NCBI GenBank assembly: GCA_024742695.1
Contig: JANSXY010000003.1
Coordinates: 124,001 to 188,000 of the forward strand
Source: Paracoccaceae bacterium
GTDB taxonomy: Bacteria > Pseudomonadota > Alphaproteobacteria > Rhodobacterales > Rhodobacteraceae
Direction of reading: 5' to 3'
Length of the DNA: 64,000 nucleotides
Shown one piece after another: positions 1 to 64,000 of the stretch; position 1 is the stretch's first letter, and each line of letters begins with the position of its first letter. Made by a program: the position numbers and the translations under genes. The notes under the pieces are model-generated. The model saw nothing but the letters and a program-made list of their open reading frames with translations, was not told the origin of the DNA and did no database searches.

Positions 1-1
1 G

Positions 2-1105
2 CAGTCCAACAATCAGGATGGCCGCTGGAGACTGTCGTTGGCGCAGCAGATCAACCTGCTTCGACGCCTGTCCACGAATGGCGAGCCCGAGGAATACGCG
101 AGGGTGCGCGCCCTGTTTTCCGAAACTTGGGCCCCGATCGACGCCTTGAAAGTGCGAAATTCGGAAGCGCTTGACGGCCGGGCTGCGGAAGACTGGACCC
201 ACGAGCGTGCCGCAATCCTGTTCAGGGACGCGGTCAGGCCCGAGATATCCGAAGAACTCGAGGCGCTGGTGCTGCCCGCCTACGGTTCCAATGACGTTCA
301 GCCCGAGTTTTTCGACGTGCGGAGCAACGCGCGGCAGAGGGCCGAATTGCTGGTGCGTATCCGCGATGCGCTGGTCTCGCGTTCCCCGTTTAGTCTGCTC
401 AGATTGAGCGACAGAGAGGGATATCTGTTCGCGCGGCCGGGCTACTTCTTCACAGCGGAGGACGTCGCGAATTGCGAGCTTCACTGGTGGGGGTGCCGCC
501 TTGAGCCGGATATGAGAGACCGACTGATCGACATGGCGCTTCCCGCTGTCGCAACGGCGGATGTGGTGGGTGTCCCCAGCATCTTTCGGTTCATTCGGGA
601 CTTCAACCCAAACCGCTCTAGTCTTCTTGAGACCCTTCAGGGGCGCGGACTTCTGGAGGTACTGGCGCATTTCCGCCAGCATCTGGGCAGGGGTGCGGTG
701 ATTACGGAGGACAAGGTGAATGTCGCCCTGTTCTCGGACCCGCAGGATGTGGTCGATCTGGCCCAATTCGCCGAATCCGTAGTCATCGTCGGTTCGGTGA
801 AGCCGGAGTTCATTCCCGAGGCCCTGACAGCTCTCTCAGGTCTGCGGTTCGTGCAGATTCCGACGCATATGCGGACCGGTGCGAATGCCGCCTTCCACAG
901 CTCTGACGTGGCCCTTCCGTTCGTCGCGGACGACATTGACCGGCAGATCGCAGAGGCGGCGGGACCGGGGGTGATCTTTCTGGTCTCGGCGGGAATTGCC
1001 GGCAAGCGCTTCATGCACACGGCGCGTCAGCACGGTGCGGTCGCGATCGACTTGGGAAATGTGCTCGACGACTGGTTGACGGGCGGGTTGGGAACCCTGC
1101 GCTAG
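2..1105 (+). CDS. GT-D-like glycosyltransferase, 5'-truncated by the window edge
   Basis: The reading frame is open from the first bases of the window to TAG at 1103-1105. The first start-like codon is only a TTG at 38, so the true start probably lies upstream. The last ~290 residues align by eye with the C-terminal half of the protein at 1301-2860. Shared landmarks are SLLRLSD-x-EG, HWWGC, ATADVVG(V/I)PS, ITEDKVNVALFSD, and a Gly-rich end resembling AGxxGK...GxVAIDxGxVLDDW. This pattern fits the GT-D fold (DUF1792-type) glycosyltransferases, whose metal-binding motif is DxE. Here that motif reads D-R-E instead of the commoner D-G-E (D125 and E127 counted from the TTG). The substrate cannot be told; a surface polysaccharide or protein glycan is likely. 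Codon use is less GC-biased than most of the window. The fold assignment is by motif memory, so it is moderate. Confidence 0.6.
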   Translation, partial: QSNNQDGRWRLSLAQQINLLRRLSTNGEPEEYARVRALFSETWAPIDALKVRNSEALDGRAAEDWTHERAAILFRDAVRPEISEELEALVLPAYGSNDVQPEFFDVRSNARQRAELLVRIRDALVSRSPFSLLRLSDREGYLFARPGYFFTAEDVANCELHWWGCRLEPDMRDRLIDMALPAVATADVVGVPSIFRFIRDFNPNRSSLLETLQGRGLLEVLAHFRQHLGRGAVITEDKVNVALFSDPQDVVDLAQFAESVVIVGSVKPEFIPEALTALSGLRFVQIPTHMRTGANAAFHSSDVALPFVADDIDRQIAEAAGPGVIFLVSAGIAGKRFMHTARQHGAVAIDLGNVLDDWLTGGLGTLR

Positions 1106-1300
1106 CCGAATGCAAGGCTTCCCAGCATCGTAACCGGTTGCGCAACCTCGTCCTCGACTTGGGTTGGGCGCCCGGCAGGATCGTTGGCGCAACCTGCAGC
1201 CTCGCGCAGAGGCGGGAAGCCCGGGCGATCAGCCTACCCACGGGGCGCCAGCTACGCCACGGTCGAACGCCGCGGCGGGCGCGCAACGGCGTCCGACGCC

Positions 1301-2860
1301 CTAGCGTAGCCCCGGAAGCGACTGGGCGCACCAGTCATCCAGAACGTGGCCGATGTCGATGGCCACGCCCCCAAGCTTCCTCACCCTGCCGACGAATATC
1401 TTTCCGATGATCCCGCCGGCAACGATCACGAGGGTTCCCGGTGTCACGGATTGATCGAGTTTCCGCATCGTCTCGCCATAAACGAAGGGAAGTTTCCGAT
1501 CGCCCGCGTAGTACATCGGGTTGGTGACCGTGTAGTTGTGTGTGGGAATGTTGAATGTCTGAAGTGCAGGAATCTCCTGCAGTTCCCTTGGCAGGGCAGT
1601 CTGGCGCATGCTGGAAACGACGATTACTTTGTCCGCGATGCCCGCCAGTGTCGCAACGCTCTGAATGTCGGAAAAAAGGGCAACGTTCACCTTGTCTTCC
1701 GTAATGACGGCGCTGCTTCCCACGCTCGCGGGAACACCTGACAGGGCCCTTACAAGACCGCGTGTCTGTGGTGTTTGTTCAAGGCTCTTGCTGAAGTCCA
1801 TGAAGTCACGAAAGAGCCGAAAGACGGAAGGTATCCCCACGACGTCGGCAGACGCCACCGCTTCGAGGGCGCCCGACCGGATTTCACTACGCAAGACGTC
1901 ATCAAGCTCGCAGCCCCACCAATGACGTTCCCGGTTTCTCACATCCTCGAGAAAACCATCGGAATCGTCCGGGAATAGGTACCCCTCACCGTCGCTGAGC
2001 CGGAGCAGGGACAGGGGTTCCCGGCGTTCGATCGCGGCAAGGAACATATTGAGGATCTGCTCCCTTTGGCCGATATTGCTGCGCACCTCCATATGCGTCA
2101 TTCTGGGGCGAAGGCCGTCGTAAAGGGATTGGATCCTTTCCTTGTATTGCGCGGCCAATAGCGGGTTGGCCGTTCTGGCGAAATCGGCCTCCGCCTCGGA
2201 ATGCAGCCAGTCGTTGTCGGTGATTTGGCTGAGATAGTCGACATTCTTCAGTTTAAGCCGGTTGAACTCACTCGTTTCCCGTTCGACGGATTCGAGCGCT
2301 CGTTGCAGGTTCTCATGGCTGTCCGGACAGTTTCTCAGTCGCTGAACAAGCCGTAGCCTGACCGACAGTGGAAGCTTGTCCAGAGCTTCGGACGGTAGCG
2401 TGTCCAGATGCATGGCGAGGTCGTCGCACGATCCCTGCGCGATAATGGCGCTGAGCATCAGGCGGGAAACGATCTTGGCAGCGCGGGCTTTCTCCGGCCG
2501 GTCAGGCAAGAGTGATCGGATTGTTTCGAACTCTGCGCCGCTCAGCGGCGTTCTGGCGAGTTCGGCGCGTTTCAGTGCTATCCACGCATCCGGAAGCGTT
2601 TCGATGCTGGTGCCGGCATTTTCCCTGAACAACTGGGTGAGTACGACGCTGCGCTTGTCGAGAAGCAGTTGCAAAGCCTTCACGACATCCCCGTCAGAGG
2701 CGCCGCGTCGCTTTCTCAACTGCTCAGCGATCCATTTCGATGGCTTATCCTGCTGCTCGATGGCGGCAGCAAGTTCCTCCGTCGTCCGCATCCGCGCGGA
2801 ATGCCAGCGCGCTTTCCACCTGGCTTTGATCGGAGTGAGAAAACTGGCCGTGATGGACAT
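1301..2860 (-). CDS. GT-D-like glycosyltransferase with long N-terminal extension (519 aa)
   Basis: ATG at 2860, stop TAG at 1301. Residues ~1-205 are helix-rich, Arg/Leu/Glu-rich, and match no domain I recognise. Residues ~205-519 carry the GT-D-like domain: SLLRLSDGEGYLF with D290-G-E292 as the probable DxE metal site, HWWGC just after, ITEDKVNVALFSD, and a C-terminal block ending VAIDIGHVLDDW. It is a paralog of the truncated gene at the window start, and the two genes converge with ~195 bp between their stops. No signal peptide or membrane segment is obvious, so it is probably cytoplasmic, acting on a carrier-linked or protein-linked glycan. The N-terminal part may be a scaffolding module. 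The DNA has more A+T than the neighbours from 3.1 kb onward, suggesting a variable glycan locus or acquired DNA. Acceptor and donor are unknown. Confidence 0.6.
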   Translation of the reverse strand: MSITASFLTPIKARWKARWHSARMRTTEELAAAIEQQDKPSKWIAEQLRKRRGASDGDVVKALQLLLDKRSVVLTQLFRENAGTSIETLPDAWIALKRAELARTPLSGAEFETIRSLLPDRPEKARAAKIVSRLMLSAIIAQGSCDDLAMHLDTLPSEALDKLPLSVRLRLVQRLRNCPDSHENLQRALESVERETSEFNRLKLKNVDYLSQITDNDWLHSEAEADFARTANPLLAAQYKERIQSLYDGLRPRMTHMEVRSNIGQREQILNMFLAAIERREPLSLLRLSDGEGYLFPDDSDGFLEDVRNRERHWWGCELDDVLRSEIRSGALEAVASADVVGIPSVFRLFRDFMDFSKSLEQTPQTRGLVRALSGVPASVGSSAVITEDKVNVALFSDIQSVATLAGIADKVIVVSSMRQTALPRELQEIPALQTFNIPTHNYTVTNPMYYAGDRKLPFVYGETMRKLDQSVTPGTLVIVAGGIIGKIFVGRVRKLGGVAIDIGHVLDDWCAQSLPGLR

Positions 2861-3395
2861 GGTTCAATGATCTCGCAAGATCTGGCGTTCGTTCGGAACG
2901 TAGTTCGTCGATACCACATGCCGGCCCACGACATACGCGGCGAAAGGCGATCAGAAGCCCGTGTCGGGTCGGAGCGGCTTGGAATCGTATTTGCACTGTC
3001 TCGATTGATGGGTATGCAATTCATGGGGCAACACCCGGCTTGTTCCTTCATAGCACGTGCCCCGCCCCGTGCAAGGTCACGCCGGCAGCCGTGCTGCTAG
3101 GGTGGTTTTCGGACAGGCTCGGCGGGCGCAGCGCCTCGAAACCTGCGACGCTGCCGGATGCCTGGCTGGTTCGTCCGGGATTCCCGCCGGCGCTCGGTGA
3201 GTCTCAGTGGGTTTGGGGCCCGACGCAGCCACGGGGTGTCGCCAGGGGGCATCGGGCACCGGCTTACCATGTCGGTCCGGCCGGGGTTGGCCGGCTCGAT
3301 GGGAACCCATTCCCCATATGTCTGTCGCCACCACTCCCCACCCTTGCGGCCCCCACTCGCCGGTGACACTGTGCCGGCCAAAGATGGAGGGTTCC
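2861..3395. other. Intergenic region with no supported gene
   Basis: 535 bp separate the divergent GT-D-like gene and the aldehyde dehydrogenase. All open frames here lack a Shine-Dalgarno sequence or recognisable protein similarity and look like shadows. The left ~200 bp are comparatively A+T-rich and presumably hold the promoter of the leftward gene. The right part returns to high GC. I cannot identify a convincing -35/-10 pair, terminator or RNA gene. Confidence 0.5.
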
Positions 3396-4838
3396 ATGAT
3401 CGACAAACGCAAGTTCTACATCGACGGCGCCTGGGTCGAGCCGGCGCAACCCCGCGACTTAGAGGTGATCGATCCCTCGACGGAAGAGCCCTGCGCGGTG
3501 ATTTCGCTGGGCGGTCAGGCCGATACCGATCGCGCGGTGGCGGCGGCCAAGGCCGCGTTCGAGGGCTGGGCGTTCTCCGATCCCGCCGAACGGATCGCGC
3601 TGGTGGAGAGGATCCTGAAGGTCTACGAGGCCCGCAAGGAAGACATGGCCCGCGCCATCAGCATGGAGATGGGCGCGCCGATCGACCTTGCCCGCACCCA
3701 GCAGTTCGAATCCGGCACCTGGCATATCGGCAATTTCCTGAAGGCCGCGAAGGAGTTCCAGTGGATCCGCCCGCTGGGATCGCATGCGCCCGACACGATG
3801 ATCGCGATGGAGCCGGTGGGCGTGGTCGGCCTGATCACGCCGTGGAACTGGCCGATGAACCAGATCTCGCTCAAGACCATCCCGGCGCTTCTCGCGGGCT
3901 GCACGATGATCCTGAAGCCCTCGGAAATCGCGCCGCTCTCCGGCCTTGTCTGGGCCGAGGTGCTGGAAGAGGCCGGGGTGCCGAAGGGCGTGTTCAACCT
4001 TGTCAACGGCGATGGGCTGGGCGTGGGCACGCAGATGTCGACCCACCCGGATGTCGACATGATCTCGTTCACCGGATCGACCCGCGCGGGCATCGCGATC
4101 ACCAAGGCCGCGGCCGATACGCTCAAGCGCGTCTGCCTGGAACTGGGCGGCAAGGGCGCCAACCTGATCTTCGCCGATGCCGACGATAAGGCGGTGAAGC
4201 GCGGCGTGCTGCACTGCTTCAACAACACCGGCCAGTCCTGCAACGCGCCGACACGGATGCTCGTGCAGCGCCCGGTCTACGACCAGGCCGTGGAAATCGC
4301 GCGCGAAGTGGCCGAGGCCACCAAGGTCGGCCCCTCGGCCGAAGAGGGCCGGCACATCGGCCCGGTCGTGTCGGAAGCGCAGTACAACAAGATCCAGTCG
4401 CTGATCGAGGCCGGCATCGCCGAGGGCGCGCGGCTGGTGGCCGGCGGCCCCGGCCGGCCCGAGGGCGTGAACCGCGGCTATTTCGTGCGGCCTACCGTCT
4501 TCGCCGATGTCCGCCCCGGCATGACGATCGAACGCGAGGAAATCTTCGGCCCGGTGCTGTCGATCCTGCCCTTCGACACCGAGGAGGAGGCGATCGCGAT
4601 CGCCAACGACACGGTCTACGGCCTCACGAACTACGTGCAAAGCCAGGACGGGGCGAAGCGCAACCGCGTCGCCCGCCGCCTGCGCTCGGGCATGGTGGAG
4701 ATGAACGGCAAGTCGCGCGGCGCGGGCGCGCCCTTCGGCGGCGTCAAGGCCTCGGGCCGGGCGCGCGAGGGCGGCCATTGGGGGATCGAGGAGTTCTGCG
4801 ACATCAAGGCGATCTCGGGCTGGGAGGTGGAGGCCTGA
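3396..4838 (+). CDS. NAD(P)+-dependent aldehyde dehydrogenase
   Basis: 480 residues, the usual length of the ALDH superfamily. I chose ATG 3396 over upstream in-frame codons because it has a Shine-Dalgarno (GGAGG, 3386-3390) and yields the canonical ALDH N-terminus (FYIDGAWVEP). Visible motifs: the NAD-binding PWNWPMNQ segment at ~149-156, FTGSTRAG at ~225-232, catalytic Glu249 in LELGGKGAN, and nucleophile Cys282 in NNTGQSCNAPTR. It oxidises an aldehyde to the carboxylate; the specific aldehyde is not readable. A strong terminator follows at 4970-4998, before the MttB-like gene. Even so, proximity to the methyltransferase and flavoprotein suggests it disposes of an aldehyde released in amine or betaine breakdown. 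Confidence 0.9.
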   Translation: MIDKRKFYIDGAWVEPAQPRDLEVIDPSTEEPCAVISLGGQADTDRAVAAAKAAFEGWAFSDPAERIALVERILKVYEARKEDMARAISMEMGAPIDLARTQQFESGTWHIGNFLKAAKEFQWIRPLGSHAPDTMIAMEPVGVVGLITPWNWPMNQISLKTIPALLAGCTMILKPSEIAPLSGLVWAEVLEEAGVPKGVFNLVNGDGLGVGTQMSTHPDVDMISFTGSTRAGIAITKAAADTLKRVCLELGGKGANLIFADADDKAVKRGVLHCFNNTGQSCNAPTRMLVQRPVYDQAVEIAREVAEATKVGPSAEEGRHIGPVVSEAQYNKIQSLIEAGIAEGARLVAGGPGRPEGVNRGYFVRPTVFADVRPGMTIEREEIFGPVLSILPFDTEEEAIAIANDTVYGLTNYVQSQDGAKRNRVARRLRSGMVEMNGKSRGAGAPFGGVKASGRAREGGHWGIEEFCDIKAISGWEVEA

Positions 4839-4850
4839 GCGGCGTCGCGG

Positions 4851-4913
4851 CGGGGGGCGTTGCCCCCCGGGTGCCTTCGGCCCCTCCCCCCAGGATATTT
4901 CGCGACCAAAATG
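4851..4913 (+). repeat. Dispersed GC-rich intergenic repeat, copy 1
   Basis: A G-run/C-run hairpin (GGGGGGCGTTGCCCCCC) is followed by a C-rich stretch and the tail CAGGATATTTCGCGACCAAA. A second copy lies in opposite orientation at 33750-33817. Between the copies the order hairpin, C-rich block, GGATATTT-GCG-ACCAAAAT is conserved. Similar elements are, from memory, scattered through Rhodobacteraceae genomes downstream of genes. Confidence 0.6.
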
Positions 4914-4969
4914 ACGAATGATCCCGCCCGGCCCCGATCGGGCGCGTGGATTCGAATCCGACACCTGAC

Positions 4970-4998
4970 GGCCCCGGAATGTCGTTCCGGGGCCTTTT
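4970..4998 (+). terminator. Rho-independent terminator after aldehyde dehydrogenase
   Basis: Perfect 10-bp stem GGCCCCGGAA / TTCCGGGGCC with a 5-nt loop (TGTCG), followed directly by TTTT. It lies 131 bp after the ALDH stop and 54 bp before the MttB-like ATG, so the two genes are probably separate transcripts. Confidence 0.85.
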
Positions 4999-5051
4999 CG
5001 TGACCCGCCGCGCGGCCCTAGCATGATCGGGCACTCAGGGGAGGGCGGATC

Positions 5052-6593
5052 ATGGACGCGGACACAACGACACGGGCGCGCGGCGGGCGCGAGGCGCGGC
5101 GGCGGGATCGGGCGCAGCGGGGCGGCGGGATCGCGCGGCCCTATGTGGTGCGGAACATCCCGCCCTACGACGTGCTGTCGGAAGACAACCTCGTGCGGAT
5201 CGAGGCGGCGGCGGACCGGATCCTCGCCGAAACCGGGATCGAGTTCCGCGACGATCCGCAGGCGCTCGACCACTGGAAGCGGGCGGGGGCCGAAGTCGAC
5301 GGGCTGCTGGTGAAGTTCCCGCCCGGCATGCTGCGCGAGATCCTCGCCACCGCGCCGGCGGAATTCACGCAAGTGGCCCGCAACCCGCAGAAATCGGTGC
5401 GGATCGGCGGCCGCAACGTGGTGTTCTCGCCGGCCTATGGCAGCCCCTTCGTGATGGACCTGGACCGCGGGCGGCGTTTCGGCACGATCGAGGATTTCCG
5501 CAACTTCGTGATGCTGGCGCAATCCTCGCCCGGCCTGCACCATTCCGGTGGCACGATCTGCGAACCCACCGACGTGCCGGTGAACAAGCGCCATCTCGAC
5601 ATGGTGCTGGCGCATCTGACGCTGTCGGACCGGCCGTTCATGGGCTCGGTCACCGCGGAGGAGCGGAGCGAAGACTCGATCGAGATGGCGCGCATCGTCT
5701 TCGGCCGCGATTTCGTGGACGCCAATTGCGTGATCCTCGGCAACGTGAACGTCAACTCGCCGCTGGTCTGGGACGGGACGATGACGCGCAGCTTGCGCGC
5801 CTATGCCCGCGCCAACCAGGCAGCGGTGGTGGTGCCCTTCATCCTTGGCGGCGCGATGGGGCCGGTGACCAACGCCGGCGCGATCGCGCAAAGCCTGGCC
5901 GAGACGATGGCGGGCTGCGCGCTCACGCAGCTGGAACGGCCCGGCGCGCCGGTGATCTTCGGCAACTTCCTGTCGTCGATGTCGCTCAGGTCCGGCGCGC
6001 CCACCTTCGGCACGCCGGAACCGGCGATCGGCAGCATGGTGATTGGCCAGCTCTGCCGGCGGCTGAACTTGCCGCTGCGCTGCGCGGGCAATTTCACCAC
6101 CTCGAAGCTGCCCGACGCGCAGGCGATGACAGAGGGCACGATGTCGATGCTGTCCGCGATCCATTGCGGCGCGAACTTCATCCTGCATTCCGCCGGCTTC
6201 CTCGACGGGCTTCTGAGCATGTCCTACGAGAAGTTCATGCTGGACGCGGATCTGTGCATGGCGCTGCACAGCTATCTCGACGGGGTGAAGATCGACGACG
6301 ATCAGCTGGCCGTCGACGCCTTCGCCGAGGTCGGGCCGGGCAACCATTTCTTCGGCTGTTCGCACACGATGGCGCATTACGAATCCGCCTTCTGGGACAG
6401 CGAGACCGCCGACAACGAGCCCTTCGAGAAATGGGAGGCGGCCGGGTCCGTCGATGCCGCGACGCGGGCGAACGCGCTGTGGAAGAAGAAGCTGGCGGAG
6501 TTCGAGGCCCCGCCGCTGGATGACGGGATCCGCGCGGCGCTGGACGACTTCGTGGCCCGCCGCAAGGCCGAGATGCCGGACATGTGGTACTGA
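5052..6593 (+). CDS. Trimethylamine methyltransferase (MttB) superfamily protein, non-pyrrolysine
   Basis: 513 residues starting at ATG 5052 behind a GGGGAGGG Shine-Dalgarno. The family signature is recognisable in the central and C-terminal barrel: SSPGLHHSGG, GAMGPVTNAG, NFTTSKLPDAQA, AIHCGANFILHSAGFLDG, VGPGNHFFGCSHTM. Archaeal MttB reads an in-frame amber codon as pyrrolysine. This gene has no internal TAG, so it belongs to the large non-Pyl group, some members of which demethylate quaternary amines such as glycine betaine or proline betaine with a corrinoid protein. No corrinoid-binding (MttC-like) or methylcob(III)alamin:THF methyltransferase gene is visible nearby. The next gene, a TMADH-like flavoprotein, starts 14 bp downstream and is surely co-transcribed. 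Substrate unknown. Confidence 0.85.
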   Translation: MDADTTTRARGGREARRRDRAQRGGGIARPYVVRNIPPYDVLSEDNLVRIEAAADRILAETGIEFRDDPQALDHWKRAGAEVDGLLVKFPPGMLREILATAPAEFTQVARNPQKSVRIGGRNVVFSPAYGSPFVMDLDRGRRFGTIEDFRNFVMLAQSSPGLHHSGGTICEPTDVPVNKRHLDMVLAHLTLSDRPFMGSVTAEERSEDSIEMARIVFGRDFVDANCVILGNVNVNSPLVWDGTMTRSLRAYARANQAAVVVPFILGGAMGPVTNAGAIAQSLAETMAGCALTQLERPGAPVIFGNFLSSMSLRSGAPTFGTPEPAIGSMVIGQLCRRLNLPLRCAGNFTTSKLPDAQAMTEGTMSMLSAIHCGANFILHSAGFLDGLLSMSYEKFMLDADLCMALHSYLDGVKIDDDQLAVDAFAEVGPGNHFFGCSHTMAHYESAFWDSETADNEPFEKWEAAGSVDAATRANALWKKKLAEFEAPPLDDGIRAALDDFVARRKAEMPDMWY

Positions 6594-6607
6594 CCGGAGG
6601 GCGGAGG

Positions 6608-8587
6608 ATGGCGACCGAACATCCCCGGCTGATGTCCCCCGTCCAGTTGCGCGGCCACACGCTCCGTAACCGCATCGTCTTCGGCGCGCATACCGCGAAC
6701 ATGTCCGAAGCCGGCCTGCCGGGCCGCCAGTTCGGCGCCTACCTGCTGGAACGCGCAAAGGGCGGCGCGGCGATGATCGTGGCCGAACCGATGCCGGTGC
6801 ATCGCACCGGGGTGCTGACGCGCGGCAACTTCCGGCATTCCGACGACAGCGTGATCCCCGCCTTCCGGCCGATCACCGAGGCGGTAAAGGCCGAGGGCGC
6901 GGTGATCCTGCAGCAGCTTTACCACATCGGCGCGCATGGCGATTCCGACCTCTCGTTCGCGCCGCACTGGTCGCCTTCGGGCGCGCCCAGCTACCACGAC
7001 AGCGACGGCTCGCACCGGATGACGGTGGCGGAGATCGAGGAGATGATCGCGGCCCATGTCGCCGCCGCGGTGCGCTGCAAGGCGGCGGGTTTCGACGGGG
7101 TCGAGGTCTGGGCGGCTTATCATTCGCTGCTGGACCAGTTCTGGACGCCCTGGTCCAACACCCGCGACGATGACTGGGGCGGCAGCCTGGAGAACCGCAC
7201 GCGGTTCTCCCGCCGGATCGTCGAGGGCATCCGCCGGGACTGCGGCGAGGATTTCGTGGTTGGGCTCGCGGTGTCCACCTCGGACAGTCATGACGTTCTG
7301 TTGTCGGTCGAGGCGCTGGCCGAGATCGTGGCGCTGCATGACGCGACCGGGATGATCGACTACGTCACCTGCGGGCATGGCGGCTATCTGGATTTCGAGC
7401 GGCTGATGCCGACCTTCCTGTTCGCCGAAAAGCTGACCGCGCCGGTGACCGAGGTGCTGAAGGGGGCCGTGCGCCACGCGCTGGTGACATCCGAGGCGCA
7501 TGTGCGGACCCCGGAGAATGCCGAGGCTGTCATCGCCTCGGGCCAAGCCGATCTGGTGTCGATCGTGCGCGGGCAGATCGCCGATCCGCACCTGGCCCGC
7601 AAGACGGCCGAAGGGCGGGCGGGGGACGTGCGCGGCTGCATCTCCTGCAACCAGATGTGCTGGGGCCGCCGGTCACGCGACTACTGGATTTCCTGCCTGA
7701 TCAACCCGTCCGCCGGGCGGGAATGGGAATGGGGCGGCGACCGTTTCACGCCGGCCGAGGCGCCGCGCGACGTGCTGGTGGTGGGCGCCGGCCCGGCGGG
7801 GCTGGAGGCCGCGCGGGCGGCGGCGGAACGTGGCCACCGGGTGGAGTTGCACGAGGCCGCGGCCCAGATCGGCGGGCAGTTCCGGCTGGCGGGGATGCAG
7901 CCGCGCCGCGCGCAGATCCTCGACCTGCTGGACTGGTACGAGCGCCAGTTCGCCCGGCTGGGCGTGGCGCTGCACCTCAACTCCTATCTCGACGAGGCAG
8001 ATATCGCCGGGCATCCGGCGCAGGATGTCGTGATCGCCACCGGCAGCCAGCCCGACGAAGACGGGTTCCAGCGCTGGATGCCGGGCGCGGCGCGCCTGCC
8101 TGGGATCGACTTGGGCGGCGTCTGGTCGCCGGAGGCGGTGATGCGGCGCGATGCGAAGCTGGGCGATACCGTGGTCGTCTACGACGAGGGCGGCACCTGG
8201 CGCGGCGCGGGCACCGCCTGGCACCTGGCCGAGCAGGGCCGGCAAGTCGTGCTGGTCACGCCCGATGCCTACGTGGGCAAGGAGATCACCCGCACCTCGG
8301 CCGACATGCCGCTCAGGCAGCGGCTGGGGCGGCTGGGGGTGCGGATGCTGGCCGAGCATTGCATCCGGCGCTGGCACGGCAACGGCGCCACCGTGGCGAG
8401 CTTCCTGACCGGCGCGGAAGAGGTGATCGAGGCCTCGGCGCTGGTGATGGCCACCACCAACCGCGCCTTCGATCCGTTCCCCGAGGCGATCCCCGGAAAG
8501 CACCTGCACCGGATCGGCGATTGCGTGGCGCCGCGGCAGGCACCCTATGCCTTCCACGAGGGGCGCAAGCTGGCGCTGGGGCTCTGA
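6608..8587 (+). CDS. TMADH/2,4-dienoyl-CoA reductase-type iron-sulfur flavoprotein
   Basis: 659 residues. ATG 6608 follows a GGAGGGCGGAGG stretch 14 bp after the methyltransferase stop. Residues ~10-340 form an FMN-binding old-yellow-enzyme barrel (GGSLENR at ~190). C344-x2-C347-x3-C351-x11-C363 is the [4Fe-4S] motif of the trimethylamine dehydrogenase / dienoyl-CoA reductase family. VVGAGPAGLEAAR at ~390 opens the C-terminal FAD/NAD Rossmann region. Related enzymes demethylate trimethylamine, dimethylamine or N-methylproline, so coupling with the MttB-like protein suggests stepwise N-demethylation. Where TMADH has VYGAHSYL in its active site, this protein reads VWAAYHSLL, so the substrate may differ. 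Likely cytoplasmic. Confidence 0.85.
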   Translation: MATEHPRLMSPVQLRGHTLRNRIVFGAHTANMSEAGLPGRQFGAYLLERAKGGAAMIVAEPMPVHRTGVLTRGNFRHSDDSVIPAFRPITEAVKAEGAVILQQLYHIGAHGDSDLSFAPHWSPSGAPSYHDSDGSHRMTVAEIEEMIAAHVAAAVRCKAAGFDGVEVWAAYHSLLDQFWTPWSNTRDDDWGGSLENRTRFSRRIVEGIRRDCGEDFVVGLAVSTSDSHDVLLSVEALAEIVALHDATGMIDYVTCGHGGYLDFERLMPTFLFAEKLTAPVTEVLKGAVRHALVTSEAHVRTPENAEAVIASGQADLVSIVRGQIADPHLARKTAEGRAGDVRGCISCNQMCWGRRSRDYWISCLINPSAGREWEWGGDRFTPAEAPRDVLVVGAGPAGLEAARAAAERGHRVELHEAAAQIGGQFRLAGMQPRRAQILDLLDWYERQFARLGVALHLNSYLDEADIAGHPAQDVVIATGSQPDEDGFQRWMPGAARLPGIDLGGVWSPEAVMRRDAKLGDTVVVYDEGGTWRGAGTAWHLAEQGRQVVLVTPDAYVGKEITRTSADMPLRQRLGRLGVRMLAEHCIRRWHGNGATVASFLTGAEEVIEASALVMATTNRAFDPFPEAIPGKHLHRIGDCVAPRQAPYAFHEGRKLALGL

Positions 8588-8674
8588 CCCGCGCCGTCTT
8601 GCCAAGGGCAGACGCCCCAACCCGCTCCGGTGGGGCGACGCCGCAGACGTGCCGAACCTGACCAGTGGCCGGGT

Positions 8675-10519
8675 CTAGATGAAGATCGTGTCCTCGATCA
8701 TGATATCGGCGAACGTGCTGTCGGCCCCGACTCCGGCATCGTCGTCCATGACGAGGACGAGCCGGTCGAAGGTTCCGGTGAAGAACTGCCCGACCGGTAT
8801 CTCGTAGGCCCGCGCGCCGCTGCCGGTGGTGTAAAGCTCGTCGAAGGCCTGGATGCCCCAGCTTTGGGTACCGTCGAGCTGGAACACTCGGCTGCTTGTG
8901 AGGCGGCCATCGGTTTCGAAGCCGATCCCGTGGATTTCGCCCTCGACATCAGAGGCGAAGCTGAAGCGGAGCACCGTGTCGTCCTCGACCACGATGTTTT
9001 GCATCAGCTGCTTCCAGGCGTTGTTCTCCAGCCGGATCGCGCTGCCGTCGTCCGAGACGATGTAGTGCCCCGCATCCTGGCTGCCGCCGAAGCCCGAGAC
9101 CGCGGCGGGTGCGCCGTCGAGCAGGAAATCCGGCGCGGTGTCGATCGAGATGTCGGCGAACGTGCTGTCGGCCCCGACGCCGGCATCGTCGTCCATGACG
9201 AGGACGAGCCGGTCGAAGGTTCCGGTGAAGAATTGCCCGACCGGGATCTCGTACTCCTGCGCGCCGCTGCCGGTGGTGTAGCGCCCGTCGAAGGCCTGGA
9301 TGCCCCAGCTTTGTGTGCCGTCGAGTTGGAAGATACGGTTGCTGCTGAGCCGGCCATCGGTTTCGAAGCCGATCCCGTGGATTTCGCCCTCGACATCAGA
9401 GGCGAAGCTGAAGCGCAGCACCGTGTCGTCCTCGACCACGATGTTTTGCATCAGCTGCTTCCAGGCGTTGTTTTCCAGACGGATCGCGCTGCCGTCGTCC
9501 GAGACGATGTAGTGCCCCGCATCCTGGCTGCCGCCGAAGCCCGAGACCGCGGCGGGCGCGCCGTCGAGCAGGAAATCCGGCGCGGTGTCGATCGAAATGT
9601 CGGAGAACGTGCTGTCAGCCCCGAGGCCGGCATCGTCGTCCATCACCAGGACGATCCGGTCGAAACTGCCGGTGAAGAACTGGCCGACGGGGATTTCGTA
9701 TTCCTGCGCGCCGCTGCCGGTGGTGTAGCGCCCGTCGAAGGCCTGGATACCCCAGCTTTGTGTGCCATCCAGTTGGAAGATACGGTTGCTGCTGAGCCGG
9801 CCATCGGTTTCGAAGCCGATGCCGTGGATCTCGCCCTTGACGTCCGAGGCGAAGCTGAAGCCGAGCACCGTGTCGTCCTCGACCACGATGTTTTGCATCA
9901 GCTGCTTCCAGGCGTTGTTTTCCAACCGGATCGCGCTGCCGTCGTCGGAAACCGTGTAGGTGCCCGCGTCCTGATTGCCGCCAAAGCCCGAAACGTCCGC
10001 AGGCGTCCCGTCAAGCAGGAAGTCCGGCTGCGGCGGGGCGGCGGCTTGCGGCGCCGCGCCGGTGTCGAGGGCCACGGCCGCATCGGTCGAGGCGAATTTC
10101 TGCGTCACCATCACGGCCGTCCACCCGTTGAACTCGCCAATCTCGACGCCGATCCCGACATAGTCGAAATTCGGCGACAGGATGTTGGCCCGGTGGCCGG
10201 GGCTGTTCATCAGCGCCTCGAACAGGTCCGCCACGTCGTCGGAAATGCCCGGCGCGCCGCGTTCGCTTTGCCAGGCGATGTTCTCGCCCCAGCTCCAGCT
10301 GCCCGCGAAGTCGAACCCGGCATCCGCCATCCGGTCCCCGGCGGAGGAGCCGCCGATGCCGGTATGCGAGAAGCGGTCGGTCTCCAGCATCCAGGTGCTG
10401 TGGTCCTCGGCCGCCTCGTTGAGGTCGAGCGCGAGTTGCAGGGGCGGCAGCCCGGCATTGGCCCGCGCCGCATTGATCAGGTCGAGCATCTGGCGTTCGA
10501 CATCCGTTGCAATGGACAT
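8675..10519 (-). CDS. CAP (SCP/PR1) domain protein with three 149-aa C-terminal repeats
   Basis: 614 residues. ATG 10519 is preceded by AAGGGG at good spacing; an in-frame TTG at 10525 is less likely. Residues ~1-150 form a bacterial CAP domain (LINAARANAGL, FSHTGIGGSSAGDRM, WGENIAWQ, SPGHRANILSPNFDYVGIG). Three tandem units follow, each opening PDFLLDGxPAxVSGFGG and containing WKQLMQNIVVEDDTVL, IHGIGFETDGRL, QLDGTQSWGIQAFD and FDRxVLVMDDDAG; they look like beta-sandwich, carbohydrate-binding-type modules. There is no Sec signal peptide. The start with CAP at residue 1 and the acidic-hydrophobic C-terminus (IMIEDTIFI) resemble type I secreted proteins of this order, though no nonapeptide GGxGxD repeats are present. 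An extracellular adhesin or glycan-binding role is inference. Confidence 0.75.
   Translation of the reverse strand: MSIATDVERQMLDLINAARANAGLPPLQLALDLNEAAEDHSTWMLETDRFSHTGIGGSSAGDRMADAGFDFAGSWSWGENIAWQSERGAPGISDDVADLFEALMNSPGHRANILSPNFDYVGIGVEIGEFNGWTAVMVTQKFASTDAAVALDTGAAPQAAAPPQPDFLLDGTPADVSGFGGNQDAGTYTVSDDGSAIRLENNAWKQLMQNIVVEDDTVLGFSFASDVKGEIHGIGFETDGRLSSNRIFQLDGTQSWGIQAFDGRYTTGSGAQEYEIPVGQFFTGSFDRIVLVMDDDAGLGADSTFSDISIDTAPDFLLDGAPAAVSGFGGSQDAGHYIVSDDGSAIRLENNAWKQLMQNIVVEDDTVLRFSFASDVEGEIHGIGFETDGRLSSNRIFQLDGTQSWGIQAFDGRYTTGSGAQEYEIPVGQFFTGTFDRLVLVMDDDAGVGADSTFADISIDTAPDFLLDGAPAAVSGFGGSQDAGHYIVSDDGSAIRLENNAWKQLMQNIVVEDDTVLRFSFASDVEGEIHGIGFETDGRLTSSRVFQLDGTQSWGIQAFDELYTTGSGARAYEIPVGQFFTGTFDRLVLVMDDDAGVGADSTFADIMIEDTIFI
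8687..10027 (-). repeat. Three tandem 447-bp coding repeats
   Basis: Units lie at about 9581-10027, 9134-9580 and 8687-9133 (read leftward). The period is 447 bp, an exact multiple of 3, giving 149 residues per unit. Units 2 and 3 are nearly identical at the DNA level, including silent positions, over long stretches. Unit 1 is a little more diverged (for example GTPADV versus GAPAAV). This points to recent duplication or ongoing gene conversion within the CAP-domain gene. Confidence 0.85.
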
Positions 10520-10885
10520 GATCAATCCCCTTCTTCAAGCGCGTCTCTGGAATGGGGCGAGGTTAGCACGGGAAATCTGGCGGGAATGCGGCTGTCGGCT
10601 GGCAGGGACCGTGCAGTCGCCCGCTTTGCCGGGAACCGGCAACATGCCGCCGCCCGAGTCTTGCCGGTTCGGCGGGACGCCGCCGCAGGCCCGATTGGGC
10701 CGCGCTGTCCGGGATCCCGCCGATGCGCCTGAATGGCCGATGCCGAATCGCATCGGACCGGGAAAGAGGGTAGCTGCAACACGAGGCCAGCCCCCATTCG
10801 CACGGCCGCCTGCACTTTCGCACCATGGACAGCCACGCCGCCGGGGCAGAGTCTGGCCCGGCGGCAAGGAATGGGAGTCTTGCGG
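10520..10885. other. Divergent intergenic region, no supported gene
   Basis: 366 bp between the CAP-domain gene and the cupin gene. Upstream in-frame extension of the cupin is open back to 10733 but lacks a ribosome site and conserved sequence, and the signal peptide at 10886 argues against it. Promoters for both genes should lie here, but no -35/-10 pair stands out. Confidence 0.45.
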
Positions 10886-11305
10886 ATGAAAGCGCTTTGC
10901 CTGGCCGTCCTGTGCGGCCTGCTGCCCCTCGCCGCCATGTCCGAAGACGCCGGGGCGAGCGCGGAACTGCTGACGCGGGGCGGCACCGATATTCTAGGCC
11001 GGCCACTGGCCTATCCGACCGGTGCACCCGATGTGACCGTTGCCGTCGTCACGCTGCCGCCGGGTGCGGAAACCGGCTGGCACAGCCATGAGGTGCCGCT
11101 TGTCGGGCACATCATCGACGGTGTGCTGACGGTCGACTACGGCACCCGTGGCACCCGTGTCTACCGGCAGGGCGATGCGCTGATCGAGGCGGTGGACTGG
11201 CCGCACAATGGCCGAAACGAGGGAACCGAGCCGGTGCGCATCCTCGCGGTCTACATCGGGGCCAAGGGAATGGACAACGCAACTCCGGAACCCGGCCCGC
11301 GCTGA
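10886..11305 (+). CDS. Small exported cupin-domain protein
   Basis: 139 residues from ATG 10886. A Sec signal peptide is visible (MKALCLAVLCGLLPLAAM, residues 1-18, probable cleavage near SEDAGA). An alternative ATG at 10871 would only add five residues. The mature part is a single cupin barrel: motif 1 is GWHSHEVPLVGHIIDGVL (metal-type His ligands HSH, later G-x-I-x-DG), and motif 2 is around AVDWPHNGRNEGTEPVRIL with a His. Substrate unknown; periplasmic location inferred from the signal peptide. It stands alone and ends 10 bp before the convergent phosphotransferase gene. Confidence 0.7.
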   Translation: MKALCLAVLCGLLPLAAMSEDAGASAELLTRGGTDILGRPLAYPTGAPDVTVAVVTLPPGAETGWHSHEVPLVGHIIDGVLTVDYGTRGTRVYRQGDALIEAVDWPHNGRNEGTEPVRILAVYIGAKGMDNATPEPGPR

Positions 11306-11315
11306 GGCGGCCACG

Positions 11316-12332
11316 TCAGTCCATCGCCCGCCGCGCGTGCCGCGCGAAGACGGCGGACAGATGCGCCACCTCGGCGGCGTTCGCCCCGGCGGCGTTGCCC
11401 GCCTTCGCGCGGGCGGCGATGCCCTCGAACACCACCGCGAAGCGAAACAGCGCGAAGGCCATGTGCACCGGTTCCAGCCGCAGCCCGTGCCCGGCCGCGG
11501 CGCCGTACCATTCCTCCACCTCTGCCTGTTCGGGCAGGCCAAGCGCGGGACGGTCGAGCCCGGCGATGCCGCCATATTCCTCGGGCGCGGAATGCCAGGC
11601 CATGCACAGATGCGCCAGATCGGCCAGGGGATGCCCCAGCGTCGAGAGTTCCCAGTCCAGCACTGCCGCCACCTCCGGCCCCTCGGGTGCGAACATCACG
11701 TTGCCCACCCGGTAGTCGCCATGCGAGATCGCGGTCGCGGCATCCTCGCCTATCGCGCCGGGCAGGGTGGCGATCAGCCAGTCGATATCGGGGTTCTCGG
11801 CCTGTTTCGTCGCCTCCCACTGCCGGGTCCAGCGGGCGATCTGGCGGGCGAAATAGCCGCCCTTCCGGCCGTAGTCGCCCAGGCCCACCGCGTCGGGGTC
11901 GACGCGGTGCAGCCGTCCCAGCGCCTCGGCCAGCGCCCGGTACATCGCGCGCCGGTCTTCGGGCGCGACGCCGGGCAGGTCGGCCGTGGCGAAGACCCGG
12001 CCATCGACCCGGCACATCAGGTAGAATGGCGTGCCGATGACGCCGCGATCCTCGCAATAAAGCACCGGGCGCGGCACCGGCACGTCGGTCCCGGCCAGGG
12101 CCGAGATCACGCGGTATTCCCGGTCGATCGCATGGGCGGAGGGCAGAAGCGCCCCCTCCGGCTGCTTGCGCAGGACCAGCCGCTCGCCCCCCAGCGTCAG
12201 GAAATAGGTCGGGTTCGATTGCCCGCCCGCGATCGGGGTGAGCGTGAAGCCCGGTGCATGGCCGGGCAGGGCGGCGCGCAGCCAGGCCTCCAGCCGCGCC
12301 TCGTCCAGCCCGCTCACTCCGCCACCGGCCAT
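11316..12332 (-). CDS. Phosphotransferase family protein (APH/ACAD10-like)
   Basis: About 338 residues with the aminoglycoside-phosphotransferase/choline-kinase fold. Visible landmarks: GGQSNPTYFL in the nucleotide loop, LVLRKQP with the ATP-binding Lys, Brenner motif HGDYRVGNVMF with catalytic Asp, and the Mg-binding LDWELSTLGHPLADL. The ATG at 12332 lies inside the end of the acyl-CoA dehydrogenase gene; a GTG at 12317 overlapping its stop (GTGA) is an equally possible start. Proteins of this group sit next to acyl-CoA dehydrogenases in many bacteria and resemble the N-terminal kinase domain of human ACAD10/11, which phosphorylates 4-hydroxyacyl-CoAs so that the dehydrogenase can remove the phosphate. 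That role fits this operon but is inference. Confidence 0.8.
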   Translation of the reverse strand: MAGGGVSGLDEARLEAWLRAALPGHAPGFTLTPIAGGQSNPTYFLTLGGERLVLRKQPEGALLPSAHAIDREYRVISALAGTDVPVPRPVLYCEDRGVIGTPFYLMCRVDGRVFATADLPGVAPEDRRAMYRALAEALGRLHRVDPDAVGLGDYGRKGGYFARQIARWTRQWEATKQAENPDIDWLIATLPGAIGEDAATAISHGDYRVGNVMFAPEGPEVAAVLDWELSTLGHPLADLAHLCMAWHSAPEEYGGIAGLDRPALGLPEQAEVEEWYGAAAGHGLRLEPVHMAFALFRFAVVFEGIAARAKAGNAAGANAAEVAHLSAVFARHARRAMD

Positions 12333-13519
12333 TGCCAGAAATCCCCGCCCTCGGCGGCGAGGTGCCGGTTCAGCACCATCTTGTGCACCTCGTCGGCACC
12401 GTCGACCAGCCGCGCCTGCCGGGCGTAGCGGTAGATCCATTCCAGCACCGTGTCGCCGGAATAGCCGCGCGCGCCGTTGATCTGGATCGCCGTGTCGGCG
12501 GCAAGGTGCAGCACGTTGGCCACCTGCACCTTGGCCATCGACACCTCTTTCTTCGCGTATCCGCCGCGGTCCAGTTCCCAGGCCGCCTTCATCGTCAGCA
12601 TCCGCCCGATCTCGATCTGCATCGCCAGGTTGCCCAGCATCAGCTGGATGCTTTCCCGGTCGGCCAGCCGCACGCCGAACCCCTCGCGCCGCTCGGCATA
12701 GTCGCGCGCGATCTCGACGCAGCGTTTGGCCAGCCCCAGCCAGCGCATGCAATGCGTCAGCCGCGCCGGGCCAAGCCGCATCTGGGTGATCTTCAGCCCG
12801 CGCCCCTCGCCCATCAGCACGTTCTCGGCGGGCACCTCCAGCCCGTCATAGGTGATCTCGCAATGCCCGCCGTGTTCCTCGGGCCCCATGATCGGGATCC
12901 GGCGCTCGATCTTCCAGCCGGGATCGTCGCGGTGATGCAGGAAGGCCGTCAGCCCGTGGCGCGGATCGTCCGAGGTGCGGGCGACCAGGATGAAATGCGC
13001 GGCCTCGCCCGCCCCGGTGATGAACCATTTCCGGCCGTGGATCACGTAGCGGTCGCCGCGCTTCTCGGCCCGCGTGCCGATCATGCCGGGATCGGATCCG
13101 CCGCCCGGCGCGGGTTCGGTCATCGCGAAGGCCGACCGCACCGCGCCCGAGGCGATGGGGACAAGCCAGCGCGCCTGCTGCTCGGGCGTGCCGGCGGCGG
13201 CCAGCACCATCATGTTGCCATCGTCCGGCGCGGCGGAGTTGAAGCAGACCGGGCCGAAGATCGACCGGTTCATCGCCTCGTAGCACACCGCCATGCCGAC
13301 TCGGCCCAGGCCCTGCCCACCGTGTTCGGGCGGCAGTTGCAGGTTCCACAGCCCCTCTGCCCGCGCCCGAGCTTGCACCTGCCGCGCAAGGTCGAGCCGG
13401 ATGTTCTGATGCGCGTCGTAGCTGGCCGGATCGGATTCCAGCGGCAGGATATGTGCGTCGACGAACCCGGCGATCCGGCGGCGGAAGTCCTCGATCCGGG
13501 GGGAGACGGTGAAATCCAT
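12314..13519 (-). CDS. Acyl-CoA dehydrogenase family protein
   Basis: 401 residues, ATG 13519, 9 bp after the SDR gene. Recognisable ACAD features: the N-terminal helical domain (ILPLESDPASYD), the FAD-loop segment around FAMTEPAPGGGSDPG (~135-150), FITGAGEAAHFILVAR, and the C-terminal helical domain with QINGARGYSGDTVLEWIYRYAR. The last segment is typical of the ACAD11-like branch. The product transfers electrons from an acyl-CoA to ETF. Given the partner kinase-like gene and the SDR, the operon may handle hydroxylated or branched acyl-CoAs, with the SDR oxidising or reducing the hydroxyl group. Substrate not determinable from sequence. Confidence 0.85.
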   Translation of the reverse strand: MDFTVSPRIEDFRRRIAGFVDAHILPLESDPASYDAHQNIRLDLARQVQARARAEGLWNLQLPPEHGGQGLGRVGMAVCYEAMNRSIFGPVCFNSAAPDDGNMMVLAAAGTPEQQARWLVPIASGAVRSAFAMTEPAPGGGSDPGMIGTRAEKRGDRYVIHGRKWFITGAGEAAHFILVARTSDDPRHGLTAFLHHRDDPGWKIERRIPIMGPEEHGGHCEITYDGLEVPAENVLMGEGRGLKITQMRLGPARLTHCMRWLGLAKRCVEIARDYAERREGFGVRLADRESIQLMLGNLAMQIEIGRMLTMKAAWELDRGGYAKKEVSMAKVQVANVLHLAADTAIQINGARGYSGDTVLEWIYRYARQARLVDGADEVHKMVLNRHLAAEGGDFWQWPVAE

Positions 13520-13528
13520 CGCGATCCT

Positions 13529-14278
13529 CTAAAGGCTTGAGATCAGGTGCCCGCCGTCGACGGGCAGGCTGACCCCGGTGATGTAGCGCCCGGCATCCGA
13601 AGCCAGCAGCAGAAGCGCGCCGTCCAGATCCTGCGGATGACCCAGCCGGCGCTGCGGGATCCGGCGGATCAGCGCCTCGCCCGCCTCGGTGGCGAAGAAG
13701 TCGCGGTTGATGTCGGTCTCGATGTAGCCGGGGCTGAGCGCGTTGACGCGGATGCCGTGCCGCGCCCATTCCAGCGCCAGCGCGGCGGTCAGCTGCACCA
13801 CGCCGGCCTTGGCGGCGGCATAGGCGGCCACCCCGCCCGCGACGCGATGGCCGAGGATCGAGGCGATGTTGACGATCGCGCCGCCGTGGCCTGCGCCCTT
13901 CATCGCCCGCGCCGCCGCCTGCGCGATCCGGAACACCCCGGTGAGGTTGGTGTCGACCACCGCCTGCCAGTCGGCGTCGTCCAGCGTCAAAGCCGCGCCG
14001 GACCGGGCGATGCCGGCATTGTTGACGACGATCCCGGGCGCCCACCCGGCAAAGGCCGCCTCGACAGAGGCCGGGTCGGTCACGTCCAGCGCCACGGCCT
14101 CGGCCTTCAGCCCCGCGCCGCGGATCGCGTCGACCGCCTGTTCAAGCTCGGCCATCCGCCGCGCCGCCAGCCGCACGTCCGCCCCCTGCCGGGCCAGCAC
14201 CCAGGCGAAATGCAGGCCCAGCCCGCCGGAGGCGCCGGTCACCAGCGCGCGCTTGCCGTCCAGCCGGAAGATATCCAT
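13529..14278 (-). CDS. SDR family NAD(P)-dependent oxidoreductase
   Basis: 249 residues, the classical short-chain dehydrogenase length. TGASGGLG (14-21) is the cofactor loop, VNNAGIARSG the NNAG motif, NIASILG carries the catalytic Ser, and YAAAKAG carries the Tyr and Lys. The C-terminus contains ITGVSLPVDGGH, typical of FabG-like enzymes. It is first in a three-gene leftward operon with the acyl-CoA dehydrogenase and the APH-like kinase, so it probably acts on the hydroxyl/keto group of the same acyl-CoA. The 112 bp upstream contain the end of tRNA-Lys, so read-through from the tRNA promoter is possible. Confidence 0.85.
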   Translation of the reverse strand: MDIFRLDGKRALVTGASGGLGLHFAWVLARQGADVRLAARRMAELEQAVDAIRGAGLKAEAVALDVTDPASVEAAFAGWAPGIVVNNAGIARSGAALTLDDADWQAVVDTNLTGVFRIAQAAARAMKGAGHGGAIVNIASILGHRVAGGVAAYAAAKAGVVQLTAALALEWARHGIRVNALSPGYIETDINRDFFATEAGEALIRRIPQRRLGHPQDLDGALLLLASDAGRYITGVSLPVDGGHLISSL

Positions 14279-14390
14279 CCGTGTCTCTCCCCGGGCCCCT
14301 CCCCCGGGGCCGTGGCGATCCTCGCGCGCCGGCGGTCAGGGTGCAAGACCCTGAACCGGCGTCAGTTTGTCGGGAAGACCCGGAGGAGAG

Positions 14391-14467
14391 TGGTGAGCGG
14401 GGAGGGATTCGAACCCTCGACCCCATGATTAAAAGTCACGTGCTCTAACCAACTGAGCTACCCGCCC
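14391..14467 (-). tRNA. tRNA-Lys (anticodon UUU)
   Basis: 77 nt including an encoded CCA (14391-14393). The acceptor pairs GGGCGGG with CCCGCTC (one G-U). The D arm begins TAGCTCAGTTGG, the anticodon loop is CTTTTAA with TTT at 14431-14433, and the T arm is GAGGG-TTCGAAT-CCCTC. All cloverleaf elements are present. The gene is solitary, with a plausible promoter 38 nt upstream. Confidence 0.95.
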
Positions 14468-14505
14468 ACACATCTCCTGCAAGGCAAGGCCCTGCACGGT
14501 GGCTC

Positions 14506-14534
14506 CCTCTAGAAAATGCGCGATGGACGGTCAA
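14506..14534 (-). promoter_or_regulatory. Probable promoter of tRNA-Lys
   Basis: On the minus strand TTGACC (14529-14534) is followed after 17 nt by TAGAGG (14506-14511). The -10 match is weak, but the -35 and spacing are good, and the position is right for the tRNA 5' end at 14467. Confidence 0.5.
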
Positions 14535-14576
14535 GGACAAAACCGCCCGGCGCGGCAGATTCCCCGGCGCGCGCCA

Positions 14577-16028
14577 CTATCCCCCGGCCCAGCAATCGCC
14601 CGGAACGATCCACAGCGCGATCTCCCGCCCGGCATGGGCGCCGGGGCCGGCAGTGATCGGACCGTCCGGGTGCGGGACGGCGGCGCAGGGCAGGGCCGCG
14701 GCGTCGATCCCGGCCACGAGGATCGGCCCCGCGACCGCGCCGGGCAGGGAATGAAGCTGTGCGTAGTAGTGCGGCGGCCGGCCGGGCCGCGGCGGCGCGT
14801 AGAACGCGATCCCGGCGTCGCGCCCGGTGTGGAAGAGATCGGCAAGGATGTCGCGGTTGTTCGCGACGATCGCGGTCGCCCCGGCGGCCGTCGCGGCGTC
14901 GATGATCTGCCGGCTGAGGTCCGCCCGGCCGAGGTAGCGATCCAGCAGGGGGTCGCCGCCGCGGCGGATCGCCTCGGGGAACGCCGCGGCCAGCGGCAGC
15001 GCGAGGCAGATCGCGCCGTTGATGGCGAACGAGGCCACGCACCAGCGCGGACGGGCCGCCAGCCAGGGCACCACGGCCAGCGTGCCCGCGGCATAGGCGG
15101 CAACCGCCCAGTTGGCATAGGCGCCCTCCAGCAGCGCCTGGACGCCGACGGCAAGGACGATCGGCCAGGCCAGCCACAGCAGCAGCCCCGGAACCTGCGG
15201 CAGTGGCCCCGCCAGCCGCCGGATGCCAAGCGCCAGCAGCGCGGCGAAGGGCACCGGGCCGATCACCGCGAATTGCGCGACAAGGAACTCGACCATCCGC
15301 GCGGGATCGAGCGTGTCCGGCCCGCCGCGCACCCAGCCGGCATTGTCCATCGTGTGCTGAAGCGTGGTCAGCCCGTTGGCGAGGTTCCACGCGACATTCG
15401 GCGCGATCACCGCGGCGAAGGCCGCAAGCGCCGCCGCACCCGCCACCGCGCCGGGCCGCCAGCGCGGATGCAGCGCCGCCAGCGCGGCGAGGATCAGCGC
15501 ATAGGCCGCGGCGTACTTGGCGAGGAAGGCAAGGCCCAGCGCCGCGCCCGCCCCGGCGGCCAGCACCGCGGGCCGCGCCGGCGTGCCGTTCAGCAGCGCC
15601 AGCCACAGGCCCAGCGCCAGCGCGAGAAACGGCAGCATCACCGTATCGGTCGAGATCAGCAGGCTGCCCAGCGCCACCATCGGCAGCGTCACGTAGACCG
15701 CAGCGGCAAGGATGCCCGCCTTCCGGCCCCACAGCCCCGCCGCGATCCGGCCCAGGATCAGGGCGGTGGCGGCATGCAGCAACGGCGCGGGCAGCCGCAC
15801 CCAGAACGCCGTGTCGCTGCCCGCCAGATCGGTCGCTGCGCGGATCACCCAGCCGATCAGCGGCGGCTTGGAATAGTAGCCGAAGGCCGGTTCCTGCCCC
15901 CAGAGCCAGTACTGCGCCTCGTCCACGAACAGATCGGTGCGGTTCAGCGCCAGCAGGACGATCCGCGCCGCGGTGACCGCGGCGACGATGGCGACAGCGG
16001 GGCCAAGCCAGCCCCGCCTGTCAGGCAT
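14577..16028 (-). CDS. ArnT-like glycosyltransferase family 39 membrane protein
   Basis: 483 residues with about ten or more hydrophobic segments. The GT39/PMT signature is near the N-terminus: DEAQYWLWGQ followed by FGYYSKPPLIGW, where the Asp is the likely catalytic residue in the first periplasmic loop. This family moves a sugar from a polyprenyl-phosphate carrier onto lipid A, lipid or protein in the periplasm. The start overlaps the preceding LAB_N gene by 8 bp, itself overlapping the GT2 gene by 8 bp, so the three form a tight leftward operon. The set mirrors ArnC (carrier charging), ArnE/F-like small protein and ArnT (transfer). Which sugar is used is not visible. Confidence 0.85.
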   Translation of the reverse strand: MPDRRGWLGPAVAIVAAVTAARIVLLALNRTDLFVDEAQYWLWGQEPAFGYYSKPPLIGWVIRAATDLAGSDTAFWVRLPAPLLHAATALILGRIAAGLWGRKAGILAAAVYVTLPMVALGSLLISTDTVMLPFLALALGLWLALLNGTPARPAVLAAGAGAALGLAFLAKYAAAYALILAALAALHPRWRPGAVAGAAALAAFAAVIAPNVAWNLANGLTTLQHTMDNAGWVRGGPDTLDPARMVEFLVAQFAVIGPVPFAALLALGIRRLAGPLPQVPGLLLWLAWPIVLAVGVQALLEGAYANWAVAAYAAGTLAVVPWLAARPRWCVASFAINGAICLALPLAAAFPEAIRRGGDPLLDRYLGRADLSRQIIDAATAAGATAIVANNRDILADLFHTGRDAGIAFYAPPRPGRPPHYYAQLHSLPGAVAGPILVAGIDAAALPCAAVPHPDGPITAGPGAHAGREIALWIVPGDCWAGG

Positions 16029-16326
16029 TCCGCGCCTCGGCCCGGATCAGCCAGAGATTGCGCGCGTAGATGAACACCCCCAGCGACTGGCCGAGGATGA
16101 ACACCGGGTCGGCGCGGTAGATCGCGTAGCTGAGCAGGATCAGCCCGCCGCCGATCGAGAAATACCAGAACGCCACCGGCACCACCGACTTGCGCGCCCG
16201 TTCCGAGGCGATCCACTGCACCAGGAACCGGCCCATGAACAGCAACTGCCCGGCGAGCCCGAAGATCACCCACCAGAATTCCGTCCAGTTCTCGACGTGC
16301 AGAACCCTGAACAGCGTCTCAGCCAT
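16021..16326 (-). CDS. Lipid-A-biosynthesis N-terminal (LAB_N) domain membrane protein
   Basis: 101 residues with three predicted membrane segments (~18-36, ~49-66, ~73-90). The sequence has the LAB_N hallmarks: WxxFGLxGQLLFMGRFLVQWIASE, then SVVPVAFWYFSIGGGLILL, then YRADPVFILGQ and ARN-LWLI at the end. Small proteins of this type sit between dolichol-phosphate-mannose-synthase-like GT2 and GT39 genes and may help flip or handle the lipid-linked sugar, as ArnE/ArnF do. The 8-bp overlaps at both ends support translational coupling. Precise activity is unproven for the family. Confidence 0.85.
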   Translation of the reverse strand: MAETLFRVLHVENWTEFWWVIFGLAGQLLFMGRFLVQWIASERARKSVVPVAFWYFSIGGGLILLSYAIYRADPVFILGQSLGVFIYARNLWLIRAEARNA

Positions 16327-17068
16327 GCCCGGCCTCCTCGGGGTCCGGCCGTGCCTTCTTGCGCCTCTTGATCAGCCAGGCCACGCCGATCAGGTCGTAG
16401 ATGCCGACCATCGCGCGGCCGAAGTTGGTGTATTTCGACCGGCCCGCGCCGCGTTCGCGGTGGCTGACGTCGACCAGCGCCACCTGCCAGCCGTCGCGCT
16501 TGAACAGCGCCGGCAGGTAGCGATGCATGTGGTCGAAATAGGGCAGCCGCAGGAACGCCGCGCGCCGGAACGCCTTGAGCCCGCAGCCGGTGTCGCGCGT
16601 GCCGTCCTTCAGAAGCCACGCCCGCAGCCGGTTGGCGAAGCGCGAGGCGAGCCGCTTCGACAGCGTGTCCTGCCGCGCGACGCGCTGCCCGGCGACAAGG
16701 CCCACCGCCTCCGCCCCCGGCGCCAGAAGCGGCGCGACGAGGCCGGGCAGTTCCGAGGGCGGGTTCTGCCCGTCGCCATCCAGCGTGCAGCACAGCGCGC
16801 CGCGCGCCGCCAGGACGCCGGTATGGACCGCCGCGCTTTGCCCGCCCGAGGTCGGGTGGCGGATCACCCGCAGCCGGTCGGGCGCCAGCGTCCAGGCCGC
16901 GCGACCGGCCGCACCGGTGCCGTCGGTCGAACCGTCGTCGACGACGATCACCTCGAAATGCGGCAGGGTGCCGTCGAGCGCGGCGATCTCGGCCAGAAGG
17001 CCGGCGATGTTGCCCGCCTCGTTCTTCATCGGGATCACGACGCTGAGGTCTATGGTGGTCTCGGCCAT
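16319..17068 (-). CDS. GT2 family polyprenyl-phosphate glycosyltransferase (ArnC/DPM1-like)
   Basis: 249 residues from ATG 17068, chosen because the canonical GT2 beginning (SVVIPMKNEAGNI) follows within ten residues; an open extension to 17137 is not conserved-looking. Catalytic-domain motifs: VVDDGSTDGT (43-52), SGGQSAAVHTG (74-84), and LDGDGQNPP with the DxD at 97-99, and later DTGCGLKAFRR. It should charge undecaprenyl phosphate with a sugar from a nucleotide sugar on the cytoplasmic side. Unlike many ArnC homologs it lacks two clear C-terminal membrane helices, with only a short hydrophobic segment (AMVGIYDLIGVAWLI) near the end. First gene of the three-gene operon. Confidence 0.87.
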   Translation of the reverse strand: MAETTIDLSVVIPMKNEAGNIAGLLAEIAALDGTLPHFEVIVVDDGSTDGTGAAGRAAWTLAPDRLRVIRHPTSGGQSAAVHTGVLAARGALCCTLDGDGQNPPSELPGLVAPLLAPGAEAVGLVAGQRVARQDTLSKRLASRFANRLRAWLLKDGTRDTGCGLKAFRRAAFLRLPYFDHMHRYLPALFKRDGWQVALVDVSHRERGAGRSKYTNFGRAMVGIYDLIGVAWLIKRRKKARPDPEEAGHG

Positions 17069-17199
17069 CGGCTCGTCCTGCGGCCGCCGGCGATCCGGCG
17101 GGGTGATTCGGGGCGGCGGGCCGCCGCGCGGGACCATAGGCGCAACCGCCGGGCCACGGAAGCCCGCGAGGGCGGCGCTGGATTCGGCGCGGGCGCGCG

Positions 17200-17205
17200 T
17201 ATATA
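17200..17205 (+). promoter_or_regulatory. Possible -10 element directly upstream of dapF
   Basis: TATATA at 17200-17205 stands out in very GC-rich DNA and ends nine bases before the dapF ATG at 17215. No Shine-Dalgarno is visible in between. If this is the -10, the transcript would be leaderless or nearly so. No good -35 is seen. Confidence 0.35.
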
Positions 17206-17214
17206 TGCGCCGCC

Positions 17215-18054
17215 ATGACGGATCCGCGCGCCCCCGCAGGCCTGCCGTTCGCCAAGTGGCACGGGCTGGGCAACGACTTCGTGGTCATCGACCAGCGAAG
17301 CGCGCCCGTGCGCCTGGCAGAACCGCTCGTCCGTGCCATCGGCGACCGGCATCGCGGCATCGGCTTCGACCAGCTGGCGGAGATCTGGCCGGACGCGGAC
17401 GCCGCCGCGCGGCTGGTGTTCTGGAACGCCGACGGCAGCCAGGCGGGCGCCTGCGGCAATGCCACCCGCTGCATCGCGCGGATGCTGATGGACGAGACCG
17501 GGCGGCCCGCGCTCGCGCTGCGCACCGAACGCGGGCTCTTGGCCTGCGAGGATGCGGGCGGCGGGCTGACCCGGGTGAACATGGGCGTGCCGCTTCTGGA
17601 CTGGCGCGACATTCCGCTGGCCGAAGCGACCGACACGCTGCACCTGCCGATCGCCGGTGCGCCGGTGGCGACCGGCATGGGCAACCCGCATTGCAGCTTC
17701 TTCGTCGAGGACGTGGCCGCCGTGCGGCTGGAGGAATTCGGCCCCGCACACGAACATCACCCGCTGTTTCCCGAACGGACCAACGTGCAGGTCGTGCAGG
17801 TCACGGGGCCTGACCGGCTTCGGATGCGGGTCTGGGAACGCGGGGCGGGGATCACGCTGGCCTCCGGCTCCTCGACCTGCGCGGTGGCGGTGGCCGCGGC
17901 GCGGCGCGGGCTGACGGGCCGCGCGGTGACGGTCGAGCTTGACGGCGGCACGCTGGCGATCGACTGGCGCGACGACGGGGTCTGGATGACCGGGCCGACC
18001 GCGCATGTCGCCGATGGTGTGCTGACCCCCGCCTTCCTCGGGGCTGCCGGATGA
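17215..18054 (+). CDS. dapF: Diaminopimelate epimerase
   Basis: 279 residues. It interconverts LL- and meso-diaminopimelate in lysine and peptidoglycan synthesis, in the cytosol. The two catalytic cysteines are visible: C80 in GACGNATRC and C222 in ASGSSTCAVA. FAKWHGLGNDFVVID at the N-terminus is also diagnostic. The stop overlaps the mtaB start (ATGA), so the two are translationally coupled. The start has no Shine-Dalgarno but a TATATA just upstream. lysA, acting after the same pathway step, lies at 50362. Confidence 0.96.
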   Translation: MTDPRAPAGLPFAKWHGLGNDFVVIDQRSAPVRLAEPLVRAIGDRHRGIGFDQLAEIWPDADAAARLVFWNADGSQAGACGNATRCIARMLMDETGRPALALRTERGLLACEDAGGGLTRVNMGVPLLDWRDIPLAEATDTLHLPIAGAPVATGMGNPHCSFFVEDVAAVRLEEFGPAHEHHPLFPERTNVQVVQVTGPDRLRMRVWERGAGITLASGSSTCAVAVAAARRGLTGRAVTVELDGGTLAIDWRDDGVWMTGPTAHVADGVLTPAFLGAAG

Positions 18055-19304
18055 GCGCGCCGGTGATCTCGACCCACGGCTGTCGCCTGAACGCCTACGA
18101 GAGCGAGGCGATGCGCGAGATGGCCGAGGCGGCGGGGCTGACCGGCGCGGTCGTGGTCAACACCTGCGCGGTGACGGCCGAAGCCGTGCGCAAGGCCAAG
18201 CAGGATATCCGGCGGCTGGCGCGCGCCAATCCCGGCGCGCCGGTGATCGTCACCGGCTGCGCGGCGCAGACGGAACCGGAAACCTTCGCCGCGATGCCCG
18301 AGGTTGCCCGCGTGATCGGCAACGCCGAGAAGATGCGCCCCGAAACCTGGGCCGGCCTCGCCGTGCCCGACCTGATCGGCGCGACCGAGCGCGTGCAGGT
18401 CGACGACATCATGAGCGTGCGGGAAACCGCGGGTCACCTGATCGACGGGTTCGGCCGGCACCGGGCCTATGTGCAGGTGCAGAACGGCTGCGACCATCGC
18501 TGCACCTTCTGCATCATCCCCTATGGCCGCGGCAACTCGCGGTCGGTTCCCGCCGGCGTGGTGGTCGACCAGATCCGGCGGCTGGTGGACCGTGGCTTCG
18601 CAGAAGTCGTGCTCACCGGGGTCGATCTGACAAGCTGGGGCGCCGACCTGCCCGGCACGCCCCGGCTGGGCGACCTGGTGATGCGGATCCTGCGGCTGGT
18701 GCCCGACCTCGCGCGGTTGCGGATTTCCTCGATCGATTCGATCGAGGCGGACGAGAACCTGATGCTGGCCATCGCGACCGAAGCGCGGCTGATGCCGCAT
18801 CTGCACCTCAGCCTGCAGGCCGGCGACGACATGATCCTGAAGCGGATGAAGCGCCGGCATTCCCGCGACGACGCGATCCGGTTCTGCGAAGAGGCGCGGC
18901 GGCTGCGCCCCGGCATCGTCTTCGGCGCCGACATCATCGCGGGGTTCCCGACCGAGACCGAGGCGATGTTCCAGAACTCGCTGAACCTGGTCGACGACTG
19001 CGGCCTGACCTTCCTGCATGTCTTCCCGTTCAGCCCGCGCAAGGGCACGCCCGCCGCGCGGATGCCGCAGGTGCCGGGGACCGCGGTGAAGGATCGGGCG
19101 CGGCGGCTGCGCGCGGCCGGGCAGGTGCGGCTGGCGGCGCACCTGGCCGCGCAGGTCGGCCGCCGGCTGGAGGTGCTGGTCGAGGGGCCGCGGCTGGGCC
19201 GGGCCGAGGACTTCACCGAGGTCGCCTTCGCCGCCGATCGGCCGGAAGGGCGGATCGTGTCCGCGACGATTCACGGGACGGCCGAGGGGCGGCTGGCGGC
19301 CTGA
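18051..19304 (+). CDS. mtaB: tRNA t6A37 methylthiotransferase MtaB
   Basis: 417 residues, radical-SAM methylthiotransferase that converts t6A37 to ms2t6A37 in ANN-decoding tRNAs. The N-terminal UPF0004 domain carries three cysteines (C11, C39, C70) for one [4Fe-4S] cluster. The radical SAM motif is C147-x3-C151-x2-C154 in GCDHRCTFCIIPYGRG. A short C-terminal TRAM-like region follows. Opening with VISTHGCRLNAYE places it in the MtaB rather than the MiaB or RimO branch. Overlaps dapF by 4 bp. Confidence 0.93.
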   Translation: MSAPVISTHGCRLNAYESEAMREMAEAAGLTGAVVVNTCAVTAEAVRKAKQDIRRLARANPGAPVIVTGCAAQTEPETFAAMPEVARVIGNAEKMRPETWAGLAVPDLIGATERVQVDDIMSVRETAGHLIDGFGRHRAYVQVQNGCDHRCTFCIIPYGRGNSRSVPAGVVVDQIRRLVDRGFAEVVLTGVDLTSWGADLPGTPRLGDLVMRILRLVPDLARLRISSIDSIEADENLMLAIATEARLMPHLHLSLQAGDDMILKRMKRRHSRDDAIRFCEEARRLRPGIVFGADIIAGFPTETEAMFQNSLNLVDDCGLTFLHVFPFSPRKGTPAARMPQVPGTAVKDRARRLRAAGQVRLAAHLAAQVGRRLEVLVEGPRLGRAEDFTEVAFAADRPEGRIVSATIHGTAEGRLAA

Positions 19305-19480
19305 TCGCGGCATTTGGCCGCGAGCCGTTCGGCATCGCGGCGCCGACGGCCAGGGCCATCGAACCCGTGGCAACCACAACCTGAAACCGACCGCCCTGGC
19401 CCAACCACAAGGCTATAGCCATCCAAAAGGACTGTGCTAGGCTCCGACCTGGAAACGCGCCTAAAGCGGAGGACTTCAGG

Positions 19481-19882
19481 ATGCGAGCGACAGTACTCGG
19501 TATGGCCTTTTCTGTGACGAGTGCCCTGCTGGCCGGATCGGCCACGGCGGAGGATGCCGGCGTCGGCGCGGCGCTTTACGGTGAGTGGTGTGCCGCCTGC
19601 CACGGCGCGAGCGGGCTTGGCGATGGCGACATGGCCGGGGTGATGACGATCCCGTCCCCGAACCTCACGCTGCTGGCGCAGAACAACGACGGCGTCTTCC
19701 CGATGCTCGACGTGATCCACATCGTCGATGGGCGCACCGGCGTGCGCGCGCATGGCGGCATGATGCCGGTCTTCGGGCGGGTGTTTTCCAGCGCCGACGA
19801 GGCCAACCCCTACGGCTCGGTCCTCGAGGCGCGCGGCCGCGTCCTGTCGCTGGCGATGTATCTCGAGTCGATCCAGAAGTAG
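19481..19882 (+). CDS. Small periplasmic c-type cytochrome
   Basis: 133 residues from ATG 19481, with GGAGG in the upstream sequence. Residues 1-23 form a Sec signal peptide ending ATAEDA. The heme c attachment motif is C37-A-A-C40-H41, and the axial Met is probably in GGMMPVFG (M94/M95). The size and single heme fit class I cytochrome c. It is a monocistronic gene; it could be an electron carrier for a periplasmic dehydrogenase or oxidase, but no such partner adjoins it. The 176-bp region upstream shows no convincing promoter. Confidence 0.85.
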   Translation: MRATVLGMAFSVTSALLAGSATAEDAGVGAALYGEWCAACHGASGLGDGDMAGVMTIPSPNLTLLAQNNDGVFPMLDVIHIVDGRTGVRAHGGMMPVFGRVFSSADEANPYGSVLEARGRVLSLAMYLESIQK

Positions 19883-19983
19883 GCGCACCCACAGGGCCCG
19901 CGCCCGGCCGGCGGCAGCCGCGGGAGGAACCGGCTTTCCTTCGCGCCGGGCAGGGCCTAGCGTCGGCGGCCAGGAGGCCGCCG

Positions 19984-20607
19984 ATGCACCCCAATCCCGC
20001 CTATCGCCAGACCCCTGACGAGATCAGCCTTGCCTTCGCGCGGGGCCGCGGCTTCGGGGTTCTGGCCGTCAACGGGCCGGACGGACCGCTCCTGTCGCAC
20101 GTGCCGTTCCTTCTGTCCGAAGACGGCCGAAGGGCAGAGTTGCACCTGGTCCGCTCCACGGCGATCGCCCGGCTGGGCGCGGGGCCGGTGCCCGCGGTGC
20201 TGGCGGTGACCGGCCCGGAGGGCTACGTCTCGCCCGACTGGTACGGCATTCCCGACCAGGTGCCGACCTGGAACTATGTCGCCGTCCATCTGCACGGCCG
20301 GCTGGAACGGTGTCCGCAGGCCGCGCTGCGCGGCATGCTCGACCGTCTGTCGGACGCGTTCGAGGCGCGGCTGGCGCCGAAACCGGCCTGGACCAGCGCG
20401 AAGATGCCGGCCGAGGCGATGGCGCGGATGATGCGGCAGATCCTGCCCTACCGGCTGGAGATCGCCGAGATCGAAAGCACCTGGAAACTGGGCCAGAACA
20501 AGCCCGAGGCGGCGCGGCTGGGCGCGGCCGACGGGCTGGCGGCGGCGGGCGCGGCGCAACTGGCGGCCCTGATGCGCCAGCCGCCCGAGACCGATGGACA
20601 GGGATGA
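19984..20607 (+). CDS. FMN-binding negative transcriptional regulator family (PaiB-like)
   Basis: 207 residues. ATG 19984 gives the typical beginning MHPNPAYR. The flavin-reductase-like split-barrel family is recognised from ISLAFARGRGFGVLAV, LLSHVPFLL, YVSPDWYG, VPTWNYVAVHLHGRLE and the C-terminal AEIESTWKLGQNKP. Bacillus PaiB was described as a negative regulator, but homologs bind FMN and may be enzymes, perhaps heme- or flavin-related; the function here is open. Followed by a GST gene 40 bp downstream and a LysE exporter on the same strand. Confidence 0.85.
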   Translation: MHPNPAYRQTPDEISLAFARGRGFGVLAVNGPDGPLLSHVPFLLSEDGRRAELHLVRSTAIARLGAGPVPAVLAVTGPEGYVSPDWYGIPDQVPTWNYVAVHLHGRLERCPQAALRGMLDRLSDAFEARLAPKPAWTSAKMPAEAMARMMRQILPYRLEIAEIESTWKLGQNKPEAARLGAADGLAAAGAAQLAALMRQPPETDGQG

Positions 20608-20647
20608 AACCCGCTCCTAATGTCGCGCCAACGACAGGGAGGCCCCG

Positions 20648-21259
20648 ATGAAGCTCTACCATTCCCCGACCTCGCCCTACGTGCGCAAGGTCATGGTTCT
20701 TCTGGCCGAAACCGGGCAGCAGGACGACGTGACGCTGGTGCCCGCCACCGGCACGCCGGTCGACGCCGGATCGATGCCGCTGGCGCAGAACCCGCTGGGC
20801 AAGATCCCGGCGCTGGAACGGCCCGAGGGCCCGGCGCTCTACGACAGCCGGGTGATCTGCCGATACCTTGACGACCGTGCCGGCGGCCGGCTTTACCCGG
20901 CCGCTCCGCGGCTTTGGGACACGCTGGTGCTCGAGGCGACGGCCGACGGGATCGTCGATGCCGCGATCCTGATGGTCTACGAATGGCGCGTCCGGCCCGA
21001 AACCGCCCGCCACGAACCCTGGGTCGAGGGCCAGTGGGCCAAGGTCGCGCGGTCGCTCGACGCGATCGAGGGGCGCTGGATGAGCCACCTGGCCGGCCCG
21101 CTCGACATGGGGCAGGTCGCGGTGGGCTGTGCCCTGGGCTACCTCGATTTCCGGCATCACGACCGCAACTGGCGCGGCGCCTGCCCCGCGCTCGCGGCCT
21201 GGTACGAGGGGTTCGCCGCCCGCCCCAGCATGCAGGCGACGGTGCCGCCTGCCGCCTGA
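20648..21259 (+). CDS. Glutathione S-transferase family protein
   Basis: 203 residues. The N-terminal thioredoxin-like domain starts MKLYHSPTSPYVRKV, with Ser9 or nearby as the candidate catalytic residue. NPLGKIPAL, then LYDSRVICRYLD, form the conserved glutathione-site loop (cis-Pro and the SNAIL-type position). The C-terminal half is all-helical. It conjugates or reduces substrates with glutathione in the cytosol; the substrate is unknown. It lies 6 bp before the LysE gene and is likely co-transcribed with it. Confidence 0.9.
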   Translation: MKLYHSPTSPYVRKVMVLLAETGQQDDVTLVPATGTPVDAGSMPLAQNPLGKIPALERPEGPALYDSRVICRYLDDRAGGRLYPAAPRLWDTLVLEATADGIVDAAILMVYEWRVRPETARHEPWVEGQWAKVARSLDAIEGRWMSHLAGPLDMGQVAVGCALGYLDFRHHDRNWRGACPALAAWYEGFAARPSMQATVPPAA

Positions 21260-21265
21260 TCCCCG

Positions 21266-21916
21266 ATGACGCTGCCCTGGGCGGAGTTCCTGACGGTCTG
21301 GACGATCCTGGCGGTCAACATCGCATCGCCGGGTCCGAACGTGCTCAACACCATCGCCACCGCCATGGGATCGGGCCGCGCCGCGGGGATGGGCGCGGCG
21401 CTGGGCGTGGGCCTCGGCATCGGGGCCTGGTGTCTCGGCATGGCGCTGGGCATGGCCGCCGTCTTCGCCATGCTGCCGGTGGCGCGCACCGTGCTGACCG
21501 GGCTCGCCATCGCGCTGCTGGTGTGGTTCGCGGCGCGCTACCTGCGCACCGCCTGGGCCGGCTACAACCGGCGTGGCACGGGCGGACTTGCCGAACAGCA
21601 GGGCATGGGCCTTGGCGCGGGGTTCCGGCGGTCGCTGGCGGTGAACCTGCTCAATCCGAAGGCGTTGACCTCGTGGCTGGCCATCGTCGCGATCTTCCCG
21701 GTGGCCCGCGCCCGCGGCGGCGACATCGCACTGCTCTGCGCCGGCGCCTGCACCCTGTCGTTCTCGATCCACACGGTCTACGCGCTGGCATTCTCGACGC
21801 CGCCGGCGGCCCGGTTCTACCTGCGGCATGCCTGGATCGTCAGCGGTGCGACCGGGCTGTTCTTCCTGTCCTTCGCCGCCGTCCTCGTGGCCGAGGCGCT
21901 CGGCACGGCCGGCTGA
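21266..21916 (+). CDS. LysE/RhtB family amino-acid exporter
   Basis: 216 residues with about five to six membrane helices. The family motif is near the N-terminus (NIASPGPNVLNTIATAMGSGR), followed by GLGIGAWCL and the central AVNLLNPKALTSWLAI. LysE/RhtB proteins export amino acids or similar metabolites by proton antiport. The substrate cannot be told. Co-directional with and 6 bp after the GST gene. Confidence 0.9.
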   Translation: MTLPWAEFLTVWTILAVNIASPGPNVLNTIATAMGSGRAAGMGAALGVGLGIGAWCLGMALGMAAVFAMLPVARTVLTGLAIALLVWFAARYLRTAWAGYNRRGTGGLAEQQGMGLGAGFRRSLAVNLLNPKALTSWLAIVAIFPVARARGGDIALLCAGACTLSFSIHTVYALAFSTPPAARFYLRHAWIVSGATGLFFLSFAAVLVAEALGTAG

Positions 21917-22118
21917 CCGCCACGGCAGACATCACAAGATGGATCGCCGAGCGCGACGGGCAAGGGCATCCCGGTGCGACACAGGCCCACGGTGTGGCCG
22001 AATGCGCGCTGGACGCGGGCGCGCGTGGTGGCTAAAAGCCACGCGGGAAGGCTGCGGGAGACCGTGGCCCGGCAGTCTTGTAGGGCTCCGCACGGCCCTG
22101 AGGTAAGGAGAGCGACAC

Positions 22119-22685
22119 GTGTCTCACGCAGACGATCACGCAGGCACCCGGCGGGATTTCCTCTATTACGCGACCGCCGGCGCGGGCGCGGTGGCGACCG
22201 GCGCCGCCGTCTGGCCGCTGGTCAACCAGATGAATCCCTCGGCAGACGTTCAGGCCCTGTCGGCGATCTTCGTCGACGTCAGCGGCGTCGAAACCGGCAC
22301 CCAGCTGACCGTGAAATGGCGCGGCAAGCCGGTGTTCATCCGCCGCCGCACCGAGGACGAGATCGCCGATGCGCGCGCCGTGAACGTCGAGGATCTCGAG
22401 ATCGACAAGTTCGCGCAGAACGCCAACCTGCCCGATGACGCCTCCGCCGCGGACGAGAACCGCGCGCTTGACGAGGCCGGCGAATGGCTGGTGATGATCG
22501 GCGTGTGCACCCATCTCGGCTGCGTGCCGATCGGCAACGGCGCGGGCGATTTCGGCGGCTGGTTCTGCCCCTGCCACGGGTCGCACTACGATACGTCGGG
22601 CCGGATCCGCCGCGGGCCGGCGCCGCGCAATCTCGACATCCCGGTGGCGCAGTTCACCGACGAAACGACCATCCTTCTGGGCTGA
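22119..22685 (+). CDS. petA: Ubiquinol-cytochrome c reductase iron-sulfur subunit (Rieske)
   Basis: 188 residues. The start is GTG 22119 behind a clear AAGGAGA site. Residues 11-35 contain a Tat-type signal anchor ([15 protein letters not shown]). The [2Fe-2S] cluster ligands are in C130-T-H132-L-G-C135 and C150-P-C152-H153-G-S, with C135 and C152 as the stabilising disulfide. It passes electrons from ubiquinol at the Qo site to cytochrome c1 on the periplasmic side. First gene of petABC, 11 bp before petB. Confidence 0.97.
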
Positions 22686-22696
22686 GGGGACGACCT

Positions 22697-24019
22697 ATGG
22701 CTGGTATTCCGCACGACCACTACGAGCCCGGATCGGGCTTCGAGCGCTGGCTGCATCGGCGTCTGCCGATCGTCGCGCTCGCCTACGACACGATCATGAT
22801 CCCGACGCCCAAGAACCTCAACTGGATGTGGATCTGGGGCATCGTCCTGACCTTCTGCCTTGCGCTGCAGATCGTAACCGGGATCATCCTGGCGATGCAT
22901 TACACGCCGCATGTCGATCTCGCCTTCGGTTCGATCGAGCACATCATGCGCAACGTGAACGGCGGCCACATGCTGCGCTATCTGCACATGAACGGGGCCT
23001 CGCTGTTCTTCTTCGCGGTCTACATGCATATCTTCCGCGGTCTCTACTACGGCAGCTACAAGGCCCCGCGCGAGATCACCTGGATCATCGGCATGCTGAT
23101 CTACCTGCTGATGATGGGCACCGCCTTCATGGGCTACGTGCTGCCCTGGGGGCAGATGTCGTTCTGGGGCGCCACCGTGATCACCGGTCTGTTCGGTGCG
23201 ATCCCGGGCATCGGCGACGCGATCCAGACCTGGCTGCTGGGCGGCCCGGCGGTGGACAACGCCACGCTGAACCGCTTCTTCTCGCTGCACTACCTGCTGC
23301 CCTTCGTCATCGCGGCGCTGGTGGCGGTGCATATCTGGGCGTTCCACACCACCGGCAACAACAACCCCACCGGGGTCGAGGTGCGCCGCACCGCGAAGGC
23401 CGAGGCCGAGAAGGACACGCTGCCGTTCTGGCCCTACTACGTGATCAAGGATCTGTTCGCGCTGGCGCTGATCCTGCTGGTGTTCTTCGCGATCGTCGGC
23501 TTCATGCCGAACTACCTGGGCCACCCCGACAACTACGTCGAGGCGAACCCGCTGGTGACGCCCGCGCATATCGTTCCGGAATGGTACTTCCTGCCGTTCT
23601 ACGCGATCCTGCGCGCCTTCGACGGCGACGTCTGGGTGGTGATCGCCGCCAACTGGCTCAGCTTCGGGATTATCGACGCCAAGTTCTTCGGCGTGCTGGC
23701 GATGTTCGGCGCGATCGCGGTGATGGCGCTGGCGCCCTGGCTTGACACCTCGTCGGTGCGGTCGGGCCGCTATCGCCCGATGTTCAAGTGGTGGTTCTGG
23801 CTCCTGGTGATCGACTTCGTGGTGCTGATGTGGGCGGGCGCGATGCCGGCCGAGGGGATCTACCCGACCATCGCGCTGATCGGCTCGGCCTACTGGTTCG
23901 CCTACTTCCTGGTGATCCTGCCGCTTCTCGGGGTGATCGAGAAGCCGCTGCCGCAGCCGGCCACGATCGAGGACGATTTCAACGCCCACTACGGCGCCAA
24001 GACGCAGCCGGCCGAGTGA
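22697..24019 (+). CDS. petB: Cytochrome b subunit of the bc1 complex
   Basis: 440 residues from ATG 22697 with GAGGGGA upstream; the longer open frame to 22484 is the Rieske gene read in another frame. Eight or so membrane helices. Qo-site landmark [13 protein letters not shown] is intact, as are [17 protein letters not shown] and the paired histidines for hemes bL and bH (for example [15 protein letters not shown]). The long C-terminus and [16 protein letters not shown] start are typical of Rhodobacterales cytochrome b. Forms the membrane core with PetA and PetC. Confidence 0.97.
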
Positions 24020-24036
24020 TGGAAAGGACGCGAAAG

Positions 24037-24825
24037 ATGAGAAACCTTGCGATCACGACCATCGCGGCCCTGGGCCTGTCGGCGGGCGCCGCGCTCGCCG
24101 CCGGGGCCGCGGGCGAGGTCAAGGACGTCGCCTTCAGCTTCGAGGGGCCGTTCGGCACCTTCGACCAGTTGCAGCTTCAGCGCGGCCTTCAGGTCTATAC
24201 CGAAAGCTGCTCGGGTTGCCACGGGCTCAAGCAGGTGCCGATCCGCACGCTCGCAGACGAGGGCGGCCCGCATCTGCCGGCCGACCAGGTCCGCGCCTAT
24301 GCGGCGAACCTCGATCCGGTGATGTTGCCCGATTTCGAGGAACGCCCGCGCGAGTGGACGGATCATTTCCCCGCCCGGTCGGGTGACGGCATGGGCCCCG
24401 ACCTGAGCATGATGGCCAAGGCGCGCGCGGGCTTCCACGGCCCCTACGGCACCGGCATCAGCCAGTTCATCAACGGCATGGGCGGGCCGGAATACATCTA
24501 CTCGATCCTCACCGGCTACACCGGCGAGGAAAAGGAAGAGGCCGGCACGATCTTCTACGAGAACAAGGCCTTCCCGGGCGGCTGGATCGCGATGGCCCCG
24601 CCGCTGTTCGACGAGATGGTGGAATATGCCGACGGCAGCGAGGCGACGACGTCGCACATGGCCGAGGATGTCGCGGCCTTCCTGATGTGGTCGGCGGAAC
24701 CGAAGATGATGGCGCGCAAGCAGGTCGGCTTCGTGTCGGTCCTGTTCCTGGGTTTGCTGACGGTGCTTTTGTACCTCACCAACAAGCGCCTGTGGGCGCC
24801 GGTGAAGGGCAAGAAGGTCGCCTGA
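24037..24825 (+). CDS. petC: Cytochrome c1 of the bc1 complex
   Basis: 262 residues. ATG 24037 follows GGAAAGGA; an overlapping ATG at 24019 is possible but spoils the signal peptide. Residues 1-21 are a Sec signal ([18 protein letters not shown]). Heme c attaches at C58-S-G-C61-H62. The C-terminal anchor helix is [19 protein letters not shown], ending in Lys-rich cytoplasmic tail. Third gene of the operon, closed by a terminator 29 bp downstream. Confidence 0.97.
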
Positions 24826-24853
24826 GCCCGCGCCGGACCGTTCGAAATCATTG

Positions 24854-24879
24854 AAACGCGCCCCGCGGGGCGCGTTTTT
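24854..24879 (+). terminator. Rho-independent terminator of petABC
   Basis: AAACGCGCCCCG/CGGGGCGCGTTT is a perfect inverted repeat ending in TTTTT. The A-run on the other strand lets it also serve the opposing thiBPQ operon, whose last stop codon (24879-24881) abuts it. Confidence 0.85.
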
Positions 24880-25574
24880 CATTGCCCGAGGTAGTCGGCC
24901 AGCGCCGGCGGCGGATCGGCCAGAAGCGCGGCGGTGGGCCGCGGCGGTTCCGCCCGCCCGCCGGCGACGAGGATCGTTTCGGGGGCGAAGCGGCGCGCGT
25001 CGGCGGGATCGTGGCTGACCATCAGCACGGTGGCGCCTGTCTCGGCCGCGATCCCCGCGCAGAGATCCAGCATCTCGGCCTTCAAGGCCGGACCGAGCGC
25101 GGCGAAGGGTTCGTCCAGCAGCCACAGCGGCCGCCGCCGCAAGAGCAGCCGCGCCAGCGCCGCGCGGCCCTGTTCGCCGCCCGAAACCTGGCCCGGCCGG
25201 CGCCCGGCCAGCGCCGACAGACCGGTGCGCGCCAGCGCCTCGGCCACCTGCGCCCGGTCCGATCCGGTCAGCCGAAGCCCCGGATGCAGGCCCAGCCCGA
25301 CGTTCTCGGCCAGTGTCAGGTGCGGAAACAGGTTCTGGTCCTGGAACAGGATCGAAAGCGGCCGTGCGCCGGGGGCAAGCGCCCCGATGTCCCGCCCGTC
25401 CCACAGGATCCGGCCGTCGGCCACCGGCACGAAACCGGCGATCGCGCCCAGCAGCGTTGACTTGCCCGCCCCCGACGGCCCGATCACCGCGACGAGCGCG
25501 CCGCGCGGCACGGCAAGGTCGGCGGCCAGGCGGAACCCGTCCTGTTCGATCCGCACGGCGTCGAGTTCAAGCAT
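24879..25574 (-). CDS. thiQ: Thiamine ABC transporter, ATP-binding protein
   Basis: 231 residues. Walker A GPSGAGKST (~33-41), Q-loop FQDQNLFPHLT, ABC signature VSGGEQGRAALAR, Walker B LWLLDEPFAALG and the H-loop SHDPADA are intact. It powers uptake of thiamine or thiamine pyrophosphate with ThiP and ThiB. The start overlaps thiP by 8 bp. Controlled with them by the TPP riboswitch upstream of thiB. Confidence 0.93.
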   Translation of the reverse strand: MLELDAVRIEQDGFRLAADLAVPRGALVAVIGPSGAGKSTLLGAIAGFVPVADGRILWDGRDIGALAPGARPLSILFQDQNLFPHLTLAENVGLGLHPGLRLTGSDRAQVAEALARTGLSALAGRRPGQVSGGEQGRAALARLLLRRRPLWLLDEPFAALGPALKAEMLDLCAGIAAETGATVLMVSHDPADARRFAPETILVAGGRAEPPRPTAALLADPPPALADYLGQ

Positions 25575-27120
25575 CCGCGCGCCCCCCGCGGTCGAAGATC
25601 CAGAACAGCCCCAGCGTCAGCGCCATCAGCAGCACGGCGGCCCCCGCCGCCGCCTCCATCCGGTAGGCGCCCATCAACCGGTACAGCTGCAGGGGCAGCG
25701 TCGCGCGGTCGGGATCGCCGAACAAGGCCACCACGCCAAGGTCGCCCATCGCGAAGGCCGCGGCGATTCCCGCGGAAAACCCCAGCGGCCGGCGCAGGCG
25801 CGGCAGGGTCAGCAGCCGAAGCCGGGCCAGCCCCGCCATGCCAAGACTGTCGGCCAGCCGGCCGTAATCGGCCGTCAGCGCCCGTGCGGCGGGCAGAAGC
25901 GCATGGAAGGCGAAGGGCAGCGCCATCGCCGCGTTGACCGCCACGGTGACCGGCAGCGCCAGCACGGCGGGCGGCGCAAGGCCGCGCAGCAGCAGGAACA
26001 GCCCGGTGCCCACCACCATCGGCGAGACGGCCAGCGGCAGCATCGCGATGGCGCCCCAGCCCGTTCCGCGACCCTCGGCCCGTGCCGCGGCCAGCGCCAG
26101 CGGCAGCGCCAGCGCCAGCGCCAGGCCGGTGGCGGCCAGCGCCATCGCCAGCGACCGGCCCGCCGCGGCCCAGACGGCGGGCGGCAGGCCCGCCACGTTC
26201 GGCAGGCCCGAAACGACGACCGCGGCCAGGGGCGCCAGCAGGAAGGCCGTTGCCAGCCCGATCGCAAGCGTGTCGACCGCGCGCCGCCAGATGCCGCCCG
26301 CCGGAACCCGTGCCCCGGCGCGGTCGAGCCCGGCGCCCGGCCCCGGCCGGCTCGCCGCGCGCCCCGCGACGGTGACGGCGGCGAGGCACAGCGCCGCCTG
26401 CATCAGCGCGAGCGCGGCGGCGCGGCCGAGGTCGAACTCGAACCGGAAGGCCTGGTAGATCGCCACCTCCAGCGTCGTCGCGCCCGGCCCGCCGCCCAGC
26501 ACCAGCGCCACCGCGAAGGAGGTCAGGCAGACAAGGAAGATCGCCAGCCACGCGCCGGGCATCACGGCGGCCAGCATCGGCGCTTCAAGGAAGCGGCGCA
26601 CCTCGGCCGGCCCCATGCCCAGGCTCTCGGCCAGCCGGAAGCGTTCGGATGGGATCGACAGCCAGCCTTGCAGGATCAGCCGGGTGGCCAGCGGCAGGTT
26701 CAGGAACACATGCGCCAGCACCACGCCGCCCAACCCGTAGACCGACACCGTCGGCAGCCCCAGCGCCGACAGCCCCGCGTTCATCAGCCCGGCCCGCCCG
26801 AAGATCGCGACAAGGCCGAGGACGGCCACGATCACCGGCAGCAGGAACGGCGCGCCCAGCAGCGTGATGATCAGCCCCCGGCCGGCAAACCGCCGCCGCG
26901 CCAGCGCGCGGGCCACGGGCACCGCCAGCCCGGCGGACAGGGTGGCCGACAGGACCGCCTGCCAAAGCGTGAAACGCAGGACGGCCCAGTCGGCCGGGCC
27001 GGGCGCGGGCAGGCCACCCGCGCGCCAGGCCACCGCGGCGAGCGGCACGAGGGTGAGCAACCCCACCCCCGCCGCCGCCGCGCCGGCGGCCAGGTTCAGC
27101 GTGCCAGCGCGTCGCGCCAT
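25567..27120 (-). CDS. thiP: Thiamine/TPP ABC transporter permease
   Basis: 517 residues with two homologous permease halves and about twelve membrane helices. Each half carries an EAA-type loop (around RLAESLGMGPAEV in the first and RLADSLGMAGLAR in the second) that docks on ThiQ. The length matches ThiP of other proteobacteria. The start overlaps thiB by 25 bp, so translation is coupled. Third member order thiB-thiP-thiQ is the standard one. Confidence 0.93.
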   Translation of the reverse strand: MARRAGTLNLAAGAAAAGVGLLTLVPLAAVAWRAGGLPAPGPADWAVLRFTLWQAVLSATLSAGLAVPVARALARRRFAGRGLIITLLGAPFLLPVIVAVLGLVAIFGRAGLMNAGLSALGLPTVSVYGLGGVVLAHVFLNLPLATRLILQGWLSIPSERFRLAESLGMGPAEVRRFLEAPMLAAVMPGAWLAIFLVCLTSFAVALVLGGGPGATTLEVAIYQAFRFEFDLGRAAALALMQAALCLAAVTVAGRAASRPGPGAGLDRAGARVPAGGIWRRAVDTLAIGLATAFLLAPLAAVVVSGLPNVAGLPPAVWAAAGRSLAMALAATGLALALALPLALAAARAEGRGTGWGAIAMLPLAVSPMVVGTGLFLLLRGLAPPAVLALPVTVAVNAAMALPFAFHALLPAARALTADYGRLADSLGMAGLARLRLLTLPRLRRPLGFSAGIAAAFAMGDLGVVALFGDPDRATLPLQLYRLMGAYRMEAAAGAAVLLMALTLGLFWIFDRGGRADA

Positions 27121-28079
27121 TCGGCCAGCGCCGCGTCGCGAACCGCCGCGGCCTCTTCCGGTGGCAGGTAGAGCGTGCGCTCCGCCGGCACAGGGTCTCC
27201 GAAGCCCTCGGGCAGCCCGCCCGCCGGGGTGACGGCGGGGAACATCCAGTTGGTTTCCGGGATCACCGCCTGGAAGCCGTCGGACAGCATGAAGGCGAGG
27301 AAGGCGTCGGCCAGCTCCGGCGCGTCGGTCGCGGCCAGCTTGCCGGCGACCTCGACCTGAAGGTAATGGCCCTCGGCGAACGCGGCATAGGCCTTGGTGT
27401 CGTCGCCCTCGGCGATCCGGTGATAGGCTGGCGACGAGGTGTAGGACAGGACCATGTCCGCCTCGCCCTCAAGGAACATGCCGTAGGCTTCCGACCAGCC
27501 GGGCGTGACCGTCACGATATTGTCGGCCAGCGCCTCCCACATCGCGGCGGCGTCCGCACCCTCGGCGGCCTTCACCCACATCAGCAGGCCGAGGCCGGGG
27601 GTGGAGGAGCGGGGATCCTGGATCAGGATCGAGATATCCGAGGCCGCGAGCGCGGCGAAGCTGCCCGGCGGATCGGCCAGTTTCGTGCTGTCGTAGACGA
27701 AGGCGAAATGCCCCCAGTCGAAGGGCAGGAACAGCGGGTCGTCCCAGCCGATCGGCAGGTCGAGCGCCGGCGTCAGCCCGTGCGGCGCGAACAGCCCGGT
27801 GGCCGCGGCGCGGCCCGTCAGGTTGGTGTCGAGGCCGAGAACCACGTCGGCATCGGTCGTCGCGCCCTCAAGCTCCAGCCGGGCCAGCAGCGCCGCGCCG
27901 TCGCCGGCGGCGACGAAGCGCAGATCGCAGCCGCACTCGGCTTCGAAGGCGGCTTCGACGGCGGGGCCGGGGCCCCAGTCGGAAACGAAGCTGTCGTAGG
28001 TATAGACGGTCAGAACGGGCGTCTGCGCCATCGCCTGTGTGGCAAGGGTCAGGCCCGCAGCGATCAGAAAGGGACGCAT
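27096..28079 (-). CDS. thiB: Thiamine ABC transporter, periplasmic binding protein
   Basis: 327 residues from ATG 28079 with GGAGGATG just upstream. Residues 1-19 are a Sec signal peptide (FLIAAGLTLATQAMAQ). The mature protein begins TPVLTVYTYDSFVSDWGPGP, the typical ThiB start. It then shows VVLGLDTNL, FDWGHFAFVYD and SYTSSPAYH, all characteristic of the thiamine/TPP/TMP-binding protein. First gene of thiBPQ, about 50 bp after the TPP riboswitch. Confidence 0.94.
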   Translation of the reverse strand: MRPFLIAAGLTLATQAMAQTPVLTVYTYDSFVSDWGPGPAVEAAFEAECGCDLRFVAAGDGAALLARLELEGATTDADVVLGLDTNLTGRAAATGLFAPHGLTPALDLPIGWDDPLFLPFDWGHFAFVYDSTKLADPPGSFAALAASDISILIQDPRSSTPGLGLLMWVKAAEGADAAAMWEALADNIVTVTPGWSEAYGMFLEGEADMVLSYTSSPAYHRIAEGDDTKAYAAFAEGHYLQVEVAGKLAATDAPELADAFLAFMLSDGFQAVIPETNWMFPAVTPAGGLPEGFGDPVPAERTLYLPPEEAAAVRDAALAEWRDALAR

Positions 28080-28127
28080 CACATCCTCCAAAGGCCAGGG
28101 GCGGAGATTCGGGTGGATGGATGTCCG

Positions 28128-28212
28128 ACCTTCCCTCCGCCGGTGTTAACCGGATCAGGTTCAACGGGTTCGCAGCCTGCGTCTCAGCCCTTGCGGGCAC
28201 CCCGAGGTAGCG
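28128..28212 (-). promoter_or_regulatory. TPP riboswitch (THI element)
   Basis: On the minus strand the aptamer reads TACCTCGGGGTGCCC..., GGCTGAGA, ACCCGTTGAACCTGATCC, GGTTAACACCGGCG, GGGAAG. These are the conserved blocks of the thi-box in order. It lies in the thiB leader and should repress thiBPQ when thiamine pyrophosphate is abundant, probably by occluding the ribosome site, since no terminator hairpin with a T-run is seen between it and the ATG. Confidence 0.96.
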
Positions 28213-28215
28213 AAG

Positions 28216-28243
28216 ACCATAGCCCGCCGCGCGCCGCGCGCAA
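28216..28243 (-). promoter_or_regulatory. Probable promoter of the thiBPQ operon
   Basis: Minus strand TTGCGC (28238-28243), 16-nt spacer, TATGGT (28216-28221). A start a few bases downstream would begin the transcript at the 5' edge of the TPP aptamer, which supports the call. Confidence 0.5.
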
Positions 28244-28308
28244 GCCGAAACCGCTTGAGCCGTGGCGGGGCGGGGGCTATGCCGCGGGGCGAACAGGGAG
28301 CCCGCACC

Positions 28309-29418
28309 ATGAGCCTCAACACCTTCGGCCATCTCTTCCGCGTCACGACCTGGGGCGAAAGCCACGGGCCGGCGCTGGGCGCCACGGTCGATGGCTGCCC
28401 GCCGGGCATCGCGGTCGACGAGGCCGGGCTGCAACACTGGCTCGACCGGCGCAAGCCGGGGCAGAACCGGTTCACGACGCAGCGGCGCGAGGCCGACGCG
28501 GTGCGCATCCTGTCCGGCACCTTCGAGGGGCAGACGACGGGGACGCCGATCCAGCTGATGATCGAGAACACCGACCAGCGGTCGAAGGACTACGGCGAGA
28601 TTGCCGAGGCGTTCCGCCCCGGCCATGCCGATATCACCTATTGGCAGAAGTACGGCATCCGTGACTATCGCGGCGGCGGCCGGTCATCCGCGCGCGAGAC
28701 GGCGGCGCGGGTGGCCGCCGGCGGCGTGGCGCGCGCGGCGCTGGCCGCGCTGGCCCCGGGGCTGACGATCAGCGGCTACATGGTGCAGATGGGGCCGCAC
28801 GCGATCGACCGCGCCCGCTTCGACGCGGCCGAGATCGGAAGGAACCCGTTCTGGGTGCCCGATGCGCGGGCGGCGGCGGACTGGGCCGGCTATCTCGACG
28901 AGTTGCGGAAGTCCGGCAACTCGGTCGGTGCGGTGATCGAAGTGGTGGCGCGGGGGGTGCCCGCGGGGCTGGGCGCGCCGATCTACGGCAAGCTCGACGC
29001 CGATCTGGCCGCCGCGATGATGTCGATTAACGCGGTCAAGGGCGTCGAGATCGGCGACGGCATGGCGGCCGCCGCGCTGACCGGCGTGGAGAATGCCGAC
29101 GAGATAGCGATGGGCCCGGACGGCCCGGAATACCGGTCGAACCATGCCGGCGGCATCCTCGGCGGCATTTCCACCGGGCAGGACGTGGTGGTGCGCTTCG
29201 CGGTCAAGCCGACCTCGTCGATCCTTACCCCGCGCCGCACGATCACGAAGCGGGGGCATGAGACCGAACTGGTGACCAAGGGCCGCCACGATCCCTGCGT
29301 CGGTATCCGCGCGGTGCCGGTGGGCGAGGCGATGATGGCCTGCGTGATCCTCGACCACCTGCTGTTGCACCGTGGCCAGGTCGGCGAGGCGGGCGGCCGG
29401 ATCGGGCCGGGCGCGTAA
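28309..29418 (+). CDS. aroC: Chorismate synthase
   Basis: 369 residues. ATG 28309 gives the canonical start [20 protein letters not shown] and has CAGGGAG upstream. Signature regions: GESHGPALG (1), [13 protein letters not shown] (2) and the C-terminal block [10 protein letters not shown]. It converts EPSP to chorismate with reduced FMN, the last common step of aromatic synthesis. The TAA stop lies inside the first of four palindromes. hisC and tyrC, later steps toward tyrosine, are at 43-45 kb. Confidence 0.96.
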
Positions 29419-29560
29419 ATCCTTCGTCCGAAGGATTTGCGCGCCGTCGCCCTGAAATCTTTCGGATGAAAGATTTCAGGGCCACCCGTGCGGGCCAAGG
29501 TCTTTCGTCCGAAAGACCTTGGCGGAGCGCCGAAAATTCTTCGGACGAAGAATTTTCGGC
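29411..29560. repeat. Array of four tandem palindromes sharing a TTCGTCCGAA-type core
   Basis: Unit 1 (29411-29444): arms AAATCCTTCG/CGAAGGATTT around TC, plus a GCGCG/CGCGC outer stem. Unit 2 (29449-29482): 15-bp perfect arms with a 4-nt GGAT centre. Unit 3 (29494-29523): 14-bp perfect arms around TC. Unit 4 (29529-29560): 15-bp perfect arms around GA. Every unit centres on a variant of TTCG-TC/GA-CGAA, while the outer arms differ but stay self-complementary. They fill the convergent gap between aroC and the thioredoxin gene, overlapping the aroC stop. They may act as bidirectional terminators, RNA-stabilising hairpins or REP-like elements. None carries a clear T-run. Confidence 0.9.
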
Positions 29561-29565
29561 TTGCC

Positions 29566-29982
29566 TCAGCTTTCGACGGCGGCGGCGAGCGCGGTGTCCA
29601 TCAGCGCCTTGATCTCGTCGCGGCCGGTTCCGGCGACGATCCGGCCCAGTTCCTCCGCGCCCTTCAGCACCACGAGGGTGGAGCGGCGGGGGATGTTCAT
29701 CTCGGCGACGATCATGTCGTCCTTCCAGGTATCCCAGTCGACATCGATGAAGGCGACGTTTTCCTCGTAGGCCGGGTTTTCCTCTTTCAGCGCGGCCAGC
29801 ACCCGGCCCTGCGCCTTGCAGGTGCCGCACCACGCGGCCTTGAAGTCGAGAAACACCACGTCGCCGGCGGCGAGGTGCTTGTCGAGCAGGTCGGGCGTGT
29901 AGGCCATCCCCTCGGCCCGTGCCGAAAGCGGCATGGCAAGGCTGACGGCGGCGGTGAGGGCGAGAAAGTCGCGGCGATGCAT
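29566..29982 (-). CDS. Exported thioredoxin-fold protein
   Basis: 138 residues. The N-terminus (MHRRDFLALTAAVSLAMPLSARAEG) is a signal peptide with a Tat-like RRDFL motif. The active site is W51-C52-G-T-C55-K, and VVFLDFKAAWC and DVDWDTWKDD fit the thioredoxin fold. It should reduce or relay disulfides in the periplasm. The adjacent ccdA gene, 16 bp upstream in the same operon, would supply electrons across the membrane. Together they may serve cytochrome c maturation or periplasmic disulfide repair. Confidence 0.88.
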   Translation of the reverse strand: MHRRDFLALTAAVSLAMPLSARAEGMAYTPDLLDKHLAAGDVVFLDFKAAWCGTCKAQGRVLAALKEENPAYEENVAFIDVDWDTWKDDMIVAEMNIPRRSTLVVLKGAEELGRIVAGTGRDEIKALMDTALAAAVES

Positions 29983-29998
29983 CTATGGTTCTCCGGTG

Positions 29999-30715
29999 TC
30001 AGATGGATACGGAAAGGTCGATCAGCCAGGGCGGCAGCACGTCGAGCGCCCAGGCCTCGATCCGGTGGTGAAGCTGGAAGAAGATCGCCGTGCCCACGGC
30101 GACGAACACGGCGCCGAGGATCGGGCGGGCGCGCAGCGCCAAGGCCTGCGCCGCGGCGCGGTTGCGGGCCAGCAGCCCGCGCGCCCCGTAGCCCAGCGCC
30201 AGCACGATGGTGGCGACCCCGCCGGCGAAGGCCAGCATGATCGCGAAGGCGCGGCCAAGGTCGGCCCCCTGCGAGGCCAGCGCGATGGCGCTGCCCAGCG
30301 TCGGGCCGATGCAGGGCGACCAGACCGCGCCCAGCAGCATGCCGCCCACGACCTGCCCCGACAGGCTGGACCGGTCGACCCGGTCCAGCCCGGCATCGGC
30401 GCGGCCCGCCACGCCCGCGGTCGCCGTGGCGAACCGCGCGCCCATCGCCGGCACCAGCATCGTGAGGCCGAACAGCACCATCAGCACGGCGGCGGCGCGG
30501 ATCACGCTGTCTTCGGTCAGCCCGATGCTGCGCCCGGCCACGGTAACGCCGAAGCCGAAGGCGACGAAGGCCACCGCCATGCCCACGGCCAGCGCCGCGG
30601 GGCCCCAGCGCCCGGCCTGCAAGGCGGTCGCCAGCACGATCGGCAGAACCGGCAGGACGCACGGGTTGATGAGTGTCAGAAGGCCCGCGGCATAGGCAAG
30701 GACAAGATCGAACAT
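29999..30715 (-). CDS. ccdA: Cytochrome c biogenesis / thiol:disulfide interchange protein CcdA
   Basis: 238 residues, six membrane helices. I chose ATG 30715, since an open extension to 30751 has no conserved sequence and the ATG gives the family start FDLVLAYAAGLLTLINPC. The two redox cysteines are C19 in NPCVLPVLP and C135 in SPCIGPTLG, in the symmetric TM1/TM4 positions of CcdA. It moves electrons from cytoplasmic thioredoxin to periplasmic acceptors such as the thioredoxin-like protein encoded next to it. Confidence 0.9.
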   Translation of the reverse strand: MFDLVLAYAAGLLTLINPCVLPVLPIVLATALQAGRWGPAALAVGMAVAFVAFGFGVTVAGRSIGLTEDSVIRAAAVLMVLFGLTMLVPAMGARFATATAGVAGRADAGLDRVDRSSLSGQVVGGMLLGAVWSPCIGPTLGSAIALASQGADLGRAFAIMLAFAGGVATIVLALGYGARGLLARNRAAAQALALRARPILGAVFVAVGTAIFFQLHHRIEAWALDVLPPWLIDLSVSI

Positions 30716-30773
30716 GGGGCGAAGACTGCCGCGCCCGTTCGGCGATGTCACATGACAAGCCGCGCGCGGCCCG

Positions 30774-31649
30774 TCACTTCGCCGCGAGAGATTGTTTCGA
30801 CAGTTGCACGGCGAGAATCCCGGCCGCCACGATCACAACGCCGACGATGTCCCAGGGCCCCAGCCCCTCGCCGAGGATCGCCGCGGCGATCGCCACGCCG
30901 AAGAACGGGTTGAGGAAATGGAAGGTCGCGGCCTTGATCGCGCCGATCCGGTTGACCAGCAGGAACCACACCAGCGTCGCCAGCAGGCCCGGCACCAGCG
31001 TGGTGTAGGCGAAGGCAAGGCCCAGCCGCAGGGTCCAGGTCACCTCCCAGCTTTCCAGCGCCACGGCGAAGACGGCCAGCACCGCCGAGCCGACGAACAT
31101 CTGCAGTCCGACGATCATCAGCACGTTGCCGCCCGACCCGGTCGACCGCACCGCCAGGGTGGCGACCGACAGCGCCAGCGCGCCCAGAACGCACAGCGCC
31201 ACGCCGGCCGCATCGGCCCCGCCCGACAGCCGCGTGCCCATGATCAGCGCCACACCGACGAACCCCGCCACCAGCCCCGCCAGCCCCAGCCGGCCTACCC
31301 GGTCGCCCCAGGCCGCCCAGCCGATCCCGGCGACCATCAGCGGCATGGTCGAGGCGATGATCGAGGCCAGCGAGGCCTCGACCCACTGCATCGCGACGAA
31401 GTTGAGCCCGAGGTAGAGCGCGTTCTGGCAGACACCGAAGACGACGACGGCCAGCCATTGCGGCCGCGTCAGCCGCCAGGTCTGCCCCATCGCCCGCGCG
31501 ATCATCACGCCCAGCGCGCCGGAAATCAGGAACCGGATCGCCAGCGCGGTCAGCGGCGGGGCATCCGCCACGATCATCCGGGCAGAGGAAAACGCCGAGG
31601 ACCACATCAGGGCAAAGGCCAGCCCCATGCCGATCGCGCGCAGATCCAT
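30774..31649 (-). CDS. DMT superfamily (EamA) transporter
   Basis: 291 residues with about ten membrane helices arranged as two EamA repeats. Typical features are FALMWSSAFSSARM at the N-terminus, LTALAIRFLISGALG, and ASTMPLMVAGIGWAAWGDRVG in the first half. LVPGLLATLVWFLLVNRIGA, HFLNPFFGVAIAAAILGE and a short charged tail follow in the second. Members export amino acids, nucleosides or other metabolites. Substrate unknown. It stands between ccdA and the HU gene, all on the minus strand, but the HU terminator separates it from HU. Confidence 0.88.
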   Translation of the reverse strand: MDLRAIGMGLAFALMWSSAFSSARMIVADAPPLTALAIRFLISGALGVMIARAMGQTWRLTRPQWLAVVVFGVCQNALYLGLNFVAMQWVEASLASIIASTMPLMVAGIGWAAWGDRVGRLGLAGLVAGFVGVALIMGTRLSGGADAAGVALCVLGALALSVATLAVRSTGSGGNVLMIVGLQMFVGSAVLAVFAVALESWEVTWTLRLGLAFAYTTLVPGLLATLVWFLLVNRIGAIKAATFHFLNPFFGVAIAAAILGEGLGPWDIVGVVIVAAGILAVQLSKQSLAAK

Positions 31650-31684
31650 TCGGTGCCCCCGCTTGAACTAGGATGTCGGCAACG

Positions 31685-31708
31685 AAAAGGGCCGCCCCGG
31701 GGCGACCC
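31685..31708 (-). terminator. Rho-independent terminator of the HU gene
   Basis: Minus strand GGGTCGCCCC/GGGGCGGCCC (ten pairs, one G-U) followed directly by TTTT. It is 51 bp beyond the HU stop and 35 bp before the EamA start. Confidence 0.75.
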
Positions 31709-31759
31709 TATCGCGACCGGCGCCGGCCGCAAGGGCCGGTGCCGCGAACGGCGGAACGA

Positions 31760-32047
31760 TCAGCCGTTGACGCTGTCCTTCAGCGCCTTGGCGATGGTCA
31801 TCTTGACCTGCTTGTCGGCCGGCTTGGTGAAGGTTTCGCCGGTCGCCGGGTTGCGCACCTGGCGCTCCGGCCGGGCGCGGCACATGATCTTGCCGATCCC
31901 CGGGATCGTCACGGCGCCGCCGCCGGCGACTTCGCTGGTGATCACCGCGGAAATCGCGTCGAGCGCGGCACCGGCGGTCTTCTTGTCCGAACCCATTTCT
32001 TCGGCGAGCGCCGCAACAAGCTGGGTCTTGGTCATCGGTTTCGACAT
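31760..32047 (-). CDS. HU-family nucleoid DNA-binding protein
   Basis: 95 residues. The N-terminal dimerisation helices (TKTQLVAALAEEMGSDKKTA) lead to GGGAVTIPGIGKIMCRARPER, and the beta-arm carries the DNA-contacting RNPATGETFTKPA. The C-terminus is KMTIAKALKDSVNG. This is a histone-like architectural protein that bends DNA. It has its own promoter-like sequence and terminator, so it is monocistronic. The cysteine in the KIMCRAR strand and the Met-rich start are small oddities. Confidence 0.93.
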   Translation of the reverse strand: MSKPMTKTQLVAALAEEMGSDKKTAGAALDAISAVITSEVAGGGAVTIPGIGKIMCRARPERQVRNPATGETFTKPADKQVKMTIAKALKDSVNG

Positions 32048-32114
32048 GGCTCTGTCTCCTCACTCAGCCCCGCGTTTTGGGGGTCATTTCGGGATTTAAA
32101 CGTCATATGGGGGG

Positions 32115-32143
32115 GCTACACAATGTTTTGTGGCGGCTGGCAA
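32115..32143 (-). promoter_or_regulatory. Probable promoter of the HU gene
   Basis: Minus strand TTGCCA (32138-32143), 17-nt spacer, TGTAGC (32115-32120), in locally A+T-richer DNA about 68 bp before the HU start. Spacing is ideal and the -35 is good. A GAGGAG ribosome site follows near the ATG. Confidence 0.45.
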
Positions 32144-32187
32144 GCGTTTTTCTAGACATTTCGGCGTTTTTTCGCCCCCGCCGGCCC

Positions 32188-33675
32188 TCAAAGGAAGGCC
32201 GTCTCCTCGAACGACCGCAGTTTCCGGCTGTGGATCCGTTCCAGCGGCATCTCGCGCAGGCGTTCCATCGCCCGGATCCCGATCAACAGATGCCGCGCCA
32301 CCTGGGTCTTGTAGAACTCCGTCGCCATGCCGGGCAGCTTCAGCTCGCCGTGCAGCGGCTTGTCGGAGACGCACAGGAGCGTGCCATAGGGCACGCGAAA
32401 GCGGAATCCGTTGGCCGCGATCGTCGCGCTTTCCATGTCCAGCGCGATCGCGCGGGACTGGCTCAGCCGTTGCACCGGGCCGGACTGGTCGCGCAATTCC
32501 CAGTTGCGGTTGTCCAGCGTGGCGACCGTGCCGGTGCGCATGATCCGCTTGAGTTCGTAGCCCTCCAGCCGCGTGACATCGGCCACCGCCTGCTCCAGCG
32601 CGATCTGGATCTCCGCCAGCGCCGGGATCGGCACCCAGACCGGCAGATCGTCGTCCAGCACCCTGTCCTCGCGCAGGTAGGCATGGGCCAGCACGAAATC
32701 GCCCAGCGACTGCGAGTTCCTCAACCCGGCGCAATGGCCCACCATCATCCAGGCATGCGGCCGCAGCACCGCGATATGATCCGTCGCGGTCTTGGCGTTC
32801 GACGGGCCGACGCCGATGTTGACCAGCGTGATCCCGGCGCCGCCTTCGCGCCTGAGGTGGTAGGACGGCATCTGCGGCATCTTCGCCAACTGCGGCAGCG
32901 GCGCCGAGGGATCGGTGATCTCGTGGTTTCCGGGGCCGACGAACCCGACATAGCCGCTGTCCGGATCGGCCAGCGCCTGCCGCGCGAAGGCCTCGAACTC
33001 GTCGACGTAGAACTGGTAGTTGGTGAACAGCACGTGGTTCTGGAAATGCTCCGCCGCCGTCGCCGTGTAATGCGACAGCCGGGCGAGCGAATAGTCCACC
33101 CGCTGCGCGGTGAACGGGGCCAGGTGGCCGGACCCGTCGGGATGGCCGGGCGAGGTGCCGTTGACGATGTCGTCGTTCGTCGTCGACAGGTCCGGCACGT
33201 CGAAGACGTCGCGCAGCGAGAAATCCAGCACGCCCTCCTGCGGCACGGTGACGGCGGGGTTGTTGGCCACGGCGAAATGCACCGGCATCGGCGTGGCCGA
33301 GGCGCCGATGCTGACGCCGACGCCGTGGTTGCGCATCAGGATGCCGATCTGCTGGGTAAGGTAGTTGCGAAACAGGTCGGGCCGGGTGACCGTCGCGGCA
33401 TAGGTGCCCGGCATCGCGACATGGCCGAAACTCAGCCGGCTGTCGGTCTTGGCATGGCTCGTCGTGGTCAGCCGGATCTCGGGGTAGAAGGCGCGGAACC
33501 GGGCCTCCGGCCGGCCCGAGGCCACGACGCCCTCGAAGGCGCGCACGAGGAAGCCCACCGCCTCGCCGTATAGCGCCTCGAGGCGCGCGACGGCGGCGGC
33601 GGGGTCGGTGAATGTCTCGGGCGCCGCGGCGGGCGGCGTCCGGACCGGCGGAACATGCGGGGTCATCGGCACCAT
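32188..33675 (-). CDS. amn: AMP nucleosidase
   Basis: 495 residues from ATG 33675; a second ATG at 33666 is equally possible, and the ORF upstream is not conserved. The enzyme splits AMP into adenine and ribose 5-phosphate. The C-terminal nucleoside-phosphorylase-like domain is clear: VGFVGPGNHEI, VNIGVGPSNAKTATDH, GHCAGLRNSQSLGDFVLAHAY, and ALDMESATIAANGFRFRVPYG with the ribose-binding Met-Glu. The N-terminal half is the regulatory domain of the Amn family (TTTSHAKTDSRLSFGHVAMPG). Length matches the family. Single leftward gene with its own promoter region shared with the divergent sulfatase. Confidence 0.93.
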   Translation of the reverse strand: MVPMTPHVPPVRTPPAAAPETFTDPAAAVARLEALYGEAVGFLVRAFEGVVASGRPEARFRAFYPEIRLTTTSHAKTDSRLSFGHVAMPGTYAATVTRPDLFRNYLTQQIGILMRNHGVGVSIGASATPMPVHFAVANNPAVTVPQEGVLDFSLRDVFDVPDLSTTNDDIVNGTSPGHPDGSGHLAPFTAQRVDYSLARLSHYTATAAEHFQNHVLFTNYQFYVDEFEAFARQALADPDSGYVGFVGPGNHEITDPSAPLPQLAKMPQMPSYHLRREGGAGITLVNIGVGPSNAKTATDHIAVLRPHAWMMVGHCAGLRNSQSLGDFVLAHAYLREDRVLDDDLPVWVPIPALAEIQIALEQAVADVTRLEGYELKRIMRTGTVATLDNRNWELRDQSGPVQRLSQSRAIALDMESATIAANGFRFRVPYGTLLCVSDKPLHGELKLPGMATEFYKTQVARHLLIGIRAMERLREMPLERIHSRKLRSFEETAFL

Positions 33676-33749
33676 CGTGACAGGGTGCGGGGAACCTCGC
33701 ACCTTGTGCCGGGGCTGGCAAGCCCGCCCGTCCCGCCCGCCCGCGCCCG

Positions 33750-33817
33750 ATTTTGGTCCGCAAATATCCCGCGGGGGAGGGCCGGCGCAGCCGGCCCCGG
33801 GGGCGCGAAGCCCCCGT
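33750..33817 (-). repeat. Dispersed GC-rich intergenic repeat, copy 2 (inverted)
   Basis: On the minus strand it reads GGGGGCTTCGCGCCCCC, GGGGCCGGCTGCGCCGGCCC, TCCCCCGCGGGATATTTGCG, then GACCAAAAT. It has the same order as copy 1 (4851-4913), with a second internal hairpin that is longer here. It sits between the divergent amn and sulfatase genes, so it is not simply a terminator of either. Confidence 0.6.
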
Positions 33818-33908
33818 GACACGCCCGCCCCGGCACCACGGGGCGCGGGCTCTGGCCCTGCCCGTCGCGGGCGTCTAGGCTGGCGCCGATCCTGCGGAGG
33901 GCGGCGGC

Positions 33909-35555
33909 ATGAACATCCTGTTCGTCATGTATGACCAGTTGCGGTTCGACTACCTGTCCTGCGCCGGCCACCCGCATCTCGACACGCCGAACTTCGACCG
34001 TGTCGCGGCGATGGGCGTGCGGTTCGACCGCGCCTATTGCCAGTCCCCGGTCTGCGGCGCGAGCCGGATGAGCTTCTACACCGGGCGCTACGTCCACAGC
34101 CACGGGGCCAGCTACAACAACTATCCCCTGAAGGTCGGCGAGACGACGCTGGGCGATCATCTGCGTCCGCTGGGGATGGAGGCGGTGCTGATCGGCAAGA
34201 CCCACATGAGCGTCGACGCGGCCGGGATGGACCGGCTGGGGATTTCCCGCGACGGCGTGATCGGCGCGCGGGTGGCCGAATGCGGCTTCGACGTCTGGAT
34301 CCGGGACGACGGGCTTTGGGCCGAGGGGCCCGGCGGGTTCTACGACAGCCGCCGCTCGCCCTACAACGCATACCTCAAGGCGCGCGGCTACGGCGGCGAA
34401 AACCCCTGGCACGACCATGCCAATTCCGGTGTCGACCCGGCGGGGGACATCGCCTCGGGTTTCCTGATGAAGAACGCCGTCCTGCCCGCCCATGTGAAGG
34501 AGGAAGACAGCGAAACCCCGTGGCTGACCTCGCGCGCCATCGACTTCATCGAGGATCGGCGCGGATCGGGCCGGCCCTGGCTGGCGCATCTGTCCTACAT
34601 CAAGCCGCACTGGCCCTACATCGTGCCCGCGCCCTACCACGCGATGTTCGGGCCCGAACACGTTCTGCCGGCGGTCCGCAGCCCCGCCGAACTGCAGGAT
34701 CCGCATCCGGTCTACGGCGCGTTCCTGAACGGCACGATCGGCCGCGCCTTTCACCGCGACGAGGTGCGCGCGGCGGTGATCCCGGCCTACATGGGCCTCG
34801 TGAAGCAATGCGACGACCAGTTGGGGCGGCTGCTCGATTACCTCGAAGAGTCCGGGCAACTGGCCGACACGATGATCGTGCTGACCTCGGATCACGGCGA
34901 TTACCTGGGCGATCACTGGATGGGCGAGAAGGACCTGTTCCACGATCCCTCGGTGCGGGTCCCGATGATCGTCGTCGATCCCAGGCCCGAGGCCCATGCG
35001 ACGCGCGGCACCGTCTCGACCGCGCTGGTGGAATCGATCGACCTTGCCGCCACCTTCATCGAGGCCGCCGGCGGCACCGTGCCCGGTCATGTCGTCGAGG
35101 GCCGCTCGCTCCTGCCGCTGCTGCGCGGCGAGGATGTCGCCTGGCGCGCGGCGGCGATCAGCGAATACGATTATTCCGCCTCGCCGGTGGCCACCCTGCT
35201 GGGGCTGGAGCCGAAGGATTGCCGGCTGATGATGGTCGCGACGGAGCGCTGGAAGATGGTTCATGCCGAGGGCGGGTTCCGCCCGATGCTGTTCGATCTC
35301 GCCTCCGACCCGCGGGAGTTGCGCGACCTTGGCGACGATCCCGAACATGCCGCGGTGATCGCCGAGATGTACGGCCACCTGAACCGCTGGGCGCGGCGGA
35401 TGTCGCAGCGCACCGCGATTTCGGATGCCGAGATCGCCGCCCGGCGCGGCAAGTCGCGCCGCAAGGGGGTGCTGCTGGGCGTCTGGGACGAAAGCGGGGC
35501 CAGCGACGAGGATCTCGCCCGCTATCGTGGCCCGGCGCCGCCCCTGCCGGACTGA
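33909..35555 (+). CDS. Sulfatase / phosphonate monoester hydrolase-like hydrolase
   Basis: 548 residues, alkaline-phosphatase superfamily. The N-terminal metal site is VMYDQLRFD. The formylglycine motif is C49-G-A-S-R53 in QSPVCGASRMSFYTGRY, matching C-x-(A/P)-x-R with Ala at the Pro position. C49 would need conversion by a formylglycine-generating enzyme or maturase, which is not encoded nearby. GKTHM, SDHGDYLGDHW and HDPSVRVPMI supply further ligands. There is no signal peptide, so the enzyme is probably cytoplasmic, which favours an intracellular sulfate or phosphonate ester. The 548-residue size and the C-terminal RKGVLLGVWDESG resemble phosphonate monoester hydrolases. Confidence 0.85.
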   Translation: MNILFVMYDQLRFDYLSCAGHPHLDTPNFDRVAAMGVRFDRAYCQSPVCGASRMSFYTGRYVHSHGASYNNYPLKVGETTLGDHLRPLGMEAVLIGKTHMSVDAAGMDRLGISRDGVIGARVAECGFDVWIRDDGLWAEGPGGFYDSRRSPYNAYLKARGYGGENPWHDHANSGVDPAGDIASGFLMKNAVLPAHVKEEDSETPWLTSRAIDFIEDRRGSGRPWLAHLSYIKPHWPYIVPAPYHAMFGPEHVLPAVRSPAELQDPHPVYGAFLNGTIGRAFHRDEVRAAVIPAYMGLVKQCDDQLGRLLDYLEESGQLADTMIVLTSDHGDYLGDHWMGEKDLFHDPSVRVPMIVVDPRPEAHATRGTVSTALVESIDLAATFIEAAGGTVPGHVVEGRSLLPLLRGEDVAWRAAAISEYDYSASPVATLLGLEPKDCRLMMVATERWKMVHAEGGFRPMLFDLASDPRELRDLGDDPEHAAVIAEMYGHLNRWARRMSQRTAISDAEIAARRGKSRRKGVLLGVWDESGASDEDLARYRGPAPPLPD

Positions 35556-35638
35556 CGCAGGCGCGCAACAGGGGCCGCCGCCGCCGCCGGCCCGGTCCCG
35601 CCGGCGGGCTTGACCGCCAGGTCCGGGCGTTCCTAGAG

Positions 35639-35647
35639 TTATCCACA
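35639..35647 (+). other. Isolated DnaA-box-like sequence
   Basis: TTATCCACA matches the strict DnaA box consensus exactly. Only one box was noticed in this gap between the sulfatase and autotransporter genes, with no AT-rich unwinding region or dnaA/dnaN/parA genes. It is more likely a titration or regulatory site, or chance, than an origin. Confidence 0.35.
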
Positions 35648-35719
35648 GAGGGGCCGCCGACCCGGCGCAGATCGGGCGCAGCCGGCCCCGCCGAGCAGTG
35701 ACAGTTGATAGGTGACGAG

Positions 35720-38350
35720 TTGCGTGTGTATCGCATCCCCGCGGCCGGGCTGGCCGCCGTGTCCCTTGCCGTGACGGCCGAACCGGCCCTGGCGCAGGGG
35801 TTCTTCGAAAATCCCGATCTGCTGACGCCCGATATGGACCCAATCGGCCTCGCGCCGGTCGAGCCCGGCCTCGGCTTCGGCCTGGGCGAAGCGGCCGCCG
35901 GTGCGGCAGCCTCGCCGATGATGACCGGCCTTCTGGCGCTGGGCGTGGGCCTCGGCCTGGCTGCCGCGGCGGGTGGCGGTGGTGGCGACGGCGGGGATGA
36001 CGGTGGCGGCGGTGGCGATGGCGGCAGCGGCTGGGCCGGCGACGTGCTGGACGGCTGCACCACCGCCAACCCCGCCCGCAGCGCCTACGAGACGACCGAA
36101 TACTACGCCAGCTACGGCCTTGGCGTGATCTGCGCCGCCGAACGCTACGCGGTGACGGAGGAAGACGGCGCGCCGGGCTTCGGCGAGGGGGTCAATCTCG
36201 GCGTCTTCGACGACGGGTTCTACACCTTCCACAGCGAGTTGCGGCAATCCTTCGGCACGACCGAGGGCGACAACTGGAACCAGGTCTACAACGGCTACGC
36301 GACGATCCCGAACTGGACCACGGAGGGCAATCACGGCACCCATGTCGCCGGGATCATCGGCGCGGCGCGCGACGGCAACGGCATGCACGGCGTCGCGCCG
36401 ATGGCCACGCTCTACGGCATTCGGGGTCTCGCGGACACCGCGCGACCCTGGGCGAAGTACGACGGGTTCACCTACGCGGCCGAATTCGACATCGAGGACT
36501 TCGAACCCAACGCCATCGACCCGTTCGAGATCATCTTTTCCGACGGTATGCACTGGGCCTGGGAACGCAGCGTGGAGGTGATGAACCACAGCTGGGGATT
36601 CATGAGCCAGTTCGGCTACGACTTTTCCATCGACGATGCCGGCGGGATCCGAGGCGTCAGGGCCTACCTGCGTCCGCTTATCTTCGACGCGATCGCGGCG
36701 ACTGTCTCGGGCGGCGACATAACGGTCCTCAGGAGGGGTGACGACCCCGGCACACCCGACACCGTGGAGGAAGACGATCACTACTACCTCGACCAGACCA
36801 CGATCACCGGCGGTATGGTTCATGTCTTCGCGGCGGGCAATTCCGACCTGTCGGAACCCGGCGTCTTCGCTGGCCTGCCCTACTTCGGCGGGGAGAACAG
36901 CGATTTCGCCCGCCATATCGTCACCGTCGTCTCGACCGATCCCGACGGCAACCTTTCCAGCTTCTCGAACCAGTGCGGCAAGGCGAAGGATTCCTGTCTC
37001 GCCGCGCCGGGGGCCTACATCTATTCCACCATCGAACGGGTGGTGACGGACGGCGACGGCGCCGAACGGCAGTTCGAGGATTACGATTACATGAGCGGCA
37101 CCTCGATGGCCGCGCCGCACGTCACCGGCTCCATCGCGCTGCTGCTGTCCGAATACGCCGAACTGACGGCGGCGGACGCGCTGCAGATCATCAAGGACAC
37201 CGCCACCGACATCGGCGCGCCGGGTGTGGACGAGGTCTACGGCCACGGCCTGCTGAACCTCGAGAACGCGGTCAGGCCGCAGGGCGCGCTGATGGTCCAG
37301 CTTGCCGATACGCTGGATGTCGATGCCCGCCCGGCGGCGGCCTCGGCGGTGGTGGCGACCGGCGGCATGGGCCGGGCGCTGGGTGCGGCGCTGGCGCCGC
37401 AGCGGCTGATGGTCACCGACCGGTACGATCGCGGCTACACGCTGTCGGCCGCCGGTTTCGTGGCCGAGGCCGACGACAGCGGCGCACAGCGCCAGCGGGT
37501 CGAGGCCTTCGCGACCGCGCAGGCCCGCGTCGTGGCGTTCGGCGACGGCCAGAGCGAGTTGCGGTTTTCGCCCTACGGGTCCGAGGCGCTGGCGATGCCC
37601 GGCACCCTGGGCGACCTGCACGCGCCGGAAACCGCGGTGCTGACCGGCGGCGCGGCGCTGACTTGGCAGGGCGATCTGGGCGGCGGGCTGACCGGCATGG
37701 TGCAGGCCGCTGGGCCGATGGGTTCGGCCAGCGCCGGAGCGACGGACGGCCGCTACCTGGGCGGCAAGCTCGCCCTGGCGCTGGGGGGCGGGGCCAGCCT
37801 GTCGGTCGGCGCCGGGGTTTTGCAGGAAAGCGGCGGGTTCCTCGGAACCGATCTGCGCGGCGCCTTCGGCAGTTCCGTCGCGGCGGAAACCGCCTTCGTC
37901 AGCCTGGGCGCGGGGCTTGCAGTCGGGCAGGGGCGCATGGCCCTGTCCTACACCGAGGGCGTGACCGGGTTTTCCGGCGACGGACTCGTGCAGTCGGGCA
38001 GCGGGATCGGCAGCCGCAGCCTCGGCGTCAGCTTCGAGATGGCCGATGTCGGCGCGCGCGGCGCGCGGCTGGGCGTGGGGGTTCGCCGTGCGCTGGACGT
38101 GACCGGCGGCCGGCTCGACCTGCGGGTGCCGGTGGCGCGGACGGCGGCGGAGGCCGGGCAGAAGACGATGGGCGTGGTTATGGAACACGCCAGTGTCGAT
38201 CTCGACCCGGCGCGCGCGCCCACCGACCTTGAACTGCGCTACAGCCTGCCCGCCGGCTCCGGCCAGGTCGGTCTTGCCCTGACCCGGCGGCTGGATGACG
38301 CGGCCGACGACGGGTTCGTCGCCGGCCTGGGCTACCGGATCGTGTTCTAG
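35720..38350 (+). CDS. Subtilisin-like (S8) serine protease with autotransporter-type C-terminus
   Basis: About 876 residues. No ATG starts the frame; candidates are TTG 35705, TTG 35720 and GTG 35726, and I chose 35720 because AGGTGA lies at 35710-35715. Residues 1-25 form a signal peptide (AGLAAVSLAVTAEPALAQG). A Gly/Asp-rich low-complexity stretch sits near 85-103, beside a hydrophobic segment. The catalytic triad is D164 (VFDDGF), H208 (NHGTHVAGIIG) and S462 (MSGTSMAAPHVTG), with oxyanion Asn in VFAAGNSD. The last ~280 residues are rich in alternating beta strands and end YRIVF, as outer-membrane barrels do. Probably a surface or self-released protease. The hydrophobic, glycine-rich early region is unusual. 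Confidence 0.8.
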   Translation: MRVYRIPAAGLAAVSLAVTAEPALAQGFFENPDLLTPDMDPIGLAPVEPGLGFGLGEAAAGAAASPMMTGLLALGVGLGLAAAAGGGGGDGGDDGGGGGDGGSGWAGDVLDGCTTANPARSAYETTEYYASYGLGVICAAERYAVTEEDGAPGFGEGVNLGVFDDGFYTFHSELRQSFGTTEGDNWNQVYNGYATIPNWTTEGNHGTHVAGIIGAARDGNGMHGVAPMATLYGIRGLADTARPWAKYDGFTYAAEFDIEDFEPNAIDPFEIIFSDGMHWAWERSVEVMNHSWGFMSQFGYDFSIDDAGGIRGVRAYLRPLIFDAIAATVSGGDITVLRRGDDPGTPDTVEEDDHYYLDQTTITGGMVHVFAAGNSDLSEPGVFAGLPYFGGENSDFARHIVTVVSTDPDGNLSSFSNQCGKAKDSCLAAPGAYIYSTIERVVTDGDGAERQFEDYDYMSGTSMAAPHVTGSIALLLSEYAELTAADALQIIKDTATDIGAPGVDEVYGHGLLNLENAVRPQGALMVQLADTLDVDARPAAASAVVATGGMGRALGAALAPQRLMVTDRYDRGYTLSAAGFVAEADDSGAQRQRVEAFATAQARVVAFGDGQSELRFSPYGSEALAMPGTLGDLHAPETAVLTGGAALTWQGDLGGGLTGMVQAAGPMGSASAGATDGRYLGGKLALALGGGASLSVGAGVLQESGGFLGTDLRGAFGSSVAAETAFVSLGAGLAVGQGRMALSYTEGVTGFSGDGLVQSGSGIGSRSLGVSFEMADVGARGARLGVGVRRALDVTGGRLDLRVPVARTAAEAGQKTMGVVMEHASVDLDPARAPTDLELRYSLPAGSGQVGLALTRRLDDAADDGFVAGLGYRIVF

Positions 38351-38380
38351 GCGGCGGTCCGGGACGCGCCGGGAGGCGGC

Positions 38381-40207
38381 TCAGAAATCCTGCCAGTCCT
38401 CGGCGGCGGCCGCCGCCGGAGCCCCGCCGCCGCCGGCGACCGCGCGTTTCGGGGCCGCCTGCACCGGGGCCTGTGCGGGCGCCGGCGCGGCCGTCGCGGT
38501 CCGCGACGCCCGGCGCATGCCGCCGGCGCCCAGGTCGAACCGCGCGGTATTGGCGATCAGCGCCGAGGACATCGACAGAAGCGATTGCGTGGCCGCGTTG
38601 GTCTCTTCCGACAGGGCCGCGTTCTGCTGCGTGGCCTGGTCGAGCTGGTTGACCGCGACGTTGATCTCCTGGATCCCGGTCGCCTGTTCAGAGGCGGAAA
38701 CCGCGATCTCGCCCACCCGTTCCTTGATGTCGGCGACGCTTTCCTCGATCGAGCCGATCGCCTCGCCCGCCTCGCCGACAAGGCTGACGCCGCGGCTGAC
38801 CTGGCTCGACGACAGGTCGATCAGGTCCGCGATCTCGCGCGCCGCGTCCGAGGATCGCTGCGCCAGCGCCCGCACCTCGGACGCGACGACGGCGAAACCG
38901 CGCCCCGCCTCGCCGGCCCGCGCCGCCTCGACCCCCGCGTTCAGCGCCAGCAGGTTGGTCTGGAAGGCGATCTCGTCGATCACGCCGGTGATCTTGGAAA
39001 TCTTGCCCGACCCGTCGGCGATTTCCTCCATCGCCGCGATCGTGTCACGCATCACGCTGCCCGACCGCTGGGCGCGTTCCTGCATGCCCTTGACCATGTC
39101 GCTCGCGGTTTCGGCGACCTCGGCGGCGGATTTGACCGAGGCCGTCAGCTGGTCGAGCGCGGCGGCGGTTTCCTCCAGCGTGGCGGCCTGCTGTTCGGTC
39201 CGGCGGTTGAGGTCGGTCGAGGCCGTCGCGATCTCGTTGGCCTCGTTGCGGATCGACTCGGCGCTCTCGACCACCAGCGCGATGGCCTCGGCCAGGGTTT
39301 CGGCGGCGGCGTTGAAATCGCGCCGCAGCGCCTCGTAATCCTCCGGGAACGCCTCGTCGATCCGGGCGTCCAGCCGGCCCTGCGCGAGGTCACCCAGCGC
39401 CGCGCCCAGGCGTTCGACCACGCCGGCCTGCTGCGCGGCGATGCGCGCGCGGCTTTCGGCCTCGCGGCCCTGCGCCTCGGCGGCGCTGCGGCGCGCGGCA
39501 TCGGCCTCGGCCTGCTGGCGGATGATGTCCTGGTGCGCGCGCTCGGCCTCGGCGCGCGCGGCCTCGGCGGCGGTCTTGTCGGCCTCGGCGGCCTGCTGCG
39601 CCGCCTCGGCCTCGGCCTGCGCCGCCTCGGCGGCGGTCATCGCGGCCTCCAGTTCGGTCGCGCGGGTCGCGGCAAGGGTATCCATCTGCAGCCGCACCCG
39701 CACCGCCTGGACCAGCGCGAAGGTTTCGCCGGCCACGATCGCGCCGTGCAGAAGCGTGCGCTGGACGTTGGCGAAGAGTTCCACGCTGGGATAGAGCAGC
39801 GAGGGCATGAACAGGCTCAGCGACAGGTGGTGCACCACGATCGTCGCCGCGCCGAACAGGATCGCGCGGATATCGACCAGCGCCACCAGCACCGCGAGCA
39901 CCGCGAAGAAGGCCATGTGCGTGTCGACCTGCCAGGCGTGCCCGGCGAAGGCCGCCGTCAGCGCGATGGCCTGCCCGACCAGCGCCTGCCCGGCCAGGAT
40001 GCGGCCGGTGCGCGCGTCCGGCAGCCGCGTGCCGATCTGCCCGACGAGGGCGAAGACGGCCGAGATCACGCCGGGAATCACCGGGTTCGCCCCGGTGAAC
40101 AGGAGCGCGGCAAGAACCGTCAGCGGCAGGCCCGCCCAGGCGATCAGGGCGATTCGCCGCGCGGCCTGCGCCTGCACGTCATGAAGGCTTTGGTCTTTGG
40201 AATGCAT
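38381..40207 (-). CDS. Methyl-accepting chemotaxis protein
   Basis: 608 residues from ATG 40207. The N-terminal ~200 residues hold several hydrophobic helices (about six) rather than the usual two plus periplasmic domain. A long Ala/Glu coiled coil follows ([11 protein letters not shown]..., ~190-265). Then comes a HAMP-like stretch ([13 protein letters not shown]). The signalling hairpin contains the MCP tip ([28 protein letters not shown]). No large ligand pocket is exported, so it likely senses a membrane-embedded or energy-related signal, or one arriving through partner proteins. No che or flagellar genes are in the window. Confidence 0.88.
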
Positions 40208-40552
40208 CTTTGGCCCGCGAAATTGTCTGTTCGAATTCGGTGTTGCCGGGGCTTGCCCGTGCGGAAACCGGGATCGTCCCGGTGCCCGCCGTTCTCGCAT
40301 CGCGGGAGTTGATTTCCCGTAAAGCGCGAGCGGATCGGCCCGCCGATGCGCCCGGCATCGGGTCAGCGACCGCGGCGCGCGGGGCGCGACCGTGGACGCC
40401 ACCGTGCCGGAAGGGACATGGTTCGCGACGAAAGCCGGCGCCGGGGGCGAAAAACGGTCGACATGCCCGCTGCCTTCCTTACTGTTTCCCGGCGCGTGGC
40501 TTGCCCGGACGAGTCGATCCGGGGCGCGCCGCACCGGGAGGCTGGAACGATC
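40208..40552. other. Divergent intergenic region, no supported gene
   Basis: 345 bp between the chemoreceptor and bactofilin genes. Candidate sigma-54 GG/GC patterns (for example near 40250 and 40495) do not fit the TGGCAC-N5-TTGC spacing. A short A+T-rich stretch lies just upstream of the chemoreceptor start. In-frame extension of the bactofilin frame to 40346 lacks support. Confidence 0.45.
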
Positions 40553-40903
40553 ATGGCAAACAGCAGCGCGTCCGCCGGGCAGAACGGACGGTCCTACATC
40601 CATGCCGGGCTGGACGTTCGCGGCGACCTGTCCTGTGCGGGGGTGGTGGAGATCGACGGCAACGTGCAGGGCGACATCGCCGCCGAGACGCTGGTGATCG
40701 GCCCCACGGGCACGGTCGCCGGGCAGGTTCGGGCCCGCACCGTCACCGTCTCCGGCCGGCTCGACGGGGCGATCGCGGGACAGACGATCACCCTTCTGGC
40801 GGAATCCGTGGTCCGCGCCGACGTGACCTATGAAACGGTGACGATCCAGTCCGGCGCCGATGTCGAAGGCACCTATCGCCAGGCGTCGTTCGGCAACGGC
40901 TGA
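40553..40903 (+). CDS. Bactofilin family cytoskeletal protein
   Basis: 116 residues from ATG 40553, with GGGAGG upstream. The core is a right-handed beta-helix typical of bactofilins (DUF583): [28 protein letters not shown], [23 protein letters not shown], and [23 protein letters not shown]. Bactofilins polymerise without nucleotide and organise cell shape, stalks or envelope machinery. The short length and absence of a membrane helix fit the soluble class. It has no operon partner, being followed by the Hint gene 155 bp on. Confidence 0.88.
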
Positions 40904-41058
40904 TCCCGATCGGCTGGATCGGCCGCGCCCCCTCGCCCGCGCGTTCAGCCCCGCGCCTTGTCCCCGCTATCAAGGTTCATGATCGCGCTGGCCGCGCCGG
41001 CGAGCAGGTGCTAGCCTGCCCGTAACGGCCGGAACAGGCCGGACGAGGCAGTGTGCAG

Positions 41059-42132
41059 ATGACAGCCGGACTGACCGGTCTTGCAAGCATTTCCTGGGCC
41101 CAGACCCGGATCGACGGCGTGCCGGGGGCGCCGCCCGCCGCCCTGCGTTGCGGCGCGACCTGGCAATGGGCGGGGGCGGTGGCGCGGCTCGATCCCGCGA
41201 CGAGCCTCGCGCTCGCGGCGCGCCCGGTGGGTGCCGGGGACGCCGAGCGGGCGCGCGTCGCCAGCCGGGCCTGGCGTCTCGCCGCCGGGGTGCCCGGTGC
41301 GACCCGGCCCGATCCGGCGCGGCGGCGGGCGGAATCGCCGGCCGGATGGTCCGGGCAGGGCGAGTTCGTGGTGGCCGACGGTGCGCGCCGGCACCGGGTC
41401 ATGCTGATGGCCTCGGGGGTGCCGGGCCGGCCCTGGCTGGTGTTTCCCGACGGTCCGCCGGCCGCCTGTCGGCCGCTGGTGCTGCTGTCGGTCCGGGTGC
41501 CCGGGCTGCCGCTGCGTCTCGGCGCGCCGGTCTTCCTGCCCGGCGGCTTCGCGGCGGGCACCGCAATCGCCACGCCGGAGGGCATGATCGCGGTGGACTA
41601 CCTCGCACCGGGGGACCGCGTGCTGGCGCGCGACGGCGGGCTGCGGCAGGTCGTCTGCACGGTCCACTGGCAGGCCGGTGGCGGCGCGGCGCGGCTGGCG
41701 CCGGGGCTGCGCGCGGTGACGATCCGGCCCGGCGCCTTCGGTCCCGGTCATCCGGCCCGGCCGCTGCGGCTTGCGCCGGGCCAGATCGTCGCGGTCGGCG
41801 GGCCAGAGGTGCGCGCCCTGTTCGGCGCGTCGCGGGTACTGGTGCCCGCCGCCCGGCTTGCCGGGCTGCCGGGCGTGGTCGCCGCCTCGGGCGGCGCCGG
41901 TGGGCATTTCGTGCGGCTCGTGCTGGATGCGCCCGACCTCGTGCTGGCCGAGGGCATGGTCTGCGCCAGCGCGCTGCCGCCGCCCGCGCCGGGGCCCTGG
42001 CCCGAGGCGCTGGCCGCCGGCCCCTGCCCGCGGCCGCCGCGCCCCCTGACCCCGACAGAGGCCGCGCGGCTCGTTCATGCCCGCGCGCTGGGTTGCGCCG
42101 CGGCCGGCCCCGGCCCCCGAACGGGCCATTGA
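41059..42132 (+). CDS. Hint-domain protein with degenerate active site
   Basis: 357 residues. ATG 41059 is behind GAGG; a GTG at 41053 is an alternative. Residues ~160-330 resemble the Hint (intein/Hedgehog) domain common in Rhodobacterales: GGFAAGTAIATPEGMIAVDYLAPGD followed by VLARDGGLRQV, and a C-terminal block with LAPGQIVAVG and VRLVLDAPDLVLAEGM. In active members the first residue is Cys (CFTxGTxIxT); here it is Gly-Phe-Ala, so self-splicing or cholesterol-type chemistry should be lost. The first 155 residues have no recognisable domain. Very high GC. Its TGA overlaps the -35 of rpsD. Function unknown. Confidence 0.7.
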   Translation: MTAGLTGLASISWAQTRIDGVPGAPPAALRCGATWQWAGAVARLDPATSLALAARPVGAGDAERARVASRAWRLAAGVPGATRPDPARRRAESPAGWSGQGEFVVADGARRHRVMLMASGVPGRPWLVFPDGPPAACRPLVLLSVRVPGLPLRLGAPVFLPGGFAAGTAIATPEGMIAVDYLAPGDRVLARDGGLRQVVCTVHWQAGGGAARLAPGLRAVTIRPGAFGPGHPARPLRLAPGQIVAVGGPEVRALFGASRVLVPAARLAGLPGVVAASGGAGGHFVRLVLDAPDLVLAEGMVCASALPPPAPGPWPEALAAGPCPRPPRPLTPTEAARLVHARALGCAAAGPGPRTGH

Positions 42133-42156
42133 CTCCCGCGCCGGGGCGTCTATAAG
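42129..42156 (+). promoter_or_regulatory. Sigma-70-type promoter of rpsD
   Basis: TTGACT (42129-42134), a 16-nt spacer and TATAAG (42151-42156), the best promoter match in the window. The -35 overlaps the last codon and stop of the Hint gene. It implies a leader of about 140 nt before rpsD. Confidence 0.75.
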
Positions 42157-42262
42157 CCGCCCGTCCCGGGGTTCGCGCCCCGTGACGACCATTGGTGTTG
42201 GCGGCCCCCGCAAGGGGATGCCTGTCGGGGCTTCGGCCCAAAGGACAACGCCCTTCGCAACC

Positions 42263-42281
42263 GGCCGCGCCCCGCGCGGCC
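42263..42281 (+). promoter_or_regulatory. Hairpin in the rpsD leader just before the ribosome site
   Basis: GGCCGCGC-CCC-GCGCGGCC is a perfect 8-bp stem with a 3-nt loop ending 8 nt before the AAGGAG (42290-42295). S4 autoregulates its own mRNA in other bacteria through a structured leader, so this is a candidate element for translational control. No further structure was modelled. Confidence 0.4.
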
Positions 42282-42302
42282 CGAACAGCAAGGAGATCAG
42301 GG

Positions 42303-42923
42303 GTGACCAAACGCACTTCTGCCAAGTACAAGCTCGACCGCCGGATGGGCGAAAACATCTGGGGGCGCCCGAAATCGCCGGTCAACCGCCGTGAATACGG
42401 CCCCGGCCAGCATGGCCAGCGCCGCAAGGGCAAGATGTCGGATTTCGGCACCCAGCTGCGCGCCAAGCAGAAACTGAAGGGCCACTACGGCGATCTGACC
42501 GAAAAGCAGTTCCGCCGCATCTACGCCGAGGCCGAGCGCGTCAAGGGCGACACCGGCGAGAACCTGATCGGCCTGCTGGAGCGCCGGCTCGACGCCGTCG
42601 TGTACCGCGCCAAGTTCGTGCCGACGATCTTCGCCGCGCGGCAGTTCGTGAACCACGGCCATGTCACCGTGAACGGCAAGCGCGTGAACATCCCGTCCTA
42701 CCGCCTGAAGGAAGGCGACGTGGTGGCGGTGCGCGACCGGTCCAAGCAGCTGGCGATCGTGCTCGAGGCCGTGGGCCTGGCCGAGCGTGACGTGCCCGAC
42801 TACATCGAGGCCGACCATTCGAAGATGACCGCGACCTTCGTGCGCCAGCCGTCGCTGGGCGACGTGCCCTTCGCGGTGCAGATGGAACCGAACCTCGTGG
42901 TCGAATACTACGCCAAGAACTGA
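42303..42923 (+). CDS. rpsD: 30S ribosomal protein S4
   Basis: 206 residues. GTG 42303 with AAGGAG at ideal spacing; the open extension to 42192 is the leader. Features: [30 protein letters not shown], the [16 protein letters not shown] helix, and the S4 RNA-binding motif [20 protein letters not shown]. It nucleates 16S folding and 30S assembly. Solitary gene with its own promoter and terminator, unlike its place in the alpha operon of enterics. Confidence 0.96.
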
Positions 42924-42948
42924 TCCCGCGCCGCAGGCCGGAGAACGG

Positions 42949-42976
42949 AGGGCCGCGGCATCGCCGCGGCCCTTTT
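42949..42976 (+). terminator. Rho-independent terminator of rpsD
   Basis: GGGCCGCGGC/GCCGCGGCCC, a perfect 10-bp stem with a 3-nt loop (ATC), followed by TTTT. It lies 25 bp after the stop. Confidence 0.9.
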
Positions 42977-43055
42977 GCGTGTCCGGCCCCGCATCCGGCG
43001 CTGGCCTTGGCCGGGGCGAGCGGCTAAGACGGCCCCGGCCCCCGGAGTTCCGCCA

Positions 43056-44156
43056 ATGACCGATGACAATCCGATCCGCCCGCAACCCGGCATCCTCGAC
43101 ATCGCGCTCTACGAGGGCGGGGCCGCGCATGTCGCCGGGGTCGAGAACGCGGTCAAGCTGTCGTCGAACGAAAACCCCTTCGGCGCGTCCGAGGCCGCGC
43201 GCGTGGCCTTCCAGCGCGCGGTGCACAACCTGCACCGCTACCCGCCGACCGACCATGCCGCGCTGCGCGCCGCGATCGGCGAGGCGCACGGGCTCGATCC
43301 CGCGCGGATCGTCTGCGGCGTCGGCTCGGACGAGATCATCGGGCTTCTGTGCCAGGCCTATGCCGGGCCCGGCGACGAGGTGGTGCATACCGAGCACGGG
43401 TTCCTGATGTACCCGATCTATGCCCGTGCCGCCGGCGCCACCCCGGTCAGGGTGCCCGAACGCGAGCGGACGGCGGATGTGGACGCGATCCTCGCCGCCT
43501 GCGGGCCGAAGACGCGGATCGTGTTTCTCGCCAACCCGAACAACCCGACCGGCACGATGATCGGCGTGGCCGAGGTGCAGCGCCTGGCCGAGGGGTTGCC
43601 GCCGCGGGCGCTGCTGGTGCTTGACGGCGCCTATGCCGAGTATGTCGAGGGCTACGACGGCGGTGCGGCCCTGGTCGAGGCGCGGCAGAACGTGGTGATG
43701 ACCCGCACGTTCTCCAAGATCTACGGGCTGGGCGGGCTGCGGATCGGCTGGGGCTACGCGCCGCGTCACGTCGTCGATGTGCTGAACCGTATCCGCGGAC
43801 CGTTCAACCTGTCCACCGCGCAACTGGATACCGCCGAGGCCGCGGTGCGCGACCATGATCACGTCGCCCGCTGCCGGGCGGAAAACACCCGGCTCCGCGC
43901 CTGGCTGGCCGAGGCGCTGGCCGAACATGGCGTGCCGTCGGATACCTCGACGGCCAATTTCGTGCTCGCCCGCTTCGCCGACGCGGCCGAGGCCGAGGCC
44001 TGCGACGCGTTCCTGAAGGCCGAGGGGCTGATCGTGCGCCGGGTCGCCGGCTACGGCCTGCCGCATTGCCTGCGGATCACGGTGGGCGACGAGGCGTCGT
44101 GCCGCCGGGTCGCGCATGCCGTGGGCCGGTTCAAGGCCGGCGAGGCCGCGCAATGA
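43056..44156 (+). CDS. hisC: Histidinol-phosphate / aromatic aminotransferase
   Basis: 366 residues, class I/II PLP aminotransferase of the HisC branch. ATG 43056. Seen: [12 protein letters not shown] (substrate loop), [21 protein letters not shown], and the PLP-Lys motif [15 protein letters not shown]. HisC enzymes make histidinol phosphate and often also transaminate phenylpyruvate and 4-hydroxyphenylpyruvate. The 4-bp ATGA overlap with a tyrosine-pathway dehydrogenase argues that here aromatic transamination matters at least as much as histidine synthesis. Confidence 0.92.
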
Positions 44157-45076
44157 CGCCGATCTACGACAGGGTCGCGCTGATCGGGCTGGGGCTGATC
44201 GCCTCGTCGATGGCGCATGCGATGAAGGCGCAGGGCCTTGCCCGCGAGATCGCCGGGCATGCCAAGAGCGCCGAAAGCCGCGCCGCGGCGCTGGAGATCG
44301 GGTTTTGCGATACCGTCCACGACAGCGCCGCGGCGGCGGTCGCGGGCGCCGATCTCGTGGTGCTGGCGGTGCCGGTCTGCGCGATGGGCCCGATCGCGGC
44401 CGAGATCGGCCCGCATCTCGCCCCCGGCGCGACGGTCACCGATGTCGGATCGGTCAAGCAGGCGGTGATCGAGGCGGTCGCGCCGCACATGCCGCCGGGC
44501 GTGGCGTTCATCCCCGGCCATCCGATCGCCGGGACGGAGCATTCCGGCCCCCGCTCCGGTTTCGCGACGCTGTTTCGCAACCGCTGGTGGCTGCTGACGC
44601 CCGCGGCCGGGACCGACCCGGCGGCGGTCGCGCGGTTCCGCCGGCTGTGCGAGGCGATGGGCGCCCATGTCGACGAGATGGATGCCGCGCATCACGACCT
44701 CGTTCTGGCCGTCACCAGCCACACGCCGCACCTGATCGCCTACACGATGGTCGGCGTCGCCGACGACCTGCGCCGCGTGACCGACAGCGAGGTGATCAAG
44801 TATTCCGCCGCCGGTTTCCGCGATTTTACCCGGATCGCGGCCTCCGACCCGGTGATGTGGCGCGACGTGTTCCTGACCAACAAGGAGGCGACGCTGGAAA
44901 TCCTCGGTCGCTTCACCGAGGAACTCTTTGCCCTGCAACGCGCGATCCGGCTGGGCGACGGGCAGCATCTGCAGGACTATTTCACCCGCACCCGCGCGAT
45001 CCGCCGCGGCATCGTCGAGGCCGGGCAGGATACCGACGCACCGGATTTCGGCCGGGTGAAGCTGGACGCCGGATAG
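44153..45076 (+). CDS. tyrC: Prephenate/arogenate dehydrogenase
   Basis: 307 residues. ATG 44153 overlaps the hisC stop (ATGA). The N-terminal Rossmann motif is [13 protein letters not shown] (~8-20). DVGSVKQAV and [15 protein letters not shown] hold the catalytic region with His (prephenate dehydrogenase family PGHPIAGxExSG). The all-helical C-terminus includes [18 protein letters not shown]. It decarboxylates and oxidises prephenate or arogenate toward tyrosine with NAD(P)+. No fused chorismate mutase or ACT domain is seen, so feedback control by tyrosine through ACT is absent. Confidence 0.9.
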
Positions 45077-45086
45077 GCGGGTGCCG

Positions 45087-46073
45087 TCAGAACCGCGGCG
45101 CGGGGCCCAGCGGGATCGGGCCAAGCCGGGTGCGGCCATCCTTCCAGACCAGCGGCGCGCGCAATGCATCGGGGTCGCCATCGGCCGCGTCGATCTGGTC
45201 CAGCATCGCCTCGAAGGTCGGCGCGAGTTCCGGTTTCACCATTCCCGCCTGCGTCGCCAGCGCGACGAGGCGGCGCCAGTCGCGCGCCACAAGGTCGATC
45301 CGGCCCTCGGCCAGCCCGGCGGAATCGGCGGCGACGCGGCCCTTGCCTTCCAGCGACAGGGTTCCCCAGCGCAGCGAGACCTCGCGCAGGTCCACCGCCG
45401 TCACGCGCGGCCCGTCGCCGGCGCCGGCGAAGCGGTCGATCGGCCGGTCGAAGGCCAGCCCCGCGTCCAGCCGCAGCCAGTCCAGGCTGTCGGGAAGCGT
45501 GCCGCCGGGATCCAGCGTCGCGCGTAGCGCCGGATCGGGCGTGAGGCCGAGCAGCGCGACACCCAGATCGTGGCCGTTGTCCAGCGCCGGCGCGCGGCGG
45601 GTGGCCAGCCGCGCCTCGCCTAGCCCGATCCCGGCGCCATCGGGCGGCGACAGCCGCAGATCCTTCGCGACGTAGGTCATGTGATCGAGCGCGATATCGG
45701 TGCCCGCGACGACGGCGGAGGCGCGCATGTCGGCGCTGGTCACCGCAAGCGGCAGGCCTGCCAGCATCACCTCCTGCTCGTTTGGCCAGACGACGATCAC
45801 GTGGTTCGGCTGGTAGGCCAGCGCGAAGACCTGCAGGAACGGCGCCCGCCAGCCGGTGAGCCCGCTGCGGTCCAGCACCTCGGGTGCTTCGAAGGTCAGA
45901 TCGAAGCGGCTGGGGAATCCCTCCAGCCGGACCTCCGCGGCCGATCCGAGCCCGGCGGCGCTCAGCCGCTCCACCTCGGCCCGGACGGCGGCCTCGACGC
46001 TGCGCGAGGCGACCAGCCAGTAGCCGCCGTAGAGCAGCGCCAGAACCCCCGCGATCATCGTCAACAGCCGCAT
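45087..46073 (-). CDS. DUF2125 domain-containing envelope protein
   Basis: 328 residues. A single N-terminal signal-anchor (LLTMIAGVLALLYGGYWLVASR, within the first 25 residues) is followed by an extracytoplasmic domain with the DUF2125 features: RLEGFPSRFDLTFEAPEVL, FLQVFALAYQPNHVIVVWPN, and a repeated beta-rich pattern through LEGKGRVAADSAGLAEGRIDL. The family is frequent in Rhodobacterales and related alphaproteobacteria, and its function is unknown. It may resemble AsmA-like lipid-handling barrels, but that is a guess. Convergent with tyrC, 10 bp apart. Confidence 0.8.
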   Translation of the reverse strand: MRLLTMIAGVLALLYGGYWLVASRSVEAAVRAEVERLSAAGLGSAAEVRLEGFPSRFDLTFEAPEVLDRSGLTGWRAPFLQVFALAYQPNHVIVVWPNEQEVMLAGLPLAVTSADMRASAVVAGTDIALDHMTYVAKDLRLSPPDGAGIGLGEARLATRRAPALDNGHDLGVALLGLTPDPALRATLDPGGTLPDSLDWLRLDAGLAFDRPIDRFAGAGDGPRVTAVDLREVSLRWGTLSLEGKGRVAADSAGLAEGRIDLVARDWRRLVALATQAGMVKPELAPTFEAMLDQIDAADGDPDALRAPLVWKDGRTRLGPIPLGPAPRF

Positions 46074-46136
46074 GACTTCCCCTTTTCCCCGGCGGTGAAA
46101 GCCTGTTTACAGGGGCCGGTCGCGGAGGGCCAGCGG

Positions 46137-46682
46137 ATGACGGACAACTTCATGTGGGTCTTCGGCTACGGATCGCTGATCTGGCAGCCGGGGTTCGAAC
46201 CGGCCGCGCGGCGGCTGGCGCGGCTGGACGGCTGGCACCGCAGCTTCTGCATGCGCTCGATCCACCATCGCGGCACCCCGGAACAGCCGGGGCTGGTGCT
46301 GGCGCTCGACCGGGCGGCGGCGGCGGCCTGCCACGGTGTCGCCTATGCCGTGGGGCCGGGGGACGAGGCCGCGGTGATGGCCTACCTGCGCGAACGCGAG
46401 CTTGTTTCCTCTGCCTATCTGGAGACGGTGCAGACCGTCGCCTTCGAGGACGGCGGCACGGTCGAGGCGGTGACCTATGTCATCGACCCGGACCACGAAC
46501 AGTATTGCGGCGGCCTGGCGCGCGAGGAACAGGCCCGGATCATCGCCACCGCCACCGGCGGGCGCGGGCCGAATGCGGACTACCTGTTCAACACCGCCGC
46601 CCATCTTGCCGAACTCGGTCTGCCCGACCCGGATCTCGAATGGCTGTCGGCGCGGGTGCGGGCGCTTCTGGCCGGGCATTGA
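46137..46682 (+). CDS. chaC: Gamma-glutamylcyclotransferase (ChaC-type)
   Basis: 181 residues. ATG 46137 was selected because the ChaC fold begins at once with MWVFGYGSLIWQPGFEP. The substrate loop is YGSL, and the catalytic Glu is probably in YLRERELVSSAYLE. ChaC enzymes split glutathione into 5-oxoproline and Cys-Gly in the cytosol. The gene follows the DUF2125 start divergently and precedes the motor-like pair by 63 bp. Confidence 0.9.
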   Translation: MTDNFMWVFGYGSLIWQPGFEPAARRLARLDGWHRSFCMRSIHHRGTPEQPGLVLALDRAAAAACHGVAYAVGPGDEAAVMAYLRERELVSSAYLETVQTVAFEDGGTVEAVTYVIDPDHEQYCGGLAREEQARIIATATGGRGPNADYLFNTAAHLAELGLPDPDLEWLSARVRALLAGH

Positions 46683-46745
46683 CGGTTGGCAAGCCCCGGA
46701 CCCGCGCCTATGGTGCGCCCGACAAGCACCCGTGCCGGAACCGCA

Positions 46746-47948
46746 ATGGACACCCTCGACCGTCAGGCCGCGATCTCCTTCACGCAACCCGTCCGGCAAA
46801 TCCTCATGATGCTCGCCGTGGTCGGACTCGTGGCGGCAGGCGGGATTCTCGCATACGGCCGGATCTTCCCGATCTTCTTCGCCAATGTCTGGCTGAACGG
46901 GGTGATCCTCGGGGTGTTCGTGCTGGGCGTTCTGTCGACCTTCTGGCAGGTCGCGCAGCTGGTGCGCTCGGTCAGCTGGATCGAGGGGTTCGCGGTGCAG
47001 CGCCCGGGCCACGAACTGACCCGGCCGCCGCAATTGCTGGTGGCGCTGGCCGCGCTGCTGCGGGCGCGGGGCAGCCGGGCGCAGATCGCCAATTCCTCGG
47101 CCCGGTCGATCCTCGAATCCGTCGCCACCCGGATCGACGAGGCGCGCGACATCACGCGCTACATGGCCAACCTTCTGATTTTCCTGGGTCTGCTGGGCAC
47201 GTTCTACGGCCTCGCCACGACCGTTCCGGCGGTGGTGGACACGATCCGCGCGCTGGCCCCGCAGGAGGGTGAAAGCCCGCTTCAGGTCTTCGACAAGCTG
47301 ATGAGCGGGCTGGAACAGCAGCTGGGCGGCATGGGCACGGCGTTTTCCTCGTCGTTGCTGGGTCTTGCCGGATCGCTCGTCGTGGGGTTGCTGGAACTCT
47401 TCGCGACGCACGGGCAGAACCGGTTCTACCGGGAGCTGGAGGAATGGCTGTCGTCGATCACCCGGCTCAGCTTTTCCGCGGCCGAGGGCGATGGCGGCGG
47501 CGGTGGCGAGGCCAGCGTGGTGGCCGAGGTTCTCGACAGCATGGTCGAGCAGATGGACGCGCTGCGCGCGCTGCATGCCCAGGCCGATGCCGGCCGCACG
47601 ATGGTCAACCAGCGGATCGCGGCGCTCGCCGATGCGGTCGAGGGGCTGACCAGCCGGCTGGAGGACGATGTCGGCCAGCTGGCGGCGCTGGACCGGATCG
47701 CCGAGGGCCAGGACCGGATCGCCGAGCTGCTGGCCCGGCGGATCGAGGAGGGCGGCGGCGGCGACGGCGGGATCGACGCCGAAAGCCGGATGCGGCTGCG
47801 CTCGATCGACGTGCAGCTTCTGCGGCTTTTGGAAGAGGTCGCCGCCGGCCGGCAGGAAAGCGTGGCCGACCTGCGCGCCGACATCGCGCAACTGACCAAG
47901 GCGGTGCGCGGGCTCGGCACGACGGGCCAGGCCCGCCGGGGGCCGTAG
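46746..47948 (+). CDS. MotA/TolQ/ExbB-type proton channel protein with C-terminal coiled coil
   Basis: 400 residues from ATG 46746. Four membrane segments at ~20-38, ~50-68, ~141-160 and ~203-221; the last two follow the TolQ/ExbB pattern (LLIFLGLLGTFYGLATTV, then MGTAFSSSLLGLAGSLVVGLLE). After a Gly-rich hinge (~242-250) the C-terminal 150 residues are heptad-like (VLDSMVEQMDALRALHAQ and further), a cytoplasmic coiled coil. Paired with the next gene, one base apart, as the stator-like half of a proton-driven complex. Rhodobacterales genomes commonly carry this pair, annotated ExbB plus peptidoglycan-binding protein, with no assigned process. Confidence 0.82.
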   Translation: MDTLDRQAAISFTQPVRQILMMLAVVGLVAAGGILAYGRIFPIFFANVWLNGVILGVFVLGVLSTFWQVAQLVRSVSWIEGFAVQRPGHELTRPPQLLVALAALLRARGSRAQIANSSARSILESVATRIDEARDITRYMANLLIFLGLLGTFYGLATTVPAVVDTIRALAPQEGESPLQVFDKLMSGLEQQLGGMGTAFSSSLLGLAGSLVVGLLELFATHGQNRFYRELEEWLSSITRLSFSAAEGDGGGGGEASVVAEVLDSMVEQMDALRALHAQADAGRTMVNQRIAALADAVEGLTSRLEDDVGQLAALDRIAEGQDRIAELLARRIEEGGGGDGGIDAESRMRLRSIDVQLLRLLEEVAAGRQESVADLRADIAQLTKAVRGLGTTGQARRGP

Positions 47949-47949
47949 C

Positions 47950-49986
47950 ATGGCGGCGCCGGGGCGCGGGCAGCAGCGGTTCTCGGCCACGATCTGGCCG
48001 GGCTTCGTGGATGCGATGACCGCGCTCTTGCTGGTGCTGATGTTCGTGCTGACGATCTTCATGGTCGTCCAGTCGGTGCTGCGCGACCAGATCTCCACCC
48101 AGGATACCGAGCTGGACGCGCTGGCCGCGCAGGTCGCCGGGCTGGCCGAGGCGCTGGGCGTGGAACAGGGCCGCACCGCCGCGCTTCGCGACCAGATCGT
48201 CGGGCTGGAAGAGAACATCGACGCCGCCGAGGCGGAGGCGACGCGGCAATCGGCGCTGATCGCGGCGCTCAGCGCCGATCTCACGGCGCGCGAGGCGGAA
48301 CTGGACGCGGCGTCGGAGCGGATCACGGCGTTCGAGGCGCAGGTCGCCGGGCTGCTGGCCGAGCGCGACGCGGCGCGCGGCGAGGTCGCGGCGCTGACCG
48401 AGGAACGCGCGGAGCTGATCAGCGCGCAGGAGGCGCTGAACCTCGCGCTGGCGCAGGCCCGGTCGGAGATCGATGCGCAGACCGAACAGGCGAGGCTGGC
48501 CGCCGCCCGCCGCGCGGCGCTGGAGGCGCTGGTCACCGATCTGGAACGCACGGGCGAGGAAAACCGGGCCGCCATCGCCGCGCTTCAGGGCGAGCTGGAC
48601 GAAACCCGCGCCGCGCTGAGCGAGGAAGAGGCGGCGCGGCTGGCCGAGGCCGCGGCCGCCGAGGCGCTGCGCGAGCGGCTGCAATCGGCCGATGCCGAAC
48701 TGACGGCGATGACGCTGGCGCTGGAGGAACAGCGCCGGAAGGCCGAGGAAACGCTGACGATGCTGGCCGCCGCCGAGGCCGCGCGCGAGGATCTCGACCT
48801 CAGGCTGGCCGAGGCGCTGGCGACGCTGTTGGCCGCTGAGCGGGCGCGCGACACGGCGCGCGAGGCGCAGGCGGTGGCCGAGGCCGCGCGCCAGCGCGCC
48901 GAGACGCAACAGCAATCGGCGCTGGAGGCGCAGCAGGCCGCCGAGGCCGAGGCGGCGCGGCTGGCCGAAACCCTGCCCGACCGTGAAGACCTGGAACGCC
49001 GGCTGGCCGCGGCGCTGGCGGAGCGCGATGCCGCCGAGGGCCGCGCGGCGGCGGCGGAGGCCGAGGTCGCGCGGCTGACCGGCGAGATGCCCGACCGCGC
49101 CGATCTGCAACGCCAGCTGGCCGCCGCACTGGCCGCCCGGCTGGCCGCCGAGCAGGCCGCCGAGGATCGGCTGACCGAGGCGGAAGAGCGCGCCGCACTG
49201 CTGGCCGCGGCGCGCGACCGGATCGCCGAGCAGGAGGCGATGTCGGCCGAGGATGCCCGCCGGATGGCCGTGCTGAACGAACAGATCGCCTCGCTGCGCA
49301 CGCAGCTGGGTTCCCTGCAGGCCCTGCTGGACGCCTCGGCAGAGGCCGACCGCGCCTCGAAGGTGCAGATCGAGGCGCTGGGCAGCCAGCTCAACGCCGC
49401 GCTGGCGCGGGTCGCGGCCGAAGAGCGCCGCCGCCGCGAACTGGAAGAGGCCGAGCGACGCCGGCTGGAGGAGGAGGCGCGCCGGCTCGCCGCCGAGGCC
49501 GAACTGCTTCAGGACGAGGCGCAACAGCTGGCGCGCTACCGGTCGGATTTCTTCGCAAAGCTGTCGCAGGTTCTGGAAGGGCGCGAGGGCGTGCGGGTGG
49601 TCGGCGACCGGTTCGTGTTCTCCTCCGAAGTGTTGTTCGAACCGGGCTCCGCAGAACTCCTGCCCGAGGGCCGGGGGCAGATCGAACGCGTCGCGCAGAC
49701 GCTGCTGGACATCTCCGACCAGATCCCGCCGGAAATCGACTGGATCATCCGGATCGACGGCCATACCGACAACGTGCCCCTGCGCGGCGGCGAATACGCC
49801 GACAACTGGGAACTGAGCCAGGCGCGGGCGCTGTCGGTCGTGCGCTTCCTGCAGGACGATCTGGGATTCCCGCCCGACCGGATGGCGGCGACCGGCTTCG
49901 GCGAATACCGCCCGGTGGCCGAGGGGGAAAGCCCCGAGGCGCTGGCGCAGAACCGCCGGATCGAGCTGAAACTCACCGAACGCTGA
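47950..49986 (+). CDS. MotB/OmpA-type peptidoglycan-binding protein with a ~460-residue coiled coil
   Basis: 678 residues. One membrane helix (~18-42) carries the plug-type Asp in WPGFVD21AMTALLLVL, as in MotB/ExbD partners. Residues ~50-515 are almost unbroken Ala/Glu/Arg coiled coil, with internal near-repeats such as LAETLPDREDLERRLAAALAE and LTGEMPDRADLQRQLAAALAA. Residues ~545-678 are an OmpA domain: VLFEPGSAELLPEG, IDGHTDNVPL, NWELSQARALSVV, GFGEYRPV, NRRIELKL. The coiled coil could span the periplasm (roughly 70 nm if continuous) and reach peptidoglycan far from the membrane, or fold back. Ion-driven torque or force transduction is inferred. Confidence 0.85.
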   Translation: MAAPGRGQQRFSATIWPGFVDAMTALLLVLMFVLTIFMVVQSVLRDQISTQDTELDALAAQVAGLAEALGVEQGRTAALRDQIVGLEENIDAAEAEATRQSALIAALSADLTAREAELDAASERITAFEAQVAGLLAERDAARGEVAALTEERAELISAQEALNLALAQARSEIDAQTEQARLAAARRAALEALVTDLERTGEENRAAIAALQGELDETRAALSEEEAARLAEAAAAEALRERLQSADAELTAMTLALEEQRRKAEETLTMLAAAEAAREDLDLRLAEALATLLAAERARDTAREAQAVAEAARQRAETQQQSALEAQQAAEAEAARLAETLPDREDLERRLAAALAERDAAEGRAAAAEAEVARLTGEMPDRADLQRQLAAALAARLAAEQAAEDRLTEAEERAALLAAARDRIAEQEAMSAEDARRMAVLNEQIASLRTQLGSLQALLDASAEADRASKVQIEALGSQLNAALARVAAEERRRRELEEAERRRLEEEARRLAAEAELLQDEAQQLARYRSDFFAKLSQVLEGREGVRVVGDRFVFSSEVLFEPGSAELLPEGRGQIERVAQTLLDISDQIPPEIDWIIRIDGHTDNVPLRGGEYADNWELSQARALSVVRFLQDDLGFPPDRMAATGFGEYRPVAEGESPEALAQNRRIELKLTER

Positions 49987-50044
49987 GCGCTTTTCCCCGC
50001 GCGCCTGCCGGGCTACATCAGCCGTGTCGAGAACGGAGTCGCCG

Positions 50045-50362
50045 ATGTCCCTGATCCGCCTGATCTACCTCGCCCTCGCCGTCGCGGGCGCGATCATCCC
50101 GATGCGGCATTTCGTGGCGTGGTTCATGGAAAACGGCTGGAGCCTGTCGGGCATGATCGATGCCTGGTTCGTGAACCGCGCGACCGAGGGGCTGGTGTGG
50201 GATCTGACGATCGCGGCGATCACGCTGACGGTCTGGATCCTGGTCGAGACGGTCGTGCGCCGCAACTGGCTGGCGCTGTTCGCGATCCCGGCGACCTATT
50301 GCATCGGGGTCAGCTGCGGCCTGCCGCTTTACCTGTTCCTTCGCACCCGCAGGATCGACTGA
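50045..50362 (+). CDS. DUF2834 membrane protein
   Basis: 105 residues, ATG 50045. Three membrane segments (~5-25, ~48-68, ~75-95). The end TRRID carries a positive tail. The DUF2834 family is defined by this arrangement and by the FVAWFMENGWSLSGMIDAWFVN and LAVAGAIIPMRHF segments. Function unknown. Its stop overlaps the lysA start by one base (TGATG), so the two are translationally coupled. Confidence 0.75.
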   Translation: MSLIRLIYLALAVAGAIIPMRHFVAWFMENGWSLSGMIDAWFVNRATEGLVWDLTIAAITLTVWILVETVVRRNWLALFAIPATYCIGVSCGLPLYLFLRTRRID

Positions 50363-51627
50363 TGGATCACTTCGTCTACCGGGGCGGTACCCTGCATGCC
50401 GAGGACGTGCCGGTGGCCGATATCGCCGCCACCGTCGGCACGCCCTTCTACCTGTATTCGCGGGCGACGCTGGAACGCCACTACGGGCTGTTCGAAGAGG
50501 CGCTGGCGGGCACCGATCACCTGATCTGCTACGCGGTGAAGGCCAATTCGAACCTCGCGGTGCTGAAGGTTCTGGGCGATCTCGGCGCCGGGATGGACGT
50601 GGTGTCGGCCGGCGAATACCTGCGCGCGAAGGCCGCCGGCGTTCCGGGCGAGCGGATCGTGTTCTCCGGCGTCGGCAAGACCCGCGAGGAGATGCGGATC
50701 GCCTTGTCGGGCGGGGTGCGGCAGTTCAACGTCGAAAGCGAACCGGAGCTTTTGGCGCTGTCCGAAGTCGCCGCTGGGCTGGGCCGCACGGCGCAGATCG
50801 CGATCCGGGTGAACCCCGATGTCGATGCGAAGACGCACGAGAAGATCGCCACCGGCAAGAAGGAGAACAAGTTCGGCATCCCGATCGACCGCGCCCGCGC
50901 GATCTATGCCGAGGCCGCCGCCCTGCCGGCAATCGAGGTCGTCGGGATCGACGTGCATATCGGCAGCCAGCTGACCGAACTGGAACCGTTCCGGCAGGCC
51001 TATCTGAAGGTGCGCGACCTGACATGGGCGCTGCGGCAGGATGGCCACCGGATCGGCCGGCTCGACCTCGGCGGCGGGCTGGGCATTCCCTACACCCGCG
51101 CGAACGAGGCGCCGCCGCTGCCGCTCGACTACGGCGCGATGGTCAAGCAGGTGCTGGGCGACCTGGGCTGCGAGATCGAGATCGAGCCGGGCCGGCTGAT
51201 CGCCGGCAATGCCGGGCTCCTGGTCTCCGGCGTGATCTACGTGAAATCCGGCGAGGGGCGGGATTTCCTGATCCTCGACGCGGCGATGAACGACCTGATC
51301 CGCCCGGCGATGTACGGCGCGCATCACGATATCGTGCCTGTGACGGAACCCGAACCCGGTGCGCCGCAGCATGTCTACGACATCGTCGGCCCGGTCTGCG
51401 AGACCGGCGATACCTTCGCGCGCGGCCGGCCGATGCCGCCGGTCGCGGCGGGTGATCTGGTCGCGTTCCGCTCCGCCGGAGCCTATGGCGCGGTCATGGC
51501 GTCGGAATACAACACGCGGCCGCTGGTGCCGGAGGTTCTGGTCAGCGGGGATCACTTCGCCGTCATCCGGCCGCGTCCGACATTTGACGATATCCTCGCA
51601 CGCGATACGATCCCCCCATGGCTTTGA
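50362..51627 (+). CDS. lysA: Diaminopimelate decarboxylase
   Basis: 421 residues. PLP-dependent enzyme producing L-lysine from meso-DAP. The PLP Lys is in CYAVKANSNLAVL (~60). Other landmarks: GSGGE-type site appears as DVVSAGEYLRA, VNPDVDAKTHEKIATGKK, KFGI, VDVHIGSQL (here IDVHIGSQL), LGGGLGIPYT, EPGRLI, and GPVCETGDTFA with the active-site Cys. Catalytically complete. Coupled to DUF2834; dapF lies 32 kb away. Confidence 0.95.
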   Translation: MDHFVYRGGTLHAEDVPVADIAATVGTPFYLYSRATLERHYGLFEEALAGTDHLICYAVKANSNLAVLKVLGDLGAGMDVVSAGEYLRAKAAGVPGERIVFSGVGKTREEMRIALSGGVRQFNVESEPELLALSEVAAGLGRTAQIAIRVNPDVDAKTHEKIATGKKENKFGIPIDRARAIYAEAAALPAIEVVGIDVHIGSQLTELEPFRQAYLKVRDLTWALRQDGHRIGRLDLGGGLGIPYTRANEAPPLPLDYGAMVKQVLGDLGCEIEIEPGRLIAGNAGLLVSGVIYVKSGEGRDFLILDAAMNDLIRPAMYGAHHDIVPVTEPEPGAPQHVYDIVGPVCETGDTFARGRPMPPVAAGDLVAFRSAGAYGAVMASEYNTRPLVPEVLVSGDHFAVIRPRPTFDDILARDTIPPWL

Positions 51628-51684
51628 TCCGCACGATCCGCGCGGGCGGGCCGCAGGCGGCACGGAAGGGACGGCCCGGCGGCG

Positions 51685-54279
51685 ATGGATGACAGGGGCG
51701 CACTGAAGGCGGAGATGACCGGCGGGCTGGGCTGGAAGGTTCGGCTCACCCTGGCGGGCATGGTCGCCGAACGCGCAACGCGGGCCTTCTGGCCGGCCTG
51801 GACGATCCTGCTTGCGGCGGCGGCGGCGCTGGCCTTCGGCGCGCATGATCTGCTGGGTCGCGGCGCGCTGCTGGCGGCGGTCGCCGCCGTGGCCCTCGCC
51901 GTGCTCGTCACCCTTGCGCTTGGCCTGCGGCGGTTCCGCTGGCCGCGCCGCGTCGAGGCGCTGGACCGGATCGACCGGCGGTTGCCGGGCCGTCCGATCG
52001 CGGCGCTGGGCGATGCGCTGGCGCTGGGCGAGGCCGACCCGGCCACGCGCGGCGTCTGGGCCGCCCATATCGCCCGGATGACCGAACGCGCCCGCAAGGC
52101 CCGGCCCGCCGCGCCCGACCTGCGGCTGGCCGCGCGCGATCCGCTGGCGCTGCGCTATGCCGCGCTCACCGGCTTCGTCGTCGCGCTGGCCTTCGGCCTG
52201 CCGGGCCGGGTGGCCGAGGTCGCCGGAATCGCCACCGGGCCCGGCACGGCCGTGGCCGCCGGCCCGGCCTGGGAGGGCTGGGCGGAGCCGCCGGCCTATA
52301 CCGGCCGGCCCAGCCTGTACCTCAACGCCATCGTCGCGGGGCCGGTCGAGGTTCCCGAGGGTAGCCGCATCACCTTCCGGCTTTACGGCGGTGACGGCCT
52401 GTCGGTGAGCGAGACGGTATCGGGCAACCCGCTGCCCGAGGCCGGCGCTGCCGCCGCCGACGAACCGGTGCGCGCCATCGCGTTCGACGCCCTGCAATCG
52501 GGCGAGGTGACGGTTGCCGGGACCGGCGGGCGGACATGGCAGATCGCGGTGCTGCCCGACGACGGGCCGACCGTGGCCTTCGAGGGCGACATGGGCCGCG
52601 AGGCCGACGGCCAGATGCGCCAGGCCTTCCGCGCCACGGATGACTATGCGGTGACCGCCGGGCGCGCCGAGATCCGGCTCGACCTAGCCGCCGTCGACCG
52701 CCGCTACGGGCTGGCCTACGAGCCCGAGCCGCTGGCCCCCCTGATCTACGATCTGCCGTTGCCGTTCTCCGGCAGCCGGGCGGAGTTCACCGAGTTCCTG
52801 CTGGAAGACGCCTCGAAGCATCCCTGGGCGAACCTGCCGGTAAAGGTCACGCTGTTCGTCGAGGATGGGCGCGGGCAGGAAGGGCAAAGCGAAACCCGCG
52901 CGCTGTCGCTGCCCGGCAAGCGGTTCTTCGACCCGCTCGCCGCCGCCGTGGCCGAAATGCGGCGCGACCTGCTGTGGTCGCGTGAAACCGCGCCGGACGT
53001 GCAGGGCATCCTGCGGGCGCTGACGCACCGGCCCGAGGGGCTGTTTCGCAACGAGCGCGCCTTCCTGATGCTCAGGGCGGCGATGCGCCAGCTCGACGCC
53101 GGGTTGCAGCAGGCCGCGCTGACCGAGGAATTGCGCGACGAACTGGCCGAGGCGCTGTGGGAGATCGCGATCCTGATCGAGGACGGCGGGCTGGCTGACG
53201 CGCTGGAGCGGATGCAGCGCGCGCAGGAACGGCTGTCCGAGGCGATCCGCAACGGCGCCAGCCCCGAGGAGATCGAGGAACTGATGCGCGAGTTGCGCGA
53301 GGCGACGCAGGATTACATCCGCATGCTCGCCGAACGCGGCATGGAACAGGACGGCGACGGCACCGATACGCCGCAAGACCAGCAACAGGGCCAGCAGATC
53401 ACCGGTGACCAGCTTCAGCAGATGATGGACGAGATCCAGCGCCTGATGGAAGAAGGCCGGATGGCCGAGGCGCAGGAACTGCTCGAGCAGTTGCAGCGGA
53501 TGCTGGAAAACCTCCAGGTCACCCAGGGCCAGGGCGGCGACCCGGTGCAGGGCGGGCCGGGCCAGCAGGCGATGCGCGACTTGCAGGACACGCTCCGCCA
53601 GCAACAGGGCCTGTCGGACGAGGCGTTCCGCGACCTGCAGGAACAGTTCGGCCAGAACCAGCCCGGCCAGCAGGGCCAACAGGGCCAGCAAGGCCAACAG
53701 GGCCAACAGGGGCAGCAGCCCGGCCAGGGCCAGCCCGGTGCGCCCGGCGAGGGGCAGGAGGGCGATCAGCCCGGCGGCCCCGGCGGCAGCCTGGCCGACC
53801 GGCAGCGGGCGCTGCGCGACATGCTGGGCGGACAGATCGGCAACCTGCCCGGCCAGAACAGCGAAGAGGGCGAGGCCGCGCGCCGCGCGCTGGAAGAGGC
53901 CGGCCGCGCGATGCGCGAAGCCGAACAGGCGCTGCGCGACGGAGATCTGCCCGGCGCGATCGACGAACAGGCCGAGGCGATCGAACGCCTGCGCGAGGGC
54001 ATGCGGTCGCTGGGCGAGGCGCTGGCGCAGGAACAGGGCGCCCAGCAGGGCCAGCAGGGGCAGGCGCAGGGCGAACCCGGGCAGGAGGTGCCGCGCGACC
54101 CCCTGGGCCGCGAAACCGGGCAGGGCGGCCGCTTCGGCACCGACGAGGAAATGGTGGGCGAGGGCGATGTCTACCGCCGGGCGCAGGATCTGCTGGACGA
54201 AATCCGCCGCCGGTCGGCCGAACGCGAACGCCCGGACCTGGAACTCGACTACCTTGGCCGGTTGCTCGAACGGTTCTGA
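51685..54279 (+). CDS. TIGR02302/DUF4175 family large membrane protein
   Basis: 864 residues from ATG 51685. Two to three hydrophobic segments lie within the first ~190 residues. A periplasmic-looking beta-rich domain follows (YTGRPSLYLNAI, SRITFRLYGGDGL, VDDGxTVAFEGDMG). The C-terminal ~400 residues are Gln/Glu/Met-rich helical, with an extreme (GQQ)n tract near residues 660-680. Families TIGR02302 and DUF4175 match this architecture and gene context; the function is unknown. Its presence in Rhizobiales and Rhodobacterales, close to lysA, is typical. Confidence 0.82.
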   Translation: MDDRGALKAEMTGGLGWKVRLTLAGMVAERATRAFWPAWTILLAAAAALAFGAHDLLGRGALLAAVAAVALAVLVTLALGLRRFRWPRRVEALDRIDRRLPGRPIAALGDALALGEADPATRGVWAAHIARMTERARKARPAAPDLRLAARDPLALRYAALTGFVVALAFGLPGRVAEVAGIATGPGTAVAAGPAWEGWAEPPAYTGRPSLYLNAIVAGPVEVPEGSRITFRLYGGDGLSVSETVSGNPLPEAGAAAADEPVRAIAFDALQSGEVTVAGTGGRTWQIAVLPDDGPTVAFEGDMGREADGQMRQAFRATDDYAVTAGRAEIRLDLAAVDRRYGLAYEPEPLAPLIYDLPLPFSGSRAEFTEFLLEDASKHPWANLPVKVTLFVEDGRGQEGQSETRALSLPGKRFFDPLAAAVAEMRRDLLWSRETAPDVQGILRALTHRPEGLFRNERAFLMLRAAMRQLDAGLQQAALTEELRDELAEALWEIAILIEDGGLADALERMQRAQERLSEAIRNGASPEEIEELMRELREATQDYIRMLAERGMEQDGDGTDTPQDQQQGQQITGDQLQQMMDEIQRLMEEGRMAEAQELLEQLQRMLENLQVTQGQGGDPVQGGPGQQAMRDLQDTLRQQQGLSDEAFRDLQEQFGQNQPGQQGQQGQQGQQGQQGQQPGQGQPGAPGEGQEGDQPGGPGGSLADRQRALRDMLGGQIGNLPGQNSEEGEAARRALEEAGRAMREAEQALRDGDLPGAIDEQAEAIERLREGMRSLGEALAQEQGAQQGQQGQAQGEPGQEVPRDPLGRETGQGGRFGTDEEMVGEGDVYRRAQDLLDEIRRRSAERERPDLELDYLGRLLERF
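53665..53719 (+). repeat. Short tandem repeat encoding (GQQ)n
   Basis: A 9-nt unit close to GGCCAACAG repeats six times with small silent changes, inside the TIGR02302 gene. It encodes Gly-Gln-Gln. Being in-frame, length changes would alter the protein without shifting the frame. Candidate contingency or spacer tract. Confidence 0.7.
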
Positions 54280-55197
54280 TCAGGCGCCGCCGGTATCGCC
54301 GGCGACGAGGCCGCGCAGCGTGGCGTCGAGAGCGAGCCGCAACTCGTTCACCCAGGCGACGTAGTCGGCCAGCGGCCCGGCCATCCCCGGAAAGATCGTC
54401 GACAGCGCCGGGGCCAGGACATAGGCGGTCAGCGCCAGCAGCCCCAGCGCCAGCATCAGCGAGAACCCGGTGCGAAAGCCCGACCGGCCGGAGGCGGCGG
54501 CCGGCACCGGTTCTTCCGGCCCGGTGGCCGGCGGTTCCTGCGCCGCCAGCGTCGCCGTGATCGCGTCGGCATCGGGCAGCGGCGTTTCCGCGGCCGGTTC
54601 CGGCGCCGTTTCGGTCGGCTCGACCGCCGGTTCCGTGGCCGGTTCGGGCCGGCGCGGCACCGGCGCGGGCGGCGGCAGACCCAGTTCGCCCTGTTCCTCC
54701 ATGCCGCGTTCCGCCTCGGCCTTGCGGGCGCGGGCTTCGCGCTCGGCCTCCTCGCGCAGGATCGACAGAACGGCTTCGTCCATCGCGCGGCGGTTCTGAT
54801 CGGTTCCTGTCTCCGGCGCGTCGCCGTCGCGCGCGGCGGCGGGTTCGGCGCCCAGCGAATCGGCTCCGGGCAGGTGATCCACCGGCTCGTCGTCTTCCCA
54901 AGCGGCGTCTTCCTCGGGGTGCGGCAGGCGGCGTCCGGTTTCGGGCGCGGTATCCGCCCCGTCCGCGACATCGCCTCCGGCGTCCTGCGTGGCCGGCGTT
55001 TCGGGGGCCGGCGTTTCAGGGGCCGCTTCGGGCGCCGCCCCGGTTTCGGGCGGGGCCGGTGCGGCGGGTTCGGCCGCCGCGGGCGGCTGGAACCAGCTAT
55101 GGCCGCAGTTCGAGCACTGCACATCGCGCCCGCCGGGCGGGATCACGCGGTCATCGACATCGTACTGGGCCGCACAGTTCGGACAGACAAGCCGCAT
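54280..55197 (-). CDS. MJ0042-type zinc-ribbon membrane protein
   Basis: 305 residues, ATG 55197. The N-terminus is a zinc ribbon (CPNCAAQYDVDD..., then CSNCGHSWF) with two CxxC pairs at ~4-7 and ~29-32. A long Pro/Glu/Ala-rich disordered linker with several EPA/PET runs follows. A single membrane segment (FSLMLALGLLALTAYVLAPAL) is near ~245-265. Family members are widespread in alphaproteobacteria with unknown roles, often near ftsEX. The stop follows the TIGR02302 stop directly, so the genes converge. Confidence 0.82.
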   Translation of the reverse strand: MRLVCPNCAAQYDVDDRVIPPGGRDVQCSNCGHSWFQPPAAAEPAAPAPPETGAAPEAAPETPAPETPATQDAGGDVADGADTAPETGRRLPHPEEDAAWEDDEPVDHLPGADSLGAEPAAARDGDAPETGTDQNRRAMDEAVLSILREEAEREARARKAEAERGMEEQGELGLPPPAPVPRRPEPATEPAVEPTETAPEPAAETPLPDADAITATLAAQEPPATGPEEPVPAAASGRSGFRTGFSLMLALGLLALTAYVLAPALSTIFPGMAGPLADYVAWVNELRLALDATLRGLVAGDTGGA

Positions 55198-55251
55198 CGC
55201 ATATTCCCCCACCGTCGGGTCCGCGGCCGTGACCGTTCGCCCGTTCTGGCG

Positions 55252-55279
55252 TTTATCTGCAAGCTGTTGTAGCAAGCAA
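55252..55279 (-). promoter_or_regulatory. Possible promoter of the zinc-ribbon gene
   Basis: Minus strand TTGCTT (55274-55279), 16-nt spacer, GATAAA (55252-55257), about 55 bp before the ATG, in the gap between this gene and the divergent ftsE. Moderate match only. Confidence 0.4.
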
Positions 55280-55360
55280 GGGGGTGTTGTCCAAGGCTTG
55301 GTGGGCCTTCGGTGGTGCCCGGCGGGGCAATCGACGGGCGCGAAAACGCGCGGGGGCAGG

Positions 55361-56035
55361 GTGATCGGGTTTTCCTCGGCAGGGTTTGGCTATGCGGGCG
55401 CGCGCCCGCTGCTGACCGGGCTCGACCTGGCGTTGCCCGCCGGGTCGTTCCATTTCCTCACCGGGCCCTCGGGTGCGGGAAAAACCACTTTCCTGAAGCT
55501 GTGTTACGGCGAACTGGTCGCGACCGAGGGCGGCGTGACGCTGTTCGGGACGGACGTGCGGCAGATGGATCGCGACGGTATCGCCGCGGCCCGCCGGCGG
55601 ATCGGCGTGGTGCACCAGGATTGCCAGTTTCTCGACCATCTGACCCTGACCGAGAACGTGACGCTGCCGCTGACCGTCGCCGGGCGACCGGTGCCTGAGC
55701 GTGATCTTGCCGATCTGATGGCCTGGGTCGGGCTGACGGACCATGCGGATGCCCGGCCGCCGGAACTGTCGGGCGGCGAGCGGCAAAGGGCGGCGCTGGC
55801 CCGCGCGGTGATCACCGCGCCCGACCTGATCCTCGCCGACGAGCCGACCGGCAATGTCGACTGGGAAATGGCGGTCCGGCTGCTGGAACTGCTGGTCGAT
55901 CTGAACCGGATGGGCAAGGCGGTGCTGATCGCCACGCACGACCTGAACCTGATCCGGGCGTCGAAATCGCAGGTCTCCGCGCGCCTCCTGCGGATTCGCG
56001 ATCGCCAGGTGCAGGCGGCGGGGGCAGAATTGTGA
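55361..56035 (+). CDS. ftsE: Cell division ATP-binding protein FtsE
   Basis: 224 residues. The start is GTG 55361 behind GGGGGCAGG, giving the usual VIGFSSAGFGY beginning; upstream frame is not conserved. Walker A GPSGAGKTT, signature LSGGERQRAALARA and Walker B LILADEPTGNVD are complete. Together with FtsX it activates peptidoglycan hydrolases at the septum. The end overlaps ftsX (GTGA). Confidence 0.92.
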   Translation: MIGFSSAGFGYAGARPLLTGLDLALPAGSFHFLTGPSGAGKTTFLKLCYGELVATEGGVTLFGTDVRQMDRDGIAAARRRIGVVHQDCQFLDHLTLTENVTLPLTVAGRPVPERDLADLMAWVGLTDHADARPPELSGGERQRAALARAVITAPDLILADEPTGNVDWEMAVRLLELLVDLNRMGKAVLIATHDLNLIRASKSQVSARLLRIRDRQVQAAGAEL

Positions 56036-56952
56036 GCGCGCCCTCGGGCCCCCTGGGCGTGCTCGCGGCGCGCCTGCCCGGCCGGGCCGACACGCCGGCC
56101 GCGCGGGTGGTTCCGCCGACCGGCTTCACCGCGCAGCTCACCGTGTTCACCGCCGCCGCGATGAGCTTCCTGGCAGTCTTCGCCATCGCGATGGCGCTGG
56201 CGGCGGGGCAGTTGGCCGACCGCTGGCAGGCGGCGCTGTCGCAAAGCGCGACGATCCGTGTCTCGGCCCCCGCCGACCAGATCGAGGCGCAGACCGCCGC
56301 CGTCCTGCGGGTGCTGGAGACGACGCCGGGCGTGGGCGCGGCGCGGCGGCTGGACGACAACGAGATGCGCGGGCTGCTCGCGCCCTGGTTCGGCACCGAC
56401 CTGCCGGTCGAGGCGCTGCCGCTGCCGCGTCTGATCGAAGTGACGGAAACCGGTGCGGGATTCGATGCCGAGGGTCTGCGGTTGCGGCTGGCGGCCGAGG
56501 CGCCGGGCGCGGTGCTGGACGATCACGCGCGCTGGCGCCGCCCGCTTGTCGCCGCGGCGGAACGGTTGCGGGCGGTGTCGCTGGTGGCGCTGGTGCTGAT
56601 CGCGCTGGTGCTGGCGGCGATGGTCACGCTTGCCGCGCAGGCCGCGCTGGCCGCCAACGGGCAGGTGATCCGGGTGCTTCGGCTGGTGGGCGCGGAGGAT
56701 CGGTTCATCTCGGCGGCCTTCGTGCGGCGCTTCACCGCGCGGGCGCTGGCCGGATCGCTCGCCGGGACGCTGGCCGGGCTTGGCGCAGTGGCCCTGATGC
56801 CGCGCGCGGCGGCGGATGTCGGGCTTCTGGCCGGGCTCGGGCTGTCCGGCAGCGCCTGGCTCTGGCCGCTGGTCGTGCCGGCGGCGGCGGCGGCGCTGGC
56901 CTATGCCGCAACCCGCGTCGCGGCCGCCCGGACACTCAGGAGGACGCCGTGA
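56032..56952 (+). CDS. ftsX: Cell division protein FtsX
   Basis: 306 residues. GTG 56032 overlaps the ftsE stop. Four membrane segments are visible, at about 45-65, 180-205, 232-255 and 272-295. The large extracytoplasmic loop between TM1 and TM2 (roughly 66-175) should contact a periplasmic hydrolase or EnvC-like factor; none is in this window. Third gene plsC overlaps its end (GTGA), making an ftsE-ftsX-plsC operon. Confidence 0.88.
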   Translation: MSAPSGPLGVLAARLPGRADTPAARVVPPTGFTAQLTVFTAAAMSFLAVFAIAMALAAGQLADRWQAALSQSATIRVSAPADQIEAQTAAVLRVLETTPGVGAARRLDDNEMRGLLAPWFGTDLPVEALPLPRLIEVTETGAGFDAEGLRLRLAAEAPGAVLDDHARWRRPLVAAAERLRAVSLVALVLIALVLAAMVTLAAQAALAANGQVIRVLRLVGAEDRFISAAFVRRFTARALAGSLAGTLAGLGAVALMPRAAADVGLLAGLGLSGSAWLWPLVVPAAAAALAYAATRVAAARTLRRTP

Positions 56953-57680
56953 CAACCGCCTTCCAGGCCCTGCGCTCGCTGCTGTTCGTGGGGCAGATGT
57001 ACCTGATGATGCCGATCCTCGCGCTGTGGTTCACGCCGATCGTGCTGATCCGGCGCGAAGCCGCCTTCGACGCGGTGCACGCCTATTGCCGCTGGGTGCG
57101 CTGGTCCGCGCATCACATGGTCGGCCTGCGGTCGGAGGTGCGCGGCGCGGTGCCGTCGGGCGAGGTGCTCGTCGCTTCCAAGCACCAGTCCTTCTTCGAC
57201 ATCATCATCCTCGTTTCGGTCCTGCCGCGGCCGAAGTTCATCATGAAGAAGGAACTGCTGCGCGCGCCGATCCTGGGCTGGTACGCGCGCCGGATCGGCT
57301 GCGTGCCGGTCGATCGCGGCAAGCGCGGCCAGGCGATCGGGCAGATGATCGAGGATGTGAAGGCCGGCACCGCGCAGCCCGGCCAGCTGATCATCTATCC
57401 GCAGGGCACCCGCGTCGCGCCGGGCGCGGCGCGGCCCTACAAGATCGGCACCGGCGTCCTTTATGATCAGCTTCGTCAGCCCTGCGTGCCGGCGGCGACG
57501 AATGTCGGGGTGTTCTGGCCGCGCACCGGCATCTACCGCAAGCCGGGCCTCGCGGTCGTCGAATTCCTCGATCCGATCCCGCCGGGCCGGCAGATGGACG
57601 GGTTCATGGAAGAGCTGGAAGAGCGGGTCGAGGAGGCGTCGAACCGGCTGATGGCCGAGGCCGGCTTCGCGGCGGGGTAG
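56949..57680 (+). CDS. plsC: 1-acyl-sn-glycerol-3-phosphate acyltransferase
   Basis: 243 residues from GTG 56949. The catalytic HX4D box is KHQSFFDIII, and the second motif reads IIYPQGTRVAPG (EGTR-type with Gln for Glu). VPAATNVGVFW and FLDPIPPGRQMDGFM are the further family motifs. It makes phosphatidic acid in the inner membrane. The membrane helix (QMYLMMPILALWFTPIVLI) is at ~13-35. Coupled to ftsX, converging with accA. Confidence 0.92.
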   Translation: MTTAFQALRSLLFVGQMYLMMPILALWFTPIVLIRREAAFDAVHAYCRWVRWSAHHMVGLRSEVRGAVPSGEVLVASKHQSFFDIIILVSVLPRPKFIMKKELLRAPILGWYARRIGCVPVDRGKRGQAIGQMIEDVKAGTAQPGQLIIYPQGTRVAPGAARPYKIGTGVLYDQLRQPCVPAATNVGVFWPRTGIYRKPGLAVVEFLDPIPPGRQMDGFMEELEERVEEASNRLMAEAGFAAG

Positions 57681-57696
57681 CGGCCGGACCGCCGGA

Positions 57697-58656
57697 TCAG
57701 GCCGCGAGCCCCTTCTGACCCATCGCCAGGAACTTCTCGCGCCGGTCGCGCACCAGGCGCTCGGGCGACCGGCCCGACAATTCCTTCAGCATCGTCTCGA
57801 TCGCCTTGCCGACGGCGGCGATGGTGTCGGCCCGGCCGCGCTGCGCGCCGCCCAGCGGTTCGGCCACGATCCGGTCGATCACGCCGAGTTTCTGCAGATC
57901 CTGCGCGGTCAGCCGCAGCGCCTCGGCCGCCTCGCGCATCTTCTCGGCATCCTTCCAAAGGATCGAGGCGCAGCCCTCGGGCGAGATCACCGAGTAGATC
58001 GAATGTTCCAGCATCGCGATCCGGTTGGCGGTGGCGAAGGCCACCGCGCCGCCCGACCCGCCCTCGCCGATGATGACCGACACGAGCGGCACGCCGATTT
58101 CCAGGCATTTCTGGGTGGACCGCGCGATCGCCTCGGCCTGGCCGCGTTCCTCGGCGCCCTTGCCGGGATAGGCGCCGGGCGTGTCGACCAGCGTGATCAC
58201 CGGCAGGCCAAAGCGATGGGCAAGGTCCATCAGCCGGATCGCCTTGCGGTAGCCCTCGGGCCGGGCCATGCCGAAGTTGCGTTCGATCCGGGTCTTGGTG
58301 TCGTGGCCCTTCTCGTGCCCGATCACCACCACGGGCCGGCCATCCAGCCGCGCCATGCCGCCCATCACGGCGTGGTCGTCGGCGAAGTTCCGGTCGCCGG
58401 CGAGCGGCGTGTATTCGGTGAACAGCGCGTCGATGTAGTCGCGGCAATGCGGCCGGTCGGGATGCCGCGCGACCTGGCATTTGCGCCAGGGATCGAGGCT
58501 CTTGTAGAGATCCTTGAGCATGTCGGCCGCCTTGCGGTCGAGCGCCGCGGCCTCCTTCTCGACATCCATGCCCTTGTTCTGCCGCGCCATGGCGCGCAGT
58601 TCCTCGGCCTTGCCCTCGATCTCGGCCAGCGGCTTTTCAAACTCGAGATAGTTCAT
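57697..58656 (-). CDS. accA: Acetyl-CoA carboxylase carboxyltransferase subunit alpha
   Basis: 319 residues from ATG 58656, giving the diagnostic start [20 protein letters not shown]. Crotonase-fold motifs present: [55 protein letters not shown], and [20 protein letters not shown]. It makes malonyl-CoA with AccBCD, none of which is in the window. Single leftward gene. Confidence 0.97.
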
Positions 58657-58729
58657 CCGGGCATCCCTGATCGGCCACCGGGCCTATATGACGGCGGCCG
58701 GGCCGGATTGCAACGCCGGGGCCGGGCCG

Positions 58730-59689
58730 TCAGCCGCCCGCGATCATCTCGGCCTGGCGCACGATCACCTCGGCCTGCTTGATCGAGGCGATATCCACCA
58801 GCCGGCCCTTGTAGACCGTCGCGCCCTCGCCGCGGGCCTTTGCGGCGGCCATCGCGTCGAGGATCTCGCGCGCCTCGGCGACCTTCTCGGCCGAGGGGGT
58901 GAAGACCTCGTTGGCAAGCGCCACCTGTTTCGGGTGGATCGCCCATTTGCCGACCATGCCCAGCGTGGCCGAGCGTTTCGCCTGCGCGACGAAGCCCGCG
59001 TCATCGGAAAAGTCGCCGAACGGCCCGTCGACCGGCAGCACGCCGTGGGTGCGGCAGGCGGCGACGATGGCGGCCTGCGCCCAGTGCCAGGGATCGGCCC
59101 AGTACTTCGCGCCCTCGCGGATCATGTAATAGTCTTCCTGGGTGCCGCCGATGCCGGTGGTCTGCATCCCCATCGAGGCGGCGAAATCCGCCGCGCCCAG
59201 GCTCATCGCCTGAAGCCGGGGGCTGGCCGCGGCGATCTCCTCGACATGGGCGATGCCGGCGGCGCTTTCGATGATCACCTCGAAGGCGACGGGTTTCGCG
59301 CGGCCCTTGGCGCGTTCCACCGCCGTCACCAGCGCATCGACGGCATAGAGGTCGGCCGCGCAGCCGACCTTGGGGATCATGATCTGGTTCAGCCGGTCGG
59401 AGGCCTGTTCCAGAAGGTCCACGACATCACGGTACCAGTACGGCGTATCCAGCCCGTTGATCCGCACGCTCAGCCACTTGTTGCCCCAGTCGACATCGCC
59501 GATCGCGGCGATGATGTTGCGCCGGGCCTCGGCCTTGTCGTCCGGCGCGACCGAATCCTCGAGATCGAGGTTGATCACATCCGCCGCCGAGGCCGCCATC
59601 TTCTCGAAGATCGCGGGGCGAGAGCCGGGGCCGAAGAGCTGGCATCGGTTCGGGCGGGCGGGCGGCGTGGGCTGGATGCGGAAGCTCAT
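58730..59689 (-). CDS. mcl1: L-malyl-CoA / beta-methylmalyl-CoA lyase
   Basis: 319 residues, the Mcl1 length. ATG 59689 gives MSFRIQPTPPARPNRCQLFGPGSR, the typical start of the Rhodobacter enzyme; the longer frame is not conserved. The HpcH/HpaI-type barrel shows INLDLEDSVAPDDK with the Mg-binding Glu/Asp, MIPKVGCAADLYAV, FEVIIESAAGI, LGAADFAASMG and WAIHPKQV. It cleaves malyl-CoA and beta-methylmalyl-CoA to glyoxylate and acetyl- or propionyl-CoA in the ethylmalonyl-CoA pathway. Divergent from the dgc operon. Confidence 0.93.
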   Translation of the reverse strand: MSFRIQPTPPARPNRCQLFGPGSRPAIFEKMAASAADVINLDLEDSVAPDDKAEARRNIIAAIGDVDWGNKWLSVRINGLDTPYWYRDVVDLLEQASDRLNQIMIPKVGCAADLYAVDALVTAVERAKGRAKPVAFEVIIESAAGIAHVEEIAAASPRLQAMSLGAADFAASMGMQTTGIGGTQEDYYMIREGAKYWADPWHWAQAAIVAACRTHGVLPVDGPFGDFSDDAGFVAQAKRSATLGMVGKWAIHPKQVALANEVFTPSAEKVAEAREILDAMAAAKARGEGATVYKGRLVDIASIKQAEVIVRQAEMIAGG

Positions 59690-59764
59690 GCGGGCTCCAT
59701 TGGCAAGGACGTTTCGTTCTGACGGGCCAAGCGGGTAGATTATTGCGCCCCCGCATGCAAGGCT

Positions 59765-59865
59765 GCATTCGCAGGTGCAGCGAAAATGCGGCGGCGCGGC
59801 AATTCCCCCGGCGCCCCGTTCCACACGCTCAAATCTTCGGCAAACTTCCGTGATCGTCGAAGATT
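59765..59865. promoter_or_regulatory. Two inverted repeats between mcl1 and dgcN
   Basis: Repeat A: TTCGC-N7-GCGAA at 59768-59784, extended by GCAT/ATGC on the flanks with a 2-base offset. Repeat B: AATCTTCG-N18-CGAAGATT at 59832-59865. They are within the 276-bp divergent gap, so they are candidate operators for either gene. B could also form a hairpin. No promoter pair could be fixed. Confidence 0.4.
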
Positions 59866-59965
59866 CTTGCGCCCCGCGGTCCCGTTCGCGCCATGTTTCC
59901 CAAGACATTTCGCGCATCCCCGGTAGCATCTGGCCGACTGCCCCCTAGCTGCCGGAGTGACTCGC

Positions 59966-60967
59966 ATGATCCAGACGCCGTACCTTCTCTTTCTCGGCGA
60001 CGCGCCCGATCCGCTGGCCGCCAAGGTCGCGCAGGGGATCAAGGACTGGCGGCCGGATTTCGCCCTGGGCCAGTACCGGATGGAGGGGTGCAAGGCCGAC
60101 ATGGGCCTGCCCGACATTACCCTGGCAGAAGCGAAGGCGGCGGGCTGCAAGACGCTGGTGATCGGCGTGGCGAACCGCGGCGGCGTGATCAGCCAGGCCT
60201 GGAAGAAGGTTCTGGTGCAGGCGCTGGAAGAGGGGTTCGACCTGGCGTCGGGCCTGCACAACCTGCTCAGGGACGAGGAAGACCTTGCCGCGGTCGCCCG
60301 GGCCACCGGCCGCGCCCTGCATGACGTGCGGGTGCCCGAGGTCGACTACCCGATCGCCAACGGGATCAAGCGGACCGGCAAGCGCTGTCTTGCCGTGGGC
60401 ACCGATTGCTCGGTCGGCAAGATGTACACCGCGCTTTGCATGGAACGCGAGATGCGGGCGCGCGGGATGAAGGCCAGCTTCCGCGCCACCGGCCAGACCG
60501 GCATCCTGATCACCGGCGACGGCGTGCCGCTGGACGCGGTGATCGCCGATTTCATGGCCGGCTCGATCGAGTACCTGACGCCCGACAACGAAGCCGATCA
60601 CTGGGATCTGATCGAGGGGCAGGGCAGCCTGTTCCACGTGTCCTATTCCGGGGTGACGCTGGCGCTGATCCACGGCGGGCAGCCCGACGCGCTGATCCTG
60701 TGCCACGAACCCACCCGCCCGCACATGCGCGGCCTGCCCGGCTACGCCATGCCCGGCATGGAAGACCTGCGCGACCTGGCGCTGCGGATGGCGCGGATCG
60801 CCAACCCGGCCTGCCAGGTCGTCGGCATCTCGGTCAACACCCAGCACATGGACGAGGCGGCGGCCAAGGCCTACCTGGCGGAACTGGAGGCGAAGATGGC
60901 CCTGCCGGCGACCGACCCGTTCCGCTTCGGCGCGGGCAAGCTGGTGGATGCGCTCGCCGCGATCTGA
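59966..60967 (+). CDS. dgcN: D-glutamate N-acetyltransferase DgcN family protein
   Basis: 333 residues. ATG 59966 follows GGAG; a GTG at 59957 would add three. Formerly DUF1611. The C-terminal P-loop-like half has KRCLAVGTDCSVGKMYTAL, with GQTGILI and ISVNTQHM. The N-terminal domain is Rossmann-like (LVIGVANRGG). It would N-acetylate D-glutamate, after which DgcA racemises the product, allowing growth on D-Glu. Start of a three-gene operon with dgcA (76 bp) and a D-amino-acid transaminase. The regulator DgcR (LysR) known from Pseudoalteromonas is not in this window. Confidence 0.85.
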   Translation: MIQTPYLLFLGDAPDPLAAKVAQGIKDWRPDFALGQYRMEGCKADMGLPDITLAEAKAAGCKTLVIGVANRGGVISQAWKKVLVQALEEGFDLASGLHNLLRDEEDLAAVARATGRALHDVRVPEVDYPIANGIKRTGKRCLAVGTDCSVGKMYTALCMEREMRARGMKASFRATGQTGILITGDGVPLDAVIADFMAGSIEYLTPDNEADHWDLIEGQGSLFHVSYSGVTLALIHGGQPDALILCHEPTRPHMRGLPGYAMPGMEDLRDLALRMARIANPACQVVGISVNTQHMDEAAAKAYLAELEAKMALPATDPFRFGAGKLVDALAAI

Positions 60968-61043
60968 TCGCGAACTTTCGGCGAAGACCCGGGGCCCGCG
61001 CGCCGGGCCGCGCCGCCTTGGCCCGCTGCAGGAGGACCGCCCG

Positions 61044-62006
61044 ATGTTCACCGTCACGCCCGAAACCTTCCGGCTTGCGCAGGTCTTCACGATTTCCCGC
61101 GGCAGCCGGACCGAGGCGCGGGTGTTGACCGTGCGCGCCATGGACGGCGGTGTGACTGGATGGGGTGAATGCGTGCCCTATGCCCGCTACGGCGAAACGC
61201 TCGACAGCGTGACCGCGCAGATCGAGGGCCTGCCCGAGGGCATCGACCGGCACCGCCTGCAAGAGGCGATGGAACCCGGCGCGGCCCGCAACGCGGTCGA
61301 CTGCGCGCTGTGGGACATGGAGGCCAAGCGCGCCGGCAAGCGGGCCTGGCACCTGGCGGGCCTGCCCGCGCCGGGGCCGATGATCACCGCCTACACGCTG
61401 TCGCTGGACACGCCCGAGGCGATGCGCGCCCAGGCCGCGAAACACGCGCACCGGCCGCTTCTGAAGATCAAGCTGGGCACGCCCGACGACATGGCGCGGC
61501 TGGAGGCGGTGCGCGCCGGCGCGCCGCGATCGAGGATCATCGTCGACGCCAACGAGGGCTGGACGGCCGAGATCTACGAAGACCTCGCGCCGCACCTCGT
61601 CCGCCTCGGCGTCGCGCTGGTCGAACAGCCGCTGCCCGCCGGCGCCGACGAGATGCTGGCCGAGATCGAGCGCCCGCTGCCGGTCTGCGCCGACGAAAGC
61701 TGCCATGACCGCGCCTCGCTGACCGACCTGGCCGGCAAGTACGACGTGATCAACATCAAGCTCGACAAGACCGGCGGGCTGACCGAGGCGCTGGCGCTGC
61801 GCGATCTGGCGCAGTCCAAGGGCTACGGGATCATGGTCGGCTGCATGGTCGGGTCGAGCCTCGCGATGGCGCCCGCGGTGCTGGTCGCGCAGGGCGCGAT
61901 GGTCGTCGATCTTGACGGGCCGCTTCTGCTGGCCGAAGACCGCGACCATCCGCTGCACTACGACGAGGCCGGGGTGCACCCGCCCGAAGCGGCGCTTTGG
62001 GGCTGA
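61044..62006 (+). CDS. dgcA: N-acetyl-D-glutamate racemase DgcA (enolase superfamily)
   Basis: 320 residues from ATG 61044 with AGGAGG upstream. Muconate-lactonising-type enolase fold. Catalytic KxK is in LLKIKLG (~140), the three metal ligands are in IIVDANEG, VEQPL and CADES, and the second Lys is in NIKLDKTGG. Close relatives are L-Ala-D/L-Glu epimerases, so dipeptide epimerisation is the alternative, but the pairing with DgcN favours N-acetylglutamate racemisation. The MVGCMVGSSLAMAP segment closes the barrel. Confidence 0.85.
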   Translation: MFTVTPETFRLAQVFTISRGSRTEARVLTVRAMDGGVTGWGECVPYARYGETLDSVTAQIEGLPEGIDRHRLQEAMEPGAARNAVDCALWDMEAKRAGKRAWHLAGLPAPGPMITAYTLSLDTPEAMRAQAAKHAHRPLLKIKLGTPDDMARLEAVRAGAPRSRIIVDANEGWTAEIYEDLAPHLVRLGVALVEQPLPAGADEMLAEIERPLPVCADESCHDRASLTDLAGKYDVINIKLDKTGGLTEALALRDLAQSKGYGIMVGCMVGSSLAMAPAVLVAQGAMVVDLDGPLLLAEDRDHPLHYDEAGVHPPEAALWG

Positions 62007-62024
62007 CGAGGAAAGGACTGGCGC

Positions 62025-62888
62025 ATGAGCCGCATCGTTTACGTCAACGGAGACTGGCTGCCCGAGGCCGAGGCGAAGGTTTCGGTCTTCGACCGCGGGT
62101 TCCTGATGGCCGACGGGGTCTACGAGGTGACCAGCGTTCTGGGCGGCAGGCTGATGGATTACGACGGCCACTATGCCCGCCTCGTCCGGTCGCTGAAGGA
62201 ACTGGACATGGATTGCCCGCTGGGTCGCGACGACCTGCTGGCGATCCACCGCGAGATCGTCGCGAAGAACGGGATCGACGAGGGGATGGTCTATCTTCAG
62301 GTCACCCGCGGCAATCCCGGCGACCGGGATTTCGTGTTCCCCGATCCGGCCGCAACGCCGCCCACGGTGGTGCTGTTCACCCAGTCCAAGCCCGGCCTGG
62401 CCGAAAGCCCGGCGGCGAAGACCGGGATCAGGGTGATCTCGATCCCCGACATCCGCTGGGGCCGGCGCGACATCAAGACGGTGCAGCTGCTTTACCCCTC
62501 GATGGGCAAGATGCTGGCGAAGAAGGCCGGCTGCGACGATGCCTGGATGATCGAGGACGGGCTGGTGACCGAGGGCACGTCGAACAACGCCTATATCGTC
62601 ACCGGCGGCCGGATCGTCACCCGCGACCTGTCCAGCGACATCCTGCACGGTATCACCCGCGCCGCGGTGCTGCGTTTCGCCCGCGAGGCGCAGATGGAAG
62701 TCGAGGAACGGCCCTTCACGCTGGCCGAGGCGCAGGCGGCGGACGAGGCGTTCATCACCTCGGCCTCGACCTTCGTGATGCCGGTGGTGGAGATCGACGG
62801 GCAGGCGGTGGGCGCCGGCACGCCCGGCCCGGTCGCCACCCGGCTGCGGGAAATCTACATCGAGGAAAGCCGCCGGGCGGCGATCTGA
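62025..62888 (+). CDS. D-amino-acid transaminase
   Basis: 287 residues, class IV PLP aminotransferase. ATG 62025. The PLP Lys is in RRDIKTVQLLYPSM, with FDRGFLMADGVYE in the N-terminal domain and EGTSNNAYIV and FITSASTFVMPV in the cofactor site, as in D-Ala aminotransferases. It would move amino groups between D-alanine, D-glutamate and 2-oxo acids. Located 18 bp after dgcA, it can funnel other D-amino acids into D-Glu for the Dgc route, or provide D-Glu for the wall. Direction is not known. Confidence 0.88.
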   Translation: MSRIVYVNGDWLPEAEAKVSVFDRGFLMADGVYEVTSVLGGRLMDYDGHYARLVRSLKELDMDCPLGRDDLLAIHREIVAKNGIDEGMVYLQVTRGNPGDRDFVFPDPAATPPTVVLFTQSKPGLAESPAAKTGIRVISIPDIRWGRRDIKTVQLLYPSMGKMLAKKAGCDDAWMIEDGLVTEGTSNNAYIVTGGRIVTRDLSSDILHGITRAAVLRFAREAQMEVEERPFTLAEAQAADEAFITSASTFVMPVVEIDGQAVGAGTPGPVATRLREIYIEESRRAAI

Positions 62889-62907
62889 CCGTCGCCCGGC
62901 CGCGGGT

Positions 62908-63234
62908 TCAGCCGCGGTCGGGGCCGACGTTCTCGCGGAACGCGACCTCGAAGGCGGCCTGCTTGGCCGCGTCGGCCTCGGTCTGGTTCCGCGCCTTCCA
63001 GTCGTCGTAGGGCATGCCGTAGTAAAGCTCGCGCGCCTCGTCCTTCGACATCGCGATGCCGCGGTCCGCCGCGGCCTCCTGCAGCCAGCGCGACAGGCAG
63101 TTGCGGCAAAAGCCGGCCAGGTTCATCAGGTCGATGTTCTGCACGTCGGCGCGCTTTTCCATCAGGTGTTCGCGCAGGGTGCGGAAGGCCGCGGCCTCCA
63201 GCTCCGTCATGGTGCGGTCGTCGATCTTGTCCAT
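62908..63234 (-). CDS. DUF1244 domain-containing protein
   Basis: 108 residues, ATG 63234 with GGAGGACG upstream. DUF1244 proteins are short helical proteins with a Cys pair (GFCRNCLSRWL, ~42-52) and the conserved ELYYGMPYDDWKARNQ. Structures exist, but no function is established. It lies 16 bp downstream of the N-formylglutamate amidohydrolase gene and is likely co-transcribed. Confidence 0.88.
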   Translation of the reverse strand: MDKIDDRTMTELEAAAFRTLREHLMEKRADVQNIDLMNLAGFCRNCLSRWLQEAAADRGIAMSKDEARELYYGMPYDDWKARNQTEADAAKQAAFEVAFRENVGPDRG

Positions 63235-63250
63235 TGCGTCCTCCGTTCGC

Positions 63251-63994
63251 CTAAAGTCCCGAGGCGCCGAGCACCTCTTGCAGCATCGGCGCCAGCCGCG
63301 CGGCCCAGTGCGCCTGCGCGGCCTCGGTGCCGATCAGGTCGTTGCGCAGCTCGATCAGCAGGTTCGGCCGCCCCGGCGTCAGCGCGTGCCGATCGATCGA
63401 GTCGCCCTCCAGATGTCCTAGATAGGGCTGGTTGTCGCCCACGCACAGGTCCGGTTCCGCCCGCAGCCGGTCGATCATCGCCCGCGCAAGCCGGTCGTCG
63501 CGATGCGAGTACAGCACCGCGACATGCCAGGGCCGCGGCGGCCGGCCGGCAAGCTGCGGGGTGAAACTGTGGATCGCGCAGATCGCCGTGTCGGGCCGGC
63601 GCGCGGCCAGCGCCGCGTAGGCGGCGTGATAGGGGCGGTAGAGCCGGTCGAGCCGGCGCTCCGTTTCCTCCGGGCCGGCGTGGCGGTTCGCGGGGATCAC
63701 CGTACCGTCGTAAAGCTTCATCAGCAGCGTCGGGTCGTCCTCGCCGCGATTCGGGTCGATCACCAGCCGCGAGAACCGGCTGAGGATCGCCGGCGCATCC
63801 AGCCGGCGGGCCAGGTCGCGGGTCAGGCCCGCCGCCCCGACATCGAGCGCGATGTGGCGCTCCATGTCCGCCGCCGAGATGCCCAGGCTGCCACCGCCGA
63901 TCCAGTCGGGCACGATGTTGGTGGCGTGGTCGCAGGTGACCAGCCAGCGGCCGGGCCGGTCCGCGCCGAGGATGTCGAAGGCCTGGATCGTCAT
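63251..63994 (-). CDS. N-formylglutamate amidohydrolase family protein
   Basis: 247 residues; ATG 63994 sits six bases from the window edge, so the ribosome site is only partly visible. Metal-dependent hydrolase of the HutG-type/N-formylglutamate amidohydrolase family: WLVTCDHATN near the N-terminus, SRFSRLVIDPNRGEDDPTL, ICAIHSFTP, and LIELRNDLI. It yields glutamate and formate from N-formylglutamate. No other hut genes are here, and next to DUF1244 the true substrate is unproven. Confidence 0.88.
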   Translation of the reverse strand: MTIQAFDILGADRPGRWLVTCDHATNIVPDWIGGGSLGISAADMERHIALDVGAAGLTRDLARRLDAPAILSRFSRLVIDPNRGEDDPTLLMKLYDGTVIPANRHAGPEETERRLDRLYRPYHAAYAALAARRPDTAICAIHSFTPQLAGRPPRPWHVAVLYSHRDDRLARAMIDRLRAEPDLCVGDNQPYLGHLEGDSIDRHALTPGRPNLLIELRNDLIGTEAAQAHWAARLAPMLQEVLGASGL

Positions 63995-64000
63995 GCCGCT

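Follow-up and report, generated by a model that had tools for sequence, protein, structure and literature searches.

The window analysed here, a 64,000-nt stretch of contig JANSXY010000003.1 from a Paracoccaceae bacterium [GenBank: GCA_024742695.1; positions 124,001 to 188,000 of the forward strand], carries on its plus strand two adjacent genes for a motor-like pair. Gene A (46746..47948) encodes a channel subunit of the MotA/TolQ/ExbB/ZorA type (400 amino acids), assigned from its open reading frame, AF2 model, match to PADLOC ZorA1 and fold matches, and gene B (47950..49986) encodes a MotB/ZorB-type subunit of 678 amino acids. The gap between them is one base (47949), so that both reading frames and the spacing given in the original prediction were confirmed. 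B is a member of NCBIfam NF006542 (PRK09039.1-1), which it matches with 790.8 bits over profile positions 1-627 of 627; since the curated cut-off is 388, the gene call is beyond chance. The model is named 'peptidoglycan -binding protein', and neither this name nor those of the sister models NF006543-NF006546 state a process or a partner; at 342-350 positions the sister models imply shorter coils than that of B. A peculiarity of this single gene had been implied originally. Instead, B is already catalogued, is not an oddity of one genome and belongs to the core genes of the window's family (192/198 genomes).

The AF2 model of A (mean pLDDT 70.2, pTM 0.51) comprises long helices at residues 16-46, 48-83, 116-169 and 178-244 followed by a helical tail. 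The predicted four-membrane-helix fold resembles TolQ, ExbB, ZorA and MotA and agrees with the proposed channel bearing a cytoplasmic tail. The expected pore residues, Thr152 in the third long helix (LGLLGTFYG; 47199..47201, plus strand) and Ser203 in the fourth (AFSSSLLGL; 47352..47354, plus strand), are present in all 97 aligned A sequences. Foldseek gave no match for A at E ≤ 0.001; the best E-value was 2.5e-3 and TolQ and ExbB ranked above ZorA. In the structure comparison of A, Z below about 13 was taken as weak for helical bundles. A PDB sequence search with the A profile yielded mostly coiled-coil matches to the tail, which were set aside. Against Pfam PF01618 (MotA_ExbB) A scored 16.5 bits, below the gathering cut-off of 22.9, and is therefore not filed under that family; when its own genome was scanned with PF01618 the pair was absent among the matches. 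The assignment of A to the motor superfamily thus relies on the ZorA models (6.1e-13 for PADLOC ZorA1), on the conservation of the pore residues and on the fold predicted for it. The tail varies in length and has no heptad pattern, despite a conserved tip (residues 344-383; 47775..47894, plus strand) in which D344, R352, R369, R377 and L383 are kept in 83, 85, 84, 86 and 84 of the 97 sequences, respectively.

B has the architecture foreseen for a MotB/OmpA-type protein, i.e. a single transmembrane helix, a coiled coil and an OmpA domain. The helix contains Asp21 (48010..48012, plus strand) within WPGFVDAMTALLLVLMFV. Far from being lost in most homologs, the Asp motif is kept at 100/101 discovery loci and 54/56 held-out class loci, the sole discovery exception (L092) being an OmpA protein that lacks the motor N-terminus. 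The original prediction called this residue the plug Asp; its presence was borne out, whereas the label has to be given up. The plug of MotB is a separate periplasmic helix. Asp21 is instead the ion-carrying residue of the transmembrane helix, equivalent to ZorB D24/D21 (PMC11890865). The peptidoglycan-binding domain of the OmpA type (residues 562-669; 49633..49956, plus strand) matches PF00691 with 61.7 bits (cut-off 27.2; 8.5e-17) and its motif is intact, as predicted, with D607 and R626 found in 99/99 aligned B sequences. Its closest solved relatives are of the MotB/PomB type.

The coiled coil of B extends over about residues 45-533 (48082..49548, plus strand), as judged from periodicity, the AF2 helix and the quantised length in homologues. 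A period of 3.5 was the best of seven periods in five of eight coil windows, tied in one and fell below 3.3 or 3.6 in two. Stretches of variable length lie between the conserved blocks 161-200, 221-280 and 441-500. The AF2 model (mean pLDDT 70.7, pTM 0.31) is helical over residues 19-542, with breaks at 207-224, 341-342 and 377-383; the coil itself was thereby upheld, but the helical part past the membrane comes nearer to 490 residues than to the 460 first estimated, and the three interruptions mean that a single rod is not required here. The internal repeats were recovered as three 103-nt copies starting at 48738, 48936 and 49050 (48738..49152, plus strand), two of them sharing 65% and 75% identity with the reference copy. 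The description 'extremely long' is apt only in comparison with MotB-type linkers, which are short beside this coil; within its own family (range 360-1273 residues) the coil ranks 24th of 41 and its length is ordinary.

The two genes are inherited together. Across 385 genomes of the class (thresholds E ≤ 1e-30 for B and E ≤ 1e-20 for A) both were present in 242, A alone in 7, B alone in 5 and neither in 131. An A homologue was found at all 41 family loci, of which the window is one, and at 57/60 class loci, a count that includes one 70-aa piece at a contig end. At 51 of the 60 further loci A stood beside B by the script rule and at three more the frames overlapped; two loci were cut by contig ends, two (f103) had A elsewhere and the remaining two were L289 and L295. 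Both genes were kept even where they lie on separate contigs or 186 kb apart (G103, G209, G299, G377 and G141), and four of these five genomes measure 0.7-1.1 Mb; one of the 14 genomes in this check lacked A and matched B weakly.

Neighbouring genes indicated no process at either the family or the class loci. Family neighbours comprise chaC, DUF2125, tyrC and hisC and, among the 40 fetched family loci, genes for a ClpA/B-type AAA protein (35), a hydroxyacylglutathione hydrolase (32) and an extensin-like protein (32), while those of the class include inositol monophosphatase, EF-P, an ABC transporter, thiamine-P synthase and GAPDH. The identified recurrent neighbours are thus mostly housekeeping genes, and a conserved association with a characterised system was not found. 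An ftsE query matched 38/60 class loci, which we read as general ABC-ATPase cross-matches, and a wall link through the lysA-DUF4175-ftsX neighbourhood was discarded as this arrangement occurs only in the window among the 41 family loci. In line with the original prediction of no defence or flagellar partners nearby, the nine window neighbour genes scanned with PADLOC had 0 matches at E ≤ 0.001, and none of the window neighbours run against Pfam was named as a flagellar gene.

The pair resembles MotAB/PomAB in the predicted fold of A and in the Asp and OmpA domain of B; it differs in the coil of B, which is long where MotB has a short linker, in the failure of A to match the MotA1 model TIGR03818 at E ≤ 1 (2/34 A sequences matched at E ≤ 0.1) and in that the same genome carries its own flagellar MotA1-type stator (C22:51412-52257). 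Similarly, the predicted fold of A and the ion-motor logic are shared with TolQR/ExbBD, but this B bears an OmpA domain (PF00691), A has no match at E ≤ 1 to TIGR02796 or TIGR02797 (tolQ, exbB), each of which matched 1/34 A sequences at E ≤ 0.1, and a separate TolQ is encoded in the genome. The MotB/PomB-type relatives of the OmpA domain, together with the frequent annotation of relatives as MotA/MotB (PMC6570709, Table 1), might suggest a flagellar stator or a swimming-motor accessory that feeds or tunes flagellar torque. The dedicated stator and the missing MotA1 match speak against such a role, as do the lack of Pfam-named flagellar neighbours, the persistence of the pair in genomes of 0.7-1.1 Mb and its occurrence in the non-flagellated Komagataeibacter, if the relative there is correctly identified, and we consider it highly improbable.

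By sequence comparison, A is nearer to ZorA than to TolQ/ExbB or MotA. PADLOC ZorA models, the nearest named families for A, matched 34/34 A sequences, and B was matched by the ZorB models (2.9e-21). In a midpoint-rooted tree with 36 comparison sequences, from which five of the eight ExbB-search loci, with TolQ as best seed, were omitted and whose bootstrap had not settled, A formed a clade (99/97) joined with ZorA-like sequences (95/87); those labelled ZorA2 are ZorA-like rather than proven Zorya components, since none of the 200 genomes in the source search exceeded the cut-off. The likeness in logic to ZorAB that had been pointed out is supported as that of a MotAB/ZorAB-like ion-motor pair and extends to an Asp in the helix of B, Ser/Thr residues in A, the OmpA-type wall domain and the helical A tail. 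These matches and the tree would suit an antiphage system of the Zorya type, or a remnant of one that recruits effectors encoded elsewhere, yet A scores 18.5 bits against NF033917 (cut-off 500), PADLOC detected no effector gene among the nine neighbours, and a pair that is core in its family and has stable chromosomal neighbours is unlike a sporadic defence locus. A defence function of this kind is accordingly regarded as very unlikely. The pair also differs from ZorAB in its A tail, which does not reach the length seen in type I ZorA, and in the coil of B, which varies about nine-fold (140-1273 residues), whereas component size is reported to be well conserved in each Zorya type (PMC11890865).

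New here is the observation that the distance between the Asp and the OmpA domain changes in heptads across most relatives. A single residue class modulo 7 takes in 80 of the 112 class loci, and 104 lie on a 3.5-residue lattice. In the discovery set (58/60 loci kept; L092, which has no motor N-terminus, and L103 dropped) 44/58 share one class modulo 7; L103, missed by the first motif scan because its frame starts upstream, was examined afterwards and fits the lattice (332, class 3). In the held-out set (54/56 kept; L289 and L295, with no Asp motif, dropped) 36/54 loci fall in the main class of the discovery set and 50/54 on the lattice, and for the ten loci whose families the discovery set lacks these numbers are seven and nine. 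Among 17 held-out lengths new to the discovery set 14 lie on the lattice and only six in the main class. An OmpA block was present in 74/80 named loci, 62/73 of which lie on the lattice when L157, whose DNA is that of discovery locus L036, is left out. Length differences within families (n = 29) are multiples of 7 in 18 cases, 3 or 4 modulo 7 in seven and other in four. The period-3.5 statistic calculated on distinct lengths reached 22.6 and 12.2 for the coil, against at most 0.8 for the A tail and 0.4 for the N-terminal tail of B, which served as controls. Off the lattice are 8/112 class loci and 9/41 family loci, including the window itself, with its coil of 513 (class 2 modulo 7).

Such a lattice could simply follow, as a by-product, from 21-bp duplications within a repetitive gene whose ends are unconstrained. 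In 18/98 B genes there are arrays whose period is a multiple of 21 bp, so the lattice may partly reflect heptad duplication rather than selection; no array of this type was found in the other 80, nor was one reported by the repeat search in the B gene of the window, and with 104/112 class loci on the lattice other in-frame indels are apparently rarely kept. We therefore think the by-product explanation unlikely, if still to be reckoned with. A hairpin coil was judged less likely for the class, as single-heptad differences are the commonest (8/29) and paired arms would favour 14; it could still apply to the B protein of the window.

Shown here are the co-inheritance of the two genes, the invariant or near-invariant D21, T152 and S203, the MotB-type OmpA end of B and, across relatives, the heptad lattice. 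The pair is probably a housekeeping ion-driven motor of the inner membrane that belongs to the MotAB/TolQR/ExbBD/ZorAB superfamily, by sequence closest to ZorAB, anchored to the wall and engaged in the maintenance of the envelope or cell wall during growth and division; flagellar motility and phage defence are most likely not its job. In the proposed mechanism two B helices would be ringed by five A subunits, and ion passage at D21 would rotate A relative to B. In most members the B dimer would form a single parallel coiled coil, locked in register, which would link the motor to peptidoglycan and hold the transmembrane and OmpA ends in a fixed rotational phase. With B immobilised in this way, movement on the cytoplasmic side would be left to A and the tail with its conserved tip. 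At a coiled-coil rise of 0.1485 nm per residue the coils of the relatives would be 21-189 nm long. The membrane-to-wall gap is 10-20 nm, so that a longer coil must tilt, bend or run along the envelope, anchoring at a distance.

A long register-locked coil with an OmpA domain, kept with its partner in reduced genomes, would also fit a static tether, i.e. a scaffold of A and B that mechanically links the inner membrane and the wall, with ion flow incidental. A pure tether would not require Asp21, Thr152 and Ser203, whose (near-)invariance makes this alternative improbable in our view. The reading as an ion-driven motor can be taken further, tentatively and well short of probability: the B dimer may be a phase-locked drive shaft, 20-190 nm of unbroken parallel coiled coil that runs along the envelope and conveys twist or tension from the inner membrane to a distant wall anchor, and the pair may represent the chromosomal housekeeping sister of Zorya, remodelling the wall at the poles or the division site. 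If it is a true sister of ZorAB, it would offer a comparison for the possible origin of a defence motor. The heptad-spaced, length-variable coil provides an experimental handle for distinguishing a register-keeping shaft from a passive tether, and the putative stator-type motor apart from Tol and flagellar Mot is carried by 242/385 sampled class genomes.

In the literature searched the pair was not described as a stator-type motor in its own right, distinct from Tol and flagellar Mot, and among the papers on Rhodobacter, Agrobacterium, Brucella and related subjects the one of relevance was PMC6570709. The original statement that the driven process is unknown formally still holds, though phenotypes have been published for a probable relative, the motA/motB genes of Komagataeibacter hansenii (PMC6570709, PMC6315621, PMC7347698). 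Their membership is presumed. The two genes are adjacent in a non-flagellated host and their products, of 348 and 321 amino acids (PMC6570709), are within the size range of the class members analysed here. The reported phenotypes, mostly from overexpression, may be indirect. The K. hansenii protein is reported to be polar and its overexpression to give long, chained cells (PMC6570709); the authors also reported increased colony spreading, and disruption mutants have been obtained (PMC7347698).

The pair consists of gene A (46746-47948, 400 aa), of the MotA/TolQ/ExbB/ZorA type, and its MotB/ZorB-type partner gene B (47950-49986, 678 aa), separated by a single base. In B one transmembrane helix carrying Asp21 precedes a coiled coil, and the protein ends in an OmpA domain (PF00691, 61.7 bits versus a cut-off of 27.2). 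It counts as a full-length member of the model NF006542 ('peptidoglycan -binding protein'; 790.8 bits versus a cut-off of 388). A falls below the cut-off of Pfam MotA_ExbB (16.5 versus 22.9) and is matched by the ZorA models of PADLOC (best E value 6.1e-13). Named relatives come almost exclusively from Rhodobacterales, from which the class of the window is taken to be Alphaproteobacteria. Within the window's own family, NF006542 was found at E <= 1e-30 in 192 of 198 genomes (171 of the 173 of high quality); the pair is core and already catalogued in its own lineage.

The length of the coil, measured between the Asp and whichever residue aligns with F534, has been found to follow a heptad pattern. 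Among the alphaproteobacterial loci measured first (discovery set, 58 of 60 used), 44 fell into one residue class modulo 7 and 8 more at +4; of their 38 distinct lengths 24 belonged to this main class. The Rayleigh statistic reached 22.6 at a period of 3.5 (21 periods tried), the second-highest value being 7.5 at period 7, which itself carries heptad signal. The main class and the classes shifted from it by 3 or 4, i.e. steps of 3.5 residues, are referred to as the lattice; since it covers three of the seven classes, the expectation by chance is 3 in 7. The pattern was replicated in a held-out set of further class loci (54 measurable of 56), many from families already in the discovery set: the predicted class took in 36, with 10 more at +4 and 4 at +3, which places 50/54 on the lattice (Rayleigh 21.3 at period 3.5). 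Of ten held-out loci from new families, 9 were on the lattice, 7 of them in the main class; the 17 lengths not seen earlier put 14 on the lattice, yet only 6 of these belonged to the main class. Four loci outside the class (192, 224, 192 and 199) were all on the lattice, as were 63 of 74 measurable named loci (62 of 73 once a locus also present in the discovery set is removed). In the pooled class sample (112 loci, lengths 140-486) the main class held 80 and the lattice 104; with one value taken per taxonomic family, these became on average 49.3 and 62.7 of 67. Within families, 18 of 29 length differences were multiples of 7, seven equalled 3 or 4 modulo 7 and four were other values. In the window's family (41 loci) there were two chief classes modulo 7, with 13 and 16 loci, and a Rayleigh statistic of 12.2 at period 3.5, other periods giving <= 2.2.

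Control distances gave no such signal at period 3.5: the statistic was <= 0.8 for the A tail (five anchor pairs, two sets, distinct lengths) and <= 0.4 for the N-terminal tail of B (distinct lengths, which are few). Without collapsing, the commonest class held 26/53 and 28/54 for two proximal A-tail distances in class loci, which we read as shared lengths. In phytochrome-regulated diguanylate cyclases and photoreceptor histidine kinases, heptad spacing of linker lengths has been taken to mark the linker as a continuous coiled coil (PMC9587094, PMC6798134). The pattern described here makes a register-locked shaft testable.

Some observations speak against this reading. The window's own coil value, 513, is in class 2 and off the lattice, as are those of eight other family loci (9/41 in all); internal repeats and the breaks in its AF2 model may be the cause. 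Heptad duplication is one likely source of the lattice, as tandem arrays repeating every 21 bp or a multiple thereof occur in 18 of 98 B genes (loci L033-L132); none was reported in gene B of the window.

Coiled coils rise 0.1485 nm per residue, and the gap between inner membrane and wall measures some 10-20 nm. At this rise 140-1273 coil residues correspond to 20.8-189 nm, so in most members a straight coil would be too long for an upright position and would have to tilt, bend or lie flat.

All 97 aligned A proteins have T152 and S203, and in the OmpA domain D607 and R626 occur in 99/99 aligned B rows. The Asp motif of B is present in 100 of 101 loci (99 in the first scan, L103 being added on a later check); the sole exception, L092, encodes an OmpA protein that lacks the N-terminus of the motor subunit. 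The original prediction had called Asp21 a plug Asp, a label that has to be replaced: it is the ion-carrying Asp, its ZorB equivalents being D24 and D21 (PMC11890865). L092 and two other loci of family f131 (L289, L295) code for OmpA-domain proteins close to B that lack the Asp motif, and A is present in all three genomes. The tip of the cytoplasmic tail of A (47775-47894) is conserved class-wide despite varying tail length and is a possible partner-binding site.

ZorA models of PADLOC matched all 34 rows of the A alignment (best 2.8e-16); in the same rows NCBIfam at E <= 0.1 gave MotA1 twice and TolQ and ExbB once each. In a maximum-likelihood tree of 57 rows, which is midpoint-rooted with long branches, bootstrap not settled and 'ZorA2' rows under the curated cut-off, the 21 A rows formed one clade (99/97) joined with ZorA and ZorA-like rows (95/87). 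Foldseek matched the predicted model of A (mean pLDDT 70.2, pTM 0.51) to TolQ, ExbB and ZorA, with 2.5e-3 as the best E value and no match at E <= 0.001, and fold comparison ranked TolQ and ExbB first; VIA-align Z scores were 11.6 for TolQ, 10.3 for ZorA and 9.6 for MotA, values below about 13 being weak evidence for helical bundles. A survey of MotAB relatives describes generic ion transporters whose B subunits are reported to have no OmpA homology, whereas B has an OmpA domain; the family therefore does not fit that group (mBio, PMC12505986). The pair is a little-studied, probable ion-motor branch near ZorAB.

At E <= 1e-30 NF006542 was detected in 247 of 385 class genomes, just 5 above the curated cut-off, and in 63 of 299 genomes of the phylum sample (58 inside the class, 5 outside). 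The A profile (E <= 1e-20) was found in 249 of the 385: 242 had both genes, 7 A alone, 5 B alone and 131 neither. A was present somewhere in 13 of 14 hand-picked genomes, a set including seven in which it did not adjoin B. Five genomes (G103, G209, G299, G377, G141) have kept both genes on separate contigs or 186 kb apart, four of them from family f103 (0.7-1.1 Mb). In this family L090 and L268 have B away from A with phage- or gene-transfer-agent-like genes nearby, and in L090 a guanylate-kinase-like gene beside B (both read by eye). In a 0.9-Mb genome of family f68 the A frame (G068:C2:75927-76757) has two stops, one TGA and one TAA, within the match.

In the non-flagellated Komagataeibacter hansenii motA (348 aa) adjoins motB (321 aa), and from their sizes and adjacency, the alphaproteobacterial matches reported for them and the absence of flagella we infer, by description rather than sequence, that they would belong to the A/B family. 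Overexpression of motA and motB led to longer cells and chains, and GFP fusions, which occupied a single pole of short cells, were at both poles of long cells (PMC6570709); joint overexpression also caused elongation (PMC6315621), and disruption mutants are reviewed as making denser cellulose (PMC7347698).

Neighbours at the 41 family loci were ChaC (41), DUF2125 (38), hisC (36) and tyrC (36). DUF2834, lysA, DUF4175, ftsE and ftsX lie downstream of the pair at 50024-56952; lysA, DUF4175, DUF2834 and ftsX are near it in the window alone among the 41, and an ftsE query matched at 2/41. PADLOC gave no match at E <= 0.001 for nine window neighbours. The other 40 loci had a ClpA/B-type AAA protein (35), a hydroxyacylglutathione hydrolase (32) and an extensin-like protein (32), clusters with no class loci among their members. 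At 60 class loci (59 genomes; clusters named by Pfam from one representative each) the neighbours were inositol-monophosphatase (48), EF-P (46), ABC transporter (33), thiamine-phosphate synthase (31) and GAPDH (25). No third component common to family and class was seen among the 45 largest neighbour clusters listed, many of which look like antisense frames. Of the 40 family loci fetched, 32 have the extensin-like gene (PF06904) near the pair, e.g. L037:4777-5568. The window has a TPP riboswitch at 28115-28214 on the minus strand.
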